Source: Tetrahymena thermophila SB210
Lineage: Eukaryota > Ciliophora > Oligohymenophorea > Hymenostomatida > Tetrahymenidae
Assembly (NCBI RefSeq): GCF_000189635.1
Contig: NW_002476241.1
Location: 1-64,000, forward strand
Reading direction: 5' to 3'
Length of the DNA stretch: 64,000 bases
Below the pieces are notes generated by a model. It saw nothing but the letters and a program-made list of their open reading frames with translations, did no database searches and had not been told where the DNA came from. Positions 1-64,000 of the stretch are shown piece by piece. The position numbers and the translations under genes were made by a program. Each line of letters starts with the position of its first letter. The stretch's first letter is position 1.

Positions 1-318
1 AACCCCAACCCCAACCCCAACCCCAACCCCAACCCCAACCCCAACCCCAACCCCAACCCCAACCCCAACCCCAACCCCAACCCCAACCCCAACCCCAACC
101 CCAACCCCAACCCCAACCCCAACCCCAACCCCAACCCCAACCCCAACCCCAACCCCAACCCCAACCCCAACCCCAACCCCAACCCCAACCCCAACCCCAA
201 CCCCAACCCCAACCCCAACCCCAACCCCAACCCCAACCCCAACCCCAACCCCAACCCCAACCCCAACCCCAACCCCAACCCCAACCCCAACCCCAACCCC
301 AACCCCAACCCCAACCCC
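1..318. repeat. Macronuclear telomere, (AACCCC)n
   Basis: Fifty-three uninterrupted AACCCC units (C4A2; G4T2 on the other strand) start at base 1 and end sharply at 318, where unique A/T-rich DNA begins. This is the telomere repeat of Tetrahymena and related oligohymenophorean ciliates. No variant unit is present, unlike the mixed C4A2/C3A3 of Paramecium. The array shows that the window begins at a true chromosome end, and its length fits a macronuclear telomere. Confidence 0.99.
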
Positions 319-866
319 GATATTTTATTTTAAGATATTTATGTATTAAACTCTTATATTAATTATTAATAATATGAAAATAAATTTAAAAAAATTAAAA
401 TAATAGCTGAAATAAAATTTTAGAATTTAAATGAAAATGGTTGATTTAATTATAATTTCAATATGATTTAATTGTATAATTTTAACACCAAAAATTAGAG
501 TTTAAAGTTAAATACTTATTTTTTGCTTATTAATATTGTTCATTTTAATTAAGAATAGAAAATTTATTTTTATAAAAATTATATATGTATGTTTTGATGA
601 AAAACACATATATCACTTTTATAAATTGTTACAAAAATATTTATTTATTTTTAAAAAATATATCAAGAATCTTAACTTAATTTATTTTAAATAGGACTGA
701 ATATATCCTCACTTGTTTCTATTGTTAAACTTTAAATAGTGTTTTTTTATTATGTTTTTGTATTCGAATAATAAGGTGAGTTGATTTTTATGCTTTCATC
801 AAAAAAATCTATTTAAAAAATAATTTTAAAAAATGTTAACAATAAATATTATTACTTTCTTCTTTA
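319..866. other. Subtelomeric spacer
   Basis: This is about 550 bp of A/T-rich DNA between the telomere and the stop codon of the first gene. I see no reading frame of note, no tandem repeat and no degenerate telomere units. It presumably holds the 3' untranslated region of the minus-strand gene that follows. Confidence 0.7.
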
Positions 867-868
867 TC

Positions 869-3800
869 AAATCTTAAAAGCTTGAATTTTTTGCCTGTAT
901 TAGATTGTTAAGCTATATTAAAAATAAAATAATTAACTAAATTCTTTAAATTATAAAATACATCTTCTAAGATCTTTAAAACTTGATGTTTAAAAAGCTA
1001 GTTTATTGCTTTATGTATTGTTAAAAGCTATTAATTTTTTCTTGCTATCAGACTATGTTAAATTATTTTATTCTTTTCTCATGTTAAATATTAAATTACT
1101 ATCAATAAATTATTGCATATCTTCATCAAATACAGTTTATTTGCTTTCTTTTTTTATATCAACATAATTAAAAAATTGCTTTTAAATAAGAGTCCATTTT
1201 TAAAGAATTTTGAAGTGGTTTGAATTCTATATTTTTATCATTTTTTAAATAAAATTTGGTAACACTGGCCAAGATTTTAATATTAAATTGTGAATACAAT
1301 TTCTTTATTTTGGATCAAAAGGAATTTAAAATTTAGCCATATTAAATAGCATTCTTATTATGAAAGCAAAATTAAATACTATTACAAAGTATGTCATAGC
1401 TTATTTCATAAAGGTACTTTCAAGTAGGTTAATCAGTAATGAAAATACAATAGAGAGAAACTAAATGATAGTTGCAATATAATCTAAATTATTTAAATGT
1501 ATTGAATTATATGGTCTATTGTATTTTGATAAGATGGCATAAGAGATAAGTACAGAAAAGGAAACAATAGCTTTATTGCCAACATTGTTAAATAAGGTAC
1601 ATAAGTAAATTAAAGATTTCTAAGTTATTTTAACAATTTCCCAATAGTATTTTTCTTTTCTATACTCGTAGAATAAAATTCCATAGCTTTTTATGCTTTA
1701 GATTCTCTGTAAAGTATTTCTTCGTGAATAAAGTTGATACCATAAAAATAAAGGTAAAATTAAATATAGTGTCAATAAAGTTGGTATCAACACATACTTG
1801 ATAACTTAAATGTGATCTTCGCTAAAACAAATATACTATTTATCTATCAGAACATATTTTTGATCTCCAATAGAAATGCAGCTCATTTATTATACAAAAT
1901 AATTAATGATACTTGGAGAGAAAAATAAACATAGAAAAATGAATGATGATCTTATTTCATATTTTATCATATTTTTACTGCTTTATTTTCTTATCAAAAG
2001 TACTATTGAAAAAACAACTAAAGCATAAATTAAAAATAAAAATATTCTAAAAAGTGCTCTTCTTGTAAGAATATTTCCAATTTATAGCTAAATTAGAATA
2101 CAATCAAGGGATATCCTTTTTTTAGTTTATTAATTAATAATGTTATAAATAAGATTTTACAGTAGCTAAAAATAATGTAAAATAAATGTTCTTTTATTGG
2201 AGTTCAAAATTGCTTAAATTATTAATTTAAAAAGAAATTTTTTTGTAAATTTTAATTAAAAATAAACTATGCTAATTACCATGATTATGAAGATGGATCC
2301 CCAAATATGCTTAAAAGTAGTTATAGCTATTATGAATAATTAGTAAACTAGAAAACTATAGTTATAATTTATACATAATTAATCAAAAGCTTTGAAGTTA
2401 CAGTATTTTGGTCTGATTGCGAAGATTTACTAATACATAGTAAATTCATTTTTCTTAAATAGATCAAAATACATTTTTAGGTTGTAAAATGTGATATTTT
2501 AGCAAATGAATATATTAGATAGCAAAGAATTAACAAAAAAATAATTGTAAATAAAATATAATTCAAAATATTATTAGAACACTTTTTACAATTTAAGGTA
2601 TCATTGCTCAAAGAATACCTTTGATCCCAAAGATTACCATTAATATCACAACTATCACAAAGAGCTCCTAAATGTCCTTCAAGGCATATTGATTTTTAAA
2701 AGTTATCTAATATTTAAATTAAAAATTAGCTCTATAATTAAATAAAAATTTTACGAGTTGACATTTGAAGAGAAATATTTAATTTTTATTAATTTGAAGT
2801 TTAGATGCAACTTTTAGGGTTTTGACATTAAAATATTTATTCGGATTATTATGATACCCTCCAATAACCATCTTAAAGAATAATTATATCTTTTTCACAA
2901 TAGCTAGCACCTTCAGGACAATGATTGCAAGAATAAACTTGATCATATTAGAATTATGAGAGGAATGAATAGGTACCTATTAAAATTATAAAATAAATAC
3001 CTCAATAAAATTGTTTTTAATTAAAACTTCTACCGTTTGGGCAAGAATAGCAAGATATTAGGTTGAACTCTCCTTTAGGAATTTGTCCAGCTTAACACTC
3101 AAGAAATATCAACTTTATTGTAGTTTTTATAATATTGTTTGAAAATAAATTTTTTGATGTGTCATAAATTGGAACTAATTTAGTTAATTATAGATTGAGA
3201 TATTATGTGGAGGAGGGAATGGATGTAATTTAAGGTTGAAATGAGAGAAAATTATCATAGACAATTATATTTCCTTAAATGTGTAAAAATTAAGTATTTA
3301 TATTTGATAAAACTACAATGTAATTATCATATTCATCTATTATTTCTTGATGGACTTAATTTTTAATTTGATTTATTGGATAATTTATTTTTTCATTAAA
3401 TTAATCAACTAAATAAAAAATTATTGGTTCTGATAGTAAACTTCCTGATACAAGTTAAGAAAATAAATTTTAGTAGTCTTTTTCAAATTTTATTTACTCA
3501 GGATAAGAAGTTATATCCTAACCAAATAGAACAGCCTTATTTTATTATATTAAATTATTTTTATCTATTATTAATTAAGAGTTAAGCCCTTAATATCTTA
3601 TCCCTCCTCCTATTATAGCTTCGTTTCCTATAATTTAAGATTATTTTATTGTTACTTAGCTATTAATAATGTATATTGCTCCACCACACCCTTTTAATAC
3701 CTTATTTTGAGAAAAAGTAGAGTTTAAAATCGTAATATTTTTTGAGGAATCGAATGCAGTTTAACCATAAAAAGATTACTAGAGAGTGTTTTCAATAAAT

Positions 3801-6800
3801 TCACATTTAATAATCATAATATTATTTTAATTTATATAATAGAGCACTTATCCATTTTATAATTCATTTGATTTGAATTAATTATTGAAAAAGTAAACCA
3901 TTTAGCTTGTTTTCAATAAATTGTTTTGTTAAAATACGTTTATACTTAGCAGTGTTTCCTTAATAGTATTTTTTTCAAACTTAGAATTTATAATATTAAT
4001 TATGCTTGAAAATATCTGAATTACATTGCTTAAATAAAAACTTGACTAAATTTGTAAATCAGTGCAGTTAAATGAAATAGATGACAAATAAAAAGATGGT
4101 TAATTAAAATCTGTAAATTAACATTCTAATATTTTAATAGCCTAAATCTATATTTAAGAAGTAATCTATATTATATTCTAATCTATTTATTCTTAGACTT
4201 AAAGAAATGCGGGAGCAGAGGAATTGGTCATTTCGAAAGTATCTAATACGATGTTTGAAACTCCTATCATTTATATAACTTAGTATTGATCACCTTTGAA
4301 GTTACATTTTGAAATTGATAAGTTTGATAGGACAAAGAATGAACTATTTCTAATGTAATAGAATGGTCCTATTAATTAGGTTTCTTACAATACTGTATTA
4401 TTTAGAGTAATATTTTATACATTCTAAAACCTGAATAGATTATTAAGTTATATATTTGAACCAAAAATCTTTAAATTTGATATAATAAGTTATTAAATAT
4501 TTAAAAATTAAACAAAATTCTATACAGAATTTTCAGATTTTATTAAGTTTACATTTTTAATAATAATAGTATCGATGTAAACAGTTTGAACATTAGCTAT
4601 TAACATCAGCGATTCATTTTAGGTAGTTATATTTTAAATAGAGCGATCATAAAATGTTATTTCTAAATTTTAAATTGATAATAAACTTAAATTTTATAAT
4701 ATAAACGATATTTATTGATCTAAATTAATTTTTATGTTCAACATTTTTAAATTTTATAATTACTGATTTAAGTTAAAATAGATAGGAATAGAGAATTCTG
4801 GTTATAAAGTTTTACTAAAACTTGGTAAACTCAAAGCCATATTTTAAATTTCTAATTGAGAGCAACCTTCAATTTATACTTTATCAAAGTCATATTACCC
4901 ATAATCAAATAGGAAAATCGTTGAATCTGCAGAATCAGAATATATTCTTAAAATAAAACTAATTTTACTTAGTGGTTAGAATAAATCATTTCTAAAATAT
5001 AAAGTTGATTGTGGAGCGAAATAAACTTAAATGACTTTTAGATTTGCATATCCTGTTATTATAAACTATTGCTGTAGTTATTCTATTTCTTTTTTATAAT
5101 TTAAGAGTGATAAATCTTAAGTATAGTTAGAAAAGCTATAAACACACTATAAATTTGATTATTTATTCTATAAATTGGATTAATCATTGTCTAATAATAC
5201 ATTATATTAAATTAAGCTTATATCATGTTACTAACTTATTATCAAAGAAATTTAATAAGTATTTTTCTACTATAAAGGTAAAATCTGACTGTATCCTATT
5301 AAAGGTTTTTCAACTTACAAAGATTGTAGTAAATAAAAGTAATTTTTTGAAAATTAATATGCTTCGATTGACACTTTAGTAACTATAAGGAAGACAGATT
5401 AATGAATGATTTTTATGTTTTGTATATTTGTTATATTAGACTATCTTATTACTAAATAAAGTGAGAAATCTGCTAATAGATAAATATTTAACTAAGAAAA
5501 TGTTTTCAAAACAAGGTACTAAGAATATTGTTCTGAAATATCAGTTTTTTCTAACTTTATTTTTTAATAAAAAGGAATACCTTATTAGGAAAGAATTTCC
5601 ATGGTTTATTATACAGGTTAATAAATATTATAAGATATTTAAACAAATTCGCCATTTGTATCTAGTGGATAAATTTATAGATCAAATACATTTTGAAGCT
5701 AAACTAAAATGTATTGCTATCCTAAATATATTTACTAAATCTTTTATGTTTATTTATATTATTCTATTCTATTATTATTTAAATACCAACAAAATATAGT
5801 ATCATTTAACTTAAAAACAAGAGGGTAGTTAGAAAAATTCGAATTCAGCTTTTAACTAAATTTAAAAGATTGATAGCTAGATAATTAGTTCATCAATTCA
5901 AGGTTTTACAATTATATTTTTTATGGGTTTTTTAAGTCTAATTTTAAATAAAATTATCCTTAATAACACAAGCAGTAAATAATTTATTTTCTAATATCGC
6001 AATCATCTATTGTATGATTGAAGGAACTATTATTGATTATTTATTCTTAGCTTAAATCATCAAGTATTTATACGCTAATAGCTTAATTGGTTTAAAGAAA
6101 TAGAATAGGGAAATTAGGTGATTCTTCAAGCAAAGTATAAAAAATATATTAGCTGCTTACAAAAAAAAATGATTTCATCAGTTTTATATCTTTTTCATTC
6201 ACAATATAAAGGTTATATCTGAGAAGGTGATATTGAATTAAAAGATATTAATTTTATTGATTTATTATCATATTTCTAATCTTATAATTAATGTAATTAC
6301 TAACATCATCACCATTTTCAAGTTAACCTCCATATTAAGGAAACTTTGCTTAAGATTAATCTCTTAAATCTATCTATTTGTAAGGAGTTATATTAGAATA
6401 TTACAAAGAAATTCTATAAAAAGATAATTAATTATATAAAAATTCATTTGTAAAAGCTATGATAAAATTAATTTATTTGTTTGTATCAGCAATAAGTAAC
6501 GAATCTATCATATTTCCATCATTAACTAAACTATAAAAATTTTATGAATCATAAAAAGAAATAGAAGAGTAATCATAGATGATAACAGAAATTTATGTTA
6601 CTACTGTTAAAATATTAGTTAGTTTATCTAAGTTTATTGATAAAATATATCCATCTTTTTAATTTTAACTTAGATTGTCATTATAATTTATAAACTAAAT
6701 TATTTGCATTTAAGAAATCTTAATAAAAAATATATTATCATTAAAACACACGATTAGAATATCCTTTTAGAAATCTTCAATAATCTAATATAAAATCTAC

Positions 6801-9800
6801 TAATTTTATGTTGAAAATTATGATGAATATAATGATATATCTACTATTTAGACCTGTTAGCTCTTTTAATATTAGTCTCCTAAATACATAATTTAAATTT
6901 AATATTAGCTGTTTGGTGCAACAATTACATTTATAGGATAATTAATATAGAATGTTTATGAAAGATCGATTTACTATTTATTAAAAAAATTTTTTAATTT
7001 TTTTAATTTATTTTTTGGAAAATTTAATAATATTTATCTAAATCAAGAAGTTTTAAAATTAGAAAATCAAAATTTTAATTTAAAAAAGAATTAGTTTAAT
7101 AATTAAAAATTTATTTAAAATAATAATTTATAGAAAATAAATTTCTATAATTATATAATTGAATTACATTTGTGAATGGTATTGACTTAATGAGCTAAAA
7201 GGATGAAGAATATATGTTACATTATGAATAATCCTGGCTACAAAATATTATTCTTTAATTAAATTTATCATAAAATAGTTAAACGAAAGTTTAAGTTACA
7301 AATATTGTAACATATGTTTTAAATTTTAAAAAATGTGGTGCATCATATATTACAGCTATGCATGGATTTGTTATTATTATAAAAATATTAAGATCATCAA
7401 TCTAATATAATCCTACCATTTGCTAATTTCCTAATGCAGTTGTAGTTATAAACCAGTTAGTATTATTTAGGGTGTATGAAAAACTGGTAATTTATTTAGT
7501 TTATTTTAAAAGGATTTCTTAATTAACTTTATCAAATTAATAAGTACATTGCAAAGCTTTATTATAAGAACCATCAGCTGGCATTTCGTATAAAGGTTAA
7601 CCACTATTAAGCTAAAAAATGAACCATTAGCAGGAATCATTAGAAATTAAGAGTATATTTTCATCTATCTCTATTAAGACTTATTATATTTATGAAGGTA
7701 TTTAATTTAGAACATATTATAATACTTCATTTAAGTATAAAATAATTCCATTTTGAAAATAAATTACTTAATAATTATTTTTTGAAATCATTCCTGAAAT
7801 ATTTTATAAACCTGGTTGATTAATCTAACTAATATATTTTATCTTTTTTTAAAATATAATTAATAATTAATTAAATATTTTTAAATTTACTTGTAATTAT
7901 TTTTTGTAATCTATAGAAGAGAAAAATAATTAATTTATTGAATTTTTTAGGACTAGATATATTTTATTAATGTTCTTATCTATACTAGATATAATAATGG
8001 TTTGATTTAAATTAGTTAGTACAAAGGCGTTTAGGTACATTTAGCTAGGTATTTTCAATTATATTTAGGAGCTAATTTATTAAAAATATTATTTAAGTTT
8101 CAGAAATAAAAAATGCATTACCTGATTATTCCAGATTATCCTATAATGGAACAAATTCCTGATTTATCTTTAAGCTTACTTCCTGAATATTATGCGCTTG
8201 GGAGAATATTTTACTATGTATCGCATGTATTAGAAGGAAGTTAAACTATACAATTTTTTCTTATTTACAGCTTATCATCTATTGCATATACTTCTAAAGA
8301 TTTTCCTACTAAAATACCAAACTTTTTATTAAAAAAATTTTATTAAGATAAAACTACTCTTTAAAAAATAAAGTTACTTACATGAATCTCATCTGAAAAT
8401 AAAATGATAGTGTTGATAGATTGAAGAAATTTGAATAATTTTTCAGATTAATTAGAAAAATCAAGAACTTATATTTATTTTGAATCATATGATACTAAAA
8501 TATATCTACCAATTTGAGCATAATCTAGTAAATCTCCGTAAGTTGAATATGACAAAGATAAAATATTTAAATTATAATCAATAAATTGAATAATCTTTTA
8601 CTGAAAAATAACTATAACACTGAAAAAAGTAAAGTCTAAAAATTAAATCTAATTATTTTGGAGTTATAATTATGTTGTTTGAATTTTTTATCCTTAAAAA
8701 TCTATTAAGAAGCAAAAATTTTAAGTTATTGCTATTATTCTTTCTTATTCAATTTAAGTTGCAAATAATATCTATTTTTCTTATTAGATTTTATTAACTA
8801 TAAGCTATATATCAATAGTTGTAAAATTAATAAAATCGAAGAAAGAAAATATGCTAGAATTTTCATCAATAAGGCAAACCACTTTATATTGTTTGCTAAA
8901 GAAAAGAAATTTCAAGCTCTTTTTTAAAATTAAAAAATATTAATTTATATTACAATGAAAAGAATTTTACATAATTAAGATCCTATCTAACAGGCATTTA
9001 TTTAATAATAGTTCCATCTATTTAAAAATTAACTATGTGACTATCTTTTGTTTAACCAAAAGTATAAACGTAAAAGTTTTCTTAGTCGTCATAAAAAGGG
9101 AAAGCATATATCTAAAGTTAAGGAATGACTATTTAACTTATAAATTATTTTTCATTTTCTTATCTTTTCGAAAGATCTACAATTATTAATGATTCTGACT
9201 CAAAAAAATATAGCTTTTGTAATTAAGTATTATAAAAAGGAAATACGTAATATTACATCTATAAATTTACTATAATATCTGAATTTTTAATACTCCTTAA
9301 TATACTATTACCTGCAAAACCATTTAATTAATATAATTAGCTTTTTTATACAATGGTAGTAGCAAATACTCCTATTGTGCTATCTGCAGGTCTTTGGGTT
9401 TTACATATTGTTTATTTTAGCTTTATATAATTCCCATTATCATATAGTTGTAATTAATAAAAATTATTCTCATTTGTTGTTAAGATGATATAATTATCAA
9501 TTATATGAATACTGTAAAATATTTCTTTGATAAAATATTTAATAAATGTCAAAGTCGTTAAATCTAATTTATAAATGTAATGTGCTATATAATAATCTGC
9601 ATAGATCAAATATTTATCTAAAATTTGATAATACAAAATTGGTATGTTTCCCTAGAATTAATCTATGTTAACTAACTTTGTCTCTCCTTACAAATTTTAT
9701 TAGATACTAATTAATTAACATGCAATACTATTGATATAGTACTTGTAGTTAGCAGCTATTACGATTAAGTATCTATTAGAAGATACAATATCTATGTAAT

Positions 9801-11167
9801 AATTAGAAGTATTTAAATCTGGAATAAAAAATTCTGCACATTCTGGTATTTAATTTTTATTAATTATAATTGTACAGTAAGTATTAAATCCTAAGAGTAA
9901 GTAAATATTCAAAGTTGCTCGTTTAATTTAGCTGTATTAACTCTTTAATTTGCAAATTATTTATGTATTTCTATATAAAATACCTTATTACAAATTACCT
10001 TATTCATCTATCCACTTTTCTAAAATTAAATAAATTATGAATATATTAAAACATAAGTAAATTTAAATTTACCTTAAGATTTATAAATCAATAGTTCTTA
10101 TGTAAATTATATTAAAACAATAAAATTTTAGCTCAATAAAATATCATATTAAATTGAAAGTGGTAAGCATTATTAATTTTAAAACAAATTCTCAACTTCA
10201 AAAACAATCACTTTTTGCTCACTCATTAAGCAAATAAAATCTTAGCCTTCGTATTCTACTTAATCTATAAATATCAATTATCCATTTGTTGATTATTAAA
10301 GCATATTTATTTCATGAACTTAATTTGATTTCAAATCAAATAATTAAATATATTTTGAGTAAATGCAATAGTAGAACTATTCTGTATAAAAATAAAAATG
10401 TATATAATACAATCTAAATAAAAATATAATTTACTTTTAGAGAGCTTACATATAAGATTAGGGTCTGGATTTAATAAACTAGCGCTAATTTCAGATAGAA
10501 AGTTAATTATTGGAGATTGAAGCAACCAAAATTTTATATTTCCAATTGTGTCATATGAGATAAGAATTTCTTAATTATTAATATCTTAAAATAAGCTAAA
10601 TGATTTTATTGTTTGCTAATATACCTCTCCTCTGTATAAATGGCAATAATTACTTACAGATTTTTATATTGGGCATTAGATAGCTGCTTAACAGCTAGAA
10701 ATTTATTCATTTTAGATTTCCTATATCTAACACTAAAATACACAATCACTTTTTAAAGCATTCAAATATTTATTGGCTTTAATACATGATGAAATACATT
10801 AGCCATTTTTAAGATCAAATCCCTATTAACACTAGATACATTCGCTTGAAGAAAAACATTTTAAGCACCCATAAACTAAACATGCTTCACATTCATTATT
10901 ATTTTAAAAATCTGTATTTTTGCACTCTTAAACACATTAATTTTAATCTTTATTTAATAAATATGGTTTTTAGCATTAATTACAATTTTAATAATCTTCT
11001 GTGAATGGTTATCCAATTTATTGTTACCCAATTTGGCAGTTACTACAATTATTTATACAGCTAAAGCATTATTAGCTGTAGGCATTTAATCCTTATCCAG
11101 TTAAACATTCTAAACATTTCATAAAGCTATTATTATATAATAATATCAATAAAATAAGTTATCTCAT
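869..11167 (-). CDS. Giant secretory multi-pass membrane protein with Cys-rich, beta-helix and 7TM-like regions
   Basis: The start at 11167 gives a clear signal peptide (MRQLILLILLYNNSF), followed by CxxC-type cysteine-rich repeats. A middle part has beta-propeller-like repeats. A parallel beta-helix (pectin-lyase/POMP-like) region follows, with GCGGAIYI and GNEAIIGGGI motifs. A second Cys-rich stretch contains GHLGALCDSC. The C-terminus is a block of several hydrophobic helices with the hallmark EYRKEKYYWEIVKI, ending at TGA 867-869 (the last sense base is therefore about 870). The 10.3 kb span would encode roughly 3,200-3,350 residues. Two GT-AG introns restore the frame: 10382-10434 (53 bp) and 6974-7167 (194 bp). 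Others surely exist. This architecture is a large ciliate family of surface receptor-like proteins with unknown ligands. The sequence could be two adjacent genes, but the intron at 7.0 kb joins the halves in frame. Confidence 0.75.
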
Positions 11168-12776
11168 AACCTCAAATTTATATTTAAATAGTAATGTAAA
11201 TTTATTATTTAAAATTATATATTATTTAAATATATATTGCTAATTAGTTGATTTTTCAATATTTAATTATATTAAAAATATAATGACTATTTCACAGTAT
11301 GAATTCTTAATTCTGATTTTAATAATTTATGGATTAATCAAAACACTAGATAATAATTAACAAGAATCTATATTAAAAAAATAGCTAGCATTATTCTTAT
11401 TAATATTTTATTTTTTAAATAATCATTAATGATTTAAAGATAAAGTATTATATGATTTTAAAAAATGAAAATGCAGATTACTAATATCATTTTAGTAATT
11501 TAAAATTTAATTATTTCATATTATTTTATTGATTTATTTTTCATAAAATCAGAAATATATCAAAATAAAATATAATTTGAATAAAAATAAATAAATGTTT
11601 TAATTTTTTTTAAATTATTTGATTATTTAAATTAATATTATTAAAAAAAATATTCTTTCAAATAAAATGATATTATTTGAATAATTAAAGGATTAAAGGA
11701 TATAAAATTAATTTTCATTAACTAAAATATATAAAATAAACAATCATTTATTTAAAAAAAAATAATTTCTATTAAGATAAGGTAATTTCATCTTCTTTTA
11801 TTGATTAATTTAAAATATTACTTTTTAAAAAGGTTAAATATTTTGGAAAATATTTGATTATTAAATAATTAATATTTTCTTTTAAAATAATTATCATGTA
11901 ATATTATAAAATAAAAATCTATAATAAATTAAAAATTTAATTTCTTAAATTACATAATTATATTAACAAATTAAAATTATTAAATAAATTAATCTATTTT
12001 TAAGCAAATTCAGGAAATAAATTCTTAATTCTCCACTTCCATAAGAATTTAATACCTGGATTTGCTATAATTTTTTGAAAAATTACTTTTGTTTATGTAA
12101 TTTAAAAATCTATTTAAAAAAATTATTCATTTTTATTTAATTACTTAACTATTTGAATTTTTTCAATTTATACCTACTTCTCTTTGATTTATATTCTATT
12201 TTTAAGTAAGCAATTTAAACAACGCTATCAATATTTAATAAAGAATTTTATATTAACTCTATTCTTAATTTTTATAAACTTGATATTTGATCTCTCAATT
12301 ATAATTATTTATTTTATCCATTAAACTATAATTAAAACTAAATAAATTTCTAAATATACTTTTTGTTAATTAAATTTCCATAAATTGTTATTCAAATTTA
12401 ATAAAAATAAATAAAGGATATAATAAAAAATATATTTTAAAGATCGAGAAGATGTAATTTTATGAATATTCTTTAAATTTATTTTTATAAATAAAAAGTT
12501 TTTAGATAGCTTTAATCTCATTTAGTTTTTCATATTAATATTAATTGTTATTATTATTGCTAATCTATTTTTTTACATATTAATTTATTAAGTTATTCAC
12601 AATATTATTTTTCTAATAGATATTCTCATCTATTTTGATTTATTTACATTTTCACAAATATGTTTTTTAACTTAATTTATAATTTTCAAATTTTATTTTG
12701 ATTATAAATTAATTTCTTATTATTTCATATTTTTTATTCTTTTTTTCATTCATTCTGAATGATTAATAAATCAAAT

Positions 12777-13830
12777 AAATTTTTTACAATATTTAAAAAG
12801 TCGCAATTAAATTATAATGATGAAGATGCATCAGACTTATGTTCTGATTTAGAAAATATCATAAATCTCAGGCTTGATATCTAGTAAAAATAATTTATTT
12901 GCTTTGGATTATGATATCTTTTAATATAAAAATTAATTTAAAACAATAAAGCTTGTAAAAAAAATTTATGGGATTTTTATTTAATTAATTTTTCTCTAAT
13001 TTTGTTTTTTTCTTGTTAATATTTCAAAATATTTAAATTTCAAATTTAATTTTGATTAATATTTAATAAAGTATTCAGGTGGGGTAGGTTAATTAAATTT
13101 TTTACCCCCTCGGTTAAAATTTTAATTAATAAAAAAACCAGATAATCGATCCTACCCTAAGTTAAGACACATGACCTACCCCCACCCATTTTTTTAATAA
13201 TTTGTTTTATCTAACCAAATAATTAATTAAATACATTTTTTTCAATATTAAAATGTAACAATTGAATTTCGCAGTTGGTGCATCAAATTTAAGCTCTAGT
13301 TAATCAAAATGCGCTAATATCTTAATTTAACACTTTATCTGAAGTAAAAGCAATTTATTTATTTTAGATTGTTAAACTCTTAATATAAAATTAAATATAA
13401 AGTAAATATAATAAATACTCTTTTAATTAATTTATGAGCTTTTGACTTCATTTATTTTTCTTTTTTACTTTACATTAATTTTTTTTTTCATTTTTCATTT
13501 TTAATTAATTATAAATAATATCTTCAATAGTTAAAAAGGTCTAATGTAATTAGACTAATTGCGCATCAGACTTATGTTTTGGTTTATATACAAAATGCAT
13601 TAATCTCTCAAATTTGGCACTTTATTTCAAGTAAAAAAAAGTAGTTTATTTGCCTTGATTGTGATATTTTTTAATATAAAAATAAATTTAAAATAATAAA
13701 ACAATTTTAATAAATTAATAATTTTCTTTTATGATTATGTTTTATTTTTCTTTCTAACTAACGAATTGATTTAATACATTTTTTTTAATATTAAAAAAAA
13801 AGAAACAATTAAATTGGTGAATAGTAGAAT
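12777..13830. repeat. Cluster of diverged ~150-200 bp direct repeats
   Basis: Three to four degraded copies are recognisable. They share a run such as CATCAGACTTATGTT (near 12828 and 13564) or GGTGCATCAAATTTAAGC (near 13276). A further shared run is AATATAAAAATTAATTTAAAA, and ACATTTTTT..AATATTAAAA precedes a CAATTRAATT block (near 13231 and 13767). Copies lie about 450 to 730 bp apart with many substitutions and indels. No open reading frame is conserved. They look like an old intergenic duplication or the remnant of a germline repeat family. Confidence 0.5.
13078..13186. repeat. G/C-rich imperfect inverted repeat
   Basis: The left arm GGTGGGGTAGGT (13078-13089) is the reverse complement, apart from one extra base, of the right arm ACCTACCCCCACC (13174-13186). 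The loop between them contains further C-runs (ACCCCCTC and CCTACCCTA). G-runs and C-runs like these are very rare in the surrounding non-coding DNA. It could form a stem with a loop of about 84 bases. Confidence 0.6.
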
Positions 13831-14895
13831 AGAAATACTCGCGCATATAAATGAACTCAGAATACAACTTAAAATTAATTTTTATCATATTTATATATTT
13901 TTTATTGATTTTATTATGTATTAATAAAGTGTTTAAATATACATTTGATTTATAGGTAGAGAGAGAATTATTAATAGTAGAATTTAAAGTAAGGAACAAA
14001 TATCTTAAGTCAAAAAGATTAATCTTATTTATGATTTATGTTAATAAATAAAGGTTGAAAATAAGATGAATTAATATATTTATATCTAGAATATTATATA
14101 ATTTATTTTTATATTTGATATTAAAATATTTTGCAATAGAATAACAAAGCATTAATTTTAATTTATTTATAATTATTTTTATATTGATAAATAAATAAAA
14201 ATTTTCTTGAATAAAGTAATTCCTCATCTAAAATAATAAAACAGATTTCATTACATATATTAGGTTTTAATAAATAACTAATAAAAATAAGTGTCTTTTA
14301 AACTAAAGAAATGCAAGTCTTTTATAAATCATATTTAAAAATTAGAATGTATTAATAATAAAAATTTATTTATTTTTAAATTATAACTAAATATTAAATA
14401 AAAATTATCAAATATAGCTTATTCAGTTAAAAAATTTTCAAATAAAGAAAAATGTTTTATTTCCTGAAAAAATAAAAAATTTTTAATCAAAGATTTAATT
14501 TTTTGATTAAGAAATCTAAATTTTTTTATCAAAAATTTAATTTTTATTTAATTTTTTTTTTTACATATCATATGAAAGAAAAGAATGTTTAACTCTAAAA
14601 ATTAAATGTTTTACTAATTTAAAATTTATATTTCTTCATTATATAATTAAATCTTTGACTAAACATTTTTTGTTTTTTTAGTTTATTCAGGTTCGAAACC
14701 TATTTTGATACTTTTTTTTATTATTTTATATTTTCTTAAAATTAAAAGAATAATATTTATTATTCTACTAAATATGTATTTCCTTTGTAAAACCTAATTT
14801 TAATACTCTTGTATTAAGAAATTTTTTTTTTTTATTTTCACAAAAATGAAAAATTTGATTCATGTTTATTTTAATTACTAATTCAAACATAAAAT

Positions 14896-17800
14896 TCAAT
14901 TATCATTAATTTATATTTTAAAATTCGATAGATTAAATAGAATTTATTATTTATAGTTTCTAGTTCTTTTGCTTTTGGATTATAGATTTTGGTTTGATGC
15001 AACTTCAATAGGTATCTAGGAAGCGTTTTATATTGATGGAGAAGGATATTCTGTTAGTTTATCTATACTAAAATTTCTTTTCTTTCTTTGGGTAGTTAAA
15101 GGAGTACTAAAGACAGTATTTCCATCAGCCACTTTATTCAAAGCTTCTTAAGAAATAATATTTTTTAAATTTAAATCACTCACTTACTTAGCCATTTTAG
15201 ATTCAAGTGCAATTGATTACGCAAGTCTTTTTTGGGTTAAGGATATATCTTTTAAGCTGGTAGAAGGAATAACTTTTGATCTTTGTCTCTAAGTTAATAT
15301 TTTTTTAATCTTTGCTGAAATTGTTACTCCGATTTTGAAAAATAAATATAGTAGCTCTAAAAATATGATAAATATATATGAGAATATAATAATCCAAGAA
15401 AAACTAAGTCTATTATCTTCACTCATTAAAGATTCATTAATTAAGAAATAAAATAAGGATATAATAAAAGAAAATATTATTTCTACAAAAACATTCTTAT
15501 TATTTTAAAATTTATTTTTTATTGGTTTTTTAAGAATCAAATATCCAAGAACTAATAAGCTAGAAAGCAGAATCATAGTCAACTATATGTATTAATAATC
15601 TGTAAACACAACTATAGCAAAGCAAAACGTAAATCTTCTTATATTAAGTAATAAGTGAAACTCAGGATATAAACTTTCTTGGCAGATTACTTCAACTAAT
15701 TCTGCACATTTATTCTTTTTAAAAAGAATATAAGCAATGAATGGAGTAGGAATTATGCTCAAAAAAGATAATATATGGAAGATATTGTTTGTAGTAAAAA
15801 GGCAGTTATCATATGATATTTTGGTAAATTAAAGTATCGATGATAAAGATATTTAAACAAAAATAACTTATATAAGTTCCAGATAAGTGCTTGATTTGAG
15901 TTTTAAAAGAAATTTTTCTAAAAGATTTTTTACAGTAGATTATTTTCTATTTTATAAAAAAAATCTATAGAAACTCAAAACCAAAATATGAAAAAAAGCT
16001 ATTAATGATATTAAGAAAATAAGTTATCCTTTTATTTAAAAAAAAAATATTTATTATTTAAATTATTTTTTATTTAATATGATTTAAGTTTTAAATAAAT
16101 TAATAAATAAATACCTGAGTTTTATATAAAGAGTGCTGTTTGTTTTTTAGTTATAAATATGTCAAATGAGTCTAAGAAAGGAAGTTTTCCAAATACAAAA
16201 ATAAATGGGTTTGGAATAAAACCCATTTAGAGAGAGTTAAAGGAATCCAAAAATATTTATAAATTATATGGTTTTCTAATAATAAATAAAAATTATCAAT
16301 GATTTTATAAAATTAAATGTGAAAATTTACAGGATGTTTAAAAATGTTAATAAATAGAAAAGCTCTGACAGATCAACCAATGATGAAAGTAATGGTTAGT
16401 AAGCTGTGAAAATAAGAAATAAAGAGCTAATTATGATTGACTATGAAACAGTTTAGCCTGTAGAATGAGCTAGGTCAGTTGTTTTCTTAGCATTTTCACT
16501 TATTTGATAGCTAAATTAAACTGTAATGCTGTCTGAAATTAAATCACCACTGACTTAAGATGTATTGTTTTAGACAGCCTATACAATTAGCTTTAGATTT
16601 GTAGGAGGATTATTTTTAAAGTTGAAAAATGCTGAGTATGAATCGTTATTAATCTTCGTTAATGTAACATTAGAAGGTATATTTGGCTAAAGCTAATAAG
16701 AAAATGTTATATTTTGATTTTATTTAATTTCTGTATCAAACCCGTTAGATAAGAAAATTATTACAGTATTCTATTATTAATTGTTTTAAGTCAACTTTAA
16801 TTTTTTTTATTCTTAACAAATATTTTAGTAATTTTATGTGCCTGGTGGACAACTTATTACACACTAGTTTTTGTAAATAATTTAGCTACTTGGGCAAACT
16901 AACGGAACGCATTACGTTCCTTAAGAATTAAGAATTTCAGTCGAAGAACATTATAATTAGCATTAATTTTAAATTAGTTTAAAAGAATTAGAGCATTCTA
17001 CGCATTGATCAAGACTATACTTAACACAATTACTTATACTTAATTAGACACATGTTCCATTAAATTTAATAAAACCATCAGGACAGTTATATAAACATTT
17101 TTGAGAATATAAATTAAAACCATTAATACAAGTACTACATACAGTCTCAGAAAGACAGATACTACATCCATTTATAAGTTTATCACACCTTTAGCAAATT
17201 TAAATACTATTTTAAGTCACTCCAAGATATCCATCTGAGCATTAAGAAACACATTTTTGATCTAATAAGTAAAAATTACTCTTACATTGTTTGCATATAT
17301 TTCTATCATCTTAACAATTAGCACATTCATTTTGTATGCACATAAAGCAAATACTTTTATTTGAATCTAAATAATATCTTTAATTTAAAAAAATATTTTA
17401 AAAGATATTTAAAATAAAATAAATTATAATTTTGATTATTTTTTGAAATAATAGAAATTACCCTTTATTTATACAATCAGAATTAGATATACAAGTTTAT
17501 GAATTATTGCCAAGATTTTATAACACAGAAAAACCAAGCGAGCATTAAGCACAGTCAAATTATTGAGTGCATTATTTGCAATTTTATTAGCACTCATTAC
17601 ATGTCTAATTTTGAGGATAGTATCCTATAGGGCAGTCTTTTAAACACTATCCATTATTTTAAGAATTAAGAGGCTATAAGTTATACCCAAGATCGCAAAA
17701 TTAGCATTTATCTAATTAAGAATTTTAACAAGTATTACAATTAGATACTTAACATGATTTTTATTCACATACCTTTGCTAATTAATTTGTATTATATTCA

Positions 17801-19918
17801 GAAGGGCAAGATAATACACAGCTTTAATTACTTAATAGGTAAGTATTTTAGTTACATTTAGAGCAAGTGTTAGAGTTGCTGCATGTCAAGCAGTTTTAAG
17901 GACAATTTGAGCACATTTATTTTTATATGTTGGAAAAATAACCATCTGGACATTTGTCAACACAACTTGAGTTATTTAATAAGAAGTAAGAATTTTTACA
18001 TATATTACAAGTATTAATATCAGTACATTAATCACAATTCTGTAAGCAACTTTTGCATGTTTAGCTTGTTATATCAGCATAGAAACCATTTGAGCATCTT
18101 TAAGAGCAAAGTTAGGTCTAAAAATCAAAAAAGTATCCTTGACTGCACTTTGAGCAATCTTTGGAGGAAGAGCATTAATCACAATTTTACTTGCATTATG
18201 AACACGATTTTGGGTTTTATAACTCATAATACCCTAGAGGACAATTTTATAAGCATGTATTTTACCCTAATTAAAAGGAATTAGGTTAACAAATAAAGCA
18301 CTGGTTATTTGAACTCCCAAAACAACTTATACAATTTAAATGACATTACTAGCATTTTTAAATTGTTTCATCATAATATTACTAATTTTAACATTTATAG
18401 ACGCATTATCCATTTATATTGTTATATCCAGAAATGCACAGCTGACAACTATTTAAAAATAAACCATCACACTATTGACAATTATTTTGACAACTAATTA
18501 AAGTATTTTCTTATTTATCACAGAAATACCAATTATATGTATTGTTAATTTTCGGACCACACAATTATTATTTGTTAGATTATTCATTCGAAAAAACAAC
18601 ACATTTTTAATTTATTTATAATAGGCAGTTAGCATCATTTTATTAACATTTTTATGAATTTTAATCATAAAAGTATCCTTTTTTATCAATTTTAATAAAA
18701 TAAAATTCATTTTAAGCACCAAAAAACAAAATTTTTAAATAAATTAAGAAAAAAACTAGAAGTTTAAAATTAACAAAATTTAATTTACCAAATGGACAAT
18801 CTTAGTTAGAAGATGCGCAATTTCCATCAGCTAAATTATATCCTTATTTACATGATGAACAAATATTGTTTTTCAAAGATTAGCAATTGCTTTTAGATGA
18901 ATCAAAAGCAATACAACTATTGAATATTTGATTATAAATCTACAGAGGTTAATTACATTAATTTTTTTATATAGAGCATTCAAATTAATCATTTAATAAT
19001 AAATTTCCTTTGCAAGAAAGACACTAATTTTAATCAGGTCCAAAGCAAGTTTGGCAATCTTAATAACACGAAGAACAATTTCCTTAGTCATTAATATATT
19101 TACCATCCCCGCATTAAGTTATGCACTAGTTACCCAATTTAAGAAGATTTCTTGGCAGGCATTTTGTACATTCGTTGCTATTTGAACACTCAGCACAACC
19201 TGGTAGACATTCTTGAATAATTATTTGAGCAGATTTAATTGCAATATTATTAGGTGAACTTATCATATTAGTTATTGAAAGTACCTTTAAATTATTAAAT
19301 GGTATTTAACCTTTAATTTCTAAAAGAATTTATTTATAAAAATCTTACCAGTAAATTAGAAGTATCTGAGTGTGATAGATCTATATTAAGAAAATACTGT
19401 TTTTCTATTAATTAATCCCCACAAAAATCTAAATTAGAATCTGATATATTGATATTAGACTCTTGAAAAACTAAAGAATTAGGTATGATATTATTAGCAT
19501 TTATTTAAAGATTTTTTAAAGATAAATTTTTATCATCAAGGCTTATAATTAAAAAGGAGATCCTTACTCTGTAATGAGGATCTGCAATTAAAAGACTATT
19601 TTTATATGTTTAACCTTGAGTGATCAAGAGATCATTAAAATTATAACTCGGCTATTTTAAACATTATATAATACAATTATCCACAACATATTTAGAAGAA
19701 ATACTATCAAATATTGTTTATTGCCCTTATCCATCCTACTAACTCACAAAGTCAGAGCATTTACTTTTTTATATGTTTGTAAATCTAAATGGAGTGGATA
19801 ATTCTATAACAAATAAAATAATTTATCTTTATTAAATTAAATAAAATTATTTACATTAAGCTGAAGCATATTAGATTATAAATATTAAGTACAAGACTTT
19901 TGTAAATGTTAGTATCAT
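14896..19918 (-). CDS. Furin-like Cys-rich, multi-pass membrane protein
   Basis: The start at 19918 gives the signal peptide MILTFTKVLYLIFIIQYASA. A 51 bp intron (19804-19854) then joins exon 1 to a Cys-poor N-terminal domain. From about 19.2 to 16.9 kb there are many furin-like/GFR-type repeats (CLPGCAECSNSNECTKC, CLSC, NCPDGFIKFNGTC) spaced as CxxC...CxxxC. The C-terminal third has several hydrophobic helices: DLSELFYLLTFLNIL, FIPNPF, then HLLLNIRRFTFCFAIVVF and GYLILKKP. The protein ends in a polar tail at TGA 14896-14898. Further introns sit near 16.1 and 16.3 kb. I estimate about 1,500 residues. The helical block resembles that of other ciliate Cys-rich membrane proteins, and the gene is oriented like its giant neighbour. 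A surface or secretory-pathway protein is inferred; the ligand and function are unknown. Confidence 0.78.
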
Positions 19919-21508
19919 TTTTTTGACAATAAATTTGAGAAAATATCTATCTTGTGATTGTGTTTGGGATATTATAGATGATGATTGATAGAACTAATAA
20001 TTAAGTAATATTTTATTAATTATATTATTATCAATAAAAATTTGAACGAATTTATTTTTTATAGTTCAAGTTAACTTTTCATTATTCATGAAAAAGCAAA
20101 TACTTTAAATTACAATCAAATTTATTTCTATAATATTTTTTGTTTTATAAATAAGCAAATCTTTTATTCATAATACAAAACAAAGCAAATAATTTATCTA
20201 AATTAGAATGATTTTTCTCATAATTTTTAAAGAAAAAAGCAATTATTTAATTTTATACAATTTATTTAGGTTTACTTCAATTTTAAATTAAATTTTGTTG
20301 ATAAGATGCTAAAATAATGCAAATATATAACTTTGTTACTCAACACATTTTTCGATATTTGTTGGTAAATTTTTAATCAGTATTATTTGAAGTTAATTTT
20401 AAATAAGTATATTAACTAACACTAAATGATGAAATCATTAAATTACTAGCCCTATTTTAAATATACTAATTTTTATAAAAATTCTTTACACTTATCATAT
20501 AAATTTACTAAAAATACATTTTTCAAGATTTGACATAAATATAAAATTTTGTACAAAAAAAATTTTATTTTTACTAAAGTTAAATTACTGGAATGATATA
20601 TAAAAACATATAAATTAGAGTAAAAACAAACTTATTATATTTATCTATAAAAATGTCCATTAATTGACATTAAAATTGCTATAAAAATTTTCAAGCAAGT
20701 ATCCTTCTTTTATTTTTAAAAAATATCATTTTTAAATTCATATTAAATTCCATAAAAAAATTATAATCAGTAAAAAATTTATAAAATTTGTGTAGATTAG
20801 TTAAAAAAACATCATTAGATAATCTAGCAATATTTCATTTAGCAATAATGGTATGATTCATATTTTGATTTGTAAAATTTTATATTAGATATTCATAAAT
20901 AATTTTAAAATATAATCAAAATTAAATAACATATCAGAAATATATTCTTAAACCAATAAATTAATTCGTTTTCCTTAAAAATATGTTAAAGCTTTTATTA
21001 AAATTTCTAAAAAGCTAAAATTGATTTAAAATTTACGATTAAATCATTTTATTTAAAAATGTTTAATTGTTTAAATTTAAAATTTATATTCAAATCTTTT
21101 AATTAAAAAGTATTTTTCTTAAAGTTAATGTAACTTCAATTATAAGAAGCTACTTAATGTTAAATTAAACAATTAGAAAAGAACGATATATTAATATTTA
21201 AAAAAGAAAATGATTTTTAAGAATATTTAATAGATAAAAATAAAATAATTTTAGCGAGTATTGAATTTAAATTTTTAAAAACAAGAAAAAATAAATAAAA
21301 TTTTTAGAATATTTAATGTTTAATTTTTTCTTTTTACTGTAAAAATATCAAATTTATTTTGTTATTAAAGACAATGCTAGAATATATTTAAGAAAATTAT
21401 AATTAATTTAAAAATTATTAAGAATTTGATAAATTTTGAATTATCTATTTACATTTAAATATAAATAATAAAGTGATTGATTTTTGATTTTTTTTGCAAA
21501 ACTAATAA
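19919..21508. other. Intergenic, divergent promoter region
   Basis: About 1.6 kb of A/T-rich DNA separates two divergently transcribed genes: the Cys-rich membrane protein to the left and the hydrolase to the right. I found no reading frame with protein-like composition, no RNA gene and no clear repeat. Confidence 0.6.
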
Positions 21509-22440
21509 ATGGGTTCAAGTATATTTAAAGAAAATTAAACTTGGTTTTTAAAGGTCTAACAATTATTTTATATTAAAAGTACTTAATATAGTTGATAAAA
21601 ATTTATTCCCTGCTCCAGAGCCAAGCTACAACTTTCAAACTTTTACTGGAGATGCTTATATCGAATTTGTAAATTCTTAATATGAGCAAAGTAAAATTTT
21701 TTAAAATTTGATAATAATCTGCTTTAAATATGCGAAATAAATGCATTTTTATGTTTTAATTTTCAAAAGATAAAGAGAATACTCATTAAATACCTCTTTT
21801 AGTAATACCTTATTATGAAAACGGTATCCTGAATGATAAATATTTAGTATATTTTCATGGAAACGCTGAAGACATTGGGCTCTCATATTAGTTTTTATTT
21901 AGTATGCAGATGATTTTAAAAATGAACATAATTGCTGTAGAATATCCTGGTTATGGTATTTATAAATCAAGAAAAACAACAGCAGAGTGCATCAAATCTG
22001 ATTCTTTAACTGCTTATAATTATATCCTCAAAAGATTTAAGACAAGAGAGCAAAATATTACCATATTGGGAAGATCTATTGGAAGTGGTCCAGCTTCGTA
22101 TGTTGCTTCAAAATAAACTCCAAAAGCTCTAGTTTTGATAAGCGCCTATATATCAATCAAACATCTTATTGGACATCACATTTGTAACTGCATTTCATTT
22201 TTTATATCAGAAAGATTTAATAATATTGAATGCATGAATAGCGTTTCATCTCCGGTTTTATTAATACATGGAATGCAAGATACCTTAATCCCACCAAATA
22301 ACTCGCAAATGCTTTAGTAAAGATTAAAATCTTAAAATAAAATAGTTACTGGAATATATCACAAACATATGACTCACAATGATTTTGATGAAAGAAATGA
22401 CATTTCAATTAAAATAAAGTAGTTTTTGGAAACAATATGA
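21509..22440 (+). CDS. Alpha/beta hydrolase, ABHD17-like
   Basis: Three exons (21509-21518, 21592-21690, 21770-22440) join in frame to a 259-residue protein, with introns of 73 and 79 bp. The N-terminus MGS.DKNLFPAPEPSYNF matches the PEPxY opening of the ABHD17/FAM108 (Bem46-like) family. Visible catalytic features are the oxyanion-hole FHGNAED near residue 66, the nucleophile elbow GRSIGSG with Ser near 139, an Asp in GMQDTLIP near 206 and a His in THNDF near 238. ABHD17 enzymes are serine hydrolases that remove palmitate from membrane proteins. The Cys cluster that anchors mammalian ABHD17 at the N-terminus is not seen here. The tiny first exon of ten bases is set by the frame and by the conserved N-terminal motif. 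Confidence 0.88.
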
Positions 22441-23258
22441 TTACTTATTACAAATTAAATTAAAAATGCCATATTTAATCTTATTAAGACCGTAAGACAA
22501 TATTATACAAAATATTATTTATATATTAACTTGTTCATTTGCCATTAAATACTTCATAAAATATTTTTTAATTTGCATCTCAAATTTAATTTAGTTTTAA
22601 ATTATTTATTAAAGTGAATTAAATTTCTTTTAAGTTTTAACATACTTTAAAAAAAATATATTAGTGATACATCCAAAATAATATTTATCCTATTCCATTA
22701 TTTAATTAAAATATATTATTTTTATAAAGCTTATTTGAATTTATATTTTTATATATTAAACAAATACATTTATTCTTATTCAAAATTTTTTTTTAAACTT
22801 TTAAAAAATACAGTAATATATAAAAGAGACTTATTATTACTTAATTTTTAAGTTAGCTATACTGTTTAAGTTTATTTATATGTATATTTACAAATTTTAT
22901 AGATTGTTTATTTTAAAAAATCTTAAGTTCATATTCTAAAATTTTATTTTTAGGTTTGCAAGCAGGCTTCTTACTTAATATACTATTACAATTTTATTTT
23001 TCCTATTACTTTGAGATATAAATGTGATAGTTTTATTACATTTAATATTTTTCTAATTAATCTATTTATTTGAGTTTTAATTTTTTAATATTTCTTAAAA
23101 TCATTAAAAATAAATATAAGCAATTTTAAAAATCATGTTAGGCATGAGAATATTTACATTTTAAAGTATTCCTGTATTCTGCAATTAAAAATTATTGCAA
23201 AAATTAAATATATTTTAAGGATGTATTATGGATAGAAATATTTATTGATTCATTATTT
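22441..23258. other. Intergenic, convergent 3' ends
   Basis: About 0.8 kb of A/T-rich DNA lies between two convergent genes, the hydrolase and the two-TM protein. It should contain both 3' untranslated regions. I see no repeat or reading frame worth reporting. Confidence 0.6.
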
Positions 23259-25409
23259 TCAGTTTGTATAATTATTTTCATATTTAAAATAGAGGTCATT
23301 ACTGAGCATTTTACCTGATAATTAGATATCTGATTATTTTAAATTAACAAACTTATTTTTTTGTTCTATAGATCCACTGATCTCGAACTGTTTTGGTTTT
23401 TGGGCATGCATAAAATCTAAAGGAGTGTTTAGCTATATAGAATTTCTATATGAAAAAGGATGCTATTTTTTAATTTCATGGTGATGGCTGTTATTTTCAT
23501 TTGACAGCTTTGCACTGACAGAAGAGCAAATGTCTATATCATCTTAAGATTTTTTAACTAAATCAAACATCTCTTCTTTGATTAACTCTATGCCGATATT
23601 ATCTTACTTATTTACATTATTTTTATTAAAATTTTAATTTACATTTTGTTCTAGTTTTTCTTTCAAATCTTTATCTAGCATTTTAATTAAATTTCTATCA
23701 AATAATGATTAATTTTAATTTTTCTTAATGACTTAATAATCATCTCTTAAAGATTTAATTATTTCATCTTCATTTTTTTAATCTTAGTAGAACGAGCCAT
23801 CAAAGTTATCAAAATTTCTAATCTGATCATTACTTTTTGTGAATACATTTTTATAGTACTTGTTATCTTAAAAATAATCGATGTTAAGCTATGGTCTAGG
23901 CAAAAACTCAAATAGCCTGATTTAGTGTTCGTTTAGAAGTAAATGTTTAAGTTTATCTACTTCTATTAATTTTCTTATAATGTTAAATATATCTATATTA
24001 CTATAAATATTTTTTGTCGCATAATCAATCAGCCTGGATTTAGGAGTTTAGCACCATTAAAACCATCTAAAACAATTAATCAGATTTTCTGTAAACCCTA
24101 TTTATTTAGCTTTTTTGGTTTATTTATTTTGTGGTGTAATTTAACTCTATCCTTTTTGGTGTTGCTAAAATATGGGTGTTTAAGAGTTTATTTGTTTATT
24201 GTTAGCAGTAGAACTACTCGATAAAGAGTCTTTTTTTATCTCTGTATTTTTTTGTTGGTTAAAAAATGATTTTTTATTCTATTTAGCATCCTATCCTTAA
24301 GAGATATTATTTTTTTAATCTGAATTATCTTAAATATCATAGATAGAATTGAGAAGTTTTCTGTTTAGTTCTACTTATGAAAATGGGCGACATATAAAAT
24401 AGCCAATTGCTATTATAAAATTAAGTAATCCTCCTACTTATGAAAATGCCTAAATCAATTTCATATATTTTCTAAAGATTAAAGTTTCAGCATTCTTTTC
24501 ATATAAAACAGTAAACCTAAATATCTCAGAGCTAGAACGTGTTAATATCATTTCTCTTTATGATGAATATGTTATCTACTCGTTAGTGTGGGTATCATCA
24601 GAAATCAATCCAAAATCACTTATAATTTTATTATTTATTAAAGATATAACAATGTCTTTCTCTAGATCCTAACCAGTTGTCCAGAAAAGATTTCTTCCTA
24701 TTGGAGAGAAAGGATTATTTCTTTTTGTAATATTTGTAGTAAAGTCTTAAAAATACACAGCTAAAGAAGGTTTAAGCATCAAATCTTTTGCTTATGCTGT
24801 ATTATTACAATTTTATCCAATACATTAGTGAACTTAAAACTCAACAGATTAAAATTTCTATCCTGAAAATTCTCCTTCAATGGTAGGAAATTTACCATTA
24901 GTTTATGTTTAATTCAAAGACAAACAATACATTTTCTTGATAGGTAGTTAATAAAAATAATCCTTAACTTGACTGAGCAAAAAGTGATTTTTATTGCAAC
25001 GTTCTACATTTAAAGGAATGCTTTTTTATATCTATGAAGAATCCCCTTATTGAGAATATGTTCTATCAATAACATTTTAGAACGCTTTAATAGAATAAAT
25101 ACCTTCATCAAAAAAATGCTAATAAAGAGAATCTTATAATCCGAATGCTATAGTAAATTTATCAGGGATAAGCTCATAAGTAGGTTGCTATTTTATATAA
25201 TTTGATTGCTAAATAACTTATGGGTTGTCTTACTCTATTAAGACGATTCCTATGCTAATTATATTATAAATAATGAATCCCCAAATTCCAATCGTAACTA
25301 TTCCTCCAAGTTTCGTTTTATGGTATTGTTTTTGATTGTATCTAATGCTCACCGTTTAACCAAATACATCTATTATTTCTAAAAATGATTACTTTTCCTT
25401 ATTACTCAT
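23259..25409 (-). CDS. Two-TM ectodomain protein of a ciliate-specific family
   Basis: This single uninterrupted frame of 717 codons begins MSNKEKQSFLEIIDVFG and ends at TGA 23259-23261. A first hydrophobic segment lies at about residues 36-58 (LGGIVTIGIWGFIIYNIISI) and a second at about 324-342 (GGLLNFIIAIGYFICRPF). Between them is a domain of some 260 residues with several cysteines (VERCNKNHF, HQCIGQNCNN). After the second helix comes a long polar Gln/Asn/Ser/Lys-rich tail. It holds the conserved-looking block DKLKHLLLNEHQIRLFEFLP. I recognise this layout from ciliate proteins annotated only as transmembrane. Two helices around a Cys-containing loop is also the topology of trimeric channels and ERGIC-type cargo receptors, but no specific motif decides between these. 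Function unknown. Confidence 0.82.
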
Positions 25410-26821
25410 ATTCTTTTTTATTATTTGTTTTTCTTGATTTTATTTTTATAAATTGATTAAATTTAATTATTAATTGTAATAAACTTTTGAATTGCCATCT
25501 AAATATTTATAAAAAAGAAATTAGAAATTCCTATTTATTCAAATTTAGATTTTTTTTAACAATATTTTGTTCATTTTATATTTTGAGAGACAAATATATC
25601 ATTGAGAAATAGATATTTTTATTTTTCAAAACTATTCAAGAAATTCCTAAAAAAAATATTTATTATTACTACTACAAAAATTGATTATAATTTATCAATC
25701 CATGTAAACAGATTTTATTGTTCAGTTAAATATTTTATTTAAAATATAAGGAAAAGTTAAAAGTGATTATTTTTATCTTAAAGCTTAAAAATTAAAACTA
25801 GCTTTAGATTTAAAGAATAGATTTCAAAGTATCAAAAATCTAACAAAAGTCTTATCAGAGGTAGAATAGAAGAAAATATTAACTAATAATAACCATAATA
25901 ATATAATCAGTATTCAAAAATACATTTAGTTATAATAATAACAATCAATAAATTAATAACTTGAGATAATTTAGACCAAATAAAAAATACGATTTTTAAT
26001 TTTAAAATAATACTAACAGTAAATAACTTCAAAAATATTGATGCGCACTTATTTTTATTTTTTTTGAAAAGAAAATATAAAATACCACAGATTTCATTTG
26101 AAAAAAGGTTATCATATATTTTATTTAAAGAGAAATATATTTAAAATCAAATTTAAAAAATACTTTTTATTTTAGTTAAATTAAACAAAGTAGCATGTTT
26201 AACTAAAAATTTTAGACTTCAATTATATTTTTATTGAAAAGATAAAACAAAAATATTAAAATTATGAAAAATGATATTTTAGTAGATATTTTCTGATGTA
26301 TTTATAAATTGGATATTTAGAATAATATTTGCTAATATTAAACTATTAATTAAGGATAATTAATAGACTTTTTCTCCAAAAATCTAAAAAAATTAAATAT
26401 TCAAAATATTCTATTTACTATTTAATAGATTAATATAAGTAGCTGCTCAACTAAACATTTTAGATGTAAAGAAATATCTATTCAAATGATTAAACAAAAA
26501 TATTAAAATATGAAAGGTGATATTTTAGTAGATATTTTCTCAAATATTTAAAAACTGGATATTAAGAACAAAATTAGTTAATTTTAAATTATTAATTATG
26601 GAAAATTAAAAGCCTTTTTATCCAAAAATTTATAAAAGTAAAATATAAATAATGAAATAAGTTTCAATAATAATACTATACACATTAATTTTAATATTAA
26701 AAAGATTATTTTAAATAAAACTTCTAAGTCTTAATTATCATTTTATTTTACTGGGAGAAATAAAATTAAATTAAAAACACACATTATTAATATTTTTTCA
26801 CTTAAAAAATTAAAAAATTAT
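25410..26821. other. Intergenic with a tandem duplication
   Basis: This 1.4 kb gap separates the start of the two-TM gene and the stop of the UBL-LRR gene, both on the minus strand. It is A/T-rich and lacks a credible reading frame. Its right half contains a diverged tandem duplication, listed separately. Confidence 0.6.
26188..26660. repeat. Diverged tandem duplication, period ~250 bp
   Basis: Two head-to-tail copies start near 26188 and 26438. Shared segments in the same order are AAGTAGC, AACTAAA.ATTTTAGA, AAACAAAAATATTAAAAT, GATATTTTAGTAGATATTTT, and CTTTTT.TCCAAAAAT.TA near the end. Divergence is considerable and no coding frame is shared, so this is an old non-coding duplication. Confidence 0.7.
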
Positions 26822-28288
26822 TCAACTATCAAATAAATCAAATAGAATTTCTTCCTCTCTAAATAGCATGAATTAAGATATTTGTTTATAATAAACCATT
26901 ATCTAAAGGAGATGAGTGTATCTTTTTTTGATGCTATGGACTTAGTAATCTTATGAATAATTAACTAATTAAAAACTATTTATTCTTTCAGACAAGCTTA
27001 CAATTTATGAGATTTGTCTATAAAAATAAGATTCTCTTAAGTAATCACAGTAGAAGATTAAATCAAATTTTAAAAGATAGTGTGCTTTTTAAATAAACTA
27101 CTTAAATGAGGGGTAAAAGTCTTAATCAAACTAAAATCTGCTATCACTAATAAATGAGAGACGATCTAAATTCATGAAATCTGATAAAACATTTTTAAAA
27201 ATATGGGATATAGTTTAGCATTAATAGTAGGTAATGTTTAAATCCTTTGGTAAATAAATAATCAAACTCTTCAAAGTTAATTTTGATGCTCTCAGCTATT
27301 CAAACAGTTAAATTACTTAATATTAATTATAAATGATAATATTTTGAAAGTCCAGCTCTAAATTCTATAACTGAGATAATTTTGATAGGGCACTGCCCAG
27401 ATCAACAATTAGCTGACCTTCAAATGAGTTATCTCTTAAGTTGAGACTTAGAGACTTGAGACTTTCTCCCCTATCTCCTATGTACTTTGATAAAAGTAAA
27501 AGATGAAAACCATCTATATTTAATTTTTACATATGTAAATTCAAAGAAGTTAAATTATTTAACTGTAAATTATTTAGAAATCTTAAAGTGTTAGCAAAAT
27601 TTCCATCTTTGAACCAATAATTATGCTAGTCTAAAACAGTGGAATATATTATATCCATATGAATCTCATTTTATTTTTTGCCAAGTTTACTTTATATTCT
27701 ATCTTAATATTACATTAATAAATTTTGCAAATTCTGCTCACATTCTCTGAAAATGATGTTTATAGAAATAGTTGAAGAGTCTTTGGTTTGAAATTCAAAA
27801 ATAGGGGTTACTCTTTTTACTCTCCTTTCTATTCTTGTAAAATCGTTTTCTAAGTAAGGCATAGGATTGATGCTCCTACTCTACCAGTAAATACCAATTG
27901 GTTAAAAAAATTATATTTTTCCATCTAATTAAACCTTTTCTAAAGGCTTGTCTGTCAAAAAAAACACCATACTGATATTCTACATTTCGTTTCTTTCATG
28001 ATTGTAATCATCGATGAAATTCCAAAGTCCATGCTTCATTGTATAGCATGGTATAGCCACTATTTAAGTGTCGTTTTCTATTTATTATTGACCTATCGTC
28101 TAATTTAATTATAGAATTCTATCTTTGTAAAGCAACTTTATACTACGAGCTGGTTCATAAATATTTTAAGCAATAGTCTCTCTCAAATCAGAGGCGAGAG
28201 TATCAACAGGTAAATTTTAAAATTTGATTTCGCTTGTTTTTATAATAACCGAAAAGCTTCTTGTATCATTTTCTAATTTCTCGCTCAT
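26822..28288 (-). CDS. Ubiquitin-like domain plus leucine-rich repeat protein
   Basis: A single intronless frame encodes 488 residues. Residues about 10-80 form a ubiquitin-like domain: SFSVIIKTSEIKFQ, then DTLASDLRETIAQNI, SIKLLYKDRILQ and IENDTQIVAIP follow the beta-beta-alpha-beta order of ubiquitin. A linker follows. From about residue 215 there are leucine-rich segments such as NLTSLNLHMQKLNIDGFHLL, SLKSLSLNLRDNSF and LQNLELDFQN, resembling the long ribonuclease-inhibitor class of LRRs. No F-box, transmembrane helix or catalytic motif is visible. UBL-LRR combinations often act as adaptors for the proteasome or ubiquitin ligases, but that role is inference here. The gene is divergent from the DHHC gene. 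Confidence 0.82.
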
Positions 28289-29001
28289 TTAAAAAACTAA
28301 AAAAAGTAATTAAAAAATAAAAAACAAAATGAAAATTGAATCTCTATAACTTAATTATTTTCTAGATACATAATTTAATTTAATAATAAGTCGTTTATAT
28401 TTTAGATTAAATTGCTTTAAAAAATATTTTAAACTTATCTCAGCAAATATTATTTCAAAATTTTTAAAGACTAAATAATTTAAATTTCTAAAATATTTTT
28501 AAGTTTTTTTATTTTAATTTATGAAAAATTCATTTTTTTTTCTAAATCTTGTATTAATTATTAGCTATTTTAAGAAGCTTATTAATTCTGATAAATTTAA
28601 AAACTTAAAAATTAAACAAATTAAAAACTAACAAATCTTGCTCAAATATTTTTAAGACTAATTTTAAAAATTATTTTTTATTCAAATCCATCTATGTTGA
28701 TGATAATAATTAAAATTAAAGTTTATTCTTTTTATGCTTAAATTTAAATTTGTTTTTATGTAGACTGACTGATCATTTTAGTAGAAATAGTCAAAAAATT
28801 TGATTATTTTTATAAAAATTTAAATAGATGCTCCTAATTGTGAGATTGAATAATCATAAAGTATTATTTTTTTGAAAAATCTGTAATTTATTAAATAAAT
28901 TCAATCTTAAAGTGCTATTGATTTATTATTTAAAATTGATTAAGAATAAAATGGTTAAAGTTTAAATATATGATTAAAATGCCATTAAAAAAAAGGATTA
29001 A
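28289..29001. other. Divergent intergenic promoter region
   Basis: Roughly 0.7 kb of A/T-rich DNA lies between the divergently transcribed UBL-LRR and DHHC genes. Both promoters should lie here. I see no recognisable element, repeat or RNA gene. Confidence 0.6.
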
Positions 29002-30538
29002 ATGTCTGACGATGCATCTTAATTTAGCACCAGAAATACTCCTAAGATGTAATCGCAACTTATTGATAAAAATTAGGATAAGATTATGCTTTATTAAGTT
29101 TTCCCGAGCTCAAACATATTCTTATGCGCTGGAAGATTAATTTAAGGTTCATAGCCAAGGCCATTTATTTTTGCAATATTACTTATAATAGTACCTGTTA
29201 CTTTACATATGATATTTAAATTAGAATATGGCTATTATTAAGCTATTTTTACTGCTTTGACTTTTTTTTATATGTTTAAAACTGCGTTTTAAGACCCAGG
29301 AATAGTCCCAAGGGCAGATAATTTGGTTAAAGACTAATAAATTGAAGATATACCCATTGATAGAACCAATTAAAAGTAATTAGGATATCTGCTAATTGAC
29401 TAAAATGGATAAAAAGTGAATTATAGAATATGTGATACATGTGGAATTTTTAAGGATAAAGATAGAAAACACTGTAGATTATGTGATAATTGTGTGACCG
29501 GATTTGATCATCATTGTAAATTATTTTTCGCATTCTGCATAATTTTATATTGAAAATAACGCCTCAAATCAATCAATCGATCAAAAAGTTTATTCGAAAT
29601 AATTAACAATAACAATTAGAGAGCTTCTATAATTGTTAAGAAAATATATTTAAATAATTTTTACTTTTTTAGATTATCAACAATTTTTTAAATATTGATT
29701 TTTTAAAAATTAAGGTATTTGGCTAAATAACTGCATCGGAAGAAATAATTACAAATCATTTATCCTCTTTTTGTTTTTTTTGTGTGCTTAACTTATTTTT
29801 ACAATTACATCTTGCTCATGTTATTTGAATGAAGAAATATTATCAAGAATGGATAAATTTAATGAGGTGAGACCTGAATCAACTTAAAATGTCTTAAAAA
29901 AGCAGCCTCTTCCAATTTTTTTAATTATTTACAGCTCAATTTTTATTTTATTGGTAGGTACTCTATTTGTTTATCATATAACTCTGATATTAAATGATAC
30001 AACAACAGTAGAGCAAAAAAAAAGATATTGCAACGCAGTGCAGTAATAATAATAAAACTCAGTAAGAATAAATTATTGGCACAATATTAAAAAGAAATTT
30101 CTTTGTGTCTCATCTAAATCTTACATAGACTTTAGATAATATTTAGAGGTGAAGTCATCTAAAAAAAGTAATTCACCTATTAAAAAAGACTCTGAGTCTC
30201 TTACTCAAGCAGGTGCCTGCAAAGTAAATGTAAAAATCGAGGAAAATGTAGCTGACTTATTGTCAAATCATAAATTACAATAAACGTGCATAAATGTATA
30301 AGTAAATTAAACAAAAGACTTATAAAATTTAGTATGCTCATCCACTGATGAAAAGCAAAACTGTAAAAAAAATGAATGTATTTAAGAATCAAAAGATGAT
30401 CTATTTTAAGAAAATTAAGTCCCTGTAAATGAATTAAACTCCCATTTAAACAAAAAAAGAAGTTTTCAAGTACACCATTACAATATCTATAATTTAAACA
30501 ATTAATAAAAAAACATAACTAAATCTATAAATCTATGA
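29002..30538 (+). CDS. DHHC-type protein S-acyltransferase
   Basis: Two exons (29002-29515 and 29715-30538) with a 199 bp intron give 445 residues. The Cys-rich domain begins RICDTCGIFKDKDRKHCRLC and continues DNCVTGFDHHC, IWLNNCIGRNNY. The catalytic DHHC is at about residues 169-172, and the intron splits the codon of its cysteine. Four membrane helices lie at about 53-72, 80-97, 186-205 and 236-260, two before and two after the DHHC domain, as in the family. A DPG motif follows helix 2, and a TTxE motif (TTTVE) lies just after helix 4. The last 170 residues are polar and probably cytosolic. These enzymes transfer palmitate to cysteines of membrane proteins at the Golgi or plasma membrane. 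Confidence 0.93.
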
Positions 30539-31392
30539 ATTCAAAAGATAAAATATTTATGAATCTTTCCTATCCAAATTTTACTTAATATATTACAATT
30601 AAGCAACTAAATATAAAAAAGTTATTTATTCAATTTATATTCTTTTTGTGTATAAAATATTAATTTTGAAATGTATTTTGATATTATTTATTGTATATTA
30701 GCAATTATTTTCTTTAAAGATATTAGATAATCTCTCTTCATTTCTTTTAATTAATTTTTGAAGATCAAATAAGCTTTTTTTAGCTACAAAAATTAAAATT
30801 ATACTTTTGTGGTTTTTATTGTTTTAACATTATTTTAGCCAAAGAAAAATCTACTTAATAAACAAATTATTTTGTGATAGAGTATTTTCATAAGCTTTAA
30901 ATTAAGTAAAGAACAAAATAAAAATGATAAAATCGAATTCAATGTATTAAACAAGATATCACTAATTACTCATAATAAATTGTAAATTTAAAATTTTATT
31001 TAAATATTCTTAAATTAGATTTATCATTTTTAATTTCTTTTTATTGAACCAAATTTCCAACAAAAATACTAAATCAATAAAAAATAGTGGATAAATTATA
31101 ATTGTATTCTAATCATATCTAGAAGCACAACCAGATATTATATTTACTGATTACTTCTACATAAATTATAAATACAAAATTTAATTTAAACATTCTTAAA
31201 TTAGATTTATCATTTTTAAAATTCTTTTTGCTTTACAATATTTTCTAGCAAAATATTAAATAAATAAATTAATAGCATATATAAATTATTATTTTATTTT
31301 AATTATATCATATCTAGAAGTGCTCAGAAACTTCTAATCAGTAAAAAAAATATTAAAATTAATTAGAGTAACTTTTTGATTAAATAAATAAA
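30539..31392. other. Intergenic between two plus-strand genes
   Basis: About 0.85 kb of A/T-rich DNA holds the 3' end of the DHHC gene and the promoter of the TPR-like gene. It contains a diverged tandem duplication, listed separately, and nothing that looks coding. Confidence 0.6.
30972..31350. repeat. Diverged tandem duplication, period ~187 bp
   Basis: Two head-to-tail copies are seen. Both contain CTTAAATTAGATTTATCATT (near 31009 and 31195), preceded by AATTTAA.TTTAAA. Both also have TCATATCTAGAAG (near 31112 and 31308). The order of shared blocks is conserved, but the sequence between them has drifted. It is non-coding. Confidence 0.7.
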
Positions 31393-33021
31393 ATGTTTAG
31401 AAGAGCATTTGCTTTTACTAGCTTATTTATATAAGGTTAGAGAAGCGTAGTACATCTAAAAAACAAATAAAAGTCACTAGTTTTCTAGTCATAAGCATAG
31501 TTTGGATTTTTTTCTAACATTTTCGCTAGCAAAGAATAAAAATAAATAAATGAGTTGTACTAATAGTTACAACAAGCAGCTGATAGTTAAAAGGCAAATA
31601 TTATGAATTAGGTGATTTAGTTTAAATAGAAAAAAAACTAAAAACAAGATTATGAAAACTATCAATTCGATCAATTTGTTTTAGCAGAGTATTACATGAA
31701 ATAAGGAAAAACCTAAGAGTGCAATGCGATTTTTAAAAATTTTGAACGACTAACTAAATTAGTTTCTCAAGAAGAAATAATGGCAAGAAAATTATCTTTA
31801 TTTAGAACAAACACTCAATTGTAAAACGAGCTTGAAAAAGCTTTGAAGAAACCTACTGATTAAGTGACTCACTCTTTACCATATGGTTAATATGTTTTAG
31901 GAACTATCTTCTTTGATTAAAAAAATTATTAAAAGAGCGAAGAAATACTTATAAAAGCACGTGATAATGTAGATATTTTGCTCGAGATCAAAGACAAAGA
32001 CTAATACGCTGAAGGTAACAAGCTATATGTAAAGCTCCTCTCTTGTCTTAAACTAGTTTAATTATATTTTAAACAAAAAAATTTCGATTTAGTTGATTAA
32101 AATATTGCTATTTTGGATAAAACCTGGGAAACTTTAGAGGATAATCACGAATATGCATTAGGTTATTAAATAAGCAAAGCAAGTCCTTTATATATTGAAA
32201 TTGCTGATACTAAAGCAAAGATTGCAGAATTTTTTTAGAACTATGTTTAAGCTACAGATATATACCAGTCTGTCATTGTAAGTCTTGAACCAATTAATGA
32301 AGTAAATTCACTTCAATTAATATAGCTAAAGCTAAGATAATTAGACAGCTTGATTTTTGAGAAAGAGTATTATGATTCTAAGTTATTAATGAAACAACTC
32401 AAGGAATATATTGAGTAGTATCATCCTAATAATCCTTTATTATAAGCAGAATTATAATATTAAGAAATTCACTTTTTATACAAAAAAAAGAAATTCAATG
32501 AAATAAACGATAAAATAAACTAGGCATCTCAATTTTGTCTTTAAAATAAAATAATGAATTTGACCTATGCAAGAATTCTCTACACTTACATTAGATTAAA
32601 TATAGATAAATCTGAAAATGAATGTGGATAAGTTATTTAAAATGTTGATAAATTGCTTAAAGGATTAGAAGATGTTCCTGCTAGTCTCATTATTGATTTT
32701 TACTTATCTGCAGCTTAATTTTATTCTAAGCAAAAAGACATAAACAAATTAAGCCAATACATGAGATAGTCTATTGACTTGCTTAAGTCTCCTCCTCAAT
32801 AAATCTTATCTGCTTTAAGATCTTATCTTATTTGGGCAGGATATTATCTTGAACTTGGATTCATAGAGGAAGCTAAAAAAATACATTCAGAAGCTAAGGA
32901 TTATAAAGCATAATTAAAATTCGACGGTAGCTTTGATGAACTTAAAGCTTAGTATGTGCTCTTAGAAATAGAACAAACCATAAAGATTTTTGAACATAAC
33001 AACAATATAAAATAATAATGA
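31393..33021 (+). CDS. TPR-like helical-repeat protein with mitochondrial-type presequence
   Basis: A single intronless frame of 543 codons encodes 542 residues. The N-terminus MFRRAFAFTSLFIQGQRSVV is Arg-rich, hydroxylated and without acidic residues, like a mitochondrial presequence. The rest is alpha-helical with paired helices of TPR type, for example YVLGTIFFDQKNYQKSEEIL and LSAAQFYSKQKDINKLSQYM. The repeats are too degenerate for me to count. No catalytic motif is seen. A role as a mitochondrial scaffold, or as a lineage-specific part of a respiratory or ribosomal assembly, is possible but inferred. Good codon structure and the frame ending at TGA 33019-33021 make the gene itself secure. 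Confidence 0.8.
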
Positions 33022-33382
33022 AATTAAAAATTATTCTTAATTGTTTATTTATATCTCATAAATTTTTATTTATAAATTGATTTCGATCACATTTATTATT
33101 TATTTATAAATTAAATACTTTTTAATGTTTTAAAACTTAAGTAAAGCTGTAAAAAATTAAAAAGAAAATTGAAAGTAAAATCAATGCATTTTAATTAAAA
33201 ATTAATACAACTTCCCTCCACATTTTTATTGAAAAAGTAAAATTTATTTTTTGTTTTGAAGTTTCTACTTTAAATAAAACTAAAAATATTTTTAGGTAGA
33301 TTTATATATAGATAAATAGTTAAATAGATACACAAATCTTTTTGTAACAACTAAAAGATTTTCATTTAAGATAGATAGATAC
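33022..33382. other. Convergent 3' intergenic spacer
   Basis: About 360 bp of A/T-rich sequence lies between the stop codons of two convergent genes. It contains short (GATA)n-like runs around 33305 and 33370, and no reading frame or RNA gene. Confidence 0.6.
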
Positions 33383-35086
33383 TCACTATATTGTAGGGAA
33401 TGAAGAAACTTCTAAGAATTTTAATATCTTAACTTTTTATATTGATTTAATTTCGATTCCTAATTTGTAATTTTTGGATTAATCAAGATCATTTAATTGT
33501 TCTTCTGTTGCTGTTGTGACATTACTGTATTCAGGGTAATCAGCAATCAGAAAATGCTTTTCTGAAATACACATTTGAAATTCTAATTACCTCATTTTTT
33601 TGTCATGCTTAATTTGAGTGTTGCATAAAGCTAATCCTTTGGTTGCATGTTCAAATTTACAGTCACTTGTATTAGAGAAGAAGTATGGAGAAGAGCTTAC
33701 CCACTGATTATTGCAGCTTTTTTCTTTTTGAATTCCTATATTGAATTCATATGATTGCTAAAAAGACGAATATGGCTCTAATTAAACAACTATTCTATAT
33801 TTGGTAAAGGGATTTATCAACGTATCGTAATGACTCTACACATTCCAACCAGAATCTTTTGTTGTAATTTCTAATATATTTTAAGCATTTCTTTCTATTT
33901 TTTGGTGGGACTATGAAAAACCATCTTACTTTGACTTCTAAAATGAACATTTATAAGTAAGATCTATTTCAAATTTATTCTTTTGTTTTATTTCTGTAAA
34001 TTGTCTTTAAGATAAAAAGTAAAATTGTTTTAAATTTGATTGAATCTCCTTTTATAAAACATCAACATTTTCAAAAATTTCACTGTTTTTCACTTTATCC
34101 TCACTTATTTTTTTAATCTAATTTTCTATGTTCATGATGTTTCTTATTGATTTTTCATAGATTTAAAATTACTCTTCTTGCAGCACAGTAAAATCAAGCC
34201 TCTCTTTTCCTTCTTTCAAATAAGAATTAGGTTCGATTCTTGGTAAAGCTGGTCCTACTTTCTGCAAACAGATCTCCAGCTTTTTCAAGAATGAGTCTTT
34301 ACAAAAGTTAGTAGGATTATTTACCAGTGAGAGTATTTCTTTTATTGTGTCATTGTAATCATATTTTTTTCTTTGAAATTGAGTTGAAGAATCTACTTAG
34401 AAGCCCTTTAAAAACCAATCTTGTAATTAATTAATTATATTAAGCATATCCTCCATATATAAATTTGGTATTTAGAGCTATAAAGCAAACTCTGAATTTT
34501 TATAAAAATTATAAGCTTTTGTAAGTGTTTAGCTATTTTCTTTGCACTTGTTATTAACATCTTAAATAAGCTACTAAATTTTTATAAAACTTTCCTCCTC
34601 TCCATTTTTAAAATCTTAGGTGAGCTCTCTAAAGTAGTTCTTTTGAGAAACGTTGTTGTATATGTCTTTAATGCCATCTCTTGTGATGAAAAGATTATCA
34701 ATGTCTACATAAATCTTTTTTTTGCATTGGGATATTTTCTCAATTATTTTCTACTAAAGATTATCAAAATACTAATCTAAAATGGTTATTGGGCATTTTC
34801 TTAAATCCGCTTGCTCTAAAATATTTTTATACTCGGTCAATATAGATTTATCTTCTATAATAGGCCAATTTTAAAACACACTATTGTCATTGCAATTTAA
34901 TATTTCCTCAATAATCATTAAATTCCTTCCTTGTAAATCATTTTGAGTTACACATTTAGCACATACTATTGGGCTGTGTGATGCCCTTTATTAAACTTCA
35001 TAAAATATCAAAGGACATCCTTTATGAACCTTACAGTTCTGTGTTTATCTATCTTCTTCTGTAGGTTCTAAAAAAAGAGAATTCAT
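33383..35086 (-). CDS. B-box-like zinc-binding, coiled-coil protein
   Basis: A single intronless frame encodes 567 residues, from MNSLFLEPTEEDRQTQ at 35086 to TGA 33383-33385. Near the N-terminus, NCKVHKGCPLIFY followed by SPIVCAKCV gives CxxH...CxxC spacing, as in a B-box type zinc finger. A long, mostly helical, Lys/Glu-rich middle (about residues 90-370) contains coiled-coil stretches. The C-terminal 170 residues look like a beta-rich domain, with YRIVVQLEP, YEFNIGIQKE and YKLGIEIKSI. B-box plus coiled coil plus beta domain parallels TRIM proteins, and ciliates have large families of this kind. There is no RING finger at the start, so ubiquitin-ligase activity should not be assumed. Confidence 0.75.
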
Positions 35087-36287
35087 TATGTAATTTTTTT
35101 TCGCTAATTTATATTGATAATTTAAATTTTTATATCTGATAGTAATTTCATCAGAAAATTAAAACAATATTTTGAGGGAATATGTTGAGTTTATTAGATT
35201 AATTTAAAATTAGTAAAGAATCTAATTAAATTTTATAAAAATATTTTTAATCTTATTATAAATATTTGTTTTAATTTTTTCTCTGTATATCATAAAACAT
35301 TTAATTTATAAATCTAAAAGTAGAAAGTATTCTAATTAAAAAAAGAAGAAAATACTTATTTCTTAAAAAAACAAAAAAATATAAAATTTAAATTTATTTA
35401 ATAAAAAAAGGAATGCAAATATAATGAATTATATCTTAAATTATTTCTAAAGCTTCTTGTAAATATCAATAATATCAACTTATTTGTTTCTTAAAAAGGA
35501 ATTGCTTTCTTAAATTATTATTTATAAGAAATATATCAAAGTAATTTATTCTAATAATTCTTACTTAATTTTTTCTTTTAAATATTTATTTTTAACATAT
35601 TAAAAAATTAAATGCTTGTTTTTATTTTTTTTATGAAGAAGACGAAGAATTAAAATATTTTCATAATATCCAAAATTTAATAGTCATAGCACTTATATAA
35701 AAAATTCATTTCTATCAGTTAATTCTTCAGCATCAAACTTATTTATTAGAATTTTAATCAATTGTTTTTAATTATTATCAAAATAATTAAAGTCTTTTTA
35801 AAATCAAATGAACCTAATTGTTTATCTTAATAACAAATTAATGTTTATTACTATGTAAAACTATCTAAATTCGCTAAAATATTTTTAGAGTTTTATTTAT
35901 AAATAATATTTAAAATATAAATAATTTATGAATTAATTTTTTTGCTAAAATTAAGCTGTGCTTTATTATATTTAAAAAATTTAACTTAAAATAAAATATC
36001 AAACTCTAAAAAATAGAAAATTATAAATTAATTTTTATTATAAATTATTAACATAAGTATTTGCTTAATCTATTTATTAAATTAATTAAGTTTATTTTTT
36101 ATTATTTTATAATATTGATTAATTGATTTTTATGATAACCAATTAATTATCCTGTAAATAAATAATTTTTTTACAAGATGGTTTAAAAAATTCATAAAAC
36201 AATAGATTGATTGATACATAAAAATTTATTTAATCTACAAAAAATTTTAATGAAATTGATTAAATAAATATTCTATTTATATTAAGA
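35087..36287. other. Intergenic A/T-rich region
   Basis: This 1.2 kb lies between two minus-strand genes and should hold the promoter of the B-box gene and the 3' region of the next. Only A/T-rich sequence is seen, with no clear repeat, reading frame or RNA gene. Confidence 0.6.
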
Positions 36288-37034
36288 TCAACTTTATGTG
36301 ATATTTAATTATGAGAGGTCAATTTATATTTCGAATTATAATCTGTTCATTTCATCGTGGAGAGAATTCTCATTTTTCATAAACGATAAATTATTAAAGT
36401 CAAAATAGTTATTCCACTCTTCTAAATTGTTTTAGTTTTAATTTTAATTTACATCACCTATAGCTCCAACTAAAGAAATAGAAGAAAGAATGAAACTTTC
36501 ATCTAAATCATCTGGTTATAATACTTGATTAGTAGTACTTTGTTGATCTGCATTTATTTCTTCGTCTAATATCGTATCTTGTTCTTCAATATTTTTATAA
36601 ATTTCAGAATTTTATTACACGAAATTTTAATTGTTTTCTTTAGTGATTTACAAAATATTTTCCGTTTAAAGTTACTTATACTATTGTTATTGATATAAAT
36701 CTTGTGGATAGTATTATTATTAGATCTGGTTTTCTTAATATGTTTGATAGCAAAACTCATTTTACATTTATTGTGCTTAGTTACCAACCATGTTATCATA
36801 ATAAATTTGGAAAAGATTCTGTAAAGATATAAAGCAAATATTGTTTTGAATCAAGTTTTAACAAAATAAATTATAGGTTTCACATCGTTTGCAGTAGTTA
36901 ATATTCTAAGTTTTCAGTACGTAATCACATACAACATTTATTTTCCTTGAAAAGCAAATGTAGCATTAGAAGTGAATTTAATCGCACATGCAACATTTTA
37001 CTCTCCTAAACTATATTATCTCTTCTTCTTCCAT
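36288..37034 (-). CDS. Small Cys-cluster, Gln/Asn-rich protein
   Basis: An intronless 249-codon frame encodes 248 residues, beginning MEEEEIIQFRRVKCCMC. Residues about 14-65 hold paired cysteines (CCMC, CYIC, VVCDY, YCKRC, FC) plus a His, consistent with a small zinc-binding domain of RING- or LIM-like type. It does not match a canonical consensus. A long Gln/Asn-rich stretch follows (about residues 85-150, most Gln codons being TAA or TAG), then an acidic tail with EEQDTILDEEINADQQSTTN and DDLDESFILSSIS. The start at 37034 is the first ATG of a frame that closes at TGA 36288-36290. Function unknown; a regulatory or RNA/DNA-associated role is only a guess from composition. Confidence 0.68.
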
Positions 37035-37764
37035 TTATATAATCTATTCCTCTTTTTCTAAAAAATTTTTTTTACTTACCTCTTTTTAAAATTAGAATTT
37101 AAATTTTCTTTTTAATATTTATTACAAAATAAATAAATAGCAAGCTAAATCTTTTAAAATTATTAAAAAAAATCCAATATATCTTATTAGAATTTTATCA
37201 CATTTCTGAACTAAATTTTATAATATTTTCTTAACTAAATTTTATTATTTACTAAATTTAATAAAATTTAGCTAAATCATGTGTTTATAATCCATATTTG
37301 TCATTCATCAAAAGCTTATGTAAAACTATTGGTAGCGTAATTATTAAAAGCACCTTATTAGCTTCATTATAAATTGATTTACTTTTACTTTCGATTTAAA
37401 AATATATAGGTGGCTAATAATTTTCTAAGATAAATATTTTACAATTTCATTTTGAATTTAAAATGAATTTAAGCATGGGATTTAAATAATTAATTAATAA
37501 AACATTATTAAAAATACAACTTATAATTTTAATATACATTTTTAACTTTTAATATAAGATTTCTGGAGTCATTTTTATATAGAAAATTAGAAGTTCTTTT
37601 ATAATTTAACAGATTTAAGGAGTTTGTGTCTACAATAAATTTTTTAATAAATTAACATATAGCTTGGCTAACAATAGATACATTTTATATAAAAATAAAT
37701 TAATTAAATAAAAAATTAGAGCGAAATTCAGTATAAAAACAATTTATCAATTAGATACTAAAAA
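37035..37764. other. Divergent intergenic promoter region
   Basis: About 0.73 kb of A/T-rich DNA separates the divergent Cys-cluster and ubiquitin-like genes. It holds both promoters. I see no other element. Confidence 0.6.
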
Positions 37765-38013
37765 ATGGATGTAATGATAAGATTACTAACCTAAAGAATA
37801 ATAATTTTTAAAGTAGAATATAGTCTTGATACCATTCTGACAATTAAAGAAAAAATCTTTGAAAAAGAAGGAATAAACCCTAGCTAATAGGTGTTAGTTT
37901 ATAGAAATCAAATTTTATAAAACGAAAGAACTCTAAGTTCATATAATTTTAATCGGGAAGCATACTTATATTTGGTTTAAAGAGGATAACTTTTAAATAA
38001 ATAATCAACTTGA
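37765..38013 (+). CDS. Divergent stand-alone ubiquitin-like protein lacking Gly-Gly
   Basis: A single frame of 83 codons encodes 82 residues covering a whole ubiquitin fold. MDVMIRLLTQRIIIFKVEYS aligns with strands 1-2. TILTIKEKIFEKEGINPSQQ aligns with helix 1 and the following turn, including the KEGIxPxQQ motif. VLVYRNQILQNERTLSSYNF and REAYLYLVQRG cover the rest. The C-terminus continues as QLLNKQST, with no Gly-Gly at the position used for conjugation. Lys48 and Lys63 equivalents are not conserved, and identity to ubiquitin is low. It therefore looks like a type of UBL that binds partners but is not attached to substrates. Its length and intact frame argue against a pseudogene. Confidence 0.82.
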
Positions 38014-40291
38014 ATATTCATTTATTCATACTTTTAAATTTTTAAAACTTGTATTATAAATTAAAATCTTTGTTTTATTTATTAATTTGTTTAGATTTAA
38101 TTATAATTTATTCATCAAATTTTTATTTAAAAATAATTATAATCAAATAATTTTTTTATATGATGTTGATTAAATTAAAATTTATTTATGAGTGATTAAT
38201 TATAAAATAGAGTATATTTTATTTAATAAACAAAGAAATAAAGTAAAATTTAAGTAATAGATTACAATATTATAATATAAATAATTAATAATATTCTAGA
38301 AAAATTTTCTACTACAAAATTACAAATAATTTTTTAAAATTGTTTCTAATTTTAATTATTTATTTAATTTTGTTTTTTGATGACTTAATTTAATTAAAAG
38401 ATATGTTGTTCATTAAATTTATTAATATGTAAATTTAACGATGATTTAAAAATTTACTTAAAATTTGAATATTTAAATTTTAGTTAAGTAATGAAAATTT
38501 GTAAATTTTAACGAATAATTAATTTAGTATAGATCAATTCAATAATTAAATTTAGTTTTTTCACTAGATTATTATATATAATAGATTTTTCAAACCATTA
38601 TGTTAAGAATTTAATTGATATTTTAAATAGAACAATGAAATTAAAATAAAAAATACATTATACTAATTTAATGCATTAATATTTTGTAAAATTAAAAAGT
38701 TAGAAATATTCATCAGTATACCTCCAGTAAGTAAGTATTTGATAAATTTTAAAATGTATGAATTTAAATTTTAAAAAGATATTATGTCAAACAGTACATT
38801 CAAACTTATTGTTGAGTTTGAGAAAACTAAAGACAATAAACTAAACAACTTTTACATTGAAAAAACTTTAAATGTTATAAATATATTAAAATTTATTGCA
38901 CCTAAAATAGTTAGTAGAATTTTCTAAGAATTAGTAGTAAGCTAAAGTCATAATTTTTTATATATTTCAAGCTAGAGTATTTTTATATTTTGATTGATTC
39001 AAAATAAAAGATATGATTTGCGCATTCATAATAAATAAGTATAAATAAATTTTAATTGAATTCTAATATCTAAAATTTATATCTTTAAAGTATACTGCAT
39101 ATATTTATGATACAAAACAAATCTATATCTATTCATATCTAATAATAGAAGCGAAAATTAATTTATACTTATATCAATAAGGCAAATATAAAGCACTAAA
39201 ATTAATGATTAAATTTTTATTTTGAACAAGCAGATTAGAGATTTTAGGTAAATTTATTTGCAGTGGAAACATAAATAAATATTTATATAGAATAATTTTT
39301 CATAGTGAGTTTTATGTTGTGAAATAAAAGTTATGAGAAAGTAGATACAAAAAGTAAGAAACTTTTATATTTTGAAAGTCAATATAACTATTAATTCAAA
39401 GTGATAAGAATTAATTAAGTAATACTAATTTTAAGATTCTTGCTTGAATGAATAAAGATTTTCTTTCTAATTTAAGAAAGAGAGCAGAAAAAGGAAAGAT
39501 AAAAGAAAGATAATAGATAATTAAATCATCACAATAAATTAGAAAAAAAGAAAAAGCATTTAATTAAATTATTTACAATATGAAAAAAGAAATATAATTT
39601 GTATTTGAAAAATATTCTTTTTTTAATTCCTGATAATTTATATACAAAATTTGTCAAAATTTATTGTTTAAAAAATAAAACTTACAAAAATCTATTTGCT
39701 TTTCAACATTTTTCAAATCAGACTTAACCTTGAAATTTATGAAATATCGTTATAAAACTTTTGATGTAGTGGTTGCTGCACATTTATTTTTGTTGATAAA
39801 AACAATTCCCATACAAAAAGTATAATAGAAAATATTTAAAAGACTTGCAAAATAAAAGAAAAAAGGTGGAATTGATATATAATTATAAAATTGATTGACT
39901 GAATTTCTTATTGAATAATCGATTGATTCAATGAATGAATGAATATCATCATCAAAAAAAAAATTAAACAGAAAAATTTTCAATAATTTAGTATTTTGAA
40001 TACTGGAGATATGCTCTGTTTCAATTAAGATAGTCTAGCAACATGAGTGTATTTATTAATGAATGAATGAATTAGCTAATATTTATTATGTTAGTGTGGT
40101 TGATAATTTCATAGAGTTTTGAATAATATTGGGTAAGGAGAAAGATATCTTTTAAAAGTAATAATTTTTTATTTATAAATAAATAAAAAGAAAATAAATC
40201 ATAAAATAAGAAAACCTTAAATAAAAAGATTGAAAAAGGAAAAAGGTTTATTACGATCGTTGTAGAGAAACAATACATAATAAAAAACCAA
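38014..40291. other. Long intergenic region upstream of the giant coiled-coil gene
   Basis: About 2.3 kb of A/T-rich DNA precedes the coiled-coil gene. It contains one short plus-strand reading frame (38784-38993, listed separately), a purine-rich stretch near 39470-39520, and short (TGAA)n runs near 39930 and 40055. The promoter and 5' leader of the downstream gene must lie in its right part. I see no RNA gene. Confidence 0.55.
38784..38993 (+). CDS. Possible short protein of unknown function
   Basis: A 70-codon frame starts MSNSTFKLIVEFEKTKDNKL and ends at TGA 38991-38993. Its composition is more mixed (Val, Glu, Asp, Pro, Gly-poor) than chance frames nearby, and ATG follows a typical A/T-rich leader. 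The first half could form a beta strand pair followed by a helix, but I cannot match it to a family. It lies 770 bp downstream of the ubiquitin-like gene on the same strand. It may be a chance frame. Confidence 0.25.
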
Positions 40292-43200
40292 ATGAATCAA
40301 CAATCATAATTTTTAACTCAGTCTAGGCAAACTCCCACTAGAAGTGTTAATGTTCGTTCTCCTTCAAAAAGTGGAATCAAGTCACCCACTTATCGCGGAG
40401 ACTATGCCTAAACACGCAATTTACCCTCAACTAATCCCATTCGCGCTCCCACTCCAGATTTGATGCCCCGTCATGAACGTATTTCTTCCACTGCTGTTCC
40501 CAACGGGTAATTTAAATTCAATAGTTTTAATTATATTATCAGCATAAAGTTTCAAATTTGCTCACTGAACACTTATTTTCATTCAATCTGCATTTTGCAT
40601 ACATGTCCATAGAAGGTAGTTTCTCTCCATAATATTTATCGATGTGATAGTTTTTCATTTTTTACTATATTTTCTATACTCATTTTTTTTGTTGATGTCT
40701 GATTCTTTTATCAGCATCACATATAAAAAATATTCCAGTGAAACATTATTTTTATAAATCGAGTGCAAAAGTTGAATTTTATAAGGTTGAAGGATAGATA
40801 AGTAGTTAAGTGAAGCTCATTATATAAAATACATATGCCATTACAAACATCGGATCATTTTTTATTAAATTTTTATAAATAGACTTAGATTTACTACAAA
40901 GAAAAAATAAAACCTTTCTGTATCTCCTCAAAGAGGTGGTTTCAGAGACGTTGATGAAATTACTGAGCAATTCAATAGAATCCTTAAAGAAAAGAATGAT
41001 TAGATTGATTAGTTGAAGAGATAACTTAACGACCCTGAAGAAAATGTTAAGAGAGCTGCAAATAGAGGTGGACCAGTAATAAATTTTGCATTATTATTTT
41101 TCTCTACCAAATAGTTTGTTTACAAATATACCAAAAGCTTTTCAAAATTGAAGATTTGCAATTGACATATTAAATAATCAATTATGTCTAAATAAATACT
41201 TCAAAAAGCACAATCATTTTAAATGTTTTTCATTTTTAGAAATTCATAAATTGTGCTTTGTAGCTAGCTTTTGAATATAAAAAATGTTTCAAAACTTTAA
41301 AATCAATCAAACTAATCCATCAACTTTTTTTGAAATAAACTTTTTCTATAAAATAAACAGAGTGAAAACGATGTATCCGAGTTAATTTAGTAGCTCTAAA
41401 ACTTAAATGTTGAATTAACTAAATCCAGATAGAATGAAATTAGACTCAGTGCTATGGTTTAGAACTATGAAAATTAAATCAACAAGTTAAGTGATGCCAA
41501 CTTGAAACTCTCACAAGAATTAAAAGAAGTTGGTGAGTAAAACCAATACCTCGTATCTCAACTTTAAGGCTAAAACCCAGAAAGCGTAAATTATTTATTC
41601 ATTTGTATAAAATATAATAGAATGACTATTATCTTTTAATGTTTGAGTTGCAAAAAAAAAATAAACTGAATGATTGATTAATAATAAAAAATACATGAAA
41701 AAATTTTGAAAAATATCTTTATAAAAGTTATTTTCTATCTTCCCTAATAGAATAATTAATTCGTTTAATTACTCAATTAACTAATTTCTACAGCCAGTAG
41801 GTATAATGATAATACTAACTAATTTATATCAAATAATAATTTTACACAATTAGTCAATTATTAAAAAATCTTTCAAATTAGTTTTACATTTTTCTTTCTA
41901 AATTTTGATAGATAAAACACTTTAAATTACAGAGCAACTTAATAAGTTTATCAATTAAAAAAGAAGAAATAAAAATTCTAATAAAAATTTTTAATTAGAA
42001 GATATTATTGAGTACATACCAATCAATAAATATTAAACAAATTAATTTACTTATTTAATAAAGAGAAAGAAATAGAATTTAGAGTTAATTTAAAAAAATC
42101 AAAATATTATATTAATAAATAAATAAATAAGCAAGCAAAGAGTAAGTTATTAAGTTAGATATTATCTTAGCTAATTTATATAGGAAATAAATAGCTTTAG
42201 CAAATAAAATTATCTTAAAGAAGATGAAATATCATTACAATAAAATAGCAAGAAATTATTCTTTAGAAGCAACAAAAAAATTTAGTTATTATAAAAAAAT
42301 GACTTTTGCATTTAGTTTTTTATGGATCAAATATATTTTTGATTCAACTTGCACCATTTCAACTACTTTTTACATATATCATTCTTAATTTGATTTCATT
42401 TAAAATTAAATTCATTTTTAAATAAATTTAGAGAATCAGAGAAATATAAATCAAGCACGCTGAAGAACTTAATAAATTACACGCCTAATTAAGAGAAGCT
42501 TAATTAAATGCTGAAAGAAACTAAAATGATTAAATCAACTAATTGAGAAAGCAAAATCAAGAATTAGTCAACGAAATCGAAAGATTGACTAGCTTGATCA
42601 AGACTCTCTAGCAAGAATTATCTGCTAAGGGTGATACCACCTAGTTGAATATCATCATTTAGTAGAGAAACTAAGAGTTAGATAATTGGAAGAACAAGTA
42701 CAACCTTCTTGCTGAAGAAAGAGCTAGAATGGAAGAAAAGATTGTTCAAGCCTAAACTGAAATTATGCGTCTTGAAAAGTAAGTTGAAATTTGGAAAGAT
42801 CACTGCAACAAGATTCAATAATCTCATCCTAACTAAGACTAAAGAATGTAAATTAACTTAAAATAAAAACAAATAAAATACTCAATTTAAATTTTTACTA
42901 AAACAGCTAAGAATTACAAAACAAGATTGCTGATTACGAGTCAAAGATCAACTAACTTGCTATCGACAATCAAAGATTAAACTAATTAATCTAGATTAAG
43001 GATGAAGAAGCTGATAAAATCAAAAGAGCTTCCAGACAAAGCAATGTCGATTAACGTACTTATGATTCTCTTTAAAATGAAAATTACTAATTGAAGAACG
43101 ATCTTTCTTCTAAGGAATTATTGATTGTCTAGTTGAATCAAAGAATCAGAGACTTTGAAGGCAACGGTTAGAAGACCACTCAAGAATTAACTCAAAAGAT

Positions 43201-46200
43201 CTTCATTTTAACTAATGAATTAGATAATGTCACTTCCCACTTGAAGGCTCGTAACTAAGAATACGAAGACTTGTCTAAGAGATACAACTAATTACTCTAA
43301 CAAACCAACTAAATGACCCAATCTGGTGAATTCAAATATCAAGAACAACTCAGCAAGTCTATTTAATTAGGTCAAGAAGTTGAAAAATTAGCTGCTCTAA
43401 CCAGAGCTTAAGCTGATGAAATTAAAGACTGGAGAAATAAGTATGCTGATTTGGAATCTAGATACAACTAATAGATCATCCTTATTAGCTAACAAACCAA
43501 CTAGGAAGTTTATAGAAGACAAATCTAAGACTTAGAAGATTAACTTAGAAGAAAGACTGCAGAAGCCAATGAATGGTAATAGAGTTTCACCAATCTCTAG
43601 GCTCAAAAGGAAAGAGAACTCAAGAACCTCATGGAAACCTTGAAAGATGAAATTAGAAAATCAAGCTCTAGCTTAAATCTTTAAAACGACTACAATAAGC
43701 TCAAGGACCAAGTTTGTAAGAAAAAATTTTTATTTGCTAATTTCATTATTAATTTATAAAATTATTAAAAACTAAATAGAATTATTAACCCACTAAATCG
43801 AACAACTCAATAAGATTAGTATCGAAAAGGACAATGAAATTCGTCTTTTGAGAAACTAGGCTGGTAACGATGCTTTATACAGAGAAAAGATTATTAATAT
43901 GGAAAACAAACTTGTTCAACTCACTTCTGAATTATAAAACTAGATCAATTTGAACTAAATCAAGGAAAGTGAAATCGTTTCTTTGAAGCGTTAATTGGAA
44001 GAAGCACGTGGCAGATACAGTGCTGACATTGAAACTTAATTGATTCAACTAAGATCATAAGTTACCACTTTACAACAATTATTACAATAAAAGGATGAAA
44101 TCATTAATGATTTACAAAGAAAGCTTGCTGAGCACGAAGATCCCGTCAAGAGATCCAAGAAAGATAATGAAACTTAAAGATTACTCAACTAGATCCAAGA
44201 ACTTACTTTTGATAACCAAAGATTAACTAAATTGAACAATGAATAAGCAGTTACTATTGACTAACTCAGAAGAGATCTTATCAATTTACAATAACAATCA
44301 TAGAATGTTGTTGAACAAAATAGAAAAATTGAAGCTCTTCTTTATTAGATCGAAGTTCTTGAAAAGTAACTCAGAGCTGTCGCTGAAGAAAGAGACAACC
44401 TTAAGAGATAATTGTTAGAAACCGAAACTCTCAGACAAAAACTCAAGGAATAAGAAGCTCGTGAACTCTACTTGTAAGAATAAATTCGTAATTTGGTTGC
44501 TTAATTAGAAAATGCTTAAACTGAAAATGTCAAGAGAGCAGGAAAGGAAAGCCAAATTAACCAATAACAAGTCCGCATCAACGAATTAGAAAATTTGATT
44601 TAAGTCCTCAGAGGAGAAATCGAAAAGCTTAACAATATTATTCGTATGAAGGATTAAGATTTAGATTCTCTCAAGAGAGAATCTAACAGAAAGAGTGTTG
44701 TTGATGCCGAGAAACAATAGCTCGAAAATAAGATTCTCTTATTAGCTAGTGAAATTGATAGATTATCTAGATCTCTTCAAGACAAGCACGAAGAAGTCAA
44801 TCGTTTGAAATCTATTATTATTGAGAAGGATAGCTAACTCTAGTCTCTTCCTCAATTACAAAGCAGAATTGCTCTCTTGTAAGATGAAAATAATAGATTG
44901 AATGCTCAAATCAAGCTCTTAACTGAAGAAAACATCAGAAAGCTCACTGATGAAAACATTTAACTCCGTTAACGCTTAAATGAAATGGCTGACTTTGAAA
45001 GACAAAAGAATGAACTTGAAAACAAAATTTAATTATTGATTTCCGAACGTGAACGCTTAAATGGTATCATCACCACCATGACTTAAGAAAAGCTTTCCCT
45101 TCAAGCTCAATTGAATGACTATGCTCAAGGTGACCGCATCAGAAAAGAACTTGAATACCAAATCGAATCTTTGAAGAGAGACAAGCAAAGATTAGAAGAA
45201 GGTCTTACTAACTTGGCCAATGAAAACAATGAATTGAGATCTCGTCTTTAACAATTAGGTGATATGGATAGAGTCAGAGGTGAATTAGAAAATAAGATCA
45301 ATCTTTTGATTCAAGAAAATGATAGACTCCGTGCTGCTTTGGCTGCTAAGAATGAAGAAAACACTAAATTAATTTTGAAGATTAACGATTTATCCAACTT
45401 AGAAAAGCTTAGAGCTGATCTTGAAGGAAGAATTAAGATCTACGGAGAAGAAAACCAAAGACTTAATGATATTATCAGACGTTTAACTGAAGATAATACT
45501 AGCTTGTAGACTCGTATTGCTTAATTAAGCAATATCGAACAAGTCCGTATCACTTTAGAAGGCTAGATCAACTTGTTAGTTGCAGAAAATAAGCGTTTGA
45601 ATGATTTAGTCCGTGCTAAGGATGAAGAACTTGTCTAGATTCGTGACATCAAGACTAGATTCGAATTATTCTAATTGAGAAACATCGATGCCTTAGCTAG
45701 ATTGACTATCACTATGGCTGAATTAGAAAGAGTTTCTGCTTAAAGTGTTGAAAAGACTAATAAGATTATTCAATTAGAATAGCGTTTGAGAGACAACACA
45801 TTAGAATATTAAAACCAAGCTTTATAACAAAAGGTTAATCTTTTAACTGAATAAATCGAACGTTTAGTTAGAGAATTAGAAAATGCTCGTAACGAATTAA
45901 TCTAGGTCTCTAGAAAGTGCCAAAGCTTAGAAATCGAAAAGCAAACTTGGGATGCTCAAAGAGCTCAATATGAATAAACAATTGCTTAATTGCATGCTGA
46001 AATTTAACGTTTAAGAGAACAAGCTGATGAAGGTGAAAAAGTCAAGAGAAGTAAACAAAACTAAGATAACAGAGTTGCTCAATTAGAAGCTGAAAATAAG
46101 TATTTATAAGACCAACTTGAAAAGTTAAGAAATGATAACAACCAACTTCTTTAACAAGTCAGCTAACTCACATTAACTCTTCAATAATTACAAGCTAAAT

Positions 46201-49200
46201 TAAATGACAACACTTTATAAATTTAAAACTAAGAACTTCAAAATAGACTCAATGCCAAGACTGCTGAGCTTGAAAGAGTTGCTCAAGAACTCTAACGTCT
46301 TAGCTAATTAATCAATGAATTAACTTTAGAAGTTAACAGACTTAAATCTGAAAATGCTGGATTTGAAGTTACCAAGAGAGCTCTTGAAGGCAGAATCTAA
46401 GAACTCGCTTCTAGATTGGAAATGTTGACTGGTGAAATCAATAGACTTAACTAACTCAATGGTGAATTATCTTACAAGCTTTCTTCTTCTGCCACTATCA
46501 ACGAAAGATATGCTAGACTTTCTGATGCCTATGTCCTCTAATGCGCTTTATCTGAATCATTGTCCAAAAAGGTTTCTGACCTTATTGGTTTCCAAAACGA
46601 AGCAGATGAACATAGAAAGAGAGCTTAACGTCAAAGTTAAGATAACGAAGCTCTTATTCAAAGAATTAACTAACTTGAACAATTATTGGCTGAAAAAGAT
46701 AGAGAATTACAAAACTTAAAGGTAGCCAGCTAAAATGTTAGCATCCTTCAAATGTAACTCCAATAATCTAACCAAGATAAAGAAAATTTAATTAAGAGAA
46801 TCAGAGAATTAGAAAATATTCTTGGAGAAAGGGATAAAGAAATTGCAGGTTTGAGAAATGCAAACAGTTAAGTCAACCTCCTTCAAATTCAAATTTAATA
46901 ATACGAAAACTAAATTAACGACTTGAAGCGCAGACATGCTGATGAACTCGAAAATGTAAAGAGATAATACGAAGGTCTTCGTCAATCTACTGTCAATAGA
47001 GAAATCAATGAGCTCACAGTTAAGTTCAACATTCGTATCCAAGAACTTGAAAGAGAAATCCAAAAATACAAATCTCTCTCAGAATAATATGAAAATGAAT
47101 TACGTGCTCAACGTCAATAAAACTCTGAACTTCTCCAACGTTTGGTTGATGCTGAAAACCGTGCTCGCGATTCTGATGAATAAGTCAAACGCTCTAGAGC
47201 TGGTCAATAATAGGTCAATAATTTGGAAGAAAATCTCAGATTCGTAACTGCTGAATTAGAAAAGTAGAAGAACCTTTTAGCTGAAGAAAAGAATAAGAAT
47301 GCCTAACTTGAAAGTCAAAAATCTATTTTAGCTATGGAAATCGAACGTCTTAACACCATCTTGAAAGAAAAGCTCATTTTAATCGAAGACTTCTAACGTC
47401 GTGAAGCTGAATATGAAAACTAATTGAGAGAATTGCAAGCTAGACTTGCCTCTGTTGCTGAATTAGAAAGCAAACTCCAATTCTTCAACAACTAAATCTA
47501 GACATTGAACTTCAGCTTGGAGTAAAAGGAAAAGGAAAAGCAAGCACTTGGTCAACATTTAGTTGAACTTCAACAAACTATTGAATAATTAAGAGCTGAA
47601 AATACTTAAGTTGCTGCTTTCAAATACTAAGTTGAAAATCTCTCACGTGAAAACGAAGCATTAAAATAACGTCTTGTTGAACAATAACAAACTATCGACA
47701 AGTTAAGAGCTGAAGCTTCATAATTCGCTTCTCTTAAGTTCTAAGCTGAAAACTTATAACGTGAAAATGAAGCTTTGAAACAACGTCTCGTTGAACTCTA
47801 ACAAACTGTTGATAAACTAAGAGCAGAAGCTGCTTAATTCGGAAGTCTTTAATACTAAGTTGAAAATCTCACTCGTGAAAATGAAGCATTAAAGCAACGT
47901 TTGGCCTAAACAGCAGAAACTCTTAGCTAATAAGTAGCTCAAAACAGCGAACTTTAAAGAAGAGTTCAATAACTAGAAAGCGAACTCCAATTACTCAAGA
48001 TGTAATTAGAAGGTGAACGTGAAGATAACAAGGTCAAGAGAAGCAGAAACGATAAGAATAATGAAGATCTCTAAAAGGTCATCCAACAACTCCAATAAGA
48101 AATTGAAAATTTAAGAAGAGAAATTTAAGCTCGTGATTAGAAGATTGCTGAACTCTCAAATGCAAGCTACACCATTCAAATACTCCAACATGAAAAGGAA
48201 GATTTGATCAGAAAGTTAGATGCTATTAGTTAGGTATATGCCAAATCTTAGACTGATCTCTAAAACAGTCTCCAAAAGGTTGTTGTCCTTTCAGCTCGTG
48301 TTGAAAGCTCTGATGAAGCAAACAAGAATCTTACTGCCTAAGTTCAAATTCTTTCTCAATCTTTACAAAATAAGGATTAAGAATTAAGAAACTTGATGAT
48401 TGCTTACTAAGAACTCCAAGTTAAATTTGGTCAAGAATAAGAAAATTCTCGTCGTAGCTCTTCAATGGCTTCTTCCAAGTTCATTCAAGAAAGAGTTTAA
48501 TTGGAAGCTGAAATTAACAGACTTAAAAACGAATTAGCTATCATCGAACACAAGCATAACCTCACAATTGAAGAAATCAAGCGTTAGATGGAAGTATAGC
48601 TTTCTGAAGAACTCAGAAAGTAACTTGCTGCTGCCAAGGCTGAATATGAAAGAAGATTAAACGATGCCCTCAACGCTCAACAACAATAATACGAAGATGA
48701 CCGTGTCAAGAGATCTAAATAACAACAAAAGGAAAATGATGATCTTAAGAACTAACTCTAATGTAAATATTTTTCATAATTTTGACATTTTTTTAAAAGA
48801 TTTTTATTAAATATGACATATTCTTATAATTAATTTAACAAAATATAGTAACTATATAAATGCAACTTGAATAACAACTTGCTGAAGTTAAGGCTAGAAT
48901 GGAAGCTGAAAGAAGAAGACTTGAAGAAGAAAATGCCATGCTCAGAGCCAGAGTTTAATAATTAGAAGACTAATTGTAACATGCTTTGGTTAACGAAGAA
49001 GAAATCTTAAAATTCAAGGACTTGATCCAATAACTTCAAATGCAAAAACTTAAGGATATCTCTGAACTCTAACAAAAATTAGAAGAATACAGAAGCTTAC
49101 ACGTCAATGCTGGTGGTTCTCTTCAAGATGCAATCAAGACATCCTTCCAAACTGAAATTCAATAACTCAGAGACAAGGTCCAATAACTCAACTAGATTCT

Positions 49201-50056
49201 CGAAGTCAAGAGCAAGGAAAATAACGAGCTCTAAAGTGCTAACCTCAACCTCATGAGAGAAAGATCAGAAATAAAGAAATCTATGACATCATCCAACTCT
49301 AACATTCAATTCACCATGGAAATTGAATCTCTCAAGAGATAACTTATTGTAATTTTTAATTATTATTTTTTAGCTTAACTAAAAATATTTAATTTAAATC
49401 TAGCAATCTAATGATAGAACTTAAGAATATGAAGCCAGAATTAAATCTTATGAAGGTAAACTCAATCAATATGAATTACAACTTTCTTAAGTTGTTAATG
49501 AACTCAAGCAAACTCAAGATATCCTCAATATTAAGAAGATGGAAAGAGACAATGCTTTCAATCAAGTAAAAATATAACCAACACGCCATTACTTAGTGTT
49601 AAATTTCTTTTAAATAAATAGATGGATTAACTTAAGAGCTAGACCCTCAGCATGTCACAAGCTTTATCTCAAGGAAGCAACGATGTTGATCTTTAAAATA
49701 TTGTTTTCTTAAAGAAGGAAATTGAGAATTTGTAAAATTTAAAACATTTATTTATCTTTTTAAATAACAAATTAAACTTAAATCAAAAAAGAACTGTTGA
49801 AAAAGAAATGTATAAGTCCTAATCAGAAAAGAACTATGCTGAACTCAATAGAAAGAACGAAGAATTGGTTAGAAAGATTGAAGAATTAAATAACGTCAAG
49901 CTCCAATATCAATAAAATAATAACAAGATCTATGCCCTTGAAAAGGAAGTAATAAATTTACTATTCTTTATTTTGAATAAATTTTAATCATTTTTCATTT
50001 TAAAAAATAAATAGCTTCTCAAAAAACTTGAAACTGAAGAAATCCATATCATGTGA
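40292..50056 (+). CDS. Giant coiled-coil structural protein, 2,603 residues, 11 exons
   Basis: Exons are 40292-40506, 40883-41075, 41361-41585, 42432-42847, 42907-43715, 43780-48762, 48849-49348, 49404-49565, 49622-49731, 49792-49948 and 50015-50056. They sum to 7,812 bases, and every junction keeps frame with GT-AG borders. The first ~95 residues are a non-helical basic head rich in Ser/Thr-Pro (QTPTR, RSPSK, KSPTY, APTPD, SVSPQ), likely phosphorylation sites. The remainder is almost unbroken coiled coil (for example RLEEGLTNLANENNELRSRL). It contains ten (V/I/R)KR(S/A/Q) motifs and three tandem 38-residue repeats near residues 1884-1997. Codons are biased to GAA, AAG, CTC, ATC and TTG, unlike neighbouring genes, suggesting high expression. 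There is no motor, TM or signal sequence. A filament or cortical/basal-body cytoskeletal protein is inferred; I cannot assign a known name. Confidence 0.9.
40507..40882 (+). other. Intron 1 of the coiled-coil gene, with a hairpin
   Basis: This 376 bp intron splits a Gly codon in phase 2. Within it, TGATG and CTGAT (40693-40703, one bulged T) pair with ATCAG and CATCA (40710-40719) to form a ten-pair stem with a six-base loop. Introns of small genes in this window are mostly 50-80 bp, so this one is long enough to host something. I could not confirm C/D or H/ACA box features around the hairpin. Confidence 0.6.
41586..42431 (+). other. Intron 3 of the coiled-coil gene (846 bp)
   Basis: It is defined by exon 3 ending at codon NPES and exon 4 beginning RIREIQIKHAEEL, both in phase 0 with GT and AG borders. 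The sequence is A/T-rich with many TGA codons in all frames. I see no RNA gene or coding exon inside it. It is the longest intron that I can define precisely in this window. Confidence 0.7.
47571..47912 (+). repeat. Three tandem 114 bp (38-residue) repeats inside the coiled coil
   Basis: Copies start at 47571, 47685 and 47799, exactly 114 bp apart. The protein unit begins QQTI(E/D)(Q/K)LRAE and ends ENEALKQRLVE. A fourth copy beginning at 47913 has decayed beyond the first residues. Thirty-eight residues is five heptads plus three, so each copy inserts a stammer in the heptad register. Synonymous changes separate the copies, so they are not recent. Confidence 0.85.
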
Positions 50057-50812
50057 GAAAGTTCAAAGCTCATTTGAGGCAAACACTAAAAACACAAAAA
50101 TACTTTTTTTCAGAATTAAAACTAACTATAAAATTATATATAAAAATATTATAAATAGATATTTCTATGTAAATCATAAAAACATTTTCTACACTTTTTA
50201 TTGTATTCAACAATAGCATTTTAATTTTCCATTTGCAAAATAGTTCTTCAAAGTCTTCTTTTAAAATTTTATTTTTGTATCATATAATTTGTTTTATACA
50301 TATAATATAAATAAACAATTAATTCTAAATAATTAAAAGTTTTCAATAAAAAGATTTTATTAATTTAACAAAAGTAGTTCTAAAATTTATCTTAATTTTT
50401 TAATATAATAAATCTTACAAATATGTACATAAATATTTTCAAATTTTCAGTAAAAAACAAAAATACTTATGTTTTTTAAAATATAATGTCATATTTAGTT
50501 TTAGAAGAAAGATATAAATAAGAGTTAGTATCAGAACATAATTAAAATACAGAGGAATTAATAAAAACAGATCAATTATTGGTTTATCAAAAAAATCTAA
50601 TCATAATAATATAATTAACTAAATAAATTTTAAATTGTATTTTTAGAAATGTAATAAAAATAGTTTTTATTTTTTTGTTGTAATATTTTAAAATTTAGTT
50701 TTTTTTATCATGAAATTAAAAAAAAATTACAAAGAATAAATTTCTATTTTGTGAATTGGTGTGAATTTTATTTATTAATATTCTATCTTAAGTATAAATT
50801 TATAAAATGAAT
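50057..50812. other. Convergent intergenic region
   Basis: About 0.75 kb lies between the stop codons of the coiled-coil gene (+) and BBS8 (-). It is A/T-rich with both 3' untranslated regions. It includes a short plus-strand reading frame at 50486-50713, listed separately. Confidence 0.55.
50486..50713 (+). CDS. Possible short plus-strand protein downstream of the coiled-coil gene
   Basis: A 76-codon frame starts MSYLVLEERYKQELVSEHNQ and has a Glu/Gln/Asn-rich, coiled-coil-like first half of about 38 residues. It then becomes A/T-rich and hydrophobic up to TGA 50711-50713. The protein-like part could instead be an alternative last exon of the upstream coiled-coil gene, or chance sequence in its 3' region. 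I cannot match it to a family. Confidence 0.25.
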
Positions 50813-52774
50813 TCAAAACACTTTTAAAATATCTTCTATTTATTTTTTTAACTTTATTGATTCTTCATGATCTGGATAAATAAATATAGCTTTGTTAACA
50901 AGTTTAAATGCATCTTGGTATTCGCAAGTATTATAAGCCCAGAGAGCAGAGTTAAAGTGAGGTTCGAGTAGCATTTCACCCTCTTTCATAGAAACTTACA
51001 ATTCGTATTTACCTCTTTCAATATTTCCATGCTTTATTTCAATCACACCCAGATTATTATATGCCTCAGCGTGGTGTGGATCAAATTACAAAACCATTTT
51101 TAGACACTGATAAGCCATACCCATTTCTCCCATATATATAAATACCTATAGTAAATATAAATAAATGAAATTTTATTATTATATTCTAAGCAAAATTTAG
51201 TTTGCTAATTATTACATGAGAGATATTGTACCAAATTTCAGCTCTATTTGTTTCATCTGCTAATTAAAGAGCTCTTTCAAAGCAAGGATAAAATAAATCG
51301 TACTATCCATCAAAAAATAAACATAATCCCAAGTTATTCCATAATTCAGCAGTATTAATTCCAAGCTATAATAATCTTTAATAGAAAAGAGTAGACTCTT
51401 CTGGTTGATCAATATAGAATTAATGTGCTGCAATTTAAGCGACTGCTTCCATGTTACTACTTTCAAAAGCTAAAACTTATCTTTTTAACAAATAATTTAT
51501 TAAATATTTATCTACTTGACATCAAAATGCTTTAAGGTTATTTATCAATAAATGTATTTACTTATAAAATTCTACTGCTTTTGTTTACTGGTTTAGCTAG
51601 TCATAGACTCTGGCTATACCTAGCACAAATTAAATTTCATGAGGGTGCTTTTCTAATCCTTTACGATAGCATTCTATAGCAGTGATTGGCTGATCCAATT
51701 TAATATAAACCTTAGCCAACTCAAGTTAAGTTTTAATAATATTTTCATTTTTCAATGAACTTTAAAATTACTTTTCAGCTTCTCTTTATAATCCAAGCTG
51801 TTAAAATGAAATAATTTTAAATTCTGCTAATTGAAAAAATTATTTATTTTACTATATGATAGCATTTGCCAAGTCTTTCTTTCCACCACCAATCTTTATA
51901 TTCAGAAATTTAAGTTGCTTCTGCAGACAATTCCAAAGCTTTTTTAGGGTTTATTTCTACATAAAGTAAATAATTGCAAATAGCCTTAGCAATAGCACCT
52001 TTCTTAGCTATTTTCTTCATATCTAATTTATTGGCATCCAAAAATTAATCGCCTGAAGAAGCCAATGATGCTGTACCTAATCTCATATACCTATTTTTTT
52101 TACTTTATTAAATAAAAAGCTGACTTTTAAAAATATAACCTTCCACCACTAGTAATAGGACGAGTAGTTCCTGGTCTATTACCCTTAAGCGCTGTTTCTA
52201 AACGGTTTTAGCTTGATGAAACAGGTTTGTTAGTTCCTGGTCTAGCAAAACCTGTTATTGGTCTTCCAGATTTAGACATAGGCCTCATTATCTAATTAAA
52301 TATATGTTAGCATAAATTAAAAAGTTTTTACAAGAAACAGCTACTAAATTCATTTCATTAATTTTTTAGAATTTAATTTATTAAATTTTACAGGATTAAT
52401 ATCTCCACCACCTTATCTAGAAGTAATTGGCCTTTAGAATGAAGTACCTGGTCTAGCAAATTACGAAACTGTATTTTCATCCAAAAGAATATCTCCTATT
52501 CCTTCTTCATCTATTTCCAAATCATCTATATAACTTTTACGTACTAAACAGTTGCATTTTAACAGCCATGCAGCCTAATAAATTTTAATAGTTTTTCAAG
52601 ATTATTTCTGATTTTTATTGCATTAATATTTGCAAATTTGAATTCATATTTTTTTTATTTTAAATTACTTACTTAATCTCTTTGATTGTTTTCAAGCATC
52701 TTATCACATAATTACAGCGTCTCATCATATTTACGCCTTTTATATCTACTCATTGCTACAATAAAATTATCCAT
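50813..52774 (-). CDS. BBS8: BBS8/TTC8, subunit of the BBSome
   Basis: This multi-exon gene starts at 52774. Exon 1 encodes MDNFIVAMSRYKRRKYDETL...CDKMLENN and ends at a GTAAGT donor. The next exon gives AAWLLKCNCLVRKSYIDDLE, EEGIGDILLDEN and RPGTSFQRPITSR, closely matching the conserved BBS8 N-terminus, as do SGRPITGFARPGT and RPGTTRPITSGGR. LGTASLASSGDQF and YKDWWWKERLGKCYH are also BBS8 signatures. TPR motifs follow (for example NNLGLCLFFDGQYDLFYPCF, then ERALQLADETNRAEIWYNIS), ending PDHEESIKLKKQIEDILKVF with TGA at 50813. The BBSome moves membrane proteins into and out of cilia, and BBS8 is a TPR subunit of it. Introns of roughly 50-100 bp interrupt the frame. I estimate about 500-550 residues, like BBS8 elsewhere. 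Confidence 0.93.
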
Positions 52775-53914
52775 TTTTGAATGAATTCTTTATATGCTAC
52801 GTGTTTTGTTTTAAATATTCCTAAATCTTTGACAATATACTAACTAGATGTTTAAAGTAAATTTTGATAGTAATAATTGAATGAATATGTTATGTTATTA
52901 ATAATAAATTAATTAAATTAATTTGCAATAAAGATACTAACTAAAATTTAATATTTAAAACTCTACATATAAATTTCTAATAGGTATTTATTTATGCATT
53001 TGTGTGCATGTACGCTCATTCTAATTTCAAATACTAAAGCAAACATCAAATAATTTAAAAAATAAATAAATCAATTCACAAATTAAATAAACATAAATAA
53101 AAATATTTTTTTATATAATAGATATTAAATTAAGTTGAAAAGTAATTAATAAAAATTGAACTTTTAGAAAGCAAAAATAAAAATTAAAATATTTAAAATG
53201 AGTACTATTTACAATATTTCAATTAAAAACACTAATTAAATGAATATGCAGTAAAAAAATAAATTTTATATATTTAACACCCTATTATAAAATTAATTTT
53301 TGTTGTATTTCTAAATGCTTCTTTATTGAAGTATTTAATAGTAACATTTTTTCAAATTATTTTAATTAAAAACAATAAAAAAATTAAATAAACAAAAAAA
53401 GTCATTGGACTAAGAATAAAGGTTTAGTAAAAGCTTAAAATATACTGCTAACAAATTTAATTTTAAAAAGAAGTTTCAAATAAAAACAAAGAAAATTTAT
53501 AATTTTTTATTCATTTTTATATTAAGAAAGTGTGTTAAATATTTTTATGAAGAAAATGAGAATCAAAATAAATAAATAATGAGTGATTAAATAAATTGAA
53601 AAGTAAATATATAAATAAGTAAAGTAAAAGATAAATTATTATATAGTATTTATTCGCAATATCTGTTTAAATTAAATTGTTATACAATATTACAATTTTA
53701 AGTAATAAATTGGTTTAGGATACAAGTAAAATTGAAAAAAGTATTGTTTTAAAGGTTTAGAATAATAGGTAAATATCTTTAGTAATAAATTTTATTAGTA
53801 TAAGTATATCAGCATCATTATAATATAATAGTTTCAAACTTCAAGCTTGCTTATTTGTAATTTTTTTGAATAAATATCTTTAATTTTTGTTTGTGGCTTT
53901 TATATAGTTAGTCT
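52775..53914. other. Intergenic A/T-rich region
   Basis: About 1.1 kb lies between the start of BBS8 and the stop of the next minus-strand gene. It contains the BBS8 promoter. I see only A/T-rich sequence, a few short repeats of AAATAAATAA type, and no coding or RNA gene. Confidence 0.6.
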
Positions 53915-54733
53915 TCAAGTGTATTTAATTTTTACTCTTTAATTCAAAATATAATTCTAAAATTTTTTGTTTGTGTTTTAGAAATAGCTTCTTTAATGTC
54001 TTTGTCTAGACTTCTCCCTCTAAATAATATTGAATGCATTTAAAATTTTTAAAAAGTATGGCTCATAAATTAAATCTTACTTCAAGTTGACTACATGGTG
54101 TTTATTATGATTTTTACTGTTATTTACAGAACTTCTAATAAATGATAATATTTATTAATCATCATTTTCTAAGTCTGAAATATCCATATAAAACTAGATT
54201 AAAGACTTACAATTTTCTCCAATTAGACTGAATTCTTCCATCACACTTGGCGAAATTTTACCTCTGATTGATTATTTTATTATTGAAAAATGTTAAATAA
54301 TAAAGATTTAAATATATTTTACGTGAGTTCAAAACCTAATTTAACTAATGATTGAGAAGATTAGCAAGCACTGATTATTTCAGCCAATCTTTTCTTTTTC
54401 AACTCAGTAATACTTTAATTTATTTTAAAAAATAATAAAAACCAAATTAAAAAATAAAAATACATACTCTATCCTCAACACAACTTCGCTTATCCTTTGT
54501 CTCTTAACCAAAAAGCATATAAAGTTTACCAAATGAATTTTATTCATATCTCCACTGTATTTTGAAATAAATAATTTAAAAAATATTTTTAAAAAGAATC
54601 AAAATATTTACTAGTTAACCAAATATAATTTGTTTAATCTTTTGTTTTTTCTGCAGAAGACATTTAGAATGATCTGTGTAGAATCTTGCTCTAAATCAAA
54701 ATCACTAAATATTTAATAGAATTATTTTATCAT
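53915..54733 (-). CDS. Small protein of unknown function, four exons
   Basis: Starting from ATG at 54733, exon 1 ends at 54612 (GTAAAT donor). Two short exons and a longer last exon follow, every junction being phase 2 with GT-AG borders, ending at TGA 53915-53917. The protein is about 215 residues. Recognisable segments are MIKQFYQIFSDFDLEQDSTQ, ITELKKKRLAEIISACQSSQ and GKISPSVMEEFSLIGENCKS, with YMDISDLENDDQQILSFIRS after them. It is helical, with a basic C-terminus. I do not recognise a family. An alternative reading of exons 1-2 (giving WRYEQNSFGKLYMLFG in exon 2) also looks protein-like, but its junction to exon 3 is out of frame, so I prefer the model given. The third and fourth exons are the surest part. 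Confidence 0.6.
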
Positions 54734-54964
54734 CTTATATCAAACAAAAAACATTTATTTATTTTTAGTTTAAAGTTTTATTTAAAATTTTTAATATTAT
54801 AATAAAATATTTAAAATTGTAAATCATAATTTTATTTGAAATAACTTAAATAAAATTTACTAATTTATTGAATTTATACTTTATAATAGATTATTTAGAG
54901 TAAAGAAATTGTTTTTATTTTGATAAGTTTTTCAAAACTTTTAACTAAAAAATTTAATATGATT

Positions 54965-57900
54965 TCATTTTGTGAAAATGGACATAAAAAAATAAAATAA
55001 ATATTACTCTAGATGAAGAGAGATTTCAGGAATTTGCAAATCTTCTATACCAATAACTGAGAGCGAGTGGTTATCAATACCCTTGAACACATTTTCACTA
55101 AAATATATTTATAATTGAATTTAGATATTTGAAAATTCACTAAATAAGCTTTATCAATAATTAATTACCTTAAATCGATGTTTAAACTTTAAAGGCTGCT
55201 TATTCTGTTAAGGTGTTTTACTAATCCAAACAAATGTTATATTTCTATTTATGTTTTACTGAAAATTATTTTTATTTTTAATGTTTTATCTTTATATATT
55301 GTTTTTACCTGAGGTTTAGAGAAAGTTTGCTCAGTTTCTTTAGCAGTCTTAAATTTCTTCCCAAAATTTCTATCTCCATCCATATGAAGCAATTTCTTTT
55401 TGTTAAATTAGTTATAAGATAAATAGACAAAATTTTTTTCTAAAATACCTCAAATTAATGCAAAGTTCATTCAGCTATTCGTATTTAGGAAGAATTTCTT
55501 CCAAAGCTTTTACTGATTGAATGCTCGTATAATTTCCTCTAATTTTATTTAAATGAAATTAAGTAAATTTTAAAAGAATTTGATTTGAAAAATTCTACTC
55601 AAAGTTGAAATAGAGCCTCACTGCGTCAGATTTTATTGGCGTTTTAATTATTCTATCTGTTAACTCTTCATCATCTAAGTATTAATTCAAATACTCAAAA
55701 TGCTAGTATTAGTATTTACCCTGACTTTTCTTCATTTAAACTTATTGAATTTCTTCTTTATTTTAAGAATCTAAATTATTTGACTTGTTTTCTTCTTGTT
55801 CTGTATCACTAGATTAGCCCAAATAATAATCTTCATAAAAGACTCTTTTTATTCTTGTGTTCAGTTATATTTTGTGATTACTGAGAAGAGAATCTTCTGC
55901 ATACATATTAGAGATTGATGGTGACTTTTTAAACTCATTATAGTACTAGTCATCATAGTAATCATCTTCCAAATCATCTGCAAATTAGCTATCTTTGTTG
56001 CTCAGATTTTTTTAAAATTTATTTTACTTTTCTTCTATTTCTAGATTGTTTGTAGCCTTTTCTAAATTAGAAGCTTCCAGATTTTGAGCACAATTTTAAG
56101 AATTTGTATTTTATATTTCATTTTAATTTAAATTTTCTTCAATAATTAGTTTAGAATTTTCCTTTTCTTAGATCTAATTTGAACATTTACTACTCTTATC
56201 AGCTTCTTATTTCTTTTAGTCATTTAATTGAATTATTGACTATTCACCGATTTTCAATTAATTTAAGATTTCTTATTTTTTAAACTCCTGTCCACTAGCT
56301 TATCCCTCTTCTTCTTCTTCGTCTTCATCATCTAAAATAATATCAATTTCCTCTTCTTAATCGCTATTATCACTTTTTCTGAAAAAAGGTACTCTGTCAT
56401 ATTCTATTTTTGTAACAAATTCTTTAGAAAAGCTAGAATTAGTTGGACTTTTTTGAGTGTCTTGATTCGAATCTCTTTTTTATTAGACTTATTGATACTT
56501 CTTTTATATTTGGTATTTGGAGTATTCAATATCCATATCAGGGTTTTAATTATTATATGACTCTGAGTTAATATCATCTTTTTTAGTTTCTTATTCTTCT
56601 TACTTAACATTAATTTTAGAATGAGTAGTAGAAATAGTTTGAAAGTAATCATTAATAGTTTTATTGTTGTTGTTATTATTCTTTTAGTTGAATTATTTCA
56701 AATCTGAATTATAAGTTAAACCTTGTCCTTACAACTATGATGTTGTGATTACTTCTTCTTATTATTTTTTTTTTCTGCCTCTTTTAGGCTTTTATTATTC
56801 TACCTACATTAACTGGTCTGAATTCTTTTCATTTTAAATAAATTCCTATTTGTTTATTTAACCTCCAACTTAATCAGTGTTTCTTGCTGCTTTTAATCTG
56901 GAGCGAGTTGTTTTTTCTTCAGATATAATTTATTTTTTTTCTTTTTGCTTGAAGAATTCCTCTATGTCCATAGATTTTTCTTTTTTGAGAACCAATTGTT
57001 ATTAATAATAAGAACTCTTTTCTAAAAATAAATCTTTTTTTATTTTCTTGGCATTTTTCTCTCTTTTCTATCTTTCTTTTTCTTATAATTCTTTAAGCTT
57101 GTCTTCGCTAGGATTAAGCAACTCTTTTAACTAATTTTAAGATTCATTAATGTCAATTATTTAAAGCTTGTTTCCTTTTTTAGACTTACCTAATTTAATA
57201 TGTAAATAAAATATAATCTCAATAACTACTAAAAAAGAATTCCTTACTATCTACGCTTACATCTTCATTCTCACTTATTATTACATATTCTCCTTAAATT
57301 AGTAAACCTTTGTTATTATCACTTTTATTTTGTTTTGATTAATTCGGTGAAGTGAGGTTTATCACGGCAGATGTTCCTTATTAGCCTACAGGAGGCTTAA
57401 CATTTTTAGCAGTTTTATCTAAGTATATAGTATCGTTATCATAAGCCTATTAGGAGCGCATGTTTTTTACTACAAAATTTCGAATAATTAGCTTGTGAAA
57501 TCCAAGTATAAACTCTAAAAACTGTATTTGCTAAGGCTTATATGAACCTTTCACTTTTTCTAAATTAAGACAAACTTATCTGACTTATTCCTTTCTCCAT
57601 ATATTAGTTTTTTAATAATTTTTATCTAAATCATAAAGACGCTCCATTGATTTCCTATAATATTTTAAAGTATCAATTAGTTTGTTACACATTAAATTGG
57701 CATTTCCATGTATCAATTCTTAGCTAGATTCAAGCATATTCAAATGGCGAGACTTTTTGTATCTTAATAGCTCTTTTATTTCTTCAGAAAAAAGTATCTT
57801 TTCTGAATAATCTAAAAGGGTGACGCATCTTAATTATTCTTTGTTGTGGCACTGTAAACATACAAGAAGCATTTGATCTTATTTGGGGCAATTTGCATCA

Positions 57901-58299
57901 ATGCAGATTCCTGAAAATAATTTGAAATCACATATTTCACATTTAGGCCATTCAGTAATTTTAGACTCCTAATTATCCTATTCTTTATTTGTTTCATCAT
58001 CCTCAATAAAAATAGTCTATTTCAATCTTTTATCTGGTGCTTTTTATGATTGTATTTTCGCATTCCCTTAAATTTTTTCATCACCTATAAGAATGTATAA
58101 ATTTAAAAAAAGATATCTTAGTGACAATATACTCTTTGATTTACTCAAACAAAAAACCTGATCTATTCTAATCTTGTGACTGCTACTAAAGAAAGTTCAT
58201 TTTTATTTTACTGATATCCTCATAACTCTCATCCTTTGATCTTTAATACTGAAGTTGTATTTGTTAACCTTCGTTTTATTCTAAATCTATTTGGCTCAT
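54965..58299 (-). CDS. Large acidic/charged protein with a Cys-cluster, unknown function
   Basis: It begins MSQIDLEQNEGQQIQLQYQR at 58299 and ends at TGA 54965-54967. A probable intron is at 58085-58157 and others near 57.2, 55.4, 55.3 and 55.1 kb. Past the first hundred residues, PKCEICDFKLFSGICIDANC followed by LLVCLQCHNKEQLRC gives paired cysteines, like a PHD- or B-box-type zinc site. A helical region (LRYKKSRHLNMLESSQELIH, WRKEQVRQVCLNLEKVKGSY) follows. A long low-complexity middle rich in Lys, Glu, Asp and Ser includes a DDEDEEEE run. The C-terminal part is again ordered: LDDEELTDRIIKTPIKSDAV, LEEILPKYEQLNELCINLR and MDGDRNFGKKFKTAKETEQT. I estimate about 1,000 residues. I do not recognise the family; a chromatin or scaffold protein would fit, but nothing proves it. 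Confidence 0.68.
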
Positions 58300-60587
58300 A
58301 TTCCTATCAATAAATAAATAATAGATAAATAGATTAATTCTTTTTAAAAAAAAGTCCGCCTTTTTGCAATAATTATTAAATTTATTGAAAATAAGATAAA
58401 TTCTATTTAAAAATATAAGTAATGCATTGATTATTATTAGCTATTTTTTATAAATAGATCATTAGTTTTTGGTTTAATTCTCATCTGAACCAGCAAAGTT
58501 AACTTAATTTTCATATACTTAATTTAGATGTAATTTCATAATTTTCTCATTTATTTAACAATTTTAAAAATGAATTTATTTTATTTAGCTACTGTTAAAA
58601 AAACAAAACTTCTAGACAGAAATTATCATAGTAATTTCAACAAAAAGTAAAAACTTCTAAAATTAGATTTTCTAAAATGTAATCATTATAAAAATTATTT
58701 AAATGTTGCTCTAAAATTTCTAACAAAAGAAAGCTAAACCTAATCTTAAAGTTATTATTAAATTCTATTTAAATTATCATAACAATTATATGATACATAA
58801 AACTCTTCTAGTTATCTTTTTATTTTTTCATTCATAAATAACCTTTTGCTCAATTATTTTTCAACACTTTCATCTAATCGAATACTATATCCACATTTGC
58901 TAAATGAGTAATAAATATAGTCAGATAAAAAGAAAAAAATAAATATTTAGGTCAAAAATTGAAATAAAAAAATATTTTCTTGGCATTTATTATTTTATTT
59001 ATGAGGATATATAACAATTTATCAAAAAAATAAATTAAATTATTATTTTTGTTTTCCTCAAAAATAAGATATTGGAAATGCTCAAAGACAAATCTATCAT
59101 TTAACTTTCTTGAAAAAATAAATTTTTTTGTTATTGTATTTTTTAATAAATGCATTGAGTAATACTTCGATTATTTATTTTTACAAGCTCTACCACAATT
59201 AGATAAATTTTCTAGTAAATTAAATAAATTATCATAAAATAAATTAATAATATTTTAACTGATTATACTTTTTATTAAACTAAAATTCCAAGTTTTAAAT
59301 TTATGTGAATGTTGAAGCAAGAATTTAATTCATAATTGCAAAATAAGTAATTTTAATATATTTTTTTAGTAAAAATCTTTTTTATGATTTTTTAATTAAT
59401 ATTCAAATGTTAAATTTTATTTTTATAATATTTATTATATTTTTAATCTCTTAAAAGTAAATATCAATTAATTCTTAAAGAAAATTATTAAAAATATTTT
59501 AAAGTAGAAATAGAATTTTTTAAATAGAAATTCTGTGTTTTTATAAGAAAAGATAATGATTTAAAAATAAATTTAAGTCTGATTTTGATTTTTGATTAGT
59601 TGCAAAAGGTGAGTGAAAAGATAGGGAAAATGTGTTTTAGAAGGGATAATAGAGAACATTTTAGAAAAATTAAATGTGAATAAAATGTTGAATTTTTAAA
59701 GGGAGAGAATTAATTATGAATTTTTTGTGAGTATTTTTGATAAGAAATGATAAATATTTTATAAAAAAATATTTTTGTTGTCCAAATTCGAGATAGTTGG
59801 TTTATACATCAATACAACCATTCCTACTGTATTAATCCTTGGACAATAAAATAAAATTAGAATGAAATGAGAAACTGATTGATATGTTAAATTGAAATTT
59901 ATTAAATAATTTTTTGAAATAAAAATATGAAATGAACTTCTGGATGAATTAGTTTAATTATTTTTGAATATTTTTATGGTTATTTAGTCTTTCTTACTTA
60001 ATATTTTTAGTATTCTGTTTGAAAAATTAAATTTATACATACTAATATTAACTGTTTCTATTCGAAATTAGTGGTAAGAATTTTTTATTGAAGGTTTTAA
60101 GAAATTATATGCTCCTTTCAAAAATTAAATAATAAAAAATAATTTAAGGGAAGCTATGTAATCTTGATAATTTTTTATTAAGTTTTTCATGACTAAAAGA
60201 GTTTTCTTAGCTTACAAAATGTTAAAGAAATTATTTATCGCTTTTAAAGTATGTAATTATTTTTTGTTCAAGTTCGTCGATTTATGTAGATGAAAGGCAG
60301 ACAAGCTATTTTTTTGATTTATAAGAAGAATTATAAAAAATTTATTATTTTTTTATTAGTTTTCTCTGTATTTCTATTGAGAAATACGATTTGTTAATAA
60401 GTAAATAGATATTATATTTAATTTTATCAAAGTATTGACCAATAATTTATTAGCTTTTGTTATTGCTATTTTTAATAAGTTAGTTAATATATATTAGTTG
60501 AGGCAAACAGATCTTTCATATAATATTTTCAAAAAAAAAAAGAAACTTAAATATTAATTAAATAAAAAAAAATTAAATTACTTCAAA
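58300..60587. other. Long divergent intergenic region
   Basis: About 2.3 kb lies between the divergent acidic-protein and small Cys-rich membrane genes. Most is A/T-rich with no convincing frame. A structured element at 59774-59850 is listed separately. Near 59570-59760 the plus strand is unusually G-rich for this genome's intergenic DNA (runs such as GGGATAATAGAG and GGGAGAG). Confidence 0.55.
59774..59850 (+). ncRNA. Candidate small structured RNA or DNA element
   Basis: A 12-pair terminal stem forms between 59774-59785 (TTTGTTGTCCAA) and 59839-59850 (TTGGACAATAAA), with one G.T pair. Inside it, TGGTT and AACCA (about 59798-59802 and 59816-59820) form a five-pair stem over a 13-base loop. 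The stretch is less A/T-rich than its surroundings and isolated in intergenic DNA. The overall size is tRNA-like and AGTTGGTT resembles a D-loop, but no GTTCRA T-loop or cloverleaf is present. I do not call it a tRNA. The strand is arbitrary. Confidence 0.35.
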
Positions 60588-61157
60588 ATGGCTCTTCCTG
60601 CTTGGGCAAAATACGTTATTGCTTTCTGTACCTGTCAATGCTGGTAAAATAATAATAATAATTTTACAATTCTCTATTACCCCAATAATAATGTTGGCTT
60701 TCCTCCCTGTTTTTTATTCTCTAAAGCCTTCAAAATACATTTTTTAAAATGAAATTTGAATCAACATCAATTGATAAACTTCATAAAATATCATTAAAAT
60801 TTTGATTAGTACTCATGATATAGTGATAAAACAATATTTTTATATTTAATCAATAGGTGTCCTTTCTATATGTTCTTGAATGCATATATCCGTACCTGCA
60901 ATTTGTGCTTCGATACGATTTCGAAAGCTAAAAGTACATTATGGAAAATTTTGGCTTGTCTTTTCTTCTGTTGTTGCTGTGGTATTATTGAATGTGTTTT
61001 CTGTATTTTCGGTATTGTATATCTTTTCTAAGGACCTTGTGACAGTTTTGTTAACAATAGCGATTTCCGTAAAGGCTATATTGCTCTCGTTTCAGGTGAT
61101 AATTTCCCGATTGAAAATTCGATCAAATCAAGTGTTCAGGGCATTTTCTGCAAATGA
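60588..61157 (+). CDS. Small cysteine-rich membrane protein
   Basis: Two exons (60588-60643 and 60857-61157) with a 213 bp intron give 118 residues, beginning MALPAWAKYVIAFCTCQCW. Cysteines cluster near the N-terminus (CTCQCWC, then a CNLC) and inside a hydrophobic helix of about 25 residues, LACLFFCCCCGIIECVFCIF. The C-terminal third is polar and ends IFCK. There is no cleavable signal peptide. So many cysteines beside a helix suggest S-acylation or metal binding, but that is inference. The codons (CGT, TCG, GGC, TGC) are far less A/T-biased than in most neighbours. I do not recognise a family. The exon junction is in phase 2 and restores TGG, and the frame is otherwise closed. Confidence 0.75.
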
Positions 61158-62817
61158 ATAATTATATAATTAGGTGATAAAAGTTAAGGATATAAAAAAA
61201 CATGTATGTATTAATGTATGGTACTTGCAAAATACATGAATAGCGCATAAGTTTCTACTAATAAATAGCCCAAATTTATCTTGGCTTGCGATAATAGAAG
61301 TCAAGTTGACATGACGGACTAGAAATTTATTTTAGTTAAAAAATAATTATTATTTATCACCAAATTTATTATTGTTATTATATCTAAGTATATCTCCATT
61401 CAATTATCACTTAAAAATCCTTTTACTACTCAAATAAAAGTTGTTATAACTCATAATCTCTTTGTTATATTGTAATAAATAAACCTTGCTATCTAATTTA
61501 TGATTCAGTGTTTTTTTTTTTTTTTAGATACACAAAGATTCAAATAAAAATAAAACTCATTTATTACCATACTTATTCCTTATTGCATTGATTTACATAA
61601 AATTTTTCAAGTCAATATAAAATGCATACAAACTACTATTTATTTTCTACCTTTCTCTAATTCTAAATTCCAGCTTTCAGTAAATAGCAGTAATTAAAAT
61701 ACCAATAAAAAAATGTCAAATTCCATGTATTTGTAATCAAAATTCAAATTAATTCAATTAAAGCAAAATAATCAATTGAGCAAAGATCTAACACTAAAAT
61801 TTATTTTTCTAATTACCTTCTTCTATTTGTCTTATCAAAGAAATTCAAACACTATTTTTTCAAAAATTGTGAATTTTTTAATTATTTTTTCTTCTTCTGT
61901 AAACATATAATTTGATCTTATTCAAATCTACCGAAGTAAGATAAAGCGCAACCGTAAAAAATTAATCTGCTTACCAATTAAATTTATTTAATATCAATCA
62001 AATCAAAGTAATAATGAACCTAAATAGATACAAAACCCTGAATTAATAATCACAAAACAAAAAATCAAAAGTTATCTTAACCAATTGAAAACATTAAATA
62101 AATTTTTGATTTTATAAAAGTTTTTTAATGATTCTTTATGTAATTTTATTTATTAAGATATTTGTATTTCTTAAAAAACAATTTAATATTTTTGAATCAA
62201 AATGTTAATCATTCGTAGATTGAACAAATTATTGATGGAATTAAAATCATATATCTTTGGCAGAGTACATATTATTTATTTGATCTATTTAATTATTTAT
62301 TCTATATGAGAATAAATATTTGCAAAAATAAAAAAATATACTAAGTAGATTTTTACAGCTTAAATGATCTTTATTGCTAAAATACATAAAAATTCATAAA
62401 AAAGTATATTTTACATTAAAAAATAATTAAATGTCTAAGAAAAATTAGATGCTTATGTACATAAACAGAAAATTCCATATTAAATTACTATTATTGACTT
62501 ATTAATTTAGTGAGATAAATGTAATATTATAGAAATCAATAAATTTATTAATATATGTAGGTAGGTAGGCAGGCATGTATATATTTGAATTTAAGATTAT
62601 AGAATTGATTATTTTATCATTATTTATTTATTTAATAATAGTTGGGTCTATTTATTATTGGTTGATTGATAGATTGGTTTGTTGGTTACTTACTCCTCTT
62701 TAAAAACTTAAAATAATTAAGAAAATGTATATCTTTTCTTTTACTTATTTATTGTCATTAAAACTAGTAGATATTATTAATTACATTTTATCCCTAGAAC
62801 AAGTATCATTATTAAAT
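61158..62817. other. Convergent intergenic region
   Basis: About 1.66 kb lies between the stop codons of the small Cys-rich gene (+) and CFAP91 (-), so no promoter is needed here. It contains two small hairpins near 61276-61320, a 15-base T run at 61511-61525, a (TAGG)n microsatellite at 62557-62574 and a TTGATTGATAGATTGG-type repeat near 62662. No reading frame or tRNA was seen. Confidence 0.6.
62557..62574. repeat. (GTAG)n microsatellite
   Basis: Four and a half tetranucleotide units read GTAGGTAGGTAGGCAGGC. This is a simple repeat in non-coding DNA, notable only for its G content in this A/T-rich genome. Confidence 0.8.
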
Positions 62818-64000
62818 TCAATTTTAAACATTTGCGTGCTTATTTGATGCACGGGTTATTGTTTGTTGAAGAGATCTCTTAGCAGCCTCGCTAAATCTCT
62901 TTTCCTCTAATTGAACTATAATTGTTAATTAACTTTAAAATTTAATTTTTAAATTAAAAATTTACTTTATTTTTTAAGCTTGGAGCGTTGTACGTTTGGA
63001 ATTAGGAATGAGTGTACAAGATCCTTTATAAGAGTTTGATTGTTATTATATTTTCTTTCGAAGTCCTCCAAAGGCAAGTTGAATTTTGCCTTTCTTAAAT
63101 TTGTCATTATTGTGGCTTGTCTTGCAGAAGCTTTTTATTAAATTAAAATTAATTTAAAGATTAATATTAAATAAAATAATATTTAAGATAAAAACAAAAA
63201 AAACTTTAATTTCAATCAATTAATTAATTTTTTAAATGATTTTATTTTATATTTACATTGTTCTAAAGCATTCGACATCAACCAATCTAAATATGTATCT
63301 ACGGTGCCTTGATGAACTCTGATAAGTTAATTGTGAAGAACGTCTTCACGGTCTCTAAGAATCTCTTCTGCTTGTCTTTTACCAGCTTCCTCGATTTCTC
63401 TTATTCTTCTGTCCTTTTCAGCTATTTCAACCATTTGCTATATCTTTCTTTCTTGCTTGATACGAAGCAATTCCTTTGATAATTCATCCATAGTTTCAGC
63501 TATAACTTCTCCTTAAATGCTTTCTAGTACAGCATTCTTAACTTTTTCTTCATGTTGTTACATGAGCACTTCTTCAGCTTTATCTTCCTCTAAGTTTTCG
63601 ATTTGAGCTACTGTAAGCAATTCTTCAATAAGGGCAGTACGCTTTTTCTTACCTTCGTACATTATATTCTAAGTAGTTCTACCTCTTAACAATCTTTGTA
63701 AAAGGAGAACAGCTTCTTCCCTCTTATCAGCAGCTTGCATCAATTAAACACCATTAGGACCTCTGTACTCCTAAATTTCTGTTATTAGAGAAGGACTAAT
63801 GTTAAAATCAGTGCTATTTTAATAAATAATTTTCATTATTTTTATTTTAAATTTTTAAATGATTAATTTATTTACTCATATTTCCAAGTAGGAGTTGCAG
63901 GACGAATTTTGTTTTCGAAGTTTCTGTAAGAAAAGTTGTTTCCTTCTTATTTTTATTAGGCTTTGCTTTATTCATGAACTCCATTAATTTCATCTTATGC
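62818..64000 (-). CDS. CFAP91: CFAP91/MAATS1, ciliary axoneme protein, C-terminal part
   Basis: The gene enters from beyond the window's right edge (5' end missing) and ends at TGA 62818-62820. Visible exons are >64000-63876, 63813-63257, 63130-62966 and 62915-62818. Introns of 62, 126 and 50 bp are all in frame. About 315 residues are present. LLRGRTTQNIMYEGKKKR, MDELSKELLRIKQERKIQQM, EIAEKDRRIREIEEAGKRQA and VHQGTVDTYLDWLM follow the conserved MAATS1 core, and DLVHSFLIPNVQRSK matches its C-terminal segment. CFAP91 belongs to the calmodulin- and spoke-associated complex at the base of radial spokes and helps regulate dynein-driven bending. The convergent neighbour and other ciliary genes in this arm have no visible operon-like link. 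Confidence 0.92.

Follow-up and report, generated by a model that had tools for sequence, protein, structure and literature searches.

A short acidic-VKR[SA] peptide recurs along a giant coiled-coil protein of Tetrahymena and in other proteins of the genome, and is a putative docking motif

The window, the whole 64-kb stretch of Tetrahymena thermophila DNA analysed here, uses the nuclear ciliate code, in which TAA and TAG encode Gln. It contains a gene for a giant coiled-coil protein whose splicing is a model drawn by eye from the sequence; in this model every intron runs GT..AG, the frame is maintained, and the single TGA is terminal. The features of the gene are listed below, with residue numbers in brackets.

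40292..50056, + strand: giant coiled-coil gene, 11 exons, 2603 aa in the ciliate code, predicted by eye
40292-40506, 40883-41075, 41361-41585, 42432-42847, 42907-43715, 43780-48762, 48849-49348, 49404-49565, 49622-49731, 49792-49948, 50015-50056, + strand: exons of the giant gene
40292..40506, + strand: first exon, a Ser/Thr-Pro-rich head of disordered composition, with five SP/TP within residues 1-100
41046..41057, + strand: EENVKRA (aa 127), motif copy
43019..43030, + strand: ADKIKRA (aa 388), motif copy
43652..43663, + strand: KDEIRKS (aa 599), weak variant, absent from the original prediction
44145..44156, + strand: EDPVKRS (aa 742), motif copy
44529..44540, + strand: TENVKRA (aa 870), motif copy
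46041..46052, + strand: GEKVKRS (aa 1374), motif copy
46614..46625, + strand: DEHRKRA (aa 1565), degenerate copy with the acidic-polar context kept
46956..46967, + strand: VKRQ (aa 1679), non-member, aligned with EMKSH of the paralogue C39
47184..47195, + strand: DEQVKRS (aa 1755), motif copy
47565..47909, + strand: three diverged 38-aa tandem repeats (aa about 1882-1996), distinct from the motif
48033..48044, + strand: EDNKVKRS (aa 2038), motif copy; helix broken here in a single-sequence model
48705..48716, + strand: DDRVKRS (aa 2262), motif copy; helix uninterrupted here in the model
49271..49282, + strand: SEIKKS (aa 2422), weak variant, absent from the original prediction

The hydrophobic autocorrelation of the rod peaks at 7, 14, 21 and 28 residues. 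The hallmark of SF-assemblin is a 29-residue repeat made of heptads plus a skip residue. The SF-assemblin family of the striated rootlet or kinetodesmal fibre is present in the ciliate Paramecium (PMC6819543). Like its members, the giant protein has a head that looks disordered, with a coiled-coil rod after it. In contrast to SF-assemblin, the giant protein is 2603 aa long and its autocorrelation is positive at 28 (+0.157) and negative at 29 (-0.117). A Pfam search of exons 1-3, 4 and 6 returned neither SF-assemblin nor rootletin, and PDB searches found no chain, either with the head plus exons 2-3 (threshold E 0.01) or with exon 6 (1e-5). Membership of the SF-assemblin family was rejected for lack of the 29-residue repeat and of a Pfam match in those exons. 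The very long heptad rod is like that of rootletin and other giant centrosomal and rootlet coiled coils, but membership of the rootletin family was likewise rejected, there being no rootletin Pfam match in the same exons and no PDB similarity in exons 1-3 and 6.

All ten tetrapeptides of the original prediction are present at the positions given there and lie in frame in this one spliced gene, each with Asp or Glu no more than three residues upstream. Nine of them form a single class. The tenth, VKRQ at 46956, lies in ordinary helix and was rejected as a motif copy because it lacks the polar context and C39 has EMKSH in its place. In the nine-copy class, acidic residues lead into V-K-R-[SA] within stretches of 8-20 residues free of core hydrophobics, and the protein's longest hydrophobe-free run (20 residues) holds the degenerate copy DEHRKRA. 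Around the nine copies the gap in core hydrophobics averages 11.3 residues, against 4.8 at random Lys or Arg residues; none of 20000 random Lys/Arg draws reached that mean. A motif lies inside or adjoining 7 of the 11 hydrophobe-free runs of at least 10 residues.

The core pattern [VI]KR[SA] occurs eight times in the protein. Comparison with shuffled sequence of equal composition, the check that the original prediction had named, found it far commoner than chance (mean 0.17, maximum 3 in 1000 shuffles); 1000 shuffles preserving heptad position gave the same mean and maximum, and 1000 first-order Markov sequences gave a mean of 0.52 and a maximum of 4. VKRS, with 5 seen and 0.03 expected, shows the strongest enrichment of any tetrapeptide that occurs four or more times. 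The broader pattern [VI][KR][KR][SA], which takes in IRKS (aa 599) and IKKS (aa 2422) and excludes RKRA and VKRQ, has an acid within three residues upstream at 10 of 10 sites, against a mean of 0.29 and a maximum of 3 in 2000 shuffles. Residue order is also distinctive: VKR order occurs eight times and each of five other arrangements 0-1 times. When the six frames of the window were searched for [DE].{1,3}[VI]KR[SA], eight of nine matches fell within the giant gene. The Ser of the five VKRS copies is encoded by TCN in three and AGY in two, which fits selection on the peptide over recent copying of DNA.

Across the 101-Mb genome, the DNA pattern for [DE][DE]xVKR[SA] gave 45 matches against 14 for its reverse, and reordered-codon controls gave 21 for VRK (8 of them from one C12 repeat array) and 13 for KVR. 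A version with AGY Ser codons matched 8 times against 3 in its control. An initial, more permissive pattern that did not require the acids showed no excess (109 vs 94); the motif was present in two of its eight loci, and the C269 cluster (L013) had none. As raw genome matches, counted irrespective of sequence context, a Leu version (YTR codons only) gave 24 against 9 reversed, a ratio near that for Val, and an Ile version gave 23 against 17. With Leu in excess of its control too, we make no claim of specificity for Val, and a preference for Val is not proven. After repeats were collapsed, 23 of 36 motif sites lay in long, open, polar frames compared with 3 of 26 control sites (Fisher p = 6e-5). 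This contrast was helped by the longer sequence in which some motif sites were judged (as much as 64 kb vs 551 bases) and by a control set that was smaller and had a lower share of open frames. The other 13 motif sites failed this context test, some in folded-looking frames such as that of L092, which we take by eye to be a dynein heavy chain.

Carriers of the motif include four more coiled-coil genes, with 8, 5, 2 and 1 copies, and proteins that appear disordered as judged from composition, which include the three detected members of the small family described below. Several copies occur in C127 (8, mostly tandem duplications), C220 (5), C350 (3), and C17, C377 and C114 (2 each). A search with a small C-terminal domain of C350 detected this domain at three places in the genome, with C169 35% and C125 31% identical. 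All three detected members, the carriers having been found beforehand by the motif pattern, contain the motif (EDEKVKRSQL, EIEDSVKRAQL and LEENVKRAQF). C125 joins this family at E = 0.008 only, and a search with another, finger-like stretch of C169 found C350 and did not find C125; a PDB search with the finger-like stretch returned no relative. Pfam found no domain in five of six frames holding or adjoining motifs, apart from two EF-hand frames of L085, and none in four of another six, with EF-hands in L014 and coiled-coil models in L009.

Many offsets of any rod score against one another, so tblastn between rods was uninformative and only ungapped 30-residue windows compared with a reversed control were usable. 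By this measure the homology of C39 to the giant protein is supported (79 vs a null maximum of 54), and that of C17 (69 vs 62), C220 (73 vs 65) and C127 (68 vs 68) is not clear. C39 has one motif copy, which a gapped alignment matches to no motif of the giant protein; the idea that it is homologous to the RKRA site was dropped, as the alignment does not put it there.

The peptide could be a compositional accident of a coiled coil rich in Glu (11.8%), Arg (7.8%) and Lys (7.4%), and the looser genome pattern without acids, which is not in excess, and the Leu version, which is, both lean that way. We regard such an accident as highly improbable: the shuffles, including the heptad-preserving and Markov nulls, and the reordered-codon controls already contradict chance for the motif class as a whole, and the motif recurs within one small family. 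The original interpretation, periodic punctuation or a hinge along a rod, was borne out in that the motif is supported as a real evolved element with its copies in polar stretches, but not as to periodicity or a general role in rod hinging or stagger. On this account the motif and its polar tail would act as breaks or soft hinges that segment the rod and set its flexibility or filament stagger. The hydrophobe-free runs and core-hydrophobic gaps described above agree with this, as do the spacing of the copies, which is somewhat more regular than expected by chance (for ten, CV 0.53 and p = 0.048; for nine, CV 0.41 and p = 0.012), and an AlphaFold2 single-sequence model in which one helix breaks exactly at KVKRSR (the 48033 copy). 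In the same model, however, a helix runs through the second motif, DDRVKRS, and two further breaks contain no motif. No significant coiled-coil dip was found, COILS-like scores, which are approximate, being not significantly lower at motifs (p = 0.24); register shifts predicted with our own weights were not enriched there (p 0.18-0.29). Exact periodicity was rejected, the best period having p = 0.45 for ten copies, 0.79 for nine without VKRQ and 0.22 for the eight [VI]KR[SA]. Rod breaks and skip residues are known from myosin and intermediate filaments, which resemble the giant protein in having interruptions at intervals along the rod; unlike theirs, its interruptions carry a recurring peptide that is also found outside rods, and it shows no significant register shift. 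Since the motif occurs in other coiled-coil genes and in non-rod proteins of disordered composition, it cannot in general serve to mark a rod hinge or stagger, and we consider structural punctuation an unlikely explanation.

The KRS sequence had also been likened to a basophilic kinase site, whose phosphorylation on the Ser of VKRS would regulate assembly along the rod. Basic residues do immediately precede this Ser, which is present in 5 of 8 core copies of the giant protein and 17 of 27 elsewhere, but Ala replaces it in 3 and 10 of these copies, respectively. That excludes phosphorylation as the function shared by all copies, and a universal kinase site was rejected. Common basophilic consensus sites, moreover, do not feature a preceding Val or acidic residues. 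This reading may apply to a subset of copies and is very unlikely as an account of the motif. The consensus of a classical monopartite nuclear import signal is K-[KR]-x-[KR], and 5 of 8 copies in the giant protein fit KRx[KR], but only 11 of 27 elsewhere have Lys or Arg at that position; such signals are also not usually present as many copies in one rod. The classical nuclear signal was rejected and is highly improbable as the role of the motif. Dibasic proteolytic processing, at the KR preceding Ser or Ala, was considered as well.

The same peptide turns up in further rods and floppy proteins of the genome, so its probable role is that of a docking tag common to several proteins and not of a hinge confined to this rod. 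We favor reading it as a short linear motif, [DE][DE]x[VI]K[RK][SA], that would dock one common partner, and among the original suggestions "regulated docking", still putative, fits best. Eukaryotic short linear motifs similarly have 3-7 defined positions, with one hydrophobic anchor plus charges in polar surroundings, and recur in unrelated proteins, with several copies in scaffolds. The present motif likewise exceeds both composition and order-scrambled controls and is found in unrelated proteins in an exposed or disordered context (23 of 36 sites). To our knowledge its consensus matches no known motif, and a literature search for VKRS/VKRA-type motifs and for Tetrahymena VKRS found nothing. 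Within the polar windows in which some nine copies sit along the rod, the lone Val and the basic pair could be exposed, and the rod would then be a long multivalent scaffold binding the same putative partner many times. The coiled-coil and EF-hand carriers suggest a cytoskeletal or cortical setting. A bolder and more tentative possibility is a lineage-specific ciliate code, [DE][DE]xVK[RK][SA], read by one receptor, that brings giant rods together with EF-hand proteins and disordered scaffolds in one cytoskeletal structure; the rods might then serve as molecular rulers, their copy number fixing the number of bound receptors.

On the current view, ciliate cortices are assembled from numerous giant coiled-coil and disordered proteins that lack recognisable domains, with only a few contacts among them known. 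A motif of seven residues found in rods, in EF-hand proteins and in a small family of uncharacterised proteins offers a direct handle on such proteins. A pull-down with a EHEDPVKRSKKDN-type peptide could expose the putative partner that they share, and scanning the genome for the motif would give candidate members of the same assembly.

The window has a G+C content of 22.7% and belongs to a 445-contig assembly totalling 101,022,631 bases; this size and base composition are in keeping with Tetrahymena macronuclear genomes, which in Table 1 of PMC6564038 span 84.9-116.1 Mb and 20.1-28.4% G+C. Under the standard code no frame of at least 120 residues was present in 36000-52000, and with TAA and TAG as glutamine the window reads well. 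The following features were delineated:

40292-50056, +, giant coiled-coil gene: 11 exons, introns all GT..AG, single TGA at the end, 2603 residues
44952-45671, +, internal rod repeat, 45/90-residue unit, aa 1011-1250, unrelated to the motif
47565-47909, +, internal rod repeat, 38-residue unit x3, aa 1882-1996, unrelated to the motif
50816-51544, -, TPR protein, convergent with the giant gene
16165-19623, -, cysteine-rich Furin-like repeat (Pfam PF15913, E = 1.3e-16) in a long open frame

The best natural PDB match of the TPR protein is BBS8/TTC8, a ciliary trafficking protein (E = 2.9e-16, 110 residues), which is outscored by an engineered TPR protein. The giant protein is rich in Leu, Gln, Glu, Asn, Arg and Lys and heptad-periodic, with hydrophobic autocorrelation peaks at 7, 14, 21 and 28; its N-terminal head is Ser/Thr-Pro-rich, and its rod would be ~350 nm long as a single continuous coil. 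No Pfam domain scored above cut-off in exons 1-3, 4 and 6, and no PDB chain matched exons 1-3 (E 0.01) or exon 6 (1e-5). The SF-assemblin family (PMC6819543) is characterised by head, rod and domain matches; these are missing from the giant protein where tested.

Each of the ten tetrapeptides that the original prediction had listed as copies of an acid-preceded (V/I)KR(S/A) motif was found at its predicted position, and the motif is commoner than in shuffled sequence: [VI]KR[SA] occurs eight times, whereas composition-shuffled sequences average 0.17 (maximum 3), heptad-position-preserving shuffles 0.17 (maximum 3) and first-order Markov sequences 0.52 (maximum 4), with 1000 sequences in each null. 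All ten [VI][KR][KR][SA] tetrapeptides of the protein are preceded by Asp or Glu at a distance of no more than three residues; 2000 shuffles gave a mean of 0.29 and never more than 3. In the five VKRS copies, serine is encoded by TCC, AGT, TCT, AGC and TCT. VKRQ at 46956 does not hold as a copy, having no polar run and aligning with EMKSH of the paralogue on contig C39, where the best 30-residue window between the two proteins reaches a score of 79 (at most 54 with reversed sequence). Nor is the punctuation periodic as proposed, there being no period in the spacing (p = 0.45 for the ten listed copies, 0.79 for nine, 0.22 for eight); its evenness exceeds the random expectation (ten copies, p = 0.048; nine copies, p = 0.012).

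The nine copies without VKRQ lie in L/I/V/M/F/Y/W-free stretches of 8-20 residues (mean 11.3 vs 4.8 at random Lys/Arg positions, 0/20000 draws), and 7 of the 11 hydrophobe-free runs of at least 10 residues have a motif within or adjoining them. At the motifs, the drop in a COILS-like score is small (p = 0.24). Predicted heptad shifts are not enriched at motifs (p 0.18-0.29). For aa 1990-2280, one single-sequence AlphaFold2 model (mean pLDDT 82, pTM 0.37) predicts a helix interrupted at KVKRSR (aa 2037-2042), an unbroken helix across DDRVKRS, and two motif-free breaks, ESSD and SSSMA. Given these mixed score, shift and model results, we regard the copies as polar windows that are not consistently hinges. 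A rod hinge is the main rival to a docking peptide and could coexist with it, and we consider it unlikely; a docking peptide would itself explain the polar gaps, because it needs an exposed window.

Genome-wide, the [DE][DE]xVKR[SA] DNA pattern had 45 matches vs 14 for the reversed pattern. Reordering the codons gave 21 matches for VRK (8 within a single C12 repeat array) vs 13 reversed, and 13 vs 12 for KVR. With no acids in the pattern there was no excess (109 matches vs 94), a one-acid pattern (49 vs 15) led to other genes, and five of the eight matches of an AGY-serine version (8 vs 3) lie in C127. Replacing Val with Ile gave 23 matches vs 17 reversed, and with Leu (YTR codons only) 24 vs 9; from this Leu count over the reversed control, Leu may be tolerated. 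Val is favoured, by count only.

For a test of context, the 53 motif sites of the [DE][DE]xVKR[SA] pattern and its AGY-serine version were reduced to 36 genes or clusters and 34 control sites (VRK, KVR) to 26, the criterion being a frame low in hydrophobics with 40 or more open codons on each side. Such context surrounded 23/36 motif vs 3/26 control sites (Fisher p = 6e-5), judged over 551 bases for all controls and from 551 bases up to the whole window for motif sites; hydrophobic fraction also differed (Mann-Whitney p = 3e-6). Four of the 36 encode something other than the motif, as the degenerate Arg codon also admits Ser; these were scored as failures. Among 27 other distinct copies in frames accepted as polar (hydrophobic fraction at most 0.36, 25 open codons either side), two near-identical folded-looking relatives included, 17 have Ser and 10 have Ala at +3, and 11 have a basic residue at +4.

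Carriers of the motif on other contigs
C127, coiled-coil gene: 8 copies, NDENVKRSKKD, mostly tandem duplicates
C220, coiled-coil gene: 5 copies, three VKKS
C17:1.587 Mb, coiled-coil gene: 2 copies
C39:0.6 Mb, coiled-coil gene: 1 copy
C350, disordered composition: 3 copies
C377:180 kb, disordered composition: 2 copies
C114:182 kb, disordered composition: 2 copies, one EEAIKRS
C13:849000-858500 (L014), two neighbouring calcyphosin-like exons, one EF-hand: motif in the polar tail of each

Further genes of disordered composition have one copy each. The two C13 exons probably belong to separate, tandem genes; a query joining parts of both matched calcyphosin. The C259 motif frame has no Pfam match, and EF-hand frames lie downstream on the same strand, presumably in one gene with it. 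The N-terminus of the C220 rod (L035, ~55.2 kb) has a VEVEKPIYIEKIVE stretch, which we take to resemble alveolin/epiplasmin repeats; Pfam gave no match to a repeat of this type there.

Searched for across the genome, the C350 protein's C-terminal domain turned up at three places only, in C350, C169 (35% identity, E = 3e-7) and C125 (31%, E = 0.008), all of which the motif pattern had picked up before the domain search; their motif contexts are EDEKVKRSQL, EIEDSVKRAQL and LEENVKRAQF. A search with a different part of C169 recovered C350 and missed C125. These proteins (loci L010, L026 and L022 in C350, C169 and C125) are large, disordered in composition and without a Pfam match; their C-terminal domain reads FYDLA..IK..LP..H. 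A CxxC..H..C finger-like stretch was seen by eye in L022, L026, L086 and L094; kinship among these stretches was not confirmed by a search starting from L026.

The V-K-R order, the acids two and three residues upstream and the Ser/Ala tolerance would suit a docking peptide, as would a lone hydrophobic inside a polar window and a distribution that is multi-copy in rods and single in unrelated proteins of disordered composition. On these grounds we read the recurring peptide, with moderate confidence, as a short linear motif for a putative shared partner. VKRS/VKRA-type phrases had no match in the open-access collection searched, where Tetrahymena and VKRS never occur together, even inside words, and nothing similar appears among the listed titles and abstract openings on linear motifs and Tetrahymena. 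From its coiled-coil and EF-hand carriers we infer a cytoskeletal setting for the motif. It appears to be a new member of an established kind, the short linear motifs.
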